Translations under genes and position numbers: made by a program | NCBI GenBank assembly: GCA_024227975.1 | Contig: JAAETV010000113.1 | Location: 1 to 27,311 of the forward strand | Direction: 5' to 3' | Length of the DNA: 27,311 bases | Source of the DNA: Actinomycetes bacterium | Lineage (GTDB): Bacteria > Actinomycetota > Acidimicrobiia > Acidimicrobiales > SZUA-35 | Notes under the pieces: generated by a model | Seen by the model: the letters and a program-made list of their open reading frames with translations, nothing else | What the model was told of the DNA's origin: nothing | The model's database searches: none | Part shown: piece by piece, positions 1 to 27,311 of the stretch | Layout: the number at the start of each line of letters is the position of its first letter | Position numbering within the stretch: position 1 is the stretch's first letter

Positions 1-105
1 AGTCAGGTGACCGTGCGTATCGGCACCAGCGGATGCTGGCATCAGCCCCGCGGCGATGAGGCCTATGACGCTGATGCGCCATATCCAACTTGACCGTCTC
101 TTCAT
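1..105 (-). CDS. N-terminus of a secreted or lipid-exported protein (cut by window edge)
   Basis: Only the first 35 codons lie in the window; the rest runs off the left edge. The ATG at 105 (minus strand) is preceded by AGGAG at 112-116 with a 6-nt spacer, which fixes the start. The peptide begins MKRRSSW and continues with a hydrophobic stretch (about residues 11-22) ending in ASAGA-D, a classic Sec signal peptide: basic n-region, hydrophobic core, and a likely signal peptidase I site near ASA-GA or AGA-D at residues 24-28. The mature part visible (DTHGHLT) is too short to name a family. It lies 121 nt downstream of the membrane protein gene on the same strand, with a hairpin between, so it may be a separate transcript. 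The protein is exported; its function is unknown. Confidence 0.7.
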   Translation of the reverse strand, partial: MKRRSSWIWRISVIGLIAAGLMPASAGADTHGHLT

Positions 106-134
106 AGGATTCTCCTACTTGTGTGCCCGGCCTC

Positions 135-148
135 GGGCCATACGGCCC
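135..148 (-). terminator. Short GC-rich hairpin, possible terminator
   Basis: GGGCC-atac-GGCCC is a perfect 5-bp stem with a 4-nt loop. It sits between the stop of the membrane protein gene (227) and the RBS of the next minus-strand gene (112-116). No T-tract follows it, as is common for actinobacterial terminators. It is short and could be chance. Confidence 0.3.
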
Positions 149-226
149 TGTGAGGATCGTAGCCACAACCATGTCCAGCGTCGAACACGACTGGCCCATG
201 ATCTCGATCCTGTCACCGCCCCGGTG

Positions 227-583
227 CTAGTGGGGAAAGAGCACCTCGGCCACGCCAAAGGCCGTGACGAGCAAACCGAGAAGGGTCGCTCCGAAGACCA
301 GAGCACCCCGCTCACGTCGGCTGATGATGGCAAAGGCCCCGGTTGCGGTCGCCCCCGCTCCCGCCAACCATGCGGCCAGCATGGGAAGGGCTAGCCAGAG
401 GTTGTCGAAGAAGGCGTCGCCCCCACGCTCACCAACGGCGACGGCCAAGAAGAACAGTCCGAGGAGGACCCCGAAGGCCACGATCAGCATGATCGACCAC
501 CGGCCCGGCCTGGTCCGGGGTCGCAGAACCCCTGGGTTGTGGTTTCCAACCCGGCGGCCTGCCCCTGATACATCGGCCGTCAT
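227..583 (-). CDS. Small membrane protein with three predicted helices (118 aa)
   Basis: The protein has a basic, soluble N-terminus (residues 1-30, rich in Arg and Pro) and three hydrophobic segments at about 31-51, 61-87 and 92-115. It is therefore a small integral membrane protein; no family was recognised. The start chosen is the ATG at 583: AGGAGG at 592-597 lies 8 nt upstream, and the ATG overlaps the stop of the upstream dehydrogenase (TGATG). A GTG three codons upstream (592) falls inside that Shine-Dalgarno sequence and is unlikely. The stop/start overlap implies translational coupling with the dehydrogenase and a shared transcript. That suggests, but does not show, a related role such as transport or anchoring. 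Confidence 0.75.
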   Translation of the reverse strand: MTADVSGAGRRVGNHNPGVLRPRTRPGRWSIMLIVAFGVLLGLFFLAVAVGERGGDAFFDNLWLALPMLAAWLAGAGATATGAFAIISRRERGALVFGATLLGLLVTAFGVAEVLFPH

Positions 584-1677
584 CAGCACCACCTCCTGGT
601 TGTCATCGCGGCCCGAACGCGATCACCAACAATAGCAAGAGCCGATTGGCGCGGTGATTCCTCCTGGTTGGCAGCCCGCTCCAGCACCATGTCGGTATTC
701 GAGCGGATCTGCTCGTCGATCGTCTCGAACGCCTGGCGCCTGGTACCTCCGGCGTACTCGATGGCACCACAGATCACACCCCCGGCATTGGCAACGAAGT
801 CGGGGATGCAGACGACACCGCGGCCGTGAAGGCTGTCTTCAGCGGCCGGTGTTGCCGGGATGTTCGCTCCTTGCACGACGAGGTCGGCTCGCAAACGATC
901 GACGTTGTCGAGGCGGAGGACGTCGGGCCCGGCAGCCGGGATCCAGATGTCACAATCGACTCCAACCAGCTCTTCGTGACCGAGGGGTCGACCGGGGTGG
1001 TCGATGACGGAGGCATGAGCGGCCTTGAGCTCATCAAGGGTGTCGAGGTCGAGGCCCTGGGGCTCGGTGATCGCTCCCCGGGAGTCGGCCACCGCCACCA
1101 GCACACACCCTCGTTCGGCCAGGAACCGGGCCGCCGGACGCCCGACGTTGCCGTACCCCTGCACGACGATGCGGGCCCCGTCGAGGTCGAGAGCCATCCG
1201 TTTGGCCGCGACCTCGGTAGCCACCGCCACCCCATAGCCTGTGGTTCCCAGCTGGTCCAGGGGGAGGCCACCGAGGGCAGACGGGAGTCCGACCGCTCGA
1301 CCGATCTCGTCCAGGATCCAGGCCATGGCCGTCTCGTTGGTCCCCATGTCGGGCCCGGGGACGTAGTCCTTCAGGTCCTTGATCGCGTCGGCGAATGCTC
1401 TGACCAACGCCTCCTTGTCGGCCACATCCATTTTGGGATCGGCGACAATGCCGGATTTGGCTCCCCCATGGGGTAGCCCGGCCATGGCGTTCTTCAACGT
1501 CATGGCCCGAGCGAGGCGAACACAGATCTCGGTCGTGACCTCGGTCGACATCCGGAGCCCACCGATGGCCGGTCCGGCCGCAACATTGTCGATGACCACG
1601 ATGGCACGCAGCCCAGTTCGACGCTCGGTGAGATGAACTATCTTGGCCGGCCCAAGCTCGTCGCTGAACGAGAACAC
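583..1677 (-). CDS. Leu/Val/Phe/Glu-type amino-acid dehydrogenase (leucine dehydrogenase-like)
   Basis: This is an NAD(P)-dependent oxidative deaminase of the Glu/Leu/Phe/Val dehydrogenase family, converting a branched-chain or hydrophobic amino acid to its 2-oxo acid plus ammonia in the cytosol. The N-terminal catalytic domain carries the family motif LPHGGAKSGI (residues 68-77). K62 and K74 match the substrate and catalytic lysines of Bacillus leucine dehydrogenase, and D110 in GPDMGT matches the catalytic aspartate. A Rossmann domain follows with GYGNVG at 175-180. The length (364 aa) is normal for leucine dehydrogenase and shorter than glutamate dehydrogenase. The start is GTG at 1677, preceded by GGAGAGG about 11 nt upstream. 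It is co-transcribed with the overlapping membrane protein gene and divergent from the SDR. Substrate choice among Leu, Val and Phe cannot be decided from sequence alone. Confidence 0.9.
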   Translation of the reverse strand: MFSFSDELGPAKIVHLTERRTGLRAIVVIDNVAAGPAIGGLRMSTEVTTEICVRLARAMTLKNAMAGLPHGGAKSGIVADPKMDVADKEALVRAFADAIKDLKDYVPGPDMGTNETAMAWILDEIGRAVGLPSALGGLPLDQLGTTGYGVAVATEVAAKRMALDLDGARIVVQGYGNVGRPAARFLAERGCVLVAVADSRGAITEPQGLDLDTLDELKAAHASVIDHPGRPLGHEELVGVDCDIWIPAAGPDVLRLDNVDRLRADLVVQGANIPATPAAEDSLHGRGVVCIPDFVANAGGVICGAIEYAGGTRRQAFETIDEQIRSNTDMVLERAANQEESPRQSALAIVGDRVRAAMTTRRWC

Positions 1678-1722
1678 CTCTTGATGATCCTCTCCCCAGG
1701 CCCGTTGGCCAAGGGCCGAAGG

Positions 1723-1845
1723 TCACGGGAGGACCACGCTCGGGGCTAGCTCGTTCACCTGGGTGTCTTCGGCAGTCGAGCCTCCGGCCCAATTGACGAG
1801 GATCGTCATCTCCCCGGTCGAGCCTGGGGTGGGAATCTGAACCAT
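1723..1845 (-). CDS. Possible 40-aa ORF upstream of the dehydrogenase
   Basis: An ATG-started ORF of 40 codons (begins MVQIPTPGST) ends 45 nt before the dehydrogenase start and has GAAGG about 7 nt upstream. It is acidic and has no Cys, membrane helix or recognised domain. It occupies most of the 220-bp divergent intergenic region, where a promoter or leader is also expected. It may be a real small protein, a leader peptide or chance; no family supports it. Confidence 0.25.
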   Translation of the reverse strand: MVQIPTPGSTGEMTILVNWAGGSTAEDTQVNELAPSVVLP

Positions 1846-1872
1846 TCCAAGACCTTCACTATGGTGGGTCAG

Positions 1873-1882
1873 GTATCGATAC
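1873..1882. promoter_or_regulatory. Perfect 10-bp palindrome GTATCGATAC just upstream of the SDR RBS
   Basis: GTATCGATAC is self-complementary and lies one base before the Shine-Dalgarno sequence AAGGGGA (1884-1890) of the SDR at 1898. Its TATCGAT core could double as a -10 element. Its position suggests an operator for a dimeric repressor controlling the SDR-thiolase-DUF35 operon. Perfect 10-mers also occur by chance, so this is tentative. Confidence 0.3.
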
Positions 1883-1897
1883 GAAGGGGAACGAACC

Positions 1898-2824
1898 ATG
1901 GGTATCTGTGATGGAAAGGTCGTGATCGTCACGGGGGCCGGTCGGGGTATCGGCCGTGGCCACGCCATCGAGTTTGCAAGTCAGGGGGCCAAGGTGGTCG
2001 TCAACGACCTCGGCGGCGAGGTCGACGGAACCGGCGGCAGCCCCAGCGCCGCCCAACAGGTGGTGGCCGAGATCGAGGGCATGGGAGGGGAAGCCGTCGT
2101 CAACGGTGACGACGTCTCGAGCTGGGAGGGTGCGCAACGGATGGTCAATCAGGCCATCGAGACCTTCGGTGAGCTCCACGTTGTGGTCAACAACGCCGGC
2201 ATCCTCCGTGACCGGATGTTGACCAATATGACCGAGGGTGAATGGGACGCCGTCATCCAGGTCCACCTCAAGGGGACGTTCGCACCATCGCGTTGGGCTG
2301 CCGCCTACTGGCGGGAGCGGGCCAAGGCCGACAACCCGGTGGAGGGGGCAGCCATCATCAATACCTCCAGCACATCAGGTCTCTACGGCAATCCGGGCCA
2401 GACCAACTATGGGGCAGCCAAAGCCGGCATTGCCGCTTTCACCATCATTGCGGCCGGGGAGCTCGGCCGCTACGGGGTAACGGTCAATGCCATATCACCC
2501 GGGGCCAGGACCCGGATGACCGAGAACCTCCCCTACGGTCGACAAGAGGTGAAGGAAGGCGAGTTCGATTTTCGCCACGCCGACAATGTGGCCCCGACCG
2601 TGGTCTGGCTGGGCTCCAACGAGCCCGAGGCTCGCCAGGTCACGGGCAGGGTGTTCCTCGTGAACGGGGGCAACATCAACTGCATGGAGGGTTGGGAAGC
2701 GGGGCCCGGTGTCTCCCAGGACGACCGCTGGGATTCAGCTGAGCTGAGCAATGTCATCCCAGGGCTGGTGGCCGACGCGGCCGAAAACATGATGAACCGC
2801 CGCCGCCGGCCCCGCGAGACCTGA
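1898..2824 (+). CDS. SDR-family oxidoreductase, (3R)-hydroxyacyl-CoA dehydrogenase-like
   Basis: A 308-aa classical short-chain dehydrogenase. The cofactor motif TGAGRGIG is at residues 12-19, NNAG at 98-101, and the catalytic residues fit S158, Y171 and K175 (TNYGAAK). The NDLGG at 36-40 after the second beta strand is typical of the dehydrogenase domain of peroxisomal multifunctional enzyme 2 (17-beta-HSD type 4) and its actinobacterial relatives. An NAD-dependent oxidation of a 3-hydroxyacyl-CoA or a steroid-side-chain CoA ester is therefore the best guess. AAGGGGA 7 nt before the ATG fixes the start. It leads an operon with the thiolase-like gene (50 nt downstream) and the DUF35 gene, which supports an acyl-CoA role. 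The substrate is unknown. Confidence 0.85.
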   Translation: MGICDGKVVIVTGAGRGIGRGHAIEFASQGAKVVVNDLGGEVDGTGGSPSAAQQVVAEIEGMGGEAVVNGDDVSSWEGAQRMVNQAIETFGELHVVVNNAGILRDRMLTNMTEGEWDAVIQVHLKGTFAPSRWAAAYWRERAKADNPVEGAAIINTSSTSGLYGNPGQTNYGAAKAGIAAFTIIAAGELGRYGVTVNAISPGARTRMTENLPYGRQEVKEGEFDFRHADNVAPTVVWLGSNEPEARQVTGRVFLVNGGNINCMEGWEAGPGVSQDDRWDSAELSNVIPGLVADAAENMMNRRRRPRET

Positions 2825-2874
2825 GCCAGCCACTACCGGACGTTGACCATCGAACCGATCCGCCAGGAGACTTC

Positions 2875-4038
2875 GTGACCATCAGAGGAAAGGCGTTCAT
2901 TGCCGGCGCCTATGAGCACCCCGAGCGCAAGATCCCCGACCAGTCCCTCATGGAGATCCACGCCCGGGTCTGCGTCGGGGCGCTCCAAGACGCGGGCCTG
3001 ACCATGGGCGACGTGGATGCCTACTTCGGTGCCGGTGACTCTCCGGGATTCGGCACCCTGTCGATGATGGACTACCTCGGTATCCGGGCCACCTATATCG
3101 ACACGACAGAGATGGGGGGTTCGTCGTACATAGCTCACGTCAACCATGCCGCCGCCGCCATCGCATCTGGGAAGTGCTCGGTGGCCCTGGTCAGCTTGGC
3201 CGGCAAGCCCCGAACCGGGGGAGCCCAACCGGGAGGGGCAGGTCGAGCGGGTGGACCCGAGATCGACTTCGAGGGCCTCTACGGCAGCACCGTGGTCGCG
3301 GCCTACGCCCTGGCTGCGCGTCGCCACATGTACGAGTTCGGGACGACGAGCGAGCAGTTGGCCGCTATCAAGGTCGCCGCCTCCACCCACGCCCAACACA
3401 ATCCGAACGCCATGCTCCGAGACGTGGTGACAATCGAGGAAGTGCTGGCCTCCCCCCTCGTCGCTGATCCCCTTCACCGGCTCGACTGTTGTGTGATAAC
3501 CGACGGTGGAGGAGCCCTCGTTGTGGTCAGCTCCGAGGTTGCTCGAGATCTGGACCGGCACTGTGTCGCCATACTTGGTGGGGGTGAAGCGCCCAAGGGC
3601 ACAGCCAATGGCCGCATCGACCTGACCCACACCGGTGCCGTCTGGTCGGGGCCGCTGGCCTTCACCGAAGCGGGCCTGACCCCAGCCGACATCGACTATG
3701 TATCGATATATGACTCCTTCACCATTACCGTGCTCCAAACCCTGGAAGACCTCGGGTTCTGCGAGAAGGGCAAGGGTGGCGAGTTCGTGGCCAGTGGTGC
3801 CCTCCACGCTCCTCATGGGGCGTTGCCGTTCAACACCGACGGTGGTGGTTTGTGCAACAACCACCCTGGCAATCGGGGTGGGATGACCAAGATCCTGGAG
3901 GCTGTCCGCCAGCTTCGGGGCGAAGCCCATCCCGCTGTCCAAGTCCCAGACTGCGAAAAGGCGCTGGCCCACGGAACCGGGGGATCACTGGCGGCGAGAA
4001 TGGGTAGCGCCACCCTCATCATGGCCCGGGAGATCTGA
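2875..4038 (+). CDS. Thiolase-fold lipid-transfer-type protein lacking the nucleophilic Cys (Ltp2/SCP-x thiolase-like)
   Basis: This 387-aa protein has the full two-half thiolase fold typical of SCP-x/lipid-transfer acetyl-CoA acetyltransferase-like proteins. The segment that normally holds the acyl-accepting cysteine reads TEMGGSSYIAHVNHAA (residues 78-93) with no Cys. The NDGGG-like loop is TDGGGLCNNHPG (321-332), keeping H330, and the C-terminal CxG-type motif is HGTGG (366-370). Ltp2-type enzymes lack thiolysis and use tyrosines for retro-aldol cleavage of acyl-CoA side chains together with a DUF35 partner; Y275 and Y279 lie in the corresponding IDYVSIYD stretch. The start is GTG at 2875, with AGGAG at 2865-2869. 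The DUF35 gene follows with 2 nt between stop and start. Whether it is an aldolase, a degenerate thiolase or a ketosynthase-like enzyme is not settled. Confidence 0.85.
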   Translation: MTIRGKAFIAGAYEHPERKIPDQSLMEIHARVCVGALQDAGLTMGDVDAYFGAGDSPGFGTLSMMDYLGIRATYIDTTEMGGSSYIAHVNHAAAAIASGKCSVALVSLAGKPRTGGAQPGGAGRAGGPEIDFEGLYGSTVVAAYALAARRHMYEFGTTSEQLAAIKVAASTHAQHNPNAMLRDVVTIEEVLASPLVADPLHRLDCCVITDGGGALVVVSSEVARDLDRHCVAILGGGEAPKGTANGRIDLTHTGAVWSGPLAFTEAGLTPADIDYVSIYDSFTITVLQTLEDLGFCEKGKGGEFVASGALHAPHGALPFNTDGGGLCNNHPGNRGGMTKILEAVRQLRGEAHPAVQVPDCEKALAHGTGGSLAARMGSATLIMAREI

Positions 4039-4040
4039 AC

Positions 4041-4448
4041 ATGTCCGAGCTACCGACCAACGCTCCCCGCACCAACGAGGACTCCGCTCCGTTCTGGGCC
4101 GCAACGGCCGAAGGCCGACTCACCCTTCAGCGTTGCCAAGCCTGCGACACCGTCATCTGGTGGCCGCGCTCGCTCTGCCCTGTTTGTTCGAGCTTCGATC
4201 TGGCCTGGTTTGACGCAAGCGGTGAGGGCTCGGTTTACAGCTACACCGTCGTTCATCGCAGTCAGGGGCGACGCTGGAACGAGGTCACCCCCTATGTTCT
4301 GGCCTATGTAGAGCTCGACGAAGGCCCCCGACTCATGACCAATATCGTCGACTGCGATCCGGCAACCGTGGCCATCGACACCCGGGTCCGGGTGGTGTGG
4401 GACGACACTGGGGAGGGCAACGCCCTGCCTCGTTTCGCTCCGAGCTAG
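4041..4448 (+). CDS. DUF35/OB-fold acyl-CoA-associated Zn-ribbon protein (ChsH2-C/DitF-like partner)
   Basis: A 135-aa protein with the usual DUF35 layout: an N-terminal helix (about 10-25, EDSAPFWAATAEG), a rubredoxin-like zinc ribbon with C32/C35 and C46/C49 (CQAC...CPVC), then an OB fold (about 60-130). DUF35 proteins are encoded next to thiolase-like enzymes and form complexes with them; in steroid side-chain degradation ChsH2 and Ltp2 form an aldolase through this domain. Here the start codon lies 2 nt after the thiolase-like stop, so the two are almost certainly co-translated and partner in one complex. The four Cys are intact. This is a stand-alone DUF35, not fused to a MaoC hydratase. 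Confidence 0.9.
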   Translation: MSELPTNAPRTNEDSAPFWAATAEGRLTLQRCQACDTVIWWPRSLCPVCSSFDLAWFDASGEGSVYSYTVVHRSQGRRWNEVTPYVLAYVELDEGPRLMTNIVDCDPATVAIDTRVRVVWDDTGEGNALPRFAPS

Positions 4449-4486
4449 GGGCGACGGCCGAGGCGTAGGTATAGGAGAATGGCATC

Positions 4487-5065
4487 ATGCGCATCGGATT
4501 GATCTCCGACACCCACATCCCCGAGGCCATGCCTGAGCTCTGGCCTCACGTCTTCGAGGTCTTCGACGGCTGTGAGGCGATCCTCCATGCCGGCGACATC
4601 TATGACATCTCGGTCATCGAGGGTCTCAGTGCGGTCGCCCCCACCTACGCTGCCCGCGGCAACGGCGACGATGGCTCCAGCGGGCGGGGCCTCCAGCCCG
4701 ACGATGAGCGGCTCCGCCCCTCGTGGGTATTGGAGCATCACGGGCTCAGGATCGGGCTCACCCACCATTTGCCCATCCCCGAGCAGCGCAACTACAAGGT
4801 CGTCCATGCCATCGAGCGCCACTTCGACGGCGAGACGCTGGACGTGATCGTTTACGGCGACACCCACGTCGAGCACATCACCACTATCGACGGTGTGCTC
4901 TGCGTCAATCCCGGCTCAGCCACCTTCCCCCACAACCTGGTGGCTCAGCTCGGCACCGTCGGCTTTCTCGAATTGGCCGACGGAGGGGTCGAGGCCTCCA
5001 TCTGGCGGCTCACAGAAGCCGGTGTCGAGCCCTTCGACTGGGAAACCTGGGGTCGTCCCTGGTGA
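4487..5065 (+). CDS. YfcE/MJ0936-type calcineurin-like metallophosphoesterase
   Basis: A 192-aa cytosolic phosphoesterase with all metal-binding motifs of the family: D8-x-H10 (ISDTH), G36-D37 (HAGD), GNGD with N59, H93 (LTHH) and GDTH with H127. Family members hydrolyse phosphodiesters in a dinuclear-metal site; the natural substrate is usually unknown. AGGAG at 4473-4477 lies 9 nt before the ATG, which sets the start. It sits 38 nt after the DUF35 gene and may belong to the same transcript, though it has no obvious link to acyl-CoA chemistry. Confidence 0.85.
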   Translation: MRIGLISDTHIPEAMPELWPHVFEVFDGCEAILHAGDIYDISVIEGLSAVAPTYAARGNGDDGSSGRGLQPDDERLRPSWVLEHHGLRIGLTHHLPIPEQRNYKVVHAIERHFDGETLDVIVYGDTHVEHITTIDGVLCVNPGSATFPHNLVAQLGTVGFLELADGGVEASIWRLTEAGVEPFDWETWGRPW

Positions 5066-5140
5066 GGTAGGGGCCGAGCTCGCAACGTCTTCTAGACCGT
5101 GTGAGGATATGAAGCGAGCGATGAACAGGAGAACGATGGC

Positions 5141-5701
5141 GTGAGCGAAAATCTGCGGAACTTCACCAAGGCCGTTTACGGTATGGATGCTGTGGTGGCA
5201 CGGATCCCTGATTCGGCTTGGGATCAGCCATCACCGTGCGAGGGATGGACGGCCCGCGACGTCGTCGGTCACCAGGTCGGTGTATTGAACGGGGTAGCCC
5301 ACATGGCCGCCGGCAACGAGATGATCCTGCCTCAGGCTCCCGAAGACTTGAGTGACCCGAGAGCGGTGTGGGCCGAGGGGCGGGACAACGCCTTGGCTGC
5401 CCTCGATACCAAGGGGGCTCTCCACCACGAGGGCAAGTACTGGTTCGGACCGATGACGATCGATCAGCTGATCGGAGTCGTCCAATGGGATCCGCTGACC
5501 CACGCTTGGGACCTCTCCCAAGCCACCGGGGTCGAGGCTGTCCTCGACGAGGGCCTGGCTCAGCTCTCATTCGATCGGATCTCGGCAATGCGGGAATCGC
5601 TGGCCAAGATGCGCCTGGTTGGCGAGGCCATCCCCGTCAGCGAGGACGCCAGCATCATCGATCGCTACCTTGGCCTGGTCGGCCGCAACCCCAACAGCTA
5701 G
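5141..5701 (+). CDS. DinB-like TIGR03086/mycothiol-dependent maleylpyruvate isomerase family protein
   Basis: A 186-aa protein with the actinobacterial signature PSPCEGWTARDVVGH (residues 30-44) and WDPLTHAWDLSQATG (116-130). H44, D117 and H121 are placed like the His-Glu/Asp-His metal site of mycothiol-dependent maleylpyruvate isomerase (DinB fold). Family members use mycothiol or have unknown thiol-transfer functions, so the exact reaction cannot be assigned. The start is GTG at 5141, with AGGAG at 5127-5131. An ATG at 5136 is followed at once by a stop. A tiny ORF (5109-5144, 11 codons) overlaps the start. The protein implies a mycothiol-making, hence actinobacterial, host. Confidence 0.8.
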   Translation: MSENLRNFTKAVYGMDAVVARIPDSAWDQPSPCEGWTARDVVGHQVGVLNGVAHMAAGNEMILPQAPEDLSDPRAVWAEGRDNALAALDTKGALHHEGKYWFGPMTIDQLIGVVQWDPLTHAWDLSQATGVEAVLDEGLAQLSFDRISAMRESLAKMRLVGEAIPVSEDASIIDRYLGLVGRNPNS

Positions 5702-5737
5702 ACGAAGGGGGTGACGGTTCCCGGGCCAAGATCAGGT

Positions 5738-8188
5738 TCAGAGGCGGACCCGTTCGTTGGTGGGATCGTAGAACGAGCGGATCGAGGTGGTGGCCGGAAT
5801 GGCCTGACCGGCCACCTCGATCTCGAATGAGCCAGCATCCAGCCATTGGGCTGTCACCCCACCGTTGTTGGGGTTGACGAGGTAGCCCATGGCCAGGCAA
5901 CGATCTTCGACATAGCTCCACATGGCTGACGAGGTCCGGCCCACCAGCTCCCCGTTTCGGCGGATCGGCTCGTCGTGGTAGAGGAGCAGGTCAGGATCCT
6001 CCAGACGGAACTGGATCAAGCGCTTGGTCCGGGGCTGGCTCCGCTGGGCTTCGAGGGCGGCCTTGCCCTTGAAGTCGGTGGCACAGTCCCATGCGATGGT
6101 GAACCCCAGTCCCGCCTCGATCGGGGTGTCCTGGTCGGTGATGTCGTGACCCCAATGGCGATAGCCGGCTTCGAGTCGGAGGGTGTTCATGGCGTGGTAT
6201 CCAGCCAGGGTCAGTCCATGGGGCTCGCCTGCCCTAATCAGGGCATCGTAGAGAGCCACCGCGTCGTCGTTTGCTGCATAGAGCTCCCACCCCAGCTCGC
6301 CGACATAGGTCATCCTCAGGGCGAGGGTCTCGACACCGGCCACCGTCAGCCGCTTGCCCGTCCCATAGGGGAAAGCCTCGTTGGTCAGGGGAGAGTCGGT
6401 CAGCGTCTCGAGCACCGCCCGTGAGCGGGGGCCCATCACGCTCAACATGGCCTGGCTGTCCGTGACGTCGGCGATCTCGACCCGGCGGCCCCGGCAGGCC
6501 CGTCGCAGCCAGGCCCAATCGCGGGTCTGGGAGGCCGCTCCGGTGACCACGAAGAACCGATCTTCGTCGAGACGGGTCACGGTCAGATCAGCCTCGATCC
6601 CGCCCCGATGGTTGCACCACTGGGTGTAGACGGTCTTGTACTGGGCCACATCGATCTCGGCCACGCTGAGGGTGTTGAGCACATCCAGAGCTTCAGGGCC
6701 TTCGACGGTGAACTTGGCGAAGGACGACTGATCGAACAGTCCAACCCGTTGGCGGACCGCTTCGCATTCGGCCCCCGTGTTGGCCCACCAGTTCTGCTTC
6801 CCGTAGCTGTAGGCATAGGCCCGAATCTGGTCGGGGTTGGCGAACCAGTTCGGGCGCTCCCAACCCGCCGTCTCACCGAATACCGCCCCGGCGTCATCGA
6901 GGCGTTGGTGGATGGGGGACAGACGCTGGTCGCGGGCGCTCTCGTATTGGCGGTGGGGCCAATGCATGGCGTACAGCAACCCAAGGCTCTCGGCGATTCG
7001 TTGCTCCAGATAGTCGGCGTCGGCCTGGAAAGGGAGGGCCCGACGGATATCGACCGAGGCCAGATCCAAGGGTGGATGCCGATCAGCGATCCAATCGGCC
7101 AAGGCCCAGCCCACCCCGCCGGCTGACTGGATACCGACCGAGTTGAACCCAGCGGCCACATAGCAGCCGTCGATCTCCGGTGATTCGCCCAGGTAGTAGA
7201 TCCCGTCGGGGGTGAACGCTTCGGGACCGTTCAGAAACAGCTGCAAGCCGCACTCCGCCAGAGCTGGCACCCGGTGCACGGCCCGCTCGAAGATGGGGCC
7301 GATATGGGTCCAGTCCTCGTCGAGGGTGCCGAAGGCGAAGTCGCGGGGGATGCCGTCGAGGTTCCAGACCTTGGCCCTTGGCTCGAAGAAGCCGGCCATG
7401 ATCTTGCCCGTCTCCTCCTTGAAGTAGGTGTAGTTCCCCGGGTCACGCAGGATGGGGGTGGTGCGATCGACTCCTTCGATCGGCTCGGTGACCACATAGA
7501 AGTGCTCGCAGGCCTGGAGGGGAACGTTGACCCCGATCTTGGATGCCAGCTGACGAGTCCACATACCCGTGGCCAGAACCACGATCTCAGCCTCGACGGG
7601 ACCCTGTTCAGTCTCGACCCCCGTGATCTGATCCCCGTCGGTCAACAGCTGGGTTACGGCTACCCCCTCGACGATGGTGGCACCCCGATCCTTGGCCCCC
7701 CGGGCCAGGGCCATGGTTGTGTCGACCGGGGAGGTCTGGCCATCGCGGGGGATGTAGAGGGCACCAACGAGATCGTCGCGGTTGATGAGAGGCCAGTGAT
7801 CCTCCAACTGATCGAGGTCGATCACCTCGGTCTCCACCCCGACAGTGGTTGCCATCGACGCTCCCCGCAGGATCTCCTCCCACCGTTCGGGGTTGTCGGC
7901 TACCGAGATCGACCCTGGGGTGCGGTAGCCGGTGGCTTGGCCCGTCTCGTCTTCCAGCTCCTCGAAGAGGCGGGCCGAATAGGTGGCCAACTTGGTCAGG
8001 CTGTGGGTGGCCTTCAACTGGGAGACGAGCCCAGCGGCATGCCAGGTGGTTCCCGAAGTCAGCTGGCCTTGCTCGATGACCAGAACATCGGTGAAGTCCC
8101 GGCGGGTCAGATGGTAGGCGATGCTGCAACCAACTATGCCACCCCCGATGACGATCACCTGAGCTCGTTCTGGTAGTGCTGTAGCCAT
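5738..8188 (-). CDS. Dimethylglycine/sarcosine dehydrogenase-like FAD oxidoreductase fused to GcvT domain
   Basis: An 816-aa flavoprotein. Residues 1-370 form a DAO-type FAD domain with GGGIVG at 15-20 and TWHAAG around H50, the histidine that carries covalent FAD in mitochondrial dimethylglycine and sarcosine dehydrogenases. A linking FAO_M region follows (about 370-425), then the aminomethyltransferase (GCV_T and GCV_T_C) folate-binding domains to the end. The reaction is oxidative N-demethylation of a methylated glycine, with tetrahydrofolate taking the one-carbon unit. The length matches the family (about 810-860). The ATG at 8188 has AGGAGG at 8194-8199 with a 5-nt spacer and starts directly before the FAD-binding strand. 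An open frame extending 84 codons further upstream overlaps the FKBP gene and is not used. The gene is convergent with the isomerase-family gene, 36 nt apart. Dimethylglycine and sarcosine cannot be told apart here. Confidence 0.9.
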   Translation of the reverse strand: MATALPERAQVIVIGGGIVGCSIAYHLTRRDFTDVLVIEQGQLTSGTTWHAAGLVSQLKATHSLTKLATYSARLFEELEDETGQATGYRTPGSISVADNPERWEEILRGASMATTVGVETEVIDLDQLEDHWPLINRDDLVGALYIPRDGQTSPVDTTMALARGAKDRGATIVEGVAVTQLLTDGDQITGVETEQGPVEAEIVVLATGMWTRQLASKIGVNVPLQACEHFYVVTEPIEGVDRTTPILRDPGNYTYFKEETGKIMAGFFEPRAKVWNLDGIPRDFAFGTLDEDWTHIGPIFERAVHRVPALAECGLQLFLNGPEAFTPDGIYYLGESPEIDGCYVAAGFNSVGIQSAGGVGWALADWIADRHPPLDLASVDIRRALPFQADADYLEQRIAESLGLLYAMHWPHRQYESARDQRLSPIHQRLDDAGAVFGETAGWERPNWFANPDQIRAYAYSYGKQNWWANTGAECEAVRQRVGLFDQSSFAKFTVEGPEALDVLNTLSVAEIDVAQYKTVYTQWCNHRGGIEADLTVTRLDEDRFFVVTGAASQTRDWAWLRRACRGRRVEIADVTDSQAMLSVMGPRSRAVLETLTDSPLTNEAFPYGTGKRLTVAGVETLALRMTYVGELGWELYAANDDAVALYDALIRAGEPHGLTLAGYHAMNTLRLEAGYRHWGHDITDQDTPIEAGLGFTIAWDCATDFKGKAALEAQRSQPRTKRLIQFRLEDPDLLLYHDEPIRRNGELVGRTSSAMWSYVEDRCLAMGYLVNPNNGGVTAQWLDAGSFEIEVAGQAIPATTSIRSFYDPTNERVRL

Positions 8189-8308
8189 GCTGGCCTCCTC
8201 GGCTCGGCTCCGACCTCGCTTCGATCTGCGAGACGTTCCGGCAGACCCTACTTTCGCCGGCCATAGCATTCCTAGCGGTGGCTTCACCGGGCTTGGCCCG
8301 TCGGCCGC

Positions 8309-8314
8309 TAGCGT
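8309..8314 (+). promoter_or_regulatory. Leaderless promoter -10 (TAGCGT) of the FKBP gene
   Basis: TAGCGT lies exactly 7 nt before the ATG at 8322, and no Shine-Dalgarno sequence is present. This is the actinobacterial TANNNT -10 placed so that transcription begins at or next to the start codon. The 13-mer GGCCGCTAGCGTC is shared with the cobT promoter. Confidence 0.6.
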
Positions 8315-8321
8315 CTGGGCC

Positions 8322-8699
8322 ATGAACACCTCCGAACGGCCGACCATCAACGTGCCCACTGGCGACGCGCCAGGCGAGCTCCAGACCGAGGACCATCTCA
8401 TCGGCGATGGGCCCGAGGCGGTGGCGGGGGCCCAGATCAATGTCGACTACGTTGGGGTGAGCTGGAGCACAGGGCAGGAGTTCGATGCCTCATGGAACCG
8501 AGGTGACCCCCTGTCGTTCACCCTCGGTGCCGGCCAGGTCATCCAAGGATGGGACCAGGGGGTGCAGGGCATGCGAGTCGGAGGCCGCCGCACGATTACC
8601 ATCCCGCCCGACCTTGGTTATGGGGCAAGCGGAGCCGGTGGCGTCATCGGACCCAATGAGACCCTGATCTTCACTGTCGACCTTCGCTCCATCGGCTAG
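8322..8699 (+). CDS. FKBP-type peptidyl-prolyl cis-trans isomerase
   Basis: A 125-aa single-domain FKBP that catalyses cis-trans isomerisation of Xaa-Pro bonds. Family landmarks are visible: VDYVG (about 41-45), EFDAS (about 53-57), FTLGAGQVIQGWDQGVQGM (about 66-84), IPPDLGYG (about 94-101) and the final GPNETLIFTVDL strand. There is no signal peptide, so it should be cytosolic, with a roughly 30-residue extension before the core. The ATG at 8322 was chosen because it has a leaderless promoter and because upstream in-frame codons (from 8187) run through the DMGDH promoter region. It is followed after 16 nt by the Ser/Thr kinase gene and is probably co-transcribed with it. Confidence 0.9.
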   Translation: MNTSERPTINVPTGDAPGELQTEDHLIGDGPEAVAGAQINVDYVGVSWSTGQEFDASWNRGDPLSFTLGAGQVIQGWDQGVQGMRVGGRRTITIPPDLGYGASGAGGVIGPNETLIFTVDLRSIG

Positions 8700-8715
8700 T
8701 GAGTCGGGGACGGCG

Positions 8716-10488
8716 ATGGGAGTCGATCTCGGAATCGAGAATCTGGGCGATGTCGAACTCATCGGCCAGGGCGGGTTCAGCTCGGTCTACGCCGCCAGCC
8801 ATACCCTGCTGAAGCGTCCCGTTGCTGTCAAGGTGTTGAATACCTTGACCAAGGACTCCGAACGTCGTCGTTTCGAGCGGGAATGCGAGGTGCTGGGCCG
8901 TCTCTCGGACCACCCGAATGTGGTGACGGTCTACGGCGCTGGCTACACCTCAGACAACCACCCCTACCTGATCATGGAGCTGGTTCGGGGCGGGACCCTG
9001 GCTGACTTGCTCGAACAGCGTCACCAAGTGGAGTGGGTCGAAGCCGTCGGGTATCTGGTTCCGGTGGTCGAAGCTCTGGGCCGTGCCCATCAGGAGTCGA
9101 TCCTCCATCGCGACGTCAAGCCCGAGAACATCCTTCTGGCTGACGATGAACCCAGGTTGGCCGACTTTGGTATCGCCTACCTCCGGGACGCCACTGGCGC
9201 CACTTCGACCCATATCACTGCCAGTTGGCTCCACACCCCACCCGAGACGTTCGACAACAAGCGCGACGAGCGGTCGGATCTTTACTCGGCCGCCTCGACC
9301 TTGTATAACCTCATCGCCGGGCAGGCCCCGTTCTGGCGGGCGACCGATGATTCGCTCAATCCGTTGATGGCTCGCCTCCTCTACGAGCAGCCTCCCGACT
9401 TGCCCTCGGAGCTGGCACCGGCTGCGCTCAATGGGTTCATCCAGCGGTCCTTGGCCAAGGACCCCGATCAGCGACCTCAGACCGCGGCCCAGTTCGTGGC
9501 CGAGTTGAACGAGTTGACCGAGGTGGCAGTGGGAGCCCGGATGGCAAGGCCACAGCCCCGGCCTGAGCCACTAGCGCCAACCCAACCGGCGTCCCAGGCC
9601 TTTGCCCCTCCACCCGATGTCGGCAAAAGGGCCAAGACTCAGTACACCCCTCCCACGGCGGTCGCTGGGGTCTCCGCTGCGCCTGGTTTTGCCCCCCCGC
9701 CGCCTGCTCCTTTCATCCCACCAGAGCCCGCCGGGAGAGGCGTGGTGGCCGTCAACGGTGAGGTATCCGGCGGCCAGCGAGCCTTGGTTACCATCGCCGC
9801 CCTGGTTGCTCTGGTTGGGGTGGCCACCTTCTTCTTCGACGTCGGCCTCTTCGAGTACGGTCGGGCCGAGGCGATCATTGCCAACACGGTTTCGATCCCC
9901 GTTCTGTTGGCCACGGCTCTGGCCGGCTTGCTGGCTCGCCGTCGATCCACGGTTGGGGGTGTGGCATTTGCCGCCGGTGTCGGTCTATTGACCTTCGATC
10001 TGAGCAGGGAATTCCGGCTCATATTCGACTATGGCCTGGTGCCCCTAGGGGTGACAGCTGTGGCTTGCGCTGTTCTGATCATTGTCGGCCTGGTGCTGCT
10101 GTCATCTGAACCTTCGTTGGGAGCCAATCGTGTGGTTCCGCTGATCCTGATCGGTCTAGTGATATGCGGGGGAACCTTCTTCACCTACCGGGACTACTTC
10201 GGGGGGTGGTCAACGACGGTGGTTTTCATGGTCGGCGTAGCTCTCGTGACCGGAGCCAGCATCATGGCCAGGGGAGGAGCGCTACCAGTGACCGCCGGTA
10301 TCTATGGCCTCGTGCTCACCATCACCTTTTTCCGGGTCGTCTCCTCCATCCCCAGGGTGCTGACCAACGATCGGGCTGCGCTGGCGCTGGTTCTCGGCTT
10401 TCTGGGGTGGACGATCATTGGTCTCACCCGCCTCGGCGGCCGCGCCGCCAGCCCATCACCTGAGGCGATCAGCTCAGGTGGGCGATGA
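8716..10488 (+). CDS. Membrane-anchored Ser/Thr protein kinase with polytopic C-terminus
   Basis: A 590-aa Hanks-type kinase. Residues 10-275 form the kinase domain: glycine loop GQGGFSSV (17-24), ATP lysine K39 (AVKV), catalytic HRDVKPEN (131-138) and DFG at 150-152. All key residues are present, so it should be active. A Pro/Ala-rich linker (about 280-345) leads to a C-terminal membrane region with about eight hydrophobic segments between 355 and 580. Most actinobacterial Pkn kinases instead have one helix and an external sensor (PASTA, NHL). The start is ATG at 8716 with GGGGA 5 nt upstream, 16 nt after the FKBP stop. The last 20 bp overlap the end of the convergent methyltransferase gene. 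The signal sensed and the targets are unknown. Confidence 0.9.
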   Translation: MGVDLGIENLGDVELIGQGGFSSVYAASHTLLKRPVAVKVLNTLTKDSERRRFERECEVLGRLSDHPNVVTVYGAGYTSDNHPYLIMELVRGGTLADLLEQRHQVEWVEAVGYLVPVVEALGRAHQESILHRDVKPENILLADDEPRLADFGIAYLRDATGATSTHITASWLHTPPETFDNKRDERSDLYSAASTLYNLIAGQAPFWRATDDSLNPLMARLLYEQPPDLPSELAPAALNGFIQRSLAKDPDQRPQTAAQFVAELNELTEVAVGARMARPQPRPEPLAPTQPASQAFAPPPDVGKRAKTQYTPPTAVAGVSAAPGFAPPPPAPFIPPEPAGRGVVAVNGEVSGGQRALVTIAALVALVGVATFFFDVGLFEYGRAEAIIANTVSIPVLLATALAGLLARRRSTVGGVAFAAGVGLLTFDLSREFRLIFDYGLVPLGVTAVACAVLIIVGLVLLSSEPSLGANRVVPLILIGLVICGGTFFTYRDYFGGWSTTVVFMVGVALVTGASIMARGGALPVTAGIYGLVLTITFFRVVSSIPRVLTNDRAALALVLGFLGWTIIGLTRLGGRAASPSPEAISSGGR

Positions 10489-11230
10489 TGAAAAGGCGGG
10501 AGAACGGGAGGATCGTGATCCCCTCGGCATCGGCCGGGTAGGCCTGGCGGTAGCGGCCCTTGGCCTGCTCGACGAAGCGGTTCCGGTCGGCTCCGTCGAG
10601 GGCCGCCAGCACGGGACTCAGGACCGAGCCAATGACCCAGTTCCACACCGGATCGGGGCCGTCCAGGGCTTGATAGTAGGTAGTCCGCCAGAGGTCGACG
10701 GTGGCCGGTTCCAGCCAACGGCGGTAGGCCCCGACCTCGGACAGGCGATCTCGCATGAGCGACTGGCGGACGTCATCGCTCCAGGTCCCGTCGTCGAGGA
10801 TCTCGGCTGGGATCTGGTGGGTGGGGGCGGCCCAGTTGTCTGGCATCTGTACCGCCAACACCCCACCTGGGGCCAGCTGGGATCTGAGGTGGGTCAAGAG
10901 GGCTTGGTGGTCTTCGAGCCAGTGGAGGGCAGCGTTGGAGAAGATCAGATCAATGGGCTCATCGCTGGCCCAAGTCGAGATGTTGTCCTGTTGCCAGACC
11001 AAGCTCGGGTGCTCGGCCCTGGCTCGGGCCTGCATCTCGCTCGATGAGTCGACCCCCACCACCTCGGCCTCGGGCCAGCGCTCGGCCAACAGGGCGGTGA
11101 GGTGGCCGGTTCCTGAGCCGAGATCAACGATCCGCTTCGGGTCATTGTTGGGCAGACGGGCCAGCAGCTCGAGGCCGGGTCGTGTCCGATGATCGGCGAA
11201 CTGGAGGTACTGCGCCGGATCCCAGGCCAT
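10469..11230 (-). CDS. tam: Trans-aconitate 2-methyltransferase-like SAM methyltransferase
   Basis: A 253-aa class I methyltransferase closely matching the Tam layout and length (E. coli Tam is about 252 aa). It begins MAWDPAQYLQFADHRTRPG and has the SAM-binding motif VDLGSGTGHLT (about 35-45), the acidic post-beta2 residue in GVDSS, and the Tam-like FSNAALHWLEDH segment. Tam methylates trans-aconitate, a by-product inhibitor of the TCA cycle, using S-adenosylmethionine. The ATG at 11230 was chosen because TAGGGT (11238-11243) lies 7 nt upstream as a leaderless promoter. The frame stays open much further upstream but there crosses the divergent thioesterase gene. Its end overlaps the kinase gene by 20 bp, tail to tail. 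Confidence 0.85.
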   Translation of the reverse strand: MAWDPAQYLQFADHRTRPGLELLARLPNNDPKRIVDLGSGTGHLTALLAERWPEAEVVGVDSSSEMQARARAEHPSLVWQQDNISTWASDEPIDLIFSNAALHWLEDHQALLTHLRSQLAPGGVLAVQMPDNWAAPTHQIPAEILDDGTWSDDVRQSLMRDRLSEVGAYRRWLEPATVDLWRTTYYQALDGPDPVWNWVIGSVLSPVLAALDGADRNRFVEQAKGRYRQAYPADAEGITILPFSRLFIIAHLS

Positions 11231-11237
11231 GAGGCGA

Positions 11238-11260
11238 ACCCTAGCCGGCCCATCTAGGGT
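11238..11260. promoter_or_regulatory. Divergent pair of leaderless promoters (tam and thioesterase)
   Basis: Two TAGGGT -10 elements face away from each other. On the minus strand, 11243-11238 lies 7 nt before the tam ATG; on the plus strand, 11255-11260 lies 6 nt before the thioesterase GTG at 11267. The start codons are only 36 nt apart, so each gene's -35 region overlaps the other gene's -10 or start. Mutual interference or co-regulation is likely. Neither gene has a Shine-Dalgarno sequence. Confidence 0.6.
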
Positions 11261-11266
11261 GCCGAT

Positions 11267-11761
11267 GTGGCTCAAGACATTCCCGCCCCCTTCGTCGGGC
11301 TCAAGACTGAGATCAAGCCTGAGTGGATCGATCAAAACGGTCACTTCAACGCCGGCTACTACTTCGTGGTCTTCGACGATGCCGTTGCCGATTGGACTCA
11401 CTTCATCGGCCTCGACGATGACCACCGGGCAGCCAACAAGGTCACGACATTCTCTGTCGAGGGGCACATCACCTTCGAGCGCGAGCTCCAGGAGGGCGAC
11501 CCGATCGAGATCCGGACCCAGCTGCTGGGCTGGGACGCCAAGCGGGTTCACTGCATCCACTTCATGTACCACCGTGACGAGGGCTGGTTGGCCGCGACCA
11601 ATGAGCTCATGTCGATGCACATCTCGGAGGAGACCCGCCGCAGCGCCCCCATGGCGCCTGAGGTCCAGGAGCGGCTGGCCGCCATTGAGGCTGCTCACTC
11701 TCAGCTTCCAACACCCCCTCAGGTGGGCCGGGTGATCGGACTCCGGTCCGGCCGCCCCTAG
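11267..11761 (+). CDS. Hotdog-fold acyl-CoA thioesterase (4HBT_2; betainyl-CoA thioesterase-like)
   Basis: A 164-aa single hotdog domain. WIDQNGHFNAGYYFVVFDDA (residues 20-39) is the family's N-terminal hallmark, with D22, N24 and H26 near the active site. The pattern is close to that of thioesterases found with, or fused to, carnitine 3-dehydrogenase (betainyl-CoA thioesterases). It should hydrolyse a small acyl-CoA in the cytosol. The start is GTG at 11267, 6 nt after the TAGGGT -10; there is no Shine-Dalgarno sequence. A methylated-amine link is suggested only by the DMGDH-like and DAO-like genes within 4 kb; no carnitine dehydrogenase is present here. Confidence 0.75.
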   Translation: MAQDIPAPFVGLKTEIKPEWIDQNGHFNAGYYFVVFDDAVADWTHFIGLDDDHRAANKVTTFSVEGHITFERELQEGDPIEIRTQLLGWDAKRVHCIHFMYHRDEGWLAATNELMSMHISEETRRSAPMAPEVQERLAAIEAAHSQLPTPPQVGRVIGLRSGRP

Positions 11762-11776
11762 CGGCGTGGTGTGGCC

Positions 11777-11809
11777 ACCTGAACAGGTCGAACAGCATCA
11801 GAATCTGAT
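11777..11809. repeat. Two short perfect inverted repeats after the thioesterase stop
   Basis: ACCTG-aa-CAGGT (11777-11788) and ATCAG-aat-CTGAT (11797-11809) follow GTGGCCAC (11771-11778) and lead straight into the CCCCTA/TAGGGG hairpin. Each alone is short, but their clustering in 60 bp is unusual. They could be operator half-sites or parts of a folded RNA. Confidence 0.35.
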
Positions 11810-11830
11810 CCCCTAGTGGCGTAGGGGGAT
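11808..11830 (+). terminator. Hairpin CCCCTA-gtggcg-TAGGGG, candidate thioesterase terminator
   Basis: A 6-bp perfect stem (11810-11815/11822-11827) with a 6-nt loop can be extended to ATCCCCTA/TAGGGGGAT with a single bulged G. It lies about 50 nt after the thioesterase stop. There is no T-tract. It could alternatively belong to the leader of the small peptide gene. Confidence 0.4.
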
Positions 11831-11856
11831 ACCCGGGGGTTCCCCGATGGCCCGGC

Positions 11857-11920
11857 GGTGGTTCTCGTCGATGATGGATAACAGCCGGCCAGGGAGGCCG
11901 CAGGAACCGGGAGAACCACC
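11857..11920 (+). promoter_or_regulatory. Leader stem that would sequester the RBS of the 28-aa peptide gene
   Basis: GGTGGTTCTC (11857-11866) is the exact reverse complement of GAGAACCACC (11911-11920), which abuts the ATG at 11921 and contains the 3' half of its Shine-Dalgarno sequence GGGAGA (11909-11914). The 44-nt loop holds a second small stem, CGGCC-aggga-GGCCG. In RNA the long stem would hide the ribosome-binding site and start region. That is what a translation-controlling leader such as a riboswitch, thermosensor or type I toxin 5' UTR looks like. No known riboswitch class was recognised. Confidence 0.5.
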
Positions 11921-12007
11921 ATGAACACCATCAAGTACCTCGCCGCCACCATCGGAGTCACCAGCTTCAGCTTCTTCGGCCTGGCTCTGGCCCCCATCTT
12001 CGCCTGA
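11921..12007 (+). CDS. 28-aa hydrophobic single-helix peptide
   Basis: The ATG has GGGAGA 6 nt upstream. The peptide starts MNTIKYLAATIGV and continues through an uninterrupted hydrophobic segment (about residues 6-28, ending LALAPIFA) to a TGA. It has one Lys near the N-terminus and no acidic residue, so it should insert in the membrane as one helix or act as a tiny exported peptide. Good RBS spacing and the structured leader argue that it is real. No family was recognised. Candidate roles are a small membrane regulator or a type I toxin-like peptide; both are inference. It stands alone between the thioesterase and DAO genes. Confidence 0.55.
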   Translation: MNTIKYLAATIGVTSFSFFGLALAPIFA

Positions 12008-12135
12008 TCACTGCCCAGTACCCCGACCCAGCCCACCCAACCACAACGCTGACCATCATCCACCCCGCCTGAGGGCGCTAAGTTCTGCGAACAGCGACGC
12101 AGATCGAGGAGGGAAGCCCTCGGGCGAGGTGGATG

Positions 12136-13431
12136 ATGGACTTCGACGCAATTGTCATTGGGGCCGGCGTTATCGGTTCCGCCACCACCTTCGAGCTGGC
12201 CCGACGAGGCCACCATGTGTTGTGTGTCGACGCTGGCCCCGGAGCTGGGATGGGCTCCACCAGTTCGTCGTCGGCCATCATCCGCTACAACTACTCGACC
12301 TTCGACGGGGTTCTGACCGCGTGGGAGGCAGCGGCGTGCTGGAGGGCATTGGGAGATCACCTCGGGGGCCCCAGTAGCGCTGTCCTCGCTCGCTTCGTTC
12401 CCTGCGAGCTTGTGATGCTCGACCATCCAGGCTCGAACCAGCAAACCGTGTTCCAGCACTTCGATGCCATCGGCATCCCATACGAGACCCTCACTCCCGA
12501 TGAGTTGACGGCTCGGATTCCCGCCATCGACACCGCCGATCTGTCACCCCCGAAGGCGATCGACGACCCAGCCTTCGGCCAACCCGCCGGGGGCCGCATC
12601 GGTGGCTTTGTCATGACTGAGGCCGGCTTCATCGACGACCCCATGCTGGCAGCCCAGAACTTCATGGATGCCGCCATCGCCAATGGGGCCACCCTTCGAT
12701 TGGGAGCCGAGGTTGGGGCCATCGTGCGTGCCCTCGATCGTGTGGGTGGGGTCGAGCTGGCCGACGGGGAGCGCATCGAGAGTCCTGTCGTGGTCAATGC
12801 CGCCGGTCCGGCGTCGGCCAGGATGAACAGACTGGCTGGAGTGATCGGAGAGATGACGATCGGTCATCGACCCTTGCGCCAGGAGGTGCATGTCGTGCCC
12901 GCACCTGAGGGTTTCCGCCTCGACGATGGGGGAGTCATGGTGGCCGATATCGGTACCGGGACCTACTTCCGGCCTCATCTTGGTCGTACCATCCTGGTCG
13001 GGAGCACCGAGCCAGATTGCGATCCCCTGGAATGGGTCGATGACCCCGACGATTTCAACGATCGGCCATCCGTCGATTGGTTCCAGCGGAACACCCTCCG
13101 GCTGGCTAGCCGGATTCCCTCGGTCGGGATCCCCCTTCGACCCGCCGGGTTGGCCGCCCTCTATGACGCCTCCGACGATTGGGTTCCCATCTATGACCGA
13201 ACCGGTCTCGGTGGCTACTTCATGGCCTGCGGGACCAGCGGAAACCAGTTCAAGAATGCTCCGCTGGTCGGGGTGTTCATGGCCGAGCTGATCGAGGCAG
13301 CAGCAGGTGGTCATGACCATGACCGGGAACCCGTCCAGGTCATCGGGCCCAAAACGGGCCAGCCCATCAACCTCGGCGCCTATTCCCGCCGCCGTAGCCC
13401 GACGGTGACCGCGGGAAACGTGCTCGGCTAG
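12136..13431 (+). CDS. DAO-family FAD-dependent oxidoreductase (sarcosine/D-amino-acid oxidase-like)
   Basis: A roughly 431-aa flavoprotein with the FAD-binding motif at its N-terminus (IVIGAGVIGSATTFELARRG, about residues 6-25), the acidic end of the second strand (CVDAG) and the VVNAAGP segment (about 220-226) typical of the DAO/sarcosine oxidase beta family. It should oxidise a primary or secondary amine of an amino or methylamino acid, but the substrate is unclear. Two ATGs lie in tandem (12133, 12136); GAGG at 12126-12129 gives a 6-nt spacer to the second, which is chosen. A TAAGTT (12080-12085) could be its -10, giving a short leader with the small hairpin GAGGG-aag-CCCTC at 12109-12121. 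There is no GcvT domain, unlike the DMGDH-like gene 4 kb away. Confidence 0.85.
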   Translation: MDFDAIVIGAGVIGSATTFELARRGHHVLCVDAGPGAGMGSTSSSSAIIRYNYSTFDGVLTAWEAAACWRALGDHLGGPSSAVLARFVPCELVMLDHPGSNQQTVFQHFDAIGIPYETLTPDELTARIPAIDTADLSPPKAIDDPAFGQPAGGRIGGFVMTEAGFIDDPMLAAQNFMDAAIANGATLRLGAEVGAIVRALDRVGGVELADGERIESPVVVNAAGPASARMNRLAGVIGEMTIGHRPLRQEVHVVPAPEGFRLDDGGVMVADIGTGTYFRPHLGRTILVGSTEPDCDPLEWVDDPDDFNDRPSVDWFQRNTLRLASRIPSVGIPLRPAGLAALYDASDDWVPIYDRTGLGGYFMACGTSGNQFKNAPLVGVFMAELIEAAAGGHDHDREPVQVIGPKTGQPINLGAYSRRRSPTVTAGNVLG

Positions 13432-13487
13432 ATTCTTGGGGTCTGCAACTCATGATCTTGTGACAGGTCTTGCCGCCCCGAGAATCT
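13430..13487 (+). terminator. Long stem after the DAO gene (12 bp, 34-nt loop)
   Basis: AGATTCTTGGGG (13430-13441, starting inside the TAG stop) pairs with CCCCGAGAATCT (13476-13487) along 12 positions with one G-T wobble. The loop is long, so it may be a terminator with internal structure or an mRNA-stabilising stem. Confidence 0.45.
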
Positions 13488-13491
13488 CGAG

Positions 13492-13506
13492 GTGCCCGGA
13501 GGGCAC
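13492..13506 (+). terminator. Hairpin GTGCCC-gga-GGGCAC
   Basis: A perfect 6-bp GC-rich stem with a 3-nt loop, just after the longer stem, within a longer imperfect AGGTGCCC/GGGCACACCT match. It fits an actinobacterial-type terminator without a T-tract between the DAO and MDR genes. Confidence 0.5.
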
Positions 13507-13575
13507 ACCTAGTGATGCCTGGGTCGTTGTTTTGAACCTTTGGACCTGGGCTGGGGTTGGAGACATACTCGGCCC

Positions 13576-14574
13576 ATGGCCAACACTCAGGTCCTGATCG
13601 ACTCCCTACCCGAAGGTCGGCTCGAACCCTCGAACTTCAGACTCGAAACGGCACCCGTCCCCGATCCGGGGGATGGTGAGGTCCTGTGCCGGACAGTGGC
13701 TGTAACCATCGGTGCCGGCCAGCGAGCTGGTCTTCAGGGCAGTGCCAGCTATGCCGGCGCCCCCGAAGCAGGTCGGGTGATGGGAGGCGCGGGGATCGCA
13801 ACCGTTGAGGCCTCGAACCATGCTGGCTTCAGGACGGGGGATCTGGTCCGAGCCCAGACAGGCTGGCAGGAGTACTCGGTCCATCGGGGCGAGCATCTCG
13901 ACGCCGTCGATTCCGATGTCGACACCGGTCATCTGCTCGGTCCCCTCGGTACGAACGGGCTGACCGCCTACTTCGGCCTGGTCAACGTGGGCGAGGTCGC
14001 TGAGGGTGACACAGTCGTGGTGTCGGCTGCTGCTGGATCGGTGGGTCACCTGGTAGGTCAGATGGCCAAGGCGCTCGGGGCATCGGTGGTGGGGGTTGCA
14101 GGGTCCGACGAGAAGTGCGCCCTGCTCGTCGACGAGCTCGGCTTCGACGCCGCCGTCAACCGCAAGGACGGCGACTTCCGTGATGCGTTCAAGGCCGCTA
14201 CTCCCGACCGGATCAATGTGTATTTCGACAACACCGGTGGTCCGATCCTGGAGACCGCTCTGTTTCGTATGGCCACCCATGGGCGCATCGTGTGCTGCGG
14301 TGCTGTCAGCCAATACGACACTTCGTCGCCGTCCGGTGGACCTCGGGGCATTCCGGGCCTGCTGGTCAACAACCGGGTGAGGATGGAGGGATTCCTGGTG
14401 TTCGACTTCGAGGATCAGTACGCGGAGGCCCGAAGCCGGATGGGGGGCTGGGTCAACGACGGCCGCCTCAAGCCCCGAGTCACAACCTATGAAGGACTCG
14501 AGGCCGCCCCCCAAGCTTTTGTCGATCTCCTATCAGGCACAACCGTAGGCACCACGGTCGTCAACGTCAGCTGA
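13576..14574 (+). CDS. MDR-superfamily NADP-dependent oxidoreductase (CurA/LTB4 dehydrogenase-like)
   Basis: A 332-aa zinc-independent medium-chain reductase. The nucleotide-binding motif AAAGSVGHLVGQMAKALG begins at residue 151. The leukotriene-B4-12-hydroxydehydrogenase/CurA subfamily features are present: no catalytic zinc Cys, and the DNTGGPI and GRIVCCGAVSQY segments. Members reduce the C=C bond of alpha,beta-unsaturated aldehydes or ketones with NADPH. The ATG at 13576 was chosen; CATACT (13564-13569) 6 nt upstream may be a leaderless -10, though its first base departs from TANNNT. The open frame extends 12 codons further (13540), which would cover that element. The gene ends 13 nt from the convergent HNH gene. 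Confidence 0.85.
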   Translation: MANTQVLIDSLPEGRLEPSNFRLETAPVPDPGDGEVLCRTVAVTIGAGQRAGLQGSASYAGAPEAGRVMGGAGIATVEASNHAGFRTGDLVRAQTGWQEYSVHRGEHLDAVDSDVDTGHLLGPLGTNGLTAYFGLVNVGEVAEGDTVVVSAAAGSVGHLVGQMAKALGASVVGVAGSDEKCALLVDELGFDAAVNRKDGDFRDAFKAATPDRINVYFDNTGGPILETALFRMATHGRIVCCGAVSQYDTSSPSGGPRGIPGLLVNNRVRMEGFLVFDFEDQYAEARSRMGGWVNDGRLKPRVTTYEGLEAAPQAFVDLLSGTTVGTTVVNVS

Positions 14575-14587
14575 GAACTCGTCGGGG

Positions 14588-15710
14588 TCATGACTTGTCG
14601 TGCTCACTGGGTGGGTTGTCGTTCTTGAGCTTGTTGTGTCGACTGCAGAGGATTTGGCCGTTGGTGGTGTTGGTCGGTCCGTCCCGATTCCAGGCGATGA
14701 GGTGGTCGGCTTCAAGCCAGGTGAGCGGTGCATCGGAGAAGATCAGTCGCCGGAACCGGGCGGTAGCCATGGCCGCGGCCGCCAAGTGGGGGTGGACGGG
14801 GATGCCATTGATGAACTCACAGCGCCCATCGATGTCGTCGGGGTCGAGAGGTACTCGGTCGGCGCCGGGCCAAGGCCCGGGGCCTTCGGCTCGGGGGACG
14901 GATGTCAGGAGGTGTTCGGCCACGGTCTCACTCATGACGATGTGGATCAACGCCCCGGAGAGGTTCGAGTCGGGATTGGCGGCTCCATTGCGAACGAGGA
15001 TCACGAACGCATCGGCTCGGCGTTGGCTGGCGGCGCGGGTGGACCCGGTTTCTTGGTCCTCACGCCACAGCTGTCGGACGAGACGGTCCATAGCAGAAGT
15101 GAAGGCGTGGCCAGCCAACGGGTCGAGACGGAACCGACCAGAGACGGATCCGTCGGCGTTGGTCGAATAGTCCACCGAGCGTTTGGTGGCTTGGTCCCTG
15201 GGTTCGTCACCGTCTGGATCCGCGGCCTGAGCCCAGTACCGCAAGACCCGTTGGAACTCATCCCACTGACAGCCGGCGGCCGCCTGGACCAGGTATTCCT
15301 GGGCCTCGACCAGGGCTGTGGAGGTGCGAGGGTTCTCGACTGCTCTCAGGGCTTCGACGTGAGCTTGGCTGATCAGGCCAGCGGTGAATGCATCCCCGAT
15401 GACGGGGAACCCGAGGAGCCACAGACCCCGTCGTCGGTCGGCTCGGGTGATGCGGGGGGTTGGTCGTAGCGTTGGTCGCTACGGCAGCAGCGGTTGACGA
15501 GTGGCCATGTTCGCCGGTGGGGAGCATGGCCAAATCAACCCTGGCCAACAACAGTGCATTCAACGCCCCGACCTGAGCCGCCAATGATTGGACCTCGACC
15601 GTCACCGCCAACACCTCATCGGAGGACAACGTCGAGAGTCCAGCAGCGGCCACCACACCAGCTGAACAACCGCTTCGGATCTGAGCCAACGCTTCGGTCA
15701 TCGGGTGCAC
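14588..15710 (-). pseudogene. DUF222/13E12-type HNH endonuclease gene with a frameshift
   Basis: Two minus-strand frames join into one DUF222-HNH protein of about 373 aa. Residues 1-85 (GTG at 15710; GAGGTG 7 nt upstream) carry the DUF222 N-terminus up to TGEHGHSSTAAAVATN. The next frame continues with ITRADRRRGLWLLGFPVIG, then GDAFTAGLISQAHVEAL, and ends in an HNH nuclease motif (EADHLIAWNRDG...NGQILCSRHN). The break falls at a run of six C (plus-strand G 15454-15459); one base fewer there restores a continuous frame. It is either a recent natural frameshift or a sequencing error in a homopolymer. Family members are actinobacterial, multicopy and often LexA-controlled; this one sits behind an SOS-box promoter. 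Intact, it would be a putative DNA endonuclease of unknown target. The Cys pair of a zinc-finger HNH is absent. Confidence 0.8.
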
Positions 15711-15763
15711 GCTCGAGCCACCTCAAACAGCAACGCAGACCACGATCGGCCACCACACGAGAC

Positions 15764-15796
15764 CCCGCCTGGCTGGTGTCACACCAGCCAGGCGGG
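15764..15796. repeat. Perfect 16-bp inverted repeat with a 1-nt centre
   Basis: CCCGCCTGGCTGGTGT (15764-15779) and its exact reverse complement (15781-15796) flank a single C. As RNA it would give a stem of about 14 bp with a 5-nt loop. It lies in the putative leader of the HNH gene, downstream of the SOS promoter (minus strand) and about 54 nt before the GTG. There is no T-tract on either side. It could be an attenuator or terminator, a second operator, or a remnant of a small palindromic element. Confidence 0.8.
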
Positions 15797-15858
15797 ATCA
15801 GATCAGGTTGAACGGCAGCTACCGCTGCGAGCGCCGCCCCAAGAGGCAACGTCCCATC

Positions 15859-15887
15859 ACTCTATCGAACAGTTGTTCGAGTAGCAA
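15859..15887 (-). promoter_or_regulatory. LexA (SOS) box inside a sigma-70-type promoter of the HNH gene
   Basis: TCGAAC-AGTT-GTTCGA (15865-15880) is an exact match to the actinobacterial SOS box TCGAAC-N4-GTTCGA. On the minus strand it fills the spacer between a -35-like TTGCTA (15887-15882) and a -10 TAGAGT (15864-15859), exactly 17 bp apart. LexA bound here would block RNA polymerase until DNA damage. Transcription would start near 15852 and give a roughly 140-nt leader to the HNH start at 15710. Several M. tuberculosis 13E12-family genes are known LexA targets, so box and gene agree. Confidence 0.8.
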
Positions 15888-16013
15888 GTCGACGATCGCG
15901 GTTTCCGGTGAGGCGCCTAGTACCAGGCGGCCAGCCGAGAAGTGGTGCGACGGGATCGTGAAGACCGACCCCATTGACACCAGAACGACCCAGATCTCGG
16001 GCACCATGGAGCC

Positions 16014-16265
16014 ATGTCCGGGATTCTGCTGCTCCTGCTCTACCTGGTGATGATCGTCTTCATCGTCAGAGCCATCATCAGTTGGTTTCCAATCGGCTTC
16101 GACTCCCCGTTCCGGCCAGTCGTGGACACCCTTTACCGGATCACCGACCCGGTCCTGGCCCCGATACGACGGGTTCTGCCTCCCATGGGGGGCCTCGACC
16201 TCTCAGTGCTCATCGTGATCATCGTGATCCGGTTCGTGCTGATACCGATTGCCAGCAACCTCTGA
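16014..16265 (+). CDS. YggT-family membrane protein
   Basis: An 83-aa protein with two hydrophobic helices (about residues 3-24 and 62-80) joined by a conserved loop: SWFPIGFDSPFRPVVDTLYRITDPVLAPIRRVLPP carries the YggT pattern (P-hx-x-ltdP-hL-P-hR). YggT proteins sit in the cytoplasmic membrane; in actinobacteria they are usually encoded near ftsZ/sepF, which are absent here, and their role is poorly defined (osmotic or division related). GGAG lies only 2 nt before the ATG, so either initiation is unusual or the transcript starts close to the ATG. It is convergent with the AceE-like gene, 29 nt apart. Confidence 0.85.
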   Translation: MSGILLLLLYLVMIVFIVRAIISWFPIGFDSPFRPVVDTLYRITDPVLAPIRRVLPPMGGLDLSVLIVIIVIRFVLIPIASNL

Positions 16266-16294
16266 TCATCCGGACCGGTGGGTGGCCAAATGAT

Positions 16295-18646
16295 CTAGCC
16301 GCGGTCGTCCTGACTGGCCATCAGGGCCGCATTGACGATGTTGTCGGTCGAGATGCCGGTCAGTACATGAAGGTCTCGAATCGTTCCTGACTCACCGAAC
16401 CGATCAACACCAAGCGATACCTGACGGGTCCCCAGAGCAGACCCGATCCAGGCCAGCGCATGACTCGATGCATCATGCACGCTGACGACGGGATGGATGG
16501 TGCCATCAGCCGACAGCACCCGTTCCAGATGGCAGGCATCGGGGTTGGCACTGGCGGTGGCAATGGCCCTACGCTGGCCCCGCTTCCACCCTCGATAGAG
16601 CCGGTCGGGGCTCGTCAGGTGCACGACTGCCGCCCTCACCCCCTCGGCGGTCAGAACCTCGGCCGCGGCCACCGCTTCGGGGGCCATGGCTCCCGTGGTC
16701 ACTATCGTCACCGAGGGGCCAGTGACATCGGCCGCTTCGACCAGCCGGTAGCCACCGGCCAACACGTCGGCCCGGAGTTGATCGACCCCGATGCGGTCCA
16801 AGGCCGCGGCGAACGGGGTTTGGTCGATGGGGCGGGTGCTCATGCGGAGATAGGTCGACTCGCCATCGGCTCGCCCCAGTTGGTCGATGGCGTCACACAA
16901 CAGCCAGTCGACTTCGGTCGCATATGCCGGCTCGGTGTAGTTGATACCAGGTAGTTCGGCTCCGACCGAAGGGGTGATCGTCGACTGGTGGGCTCCACCT
17001 TCAGGAGCCAAGGTCACTCCCGACGGCGTGCCGGCGACGATGAAGCGCGATCCGTTGTACAACCCGTAGATCAGAGCATCGAGACCACGTAGTACGAAGG
17101 GGTCATAGACCGTTCCGATCGGTATCAGGTGCTCACCATGGTGATCATGGCTGAGTCCGAGCTGACCCAGCAGCATGAACAGGTTCATTTCCGAGATTCC
17201 GAGCTCCACATGTTGGCCCTCGGGAGACGGAGCCCACTTGAGGAGCCGATCGGCGCCACCATGATCTTCCCGCTTGGTTGGGGAGAAGACCCCCATCTTG
17301 TTGATCCAGCCCCCGAGGTTGGTCGAGATCGAAACGTCGGGGGTTGTCGTGATCATGCGGGCCGCCACCTCTGGCCCATCGCCGAGGCGGGTCAGGACCC
17401 GGCCGAAAGCCTCCTGGGTCGAGACCAACCCAGAAGTGGCTATGGGGGCCGCAATCTGAGGGACGGGCAGCGTAGGGCGAGGTGGAGTTGGCAGGTTGTT
17501 GATATCGGCCCCGACCGAGGCACAGACCCGGCCCGGCTCACTCTCTGGGTCGAACCGATCCCACTCGGTCTCGGCCGTGAGCCCGATATTGGCTCGGAAC
17601 TCGTCGATCTGGTCGGCCGTCAATAGGGCAGCATGGTTCAGGGGGTCACCGGCAATAGGCAGGCCCCAACCCTTGATGGTGTAGGCCAGTACAACGCTCG
17701 GCCGGTCGTCGATGGCATCGCACTGGGCGAAGGTGTCGACCAGTAGCCCCAGGTCATGGCCCCCGAGGTCGGTCACCAGTTTGGTCAGTGCGGCGTCGTC
17801 GTAGCGATCGGCAACCCGGCGCACGGCGGCATCGGCTTCATCGAGAAACTTGGCTCGCAGGTCAGGACCGTTCATGGTGAACAACGATTGGTAGGCCTCG
17901 TTCGACATGGCGTCGATGTGGGCCTCCAAGGCATCGCCGTCGGGCTCGGCAAAGGCGGTGCTGAGCCGCGAACCGTATTTGGCAACGGCAACATGCCACC
18001 CGGCGTCGGCGAAGAAACTGATCAGTCGGGTGGCTTGGATGTCAGGGATGACCCGGTCGAGGCTTTGGCGGTTGAGGTCAACCACCATGGTGAAGTTGGA
18101 CAGGCCTGCTGTTGCTGGCTCAGCGATTGCCTCCCACACATTCCCCTCGTTGAGCTCTGCGTCACCCACGGTGGCGATGAACCGGGCCGGGGGGCGAGGA
18201 GAGAAGTGGGCATCGACATAGCGGCGGGTGGCGGCGGCGAAGAGGGGAGCGACAGCGCCAAGCCCGACCGAGCCGGTCGAGAAGTCCGAGACGTCGGGGT
18301 CCTTGGTTCGCGACGGATACGCCTGGAGCCCTCCTTTGCGGCGCAGGCTGGTCAGATACCTGCGGTCCAGCTCTCCTGTCAGGTACTTGATGGCGTGGTA
18401 GACGGGGGAGGCGTGGGGCTTGACCGCGACCTTGTCCTCACCCCCGATATGAGCGAACCAGAGGGCGGTCATGATCGACACCATCGACGCACACGATGCC
18501 TGATGGCCCCCGACCTTGATCTCACCCCCCTCCCGACGGTTGGCACTGTCGATGATCCTGGTCGCCAACCACAACACCCGTTGCTCGATCTGACGCAATA
18601 CATCGACATCGAAGGTCGCCGTCGATTGAGAGTCATCGACCGTCAC
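16295..18646 (-). CDS. AceE-like thiamine-diphosphate 2-oxoacid dehydrogenase E1 / transketolase-family enzyme
   Basis: A 783-aa homodimeric-type E1. It keeps AceE landmarks in order: GGHQASCAS (46-54, compare GGHISS), KPHASPVYHA (76-85), the ThDP/Mg site GDAELNEGNVWEA (161-173) with N192 in DLNRQSLD, and the second-half SPEGQHVELGISEMN segment with the conserved glutamate. AceE is about 890 aa and true transketolases about 660 aa, so this is a shortened AceE relative, similar in scale to MdeB-type keto-acid dehydrogenases. It should decarboxylate a 2-oxo acid (pyruvate or 2-oxobutyrate). No E2 or E3 gene is nearby. The start is GTG at 18646, 6 nt after the leaderless TAGCCT, and it is divergent from cobT. 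The third residue of the usual GDG motif is Ala. Substrate uncertain. Confidence 0.8.
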   Translation of the reverse strand: MTVDDSQSTATFDVDVLRQIEQRVLWLATRIIDSANRREGGEIKVGGHQASCASMVSIMTALWFAHIGGEDKVAVKPHASPVYHAIKYLTGELDRRYLTSLRRKGGLQAYPSRTKDPDVSDFSTGSVGLGAVAPLFAAATRRYVDAHFSPRPPARFIATVGDAELNEGNVWEAIAEPATAGLSNFTMVVDLNRQSLDRVIPDIQATRLISFFADAGWHVAVAKYGSRLSTAFAEPDGDALEAHIDAMSNEAYQSLFTMNGPDLRAKFLDEADAAVRRVADRYDDAALTKLVTDLGGHDLGLLVDTFAQCDAIDDRPSVVLAYTIKGWGLPIAGDPLNHAALLTADQIDEFRANIGLTAETEWDRFDPESEPGRVCASVGADINNLPTPPRPTLPVPQIAAPIATSGLVSTQEAFGRVLTRLGDGPEVAARMITTTPDVSISTNLGGWINKMGVFSPTKREDHGGADRLLKWAPSPEGQHVELGISEMNLFMLLGQLGLSHDHHGEHLIPIGTVYDPFVLRGLDALIYGLYNGSRFIVAGTPSGVTLAPEGGAHQSTITPSVGAELPGINYTEPAYATEVDWLLCDAIDQLGRADGESTYLRMSTRPIDQTPFAAALDRIGVDQLRADVLAGGYRLVEAADVTGPSVTIVTTGAMAPEAVAAAEVLTAEGVRAAVVHLTSPDRLYRGWKRGQRRAIATASANPDACHLERVLSADGTIHPVVSVHDASSHALAWIGSALGTRQVSLGVDRFGESGTIRDLHVLTGISTDNIVNAALMASQDDRG

Positions 18647-18652
18647 GCTCGC

Positions 18653-18658
18653 AGGCTA
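18653..18658 (-). promoter_or_regulatory. Leaderless promoter -10 (TAGCCT) of the AceE-like gene
   Basis: On the minus strand TAGCCT lies 6 nt before the GTG at 18646, and no Shine-Dalgarno sequence is visible. An overlapping TATAGC (18660-18655) is an alternative -10. Confidence 0.55.
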
Positions 18659-18725
18659 TAGCACCAGCCGGCCAGGGGGACGGCACAGCTCCTCCGAGCG
18701 GTCGGTCGTGGCTGTGCCTGGCCGC

Positions 18726-18731
18726 TAGCGT
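18726..18731 (+). promoter_or_regulatory. Leaderless promoter -10 (TAGCGT) of cobT
   Basis: TAGCGT lies 7 nt before the ATG at 18739. The surrounding 13-mer GGCCGCTAGCGTC is identical to that at the FKBP promoter. With no leader, no cobalamin riboswitch can act here. Confidence 0.6.
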
Positions 18732-18738
18732 CGCGAGG

Positions 18739-19824
18739 ATGTCTTCCCCCAGTTCGCCGCCCGAGCTCGATCAGATCATCGCCTTGGTTGGGGCTGTCGA
18801 CCACGGAGCATCCGCCGCCTCCCGAGATCGACAGCTCCGCCTGACCAAGCCGGCCGGCTCCCTCGGCCGCTTGGAAGAAGTCGGGGCTCAGCTGGCGGCC
18901 ATCGCCGCTTGCCCCATTCCCCCTCTACCCGAGCCGGCGGCCGTTGCCGTCTTCGCCGGTGACCATGGGGTCCACACAGAAGGAGTGAGCCCATGGCCTC
19001 AAGAGGTGACGGCCCAGATGGTGGCCAATATCTGCAGCGGGGGAGCGGCCATCAACGTGATCGGTCGAGCCAACGACATCACCGTGTTGGCCGTCAATGT
19101 CGGGGTAGCGACCCCTGTCGAGGATCACCCTGATCTGCACAATCAGCCGATCGCCAGGGGTACACAGAACCTTCTGACAGGCCCCGCCATGACTGTCGAC
19201 GAGGCGATCAGGGCCATCCTTCTCGGGGCCGATGTTGCAACTGGCCTCATCGACGACGGCTACCGCTGCCTCCTGACCGGCGACATGGGGATTGCTAACA
19301 CCACACCAGCCACTTCCTTGATTGCCGCCTTCTGCGGCCAGTCACCCGGTCTCATCACCGGCCGAGGTACCGGGATTGACGATGAGACCCTGGCCTTGAA
19401 GACCGACATCATCAACCGGGCTCTCGATCGATTGGCACAACGACTTGGATCGCGCACTGTCTCACCCGTAGAGATCCTGGCCGAGGTCGGTGGCTTGGAG
19501 ATCGCTGCCTTGTGCGGTTTCTGTCTGGTCGGTGCGGCTCGGCGGGTCCCCGTGATCGTCGACGGGGTGATTGCTTTGGCCGGGGCAGTAGTGGCCGCCG
19601 AGCTTCAGCCCCTGGTCGTCGGCTACCTGATTGGCGGCCATCGATCGGTGGAACCGGCGGCCAGTTCTGCCCTCGAGTACCTGGGGGTTGAACCCCTGGT
19701 CGATCTCGATCTCCGCCTCGGAGAAGGAACAGGGGCGGCACTGGCCTACCCCCTGGTCCGGGCGGCGGCCGCCGTCCTTGTCCAGATGGCCACCTTCGAT
19801 GCCGCTGGTGTCGCCGAAGGCTGA
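18739..19824 (+). CDS. cobT: Nicotinate-nucleotide:dimethylbenzimidazole phosphoribosyltransferase
   Basis: A 361-aa enzyme that makes alpha-ribazole-5'-phosphate from nicotinate mononucleotide and 5,6-dimethylbenzimidazole, activating the lower ligand of cobalamin. Motifs run as in Salmonella CobT: TKPAGSLGRLE (36-46), FAGDHGV (72-78), GDMGIANTTPA (181-191) and LGEGTGAAL (327-335), whose E329 matches the catalytic glutamate. Length is typical (about 350). The start is ATG at 18739 with a leaderless promoter. No other cobalamin gene lies in the window; the neighbours are a divergent E1 enzyme and the BTAD regulator 84 nt downstream. Confidence 0.95.
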   Translation: MSSPSSPPELDQIIALVGAVDHGASAASRDRQLRLTKPAGSLGRLEEVGAQLAAIAACPIPPLPEPAAVAVFAGDHGVHTEGVSPWPQEVTAQMVANICSGGAAINVIGRANDITVLAVNVGVATPVEDHPDLHNQPIARGTQNLLTGPAMTVDEAIRAILLGADVATGLIDDGYRCLLTGDMGIANTTPATSLIAAFCGQSPGLITGRGTGIDDETLALKTDIINRALDRLAQRLGSRTVSPVEILAEVGGLEIAALCGFCLVGAARRVPVIVDGVIALAGAVVAAELQPLVVGYLIGGHRSVEPAASSALEYLGVEPLVDLDLRLGEGTGAALAYPLVRAAAAVLVQMATFDAAGVAEG

Positions 19825-19873
19825 CCTCACCACGAACGACAGACCGGTCCATGCTGGGATAACCTCCCCAGGG

Positions 19874-19897
19874 TCGAGAGAGATGTCGAGAGAGATG
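19874..19897 (+). repeat. Tandem 12-bp repeat TCGAGAGAGATG x2 before the BTAD regulator
   Basis: Two exact, adjacent copies (19874-19885, 19886-19897) end 11 nt before the TTG start at 19909. SARP-type regulators (DNA-binding domain plus BTAD) bind heptameric direct repeats beginning TCGAG spaced about one helical turn. Two TCGAGAG heptamers with a 12-bp period directly upstream of a BTAD gene suggest an autoregulatory operator. They also overlap the translation start region. Confidence 0.55.
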
Positions 19898-19908
19898 GGG
19901 TCTGGGCT

Positions 19909-22900
19909 TTGCGTTTCTCGCTGCTCGGGCCACTCGAGGTTCTCACGGGCGACACACAACTGGAGGTCGCAGGCAGGAAGCAACAGCTGATCTTGACCGC
20001 GCTCATTCTGGCCCGAGCCAATGTGGTCTCGGCTGACCGTTTGATCACCCTGATCTGGGGTGACCAGCTCCCGACGAAACCCTCGCAGACCCTCCGCTCG
20101 TATGTCTCCCATCTACGTCGGACTCTCGACCCCGAGCGCCAAGCAGGTGCCCGATCTGGTCTCCTGGTCACGAAGTCGCCTGGATATCTCCTCGACACCG
20201 CTTCTGCCAATGTCGATGTCTTTGACTTCGAGAATCGCTCGACGAGGGCCGATCGCTACCTGGCGGTTGGGCGTTTCGAGGCCACTTTTGCCGAGACAAA
20301 GGGCGCCATTGACCTCTGGCGATCCGACGACCTGGTCGACAGTCCACTCGTGCACTTCTCCGGCGAGCGGGAACGGCTGGTTGAGCTACGCCTCCACACG
20401 GTCGGAGTCGGCTTCGATGCCATGCTCGGAGCTGGACGCCACCGTGAAGCAATACCCGACTTGAGGCGACTAGTCGAGCGTGAGCCATTGAGGGAACACC
20501 CTCGATCTCAGCTGATGTTGGCCCTCCATCGGTCCGGTCGTTCGGCCGAGGCCGTTGACGTCTACCACGCCGGCCATCGGATATTGATCGAGGAGACCGG
20601 GTTCGACCCATCGACCCTTCTGCGTGAGCTCGAGGCCAGGATCTTGGCCAATGATCCAGATCTCGATTGGCGCGGGCCCGAGCCCCTTGGTGACACCAAC
20701 CGTGATCGGTCTATTGCATCGATCGAGACTGCGCCCTCCGCATGGTCGGTGGGGCGCGAGAAGGAGGTAGCCCTCATCGTCGACGCCATCTCGCCTCCGG
20801 TCGGCGAGTTGGTGGTGATGACCGGAGAGCCTGGTATCGGCAAGACCCGTCTGGCCGAGCTTGCTGCTGGTCAAGCCGGTGAACGGGGGATGCTCAGTGC
20901 CTGGGGTCATTGTTACCAGGGGGCAAGGTCAGCGACTTTGGCTCCATGGAGAGCCGCCCTGGCAATGATGACGGAGCATCTCGATGACCATTGCCTACAC
21001 GATCTCGGCTACCTTCGGGCCGCCCAGCTGGGTCAGCTGGTGCCGGAGTTGGCCGCCCGAGTCGGGGTCGAACCGATCGAGACAGGTGATCCACAGGCCC
21101 TCCAAGAGGCCATCGTTCAGTTCATCCGCCATCTCATCAAGGAACAGCCTCTACTCCTTTGCTTCGAAGACCTACATTGGGCTGACCCGGCCTCGGTATG
21201 GCTCCTCGTGCATCTCCTTCCTCAGGTGCGAGGGCTCCCCTTTGCCACTGTCGCCACCTGGAGAGATACCGATCCGACCTCAGACGAGCTGCAAACGGCC
21301 CTCGTCGAGTTGGCCAAGCAAGGCCCCGACCACCGTCTCCGTCTCACCGGCTTCGACGTGGATGCCGTGGCCGACCTCTGGGCCGGGATCAGGGGTCAAC
21401 CGGGTTCACCGAGTGCAGTGGCAGAGCTTCAGGCCCGAACCGAGGGTAATCCCCTCTTCGTTACCGAGCTCCTACGTCCGCCGATCGGGGCGCCGCCAGA
21501 GATGTCGCCCGCTCCGTCAGCCCAACTCTCAGGAGCGGTATCAACCACCACCATCAATGATGTGATCGAAGCTCGTCTGGCCCAGCTGCCCGAGGGATGC
21601 GATGAGTTGTTGACGATCTGTGCCCTGAGCCCAGATAGTGCAACCCCAGAGCTTCTCAGTCAGGTTCTGGGCCAGGACGGTGATCATGTCATCGACCAGA
21701 TTGACTCGCTGCTGGCCGCTGGCCTCATTGTCGACATGTCTCCACCGGCTCCAACGTTGAAAGTGCGTCATTCCGTCATCGCCGACAATCTGACCGGACG
21801 CCTCTCCGAAGCTCGCAAGGCTCAGCTCCACACCCAGATTGCCGAGTCCCTCCGCCAGCTCAAAGCGCCGGCTGGCCCTCTGGCTCATCACTTCCTCAGC
21901 GGCCTCGCCCAGGATCCGAAGGTGGTAGCCCAGGCCGCCCTCGATGCCGCTGTCGATAGCTCGGCTCTTCACGATCACCTCGGTGCAATTGATCTGGTGG
22001 AGCGAGGACTCAGCGCACTCAAACGAGATGATGACGATCTGCTGCGGGCTCGACTCATGATCGTCCTGGCTGTGGAGCACAAGCACCAGGAGCATTTCAA
22101 CCAGGCGCATTCCGCTGCCCTGGAAGGGTTTGCCCTGGCGCGCCGACAAGGTGATCTGGATCTGATGGTGGCGGCGACCATGGTGTTCTGTGGGTTCAGG
22201 GCCGCTGACGTTCACTATGGGGTGGAGTGGCTCGGCTACTGGAACCCACCGGGGCCCGCTCTCGAGATCCTGGATGTCTGCCTGGACGAGTTGGGTCCCT
22301 GTCACCAAAGGGTCTTCTGCCTTGTGGCCCGAGCGGATCAGTTCATTGGTGACTATTTCGATGAGGACGACCTGTTCGCAACCCTGGACGAGGCGGTGGC
22401 CCTCGCTCGCAAACTCGATGATCCCGTCCTGCTCTCGACAACCCTCCGCCACGACCTTCTGGCCCGTGAACGGTATCTGTCGGTTGCTGAGCGCCGAGAG
22501 CTGCTAGACGAAGGGCTGGCTGCGGTTGGCTCTGAGATGCACCCCCAGCGAGAACTGGTCGGCAACCGGGATGCGTTCGTCCTGTGCCTCGATGAGGAGG
22601 ACCTCGACGCAGCGGTGGCCCACGTTGATGGAGCCATCACCTGTACTCGTGGCACCGATGATCCGACGCTCGAGATGTTGGCCGAGTCGATGTCGATCGC
22701 TCTCGACCTCTACCAGGGCAACTTCGATGAAGTCGAAGCAGCGCTACATGGCACCATGGCCCGATTCGGAGGAGTGGGCAATGCGGCCCTCGATCTGTTC
22801 GGGATCCAACTGGCTGTACTCCAGCGCGAGCGCGGAGAGCTGGCAGAGGTGGAATCATTGCTCCAATGGAAGCTCTCTGGCTACCCGAGCGGGGCCTATG

Positions 22901-23424
22901 GGATACCACTTGCCCTCGTGATGGCTGAACAGGGCAACGAGGAAGGTGCCCGTGTCGTACTGGACGAGTTCGGCTCCACGAGCTCGACAATGAGGTCCGA
23001 GACCGTCGTCCAGTTCATGACTCCGGCCTTCGCAACCGAGTTGGCTGTGACCCTCGACGATCGAGAAATGGCAGCTATGTTGTATCCGGCCATGGCCATG
23101 GCCGCGGGTCGGACGGTGGCGATGTTCAGTGGCATCGCGATGTTCGGTAGTGGCTCGTACTATCTCGGTCGGCTGGCCACCATGCTCGGGTTGTACGACG
23201 ATGCCCATGCCCATCTCCTGCTGGCCGAAAGGCAGCACCGCTCAGCAGCCGCCAAGCCCTATCTCTTGCGGGGTGAACTGGCCAGAGCCGAACTGGCAGG
23301 CCTCGTGGACCGAGACAGAGCTGGGCTCGAGCATCTGGAGCGAGCAGAGCGACTAGGAGCCGAGCTTGGCATGGATTGGTTTGTGGCTGCCCACCGGCTT
23401 CGCGTTGCGACCAGCCGCCGATAG
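19909..23424 (+). CDS. BTAD-AAA ATPase transcriptional regulator (AfsR/SARP-like, 1171 aa)
   Basis: A large signal-transducing regulator. Residues 1-95 form an OmpR/SARP winged-helix domain (RFSLLGPLEV...SYVSHLRRTLDP...GYLLD). Residues 100-250 are the BTAD domain, ending in the typical LIEETGFDPSTLLRELEARIL. An AAA/STAND ATPase follows with Walker A GEPGIGKT (306-313) and Walker B LLLCFEDLHWAD (415-426), then a long alpha-solenoid/TPR-like region (about 650-1165). There is no C-terminal LuxR HTH. It should bind DNA as an ATP-gated activator. The start is TTG at 19909, directly before RFSLLGPLEV; GGGG lies about 8 nt upstream. It sits 84 nt after cobT. No biosynthetic gene cluster lies next to it, so its targets are unknown. 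Confidence 0.85.
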   Translation: MRFSLLGPLEVLTGDTQLEVAGRKQQLILTALILARANVVSADRLITLIWGDQLPTKPSQTLRSYVSHLRRTLDPERQAGARSGLLVTKSPGYLLDTASANVDVFDFENRSTRADRYLAVGRFEATFAETKGAIDLWRSDDLVDSPLVHFSGERERLVELRLHTVGVGFDAMLGAGRHREAIPDLRRLVEREPLREHPRSQLMLALHRSGRSAEAVDVYHAGHRILIEETGFDPSTLLRELEARILANDPDLDWRGPEPLGDTNRDRSIASIETAPSAWSVGREKEVALIVDAISPPVGELVVMTGEPGIGKTRLAELAAGQAGERGMLSAWGHCYQGARSATLAPWRAALAMMTEHLDDHCLHDLGYLRAAQLGQLVPELAARVGVEPIETGDPQALQEAIVQFIRHLIKEQPLLLCFEDLHWADPASVWLLVHLLPQVRGLPFATVATWRDTDPTSDELQTALVELAKQGPDHRLRLTGFDVDAVADLWAGIRGQPGSPSAVAELQARTEGNPLFVTELLRPPIGAPPEMSPAPSAQLSGAVSTTTINDVIEARLAQLPEGCDELLTICALSPDSATPELLSQVLGQDGDHVIDQIDSLLAAGLIVDMSPPAPTLKVRHSVIADNLTGRLSEARKAQLHTQIAESLRQLKAPAGPLAHHFLSGLAQDPKVVAQAALDAAVDSSALHDHLGAIDLVERGLSALKRDDDDLLRARLMIVLAVEHKHQEHFNQAHSAALEGFALARRQGDLDLMVAATMVFCGFRAADVHYGVEWLGYWNPPGPALEILDVCLDELGPCHQRVFCLVARADQFIGDYFDEDDLFATLDEAVALARKLDDPVLLSTTLRHDLLARERYLSVAERRELLDEGLAAVGSEMHPQRELVGNRDAFVLCLDEEDLDAAVAHVDGAITCTRGTDDPTLEMLAESMSIALDLYQGNFDEVEAALHGTMARFGGVGNAALDLFGIQLAVLQRERGELAEVESLLQWKLSGYPSGAYGIPLALVMAEQGNEEGARVVLDEFGSTSSTMRSETVVQFMTPAFATELAVTLDDREMAAMLYPAMAMAAGRTVAMFSGIAMFGSGSYYLGRLATMLGLYDDAHAHLLLAERQHRSAAAKPYLLRGELARAELAGLVDRDRAGLEHLERAERLGAELGMDWFVAAHRLRVATSRR

Positions 23425-23658
23425 CACCGCGGCCCCAATCCAGCGAAGACCAAAGGGCGCTCTGGTTCCCTCTTCCTTGCACCCTCTAGCCTTCGCAGAA
23501 ACAATCTTGTCAGATGAAGGTTGAGGAAAGGTTGGGTCCTGCCCTCGGGCAAAAAGTTCTGGCCTCGCGGTGAAACTCTGGGTAATACGGCCTACCGTTG
23601 GACTCCGGTGAACGGGCGTCCTGAGTTGAATGGAACGGTCAAGACGGTTGGAGCATCG
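23425..23658. other. Intergenic stretch between the BTAD regulator and the methyltransferase
   Basis: About 230 bp with no convincing gene. A TAGCCT (23487-23492) and a TACCGT (23593-23598) could be -10 elements; the latter lies 9 nt before an in-frame GTG (23608), which is an alternative methyltransferase start. TGCCC-tc-GGGCA followed by AAAAA is a minor palindrome. Nothing else stands out. Confidence 0.4.
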
Positions 23659-24435
23659 GTGATCGAGCACTATTCGTCCCAACAGGCCCAGAGCTTTGGT
23701 GAGGACCCGTCGCTCTACGACCGGTTTCGTCCCAGCTATCCCCGGGAGTTGATGGAATCCGTCGTGGCCGAGACGGCCGATCTTCCGGCGCTCGAGATCG
23801 GGGCCGGGACCGGCAAGGCGACTCGGGCCCTGTTGGCTCTGGGGAAGGCGGTCCACGCTTTGGAGCCCGACCGGCGTATGGCATCGGTTCTCGAGGTGAA
23901 CTGTGCTGACAGTGCTATCAGCGTCGAGTACGCGACCCTCGAGACGGCCAGTCTTCCCCCTTCGAGCTACGACCTCGCTGTTGCTGCTCAGTCCTGGCAT
24001 TGGGTCGACCCCGACATCGGCTATGACCTGGTCGGTGATGCTCTGGTCGAAGGTGGTGTGTTGGCCTTGATCTGGCATCACCCGTCACACCATCAGGGCA
24101 TGTTCGGTGCGGCCTTGACCCATCTCTATCGACGGCTGGCACCATCGATCGCTATCCCCTTTCCCGGCAGCAAGGCCTCGGATTATGACCCCACGACGGA
24201 GCCATTCTCAGCGACGAAGCGATTCCGGACGTGGTCAAGGGTCGAGCATCGGTGGCAGCGTCGTCTCGACGCTGCTGGTCTGATCGGTTGGCTGTGTTCG
24301 AGCTCAGAACATCGACTGTTGGAGTTGGAGGAGCGGGCCGAGCTGATGACCGGGGTTGCAGCCCTGATCGCCGAATTCGATCATGAGGTGTCCATCAACA
24401 TGACCACGGTTGCCCACTTGGCGTACCGGGTCTAG
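23659..24435 (+). CDS. Class I SAM-dependent methyltransferase (Methyltransf_11-like)
   Basis: A 258-aa methyltransferase. The N-terminus SFGEDPSLYDRFRPSYPREL is the usual opening of this actinobacterial group. The SAM motif LEIGAGTGKATRALL follows (about residues 44-58), then the acidic residue in ALEPD and the SWHWVDPD motif (about 112-119). Substrate unknown. The start chosen is GTG at 23659 with GGAG (23650-23653) 5 nt upstream; the frame is open to 23521 and GTG at 23608 is an alternative, but the upstream residues do not look conserved. It stands alone between the regulator and a small ORF. Confidence 0.75.
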   Translation: MIEHYSSQQAQSFGEDPSLYDRFRPSYPRELMESVVAETADLPALEIGAGTGKATRALLALGKAVHALEPDRRMASVLEVNCADSAISVEYATLETASLPPSSYDLAVAAQSWHWVDPDIGYDLVGDALVEGGVLALIWHHPSHHQGMFGAALTHLYRRLAPSIAIPFPGSKASDYDPTTEPFSATKRFRTWSRVEHRWQRRLDAAGLIGWLCSSSEHRLLELEERAELMTGVAALIAEFDHEVSINMTTVAHLAYRV

Positions 24436-24501
24436 ACGCCAAACGGGTGCCCTCACCGCTGACGATCTCAGGTTTTCGACTGGTGGGCCGATACCTGGAA
24501 G

Positions 24502-24684
24502 GTGAGCAGCGCACTTCAGTCCTCGCCCTCAACCATCGTCCCCCGGTCACGACGAGTCGGGCTCCGAATGAGCTGTGTCGATTGTGAAGTCGCATGGACC
24601 GGACGAGCTGACTCCTCATGCTGGGTTTGTGACGGGCCGGGCGTTCCCGGTCCGCCCCCGTCGATCTATCCCGATATCGACTAG
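24502..24684 (+). CDS. Possible small Zn-ribbon protein (60 aa, or 38 aa from internal ATG)
   Basis: The ORF holds two CxxC knuckles in a compact frame: MSCVDCEVAW, then SSCWVCDGPG 10 residues on, followed by a Pro-rich tail. This spacing is that of a small zinc ribbon. The start is either GTG at 24502 (after GGAAG, which is too close) or ATG at 24568 with no clear RBS. A strong hairpin (24634-24653) lies within the coding part, which could instead make this a terminator region. Without homologs it stays tentative; if real, it would bind one Zn ion and perhaps act as a protein- or RNA-contact module. Confidence 0.4.
   Translation: MSSALQSSPSTIVPRSRRVGLRMSCVDCEVAWTGRADSSCWVCDGPGVPGPPPSIYPDID
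24634..24653 (+). terminator. Hairpin GGGCCGGG-cgtt-CCCGGTCC
   Basis: An 8-bp stem with one G-T wobble and a 4-nt loop, about 200 nt after the methyltransferase stop and before the convergent crotonase end. It could end the methyltransferase or small-ORF transcript. No T-tract. Confidence 0.4.
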
Positions 24685-24727
24685 TGAGCGGGGTGCTCTA
24701 GCCGATTGCCCGCCCCGTCAGAGTCGA

Positions 24728-25534
24728 TCAGGACTCACTGGTTTCTGGGACCCAGGGAGCGTCCTTGCGTTCCCGGAAGGCGGCGATACCGGCACTGGCC
24801 TCTTCTGACTGGAACAGTTCTCGGGAACGGACTGAGGTCCATTCGAAGGCAGCATCGCGGTCCATGTCGGGGACTCTGAACACCAGATCCTTGGATGCGG
24901 CCAGCGCCTGTGGCCCGCCTCGCACCACCATCGACAAGTAGCGATCGACGGCTGCGTCGAGATCGTCGGGGGCGGCGACGGCATTGATGAGGCCGACCTC
25001 GGCCGCCCGGGCCGGGGTGATGCGATCGCCGGTCAAGAACAGCTCCAATGCATCGGCGCGCCTCATCTTGGGCAGGCAGACCACTGAGATCACGGCCGGG
25101 GCGACCCCGATACGGACCTCGGTGAATCCGATCTTGGCGTCATCGCGCATGATCGAGATGTCGCACACCGCAACCAATCCGACCCCGCCCCCGGTGGCAT
25201 GGCCGTTGATCTTGCCGATGACGGGCTTGGGCGAGTCGAGGATCATGTTGAACACATCGACGAAGCTCCGTCGGACCTCGGTCTTGGCTACTCCGGGAGC
25301 GGTGGCCTTGAGATCGGCGCCAGCACAGAATGTGTTGCCGTTGTTCGTCAACATCACCACTCGGGCGTTGTCGTCGGCAATAGCTTGGTCGAGGTTGTCG
25401 CCCAGGCTGTTCACCAGCACATCCGAGAGGCTGTTTTTGCGCTCCGGCATGTTCAGCGTGATGGTGGCTACGCCGTTCGAGACCTCGTAGATCGTGGGTT
25501 CAGCGCTGCTTTCGGGGGTGGAGGTGTTGACCAT
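24728..25534 (-). CDS. Enoyl-CoA hydratase/isomerase family protein (methylglutaconyl-CoA hydratase-like)
   Basis: A 268-aa crotonase. The oxyanion-hole segments are FCAGADLKA (69-77) and NGHATGGGVGL (110-120). The first catalytic Glu of mitochondrial crotonase (GGGCEL) is Gly here (GGGVGL, G119), while the second is kept as E139 in FTEVRIGVAPAVIS. This GGGVGL plus TEVRxGxxPAxIS pattern is shared with AUH/LiuC methylglutaconyl-CoA hydratases of leucine degradation, which is the best guess. The ATG at 25534 is chosen; 25546 is an alternative, and CATGCT 7 nt upstream may be a leaderless -10. The frame continues upstream across the HIT gene start, which is not used. It is divergent from the HIT gene. 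Confidence 0.85.
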   Translation of the reverse strand: MVNTSTPESSAEPTIYEVSNGVATITLNMPERKNSLSDVLVNSLGDNLDQAIADDNARVVMLTNNGNTFCAGADLKATAPGVAKTEVRRSFVDVFNMILDSPKPVIGKINGHATGGGVGLVAVCDISIMRDDAKIGFTEVRIGVAPAVISVVCLPKMRRADALELFLTGDRITPARAAEVGLINAVAAPDDLDAAVDRYLSMVVRGGPQALAASKDLVFRVPDMDRDAAFEWTSVRSRELFQSEEASAGIAAFRERKDAPWVPETSES

Positions 25535-25601
25535 GGGCCCCAGCATGGCCGCTGGTCGACGGTCGGTCGAGCCAGGAGCAGCATCGACGCTCTCCAGCTC
25601 G

Positions 25602-25607
25602 TAGCCT
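25602..25607 (+). promoter_or_regulatory. Leaderless promoter -10 (TAGCCT) of the HIT gene
   Basis: TAGCCT lies exactly 6 nt (six C) before the ATG at 25614. No Shine-Dalgarno sequence is present. Confidence 0.6.
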
Positions 25608-25613
25608 CCCCCC

Positions 25614-26048
25614 ATGGCTTCGATCTTCACCCGAATCATTGCTGGCGAGATCCCTGGTCGTTTGGTCTGGGCCGATGACACCTGTGTGGTGATGGTCGAC
25701 ATCCGCCCCTTGCATGAAGGTCACTGTCTGGTCATCCCCCGAGCCGAGGTTGACCACTGGATCGATCTCGCTCCCGAGGAGGGCTCTCACCTGATGGAGG
25801 TGGCTGGCCATGTGGGTCGAGCCCAGCACGAGGCCTTTGCCTGCGGTCGGATCGGGATGATGATCGCCGGATTCGAAGTGCCCCACACCCATGTCCATGT
25901 CGTACCCATCGATGACATGGGTGACCTCGATTTTCGCAACGCCGACCCGTCGGTCGACGCCGCTGAGCTGGATCGGGTGGCCAACCGCCTCCGCCAGCAG
26001 CTGAGCGACCATGGTCATGGGGAGGCGGTCAGCCGGGCCTCGGCCTGA
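25614..26048 (+). CDS. HIT-family nucleotide hydrolase
   Basis: A 144-aa histidine-triad protein with the motif HTHVHVVP at 91-98 (catalytic His in the triad) and the N-terminal IFTRIIAGEIP of the Hint/HIT branch. It should hydrolyse AMP-linked compounds such as adenosine phosphoramidates or dinucleoside polyphosphates in the cytosol. The start is ATG at 25614 with a leaderless promoter. It is followed 48 nt later by the GNAT gene on the same strand, with a weak GTCGA/TCGAC stem between. Confidence 0.9.
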   Translation: MASIFTRIIAGEIPGRLVWADDTCVVMVDIRPLHEGHCLVIPRAEVDHWIDLAPEEGSHLMEVAGHVGRAQHEAFACGRIGMMIAGFEVPHTHVHVVPIDDMGDLDFRNADPSVDAAELDRVANRLRQQLSDHGHGEAVSRASA

Positions 26049-26096
26049 AGTCGAAACTCTCTCGACAGGGGTCGAACGGTCGGCTTGAGTCTTGGG

Positions 26097-27131
26097 GTGA
26101 GCATCACCGTCACCCAGATCAACTCACCCGGCGATCAGCCGGAGGACTTTCAGGCCCTCGTCGAGGTCTGCCACGCCGATCGTGCCGTCCGGAATCCTGA
26201 CGACCCTCCGAGCAGCCCAGCCGAGATTGCCGCTGACGTGTTCGTTCGTGCCCCTGGTTGCAAGGGTGTGGTCTTCGTAGCCCGTATCGATGGGGTGGCG
26301 GCGGGAGCGGCTTGGACCTTCACCGAATCCGAGCCGGGAGATGAGAACCAAGTCTCGTTCGTCGAGGTCTTGGTCAACCCCCGCCTCAAACGACAAGGGG
26401 TGGCAACCTCCCTGTTGCAACAGGTCGTCCCCAGCCTGATCCAACTGGGGCAGAACTCGATTGTGGCCTATGTCTGCGCTGAGGTGGCTCATGAAGCGGG
26501 GGTCGCTTTGTGCGAGAAGTTGGGTCTCACGCCGCGTTTGGAGGAGCGATGCTCACGGGTCGATGTTGGCCAGATCGACGAGGAGCTGATGGCATCGTGG
26601 ATTGCCGATGCTGTGGTCAGGGCCGAGGGGTACCGGTTGGAGCAATGGGAGGGGGTGTGCCCTGAGCCCTTGGCCCAGCCGTGGTCGGAGGCGGTGGCAG
26701 CCATGGAAGATGAGCCGACCGATGAGCTCGATCTCAATCTGTTCACCAGAACCGTCGACGAGCAACGAGAGCTCGATGAGGGGCGTCGATCCTCGGGCTA
26801 TGGCCTGTACCGGAGCTTGGTCCTCTCACCCGTGGGAGAGGCGGCCGCGATGTCGATGATGCTCGTGCACCGTGACCGACCCCAGATTGGCCACCAGGGT
26901 GACACTGGCGTGCTGGCTGCCCACCGGGGAAAGCGAATCGGTAGGTGGGTCAAGGCCGTCAACTACCAGCTCGTGCGCCAAGCCCATCCTGAGCTGAGAG
27001 CGATCGAGACCTACAACGCCCAGTCGAACGCCTGGATGCTCGACATCAATGTAGCCATGGGGTTCCGCCCTCACCACCATTACACGGCCTACCAGGGCTC
27101 GATCGACGAGATGGCAGCCGCGCTGGGTTGA
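26097..27131 (+). CDS. Tandem GNAT-family N-acetyltransferase
   Basis: A 344-aa protein with two GNAT domains, like mycothiol synthase MshD in layout but without clear MshD-specific motifs. The N-terminal domain has the acetyl-CoA loop VNPRLKRQGVATSLLQ (about residues 92-107). The C-terminal domain has a second pyrophosphate-binding loop, LAAHRGKRIGRWVKA (about 275-289), followed by the usual ETYNAQSNAWML helix. It acetylates an unknown amine. The start is GTG at 26097; TTG at 26085 is four codons upstream and less likely. No clear RBS was seen, so a leaderless start is possible (TTGAGT 6 nt upstream is a poor -10). Confidence 0.8.
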   Translation: MSITVTQINSPGDQPEDFQALVEVCHADRAVRNPDDPPSSPAEIAADVFVRAPGCKGVVFVARIDGVAAGAAWTFTESEPGDENQVSFVEVLVNPRLKRQGVATSLLQQVVPSLIQLGQNSIVAYVCAEVAHEAGVALCEKLGLTPRLEERCSRVDVGQIDEELMASWIADAVVRAEGYRLEQWEGVCPEPLAQPWSEAVAAMEDEPTDELDLNLFTRTVDEQRELDEGRRSSGYGLYRSLVLSPVGEAAAMSMMLVHRDRPQIGHQGDTGVLAAHRGKRIGRWVKAVNYQLVRQAHPELRAIETYNAQSNAWMLDINVAMGFRPHHHYTAYQGSIDEMAAALG

Positions 27132-27143
27132 GATTGTCGAGAG

Positions 27144-27149
27144 TAGGGT
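27144..27149 (+). promoter_or_regulatory. Leaderless promoter -10 (TAGGGT) of the LLM oxidoreductase gene
   Basis: TAGGGT lies 6 nt before the ATG at 27156, and no Shine-Dalgarno sequence is present. Same pattern as at the other leaderless genes of the window. Confidence 0.6.
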
Positions 27150-27155
27150 CGGTCC

Positions 27156-27311
27156 ATGACCCACGGTATCGACATTGGAACCTTCGGAGTTTGGACCAGC
27201 CTGCTCGATCTGCATCCGACGAAGCGGGTCACTGAAGTCGTAGCCGAGCTCGACCAGATGGGGTGGGGCTGCCTATGGCGTCCCGAGGCAACCGGCCGCG
27301 ATCCGATGGTG
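27156..27311 (+). CDS. LLM-class (F420-type) flavin-dependent oxidoreductase, N-terminus only
   Basis: Fifty-two codons are visible before the window ends. The peptide MTHGIDIGTFGVWTSLLDLH followed by EVVAELDQMGWGCLWRPEATGRDPM matches the first beta strand and helix of the bacterial luciferase-like (LLM) family, close to the TIGR03620-type F420-dependent group common in actinobacteria (pattern GVWT...E-x-G-h-x-x-hW-x-E-x-x-G-R). The substrate is unknown. The ATG at 27156 is fixed by the leaderless TAGGGT. The gene runs off the right edge, so domain completeness cannot be judged. Confidence 0.75.
   Translation, partial: MTHGIDIGTFGVWTSLLDLHPTKRVTEVVAELDQMGWGCLWRPEATGRDPMV

What the first reader, a model, noticed from the sequence alone, without database searches (positions are those of the whole stretch)
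15859..15887. Perfect LexA box embedded in a 17-bp-spaced promoter ahead of a 13E12/DUF222 HNH gene
TCGAAC-AGTT-GTTCGA (15865-15880) matches the actinobacterial SOS box exactly and lies between TTGCTA and TAGAGT with 17-bp spacing, oriented toward the HNH gene. Some 13E12-family genes of M. tuberculosis are in the LexA regulon, so this suggests that SOS control of DUF222-HNH nucleases is kept outside mycobacteria. What the nuclease does during DNA damage is unknown.
Basis: partly seen in the sequence, partly recalled or inferred. Interest (0 to 1): 0.75.

Follow-up and report, generated by a model that had tools for sequence, protein, structure and literature searches.

The report
SOS-controlled promoter before broken nuclease gene
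A very likely DNA-damage switch (a LexA operator inside a promoter) sits in front of a DUF222-type nuclease gene that is broken in this genome, and many relatives of that gene in other Actinomycetota carry the same switch.

Summary
The box TCGAACAGTTGTTCGA (15865-15880) is real, unique in the window and expected 0.0018 times. On the minus strand it fills the 17-bp spacer between TTGCTA and TAGAGT. Relatives support it: all 9 exact boxes in 38 Acidimicrobiia DUF222 loci lie 32-123 bp ahead of the DUF222 start; in a phylum-wide sample 36 of 66 DUF222 genes have a box with at most one mismatch, against 0 of 66 for each of two controls. The same box also lies beside lexA, recA and imuA' genes, and 37 of 55 Acidimicrobiia DUF222 promoters share the window's layout. 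So the box is kept ahead of DUF222-HNH genes outside mycobacteria.

The promoter is most likely a survivor ahead of a relic. LexA control of 13E12 genes is already published for M. tuberculosis; the breadth is what is added here. Binding, induction and nuclease function are untested.

The parts
15865..15880 (.). LexA operator (SOS box) TCGAAC-N4-GTTCGA, perfect arms
   Evidence: same motif beside lexA, recA, DnaE-type polymerase and imuA' genes in Acidimicrobiia
15882..15887 (-). -35 hexamer TTGCTA
   Evidence: TTG at the same register in relatives
15859..15864 (-). -10 hexamer TAGAGT
   Evidence: TANNNT directly after the box in relatives
15852..15852 (-). predicted transcription start (approximate, inferred)
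   Evidence: usual distance from a -10 hexamer; not measured
15761..15799 (-). strong palindrome in the predicted leader (19-nt arms, 95% complementary, 1 nt between)
   Evidence: exact core in none of 243 loci
15258..15701 (-). N-terminal frame of the broken DUF222 gene (from ATG 15701; similar to relatives only down to about 15456)
14588..15478 (-). C-terminal frame of the broken DUF222 gene, stop to stop; similar to relatives from about 15457 down
14734..14735 (-). place where 36 residues of relatives, including the HNH C-x4-C pair, are missing
   Evidence: alignment to P0002
16014..16265 (+). divergent YggT-family gene, the other neighbour of the operator
   Evidence: PF02325, 65.7 bits

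Best explanation
The site is a LexA operator inside the spacer of a housekeeping-type promoter that points at a DUF222-HNH (13E12-type) gene. A LexA dimer on it would keep RNA polymerase off both hexamers. After DNA damage, RecA filaments would make LexA cleave itself and the promoter would open, with transcription starting near 15852 on the minus strand. In relatives with the same layout the message is often leaderless and encodes a DUF222-HNH protein. In this genome the promoter is kept, but the gene is a recent relic that cannot give an intact HNH nuclease. Shown here: the box, the promoter layout and its conservation, the broken frame. Inferred: LexA binding, induction, relic status, and nuclease activity of the intact relatives.
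For: Exact box, unique in the window. All 9 exact boxes in 279,450 bases of 38 DUF222-selected Acidimicrobiia loci lie 32-123 bp ahead of the estimated DUF222 start. Box with at most 1 mismatch ahead of 12 of 28, 6 of 24, 7 of 28 and 36 of 66 DUF222 genes in four samples (partly overlapping), against 0 in every sample for both controls, and 3 of 124 other ORFs of the loci L001-L038. After removal of identical proteins: 54 of 133 with at most 1 mismatch, 81 of 133 with at most 2. Exact boxes: 83 in 21 genomes against 8 for the reversed pattern; of 77 distinct sites examined 26 lie ahead of DUF222-like genes, others beside lexA, recA, DnaE-type and ImuA' genes. TTG and TANNNT around the box in 37 of 55 Acidimicrobiia promoters; start codon 6-7 nt after the -10 in 15 of 26 with the strict register (rows). 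Broken gene; elsewhere 135 of 144 locus-strands with room on both sides hold a full-length DUF222 gene (repeats not removed). The window's truncated protein is one sequence on 3 contigs, the window counted among them as far as I can tell, which makes a one-off assembly slip less likely.
Against: No binding or expression data. The host genome is not held, so its lexA and other boxes were not seen. Many DUF222 genes lack a box at 1 mismatch: 16 of 28, 18 of 24, 21 of 28, 30 of 66. The promoter layout is weak in the phylum sample: both elements in 7 of 46. The 55 promoters include loci fetched for holding the box and a few chance in-gene matches. The Streptomyces venezuelae LexA regulon paper does not mention HNH or DUF222 in its main text (PMC9380542). 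The frame change lies beside a run of one base, a usual place for sequencing error, so that defect could be technical, and the 3 contigs could be re-assemblies of one data set; the 36-residue loss is harder to explain so. The long leader with its hairpin is unlike the leaderless relatives.
Confidence: 0.82

Rival explanations
1. The box is a chance palindrome with no function.
For: The consensus promoter scan calls nothing here; the gene behind it is broken; boxes with 2 mismatches occur by chance.
Against: Expectation 0.0018 for the exact box; 6.5e-8 for the box with TTG and TANNNT in register (that pattern was fixed after the window had been read, so the figure flatters). Same box in the same place ahead of many homologous genes with clean controls.
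Confidence: 0.03
2. The operator serves the divergent YggT gene at 16014, and DUF222 is a bystander.
For: It lies in the shared intergenic stretch, 134 bp ahead of the YggT start.
Against: On the plus strand the positions of the hexamers read CAC and GTAGCA, not TTG and TANNNT; only the minus orientation fits the layout of relatives. YggT was not among the 25 families shown, of 42, for ORFs beside other boxes (the rest of the list was not shown).
Confidence: 0.05
3. The gene is intact in the living cell and the two defects are sequencing or assembly faults, so this is an ordinary SOS-controlled DUF222-HNH gene.
For: A run of one base lies at the frame change; outside the two defects each piece is about 54-79% identical to relatives P0002-P0005 in its frame and free of stops.
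Against: Two independent defects; the same protein on 3 contigs.
Confidence: 0.1

Closest known systems
LexA-regulated 13E12 (DUF222-HNH) genes of Mycobacterium tuberculosis, such as Rv0515, Rv1702c, Rv3074, Rv3776
   Same: Same SOS-box consensus TCGAAC-N4-GTTCGA (PMC4181829, section 27 read); 13E12 genes in the LexA regulon (PMC5005354, passages); Rv3074 and Rv3776 listed at about 29- and 22-fold with moxifloxacin (PMC7911356, passages). That REP13E12, HNH and DUF222 go together: PMC10589994, passages.
   Different: Here the hosts are Acidimicrobiia and an unnamed sample of the phylum; the window's copy is broken; in Acidimicrobiia the box fills the promoter spacer in a fixed register. No M. 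tuberculosis sequence was compared.
LexA-controlled imuA'-imuB-dnaE2 mutagenesis genes
   Same: Same operator in the same genomes; two imuA' sites (L197, L220) carry the window's 16 bases in the same sense.
   Different: They encode repair or mutagenesis proteins; the window's gene is a DUF222 relic.
Mycobacterium smegmatis HNH nuclease MSMEG_1275
   Same: An actinobacterial HNH nuclease linked with DNA damage; kills when overexpressed (PMC9416677, passages).
   Different: Reported under an ArsR-type regulator; kinship with DUF222 was not tested here and the paper does not name DUF222 or 13E12.

Membership tests
Actinobacterial LexA/SOS operator | TCGAAC-N4-GTTCGA | tested here: met
   12 of 12 positions
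Actinobacterial LexA/SOS operator | Same motif ahead of lexA and recA in related genomes | tested here: met
   2 ORFs with the LexA DNA-binding domain and 1 RecA among 77 ORFs beside exact boxes; the host's own genome is not held
Actinobacterial LexA/SOS operator | Bound by LexA, induced by damage | not testable with these tools
   needs gel shift and transcript mapping
DUF222 / 13E12 family (PF02720) | DUF222 domain | tested here: met
   56.5 bits against a cut-off of 24.4 in the C-terminal piece
DUF222 / 13E12 family (PF02720) | C-terminal HNH domain (PF01844) intact | tested here: not met
   18.9 bits against 21.4; 36 residues with the C-x4-C pair missing
DUF222 / 13E12 family (PF02720) | One uninterrupted reading frame | tested here: not met
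   frame changes near 15456
DUF222 / 13E12 family (PF02720) | Nuclease activity | not testable with these tools

The most novel reading that the evidence does not exclude
SOS control is the usual state of the DUF222-HNH family across the Actinomycetota. These often multi-copy genes (up to 18 matches in one genome) would be the largest single class of LexA targets in Acidimicrobiia, often read from leaderless messages, and act as damage-timed nucleases that either process RecA-bound DNA or kill cells damaged beyond repair.
Probability: 0.4. Interest if true: 0.7.

Novelty: new member of a known kind. Interest (0 to 1): 0.5.

Why it matters
DUF222 genes are common and unexplained in Actinomycetota (57 of 149 sampled genomes). 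That 36 of 66 in a phylum sample carry a near-perfect SOS box makes an open question testable: what does a damage-induced DUF222-HNH protein do? It suggests that the M. tuberculosis observation is no mycobacterial peculiarity, and it gives a fixed operator-in-spacer promoter layout, at least in Acidimicrobiia, that can be scanned for.

Tried and rejected
Phage or plasmid origin: the DUF222 alignment found no relative in viral contigs; P0003 found one partial phage match (45% of the query) and two partial plasmid records (20-23%). I do not claim mobility.

Leader hairpin as a shared element: its exact core is in none of 243 loci held, nothing in the window reaches an Rfam gathering score, and in the leaders of boxed relatives listed the longest perfect arm is 6 bp against 15 in the window. 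Left unexplained.

Defence systems and known nucleases: PADLOC gave nothing for 3 of 4 proteins and a weak HNH match for P0025. NCBIfam gave only matches far below cut-off, to IscB, Cas9d and a phosphorothioate-DNA nuclease. Solved structures: two weak HNH-domain matches.

Limits of the counts: the four samples overlap (the second comes from the genomes of the first, the third repeats two of its genes), and repeats were removed only within a sample; one search counts distinct proteins. The phylum sample is 70 loci (30 best matches of 30 genomes plus 40 further listed copies), 66 scored and 67; it favours strong PF02720 matches and multi-copy genomes and can include Acidimicrobiia. By genome 22 of 38 have a gene with at most 1 mismatch, 29 of 38 with at most 2. 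Genes whose upstream part is cut by a contig end were dropped. Loci fetched for holding the box (L039-L057, L188-L243) were left out but are in the promoter profile. The 21 genomes were chosen because they hold DUF222 relatives, so the share of 26 of 77 is inflated for the class at large; 77 of 83 exact boxes were examined, some too near a contig end to assign. Estimated starts come from profile alignment, not from annotation.

Literature: nine searches, of which I saw listings and passages, showed no paper on SOS boxes ahead of DUF222 genes outside mycobacteria. One search listed 15 papers for the term, which also matches names such as DUF2220; I looked into two of them. Davis 2002 and a comparative LexA paper that I recalled were not held, so an earlier description cannot be excluded.

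Full report
What is in the window. The palindrome TCGAACAGTTGTTCGA is at 15865-15880. It is the only exact match and a first-order Markov model expects 0.0018. On the minus strand it is flanked by TTGCTA (15887-15882) and TAGAGT (15864-15859) at 17-bp spacing. The hexamers are weak by the general consensus and a plain scan misses them. The box lies between a divergent YggT gene (16014-16265, plus) and a DUF222 gene on the minus strand. The host genome is not held. The nearest proteins are from metagenome-assembled 'Actinomycetia'; the 38 loci with DNA all come from records titled Acidimicrobiia, Acidimicrobiales or Acidimicrobiaceae.

The gene is broken. Relatives P0002-P0005 align to the minus strand in two frames, the N-terminal part down to about 15456 in one, the rest from about 15457 in another. 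In addition, the alignment to P0002 shows 36 residues missing at 14734/14735. In the family alignment this stretch holds invariant and nearly invariant positions, among them a C-x4-C pair that by general knowledge of HNH domains binds zinc. PF02720 is well above its cut-off, PF01844 below it. Elsewhere 135 of 144 locus-strands with room on both sides hold a full-length DUF222 gene (repeats not removed), so this copy is in a minority. The broken protein is recorded as one sequence on 3 contigs. A sequencing fault at the frame change cannot be excluded, since a run of one base lies there.

Relatives show that the box goes with DUF222 genes. In the 279,450 bases of the 38 loci there are 9 exact boxes, all 32-123 bp ahead of the estimated DUF222 start. 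I scored the stretch -250 to +60 around the estimated start in four partly overlapping samples: Acidimicrobiia loci found by alignment, PF02720 matches in the same genomes, P0003-like genes in the class, PF02720 matches in the phylum. A box with at most one mismatch is there in 12 of 28, 6 of 24, 7 of 28 and 36 of 66 genes, and with at most two in 23 of 28, 9 of 24, 11 of 28 and 45 of 66. The reversed pattern in the same stretches gives 0 in all four at one mismatch and 0, 0, 1, 0 at two; the box pattern inside the genes gives 0 in all four at one and 1, 1, 2, 2 at two. Of 124 other ORFs in L001-L038, 3 have a box at one mismatch (Fisher p 4.9e-8 against 12 of 28). Among 133 distinct DUF222 proteins, 54 have a box at one mismatch and 81 at two; boxed genes lie in most parts of a quick tree (45 of its 130 inner branches unresolved), which needs at least 32 or 27 changes of state. 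Control by the box is therefore widespread in the family and often gained or lost.

The motif is the LexA motif of these bacteria. In 21 genomes there are 83 exact boxes against 8 for the reversed pattern. Of 77 distinct sites examined, 26 lie ahead of DUF222-like genes; these genomes were chosen for holding DUF222 relatives, so this share is inflated. Among 77 ORFs beside the other sites, Pfam finds 2 with the LexA DNA-binding domain, 1 RecA, 3 PHP, 2 DNA polymerase III alpha and 1 IMS domain; the other families in the part of the list shown are mostly single, unrelated enzymes. NCBIfam names ImuA' for 3 of 10 ORFs scanned; two of these sites (L197, L220) carry the window's 16 bases in the same sense.

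The promoter layout is shared in Acidimicrobiia. With 55 promoters aligned on boxes of at most two mismatches, TTG stands out at -7 to -5 and TANNNT begins directly after the box; 37 of 55 have both in a loose register, 5 the second alone, 13 neither. In 26 with the window's strict register, 15 have an in-frame ATG or GTG 6-7 nt after the -10 (my count from the rows; its own tally, on the first start codon within 3-9 nt, gives 13 of 26): the mark of leaderless messages. The window itself has no such start; its predicted leader is about 140-150 nt and holds a strong hairpin. In the phylum sample only 7 of 46 promoters have both elements, so the layout is not general.

How it would work. By standard knowledge of the SOS response, LexA on the operator would keep polymerase off, and RecA filaments formed after damage would make LexA cleave itself. 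Relatives with intact genes should then make a DUF222-HNH protein. What it does is not shown here. I rank first a nuclease acting on RecA-bound or damaged DNA: a passage in PMC7911356 notes that some HNH enzymes elsewhere cut DNA only when RecA is bound. Second is a self-destruct nuclease: MSMEG_1275 (PMC9416677, passages) shows that an actinobacterial HNH protein can kill, but its kinship with DUF222 was not tested. A part in mismatch repair has been proposed for the M. tuberculosis genes (PMC4181829, section 27).

What is known. LexA control of 13E12 genes, induction by damage and the same consensus are published for M. tuberculosis (PMC4181829, section 27 read; PMC5005354 and PMC7911356, passages); PMC8151990 (passage) reports five putative HNH endonucleases in a RecA-dependent set. 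None of nine searches showed the pattern described outside mycobacteria, but important papers are not held. The window's locus is a broken member of a known kind; the wider pattern extends that kind to Acidimicrobiia and, by an unnamed sample, to a good part of the phylum.

Noticed in passing
L026:1-1461 and L029:3634-5058: Two DUF222 genes from different genomes (96.5% identical DNA over 1352 bases) share the same break of reading frame, yet 33 of 38 counted coding differences are in third positions of the locally open frame, before and after the break. A programmed frame change, two separately made pieces, or a shared fault; the boxes ahead have 1 and 0 mismatches.
   Followed up: partly
window 15761-15799: Near-perfect palindrome with 19-nt arms between the SOS promoter and the DUF222 start; no T-run, no Rfam match, exact core in none of 243 loci.
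   Followed up: partly
L042, L201, L203, L205 (genome G008): Four exact boxes lie within about 50 bases of a contig end, as if near-identical promoter copies had stopped the assembly.
   Followed up: no
genome G019 (L031, L053, L230-L239): Twelve exact boxes but no PF02720 match, although the box in L237 precedes a DUF222-like ORF by the session's own profile: the Pfam model misses part of the family.
   Followed up: no
window 19909-23424: Large regulator of 1171 aa with BTAD and AAA_16 ATPase domains, among mostly metabolic genes.
   Followed up: no
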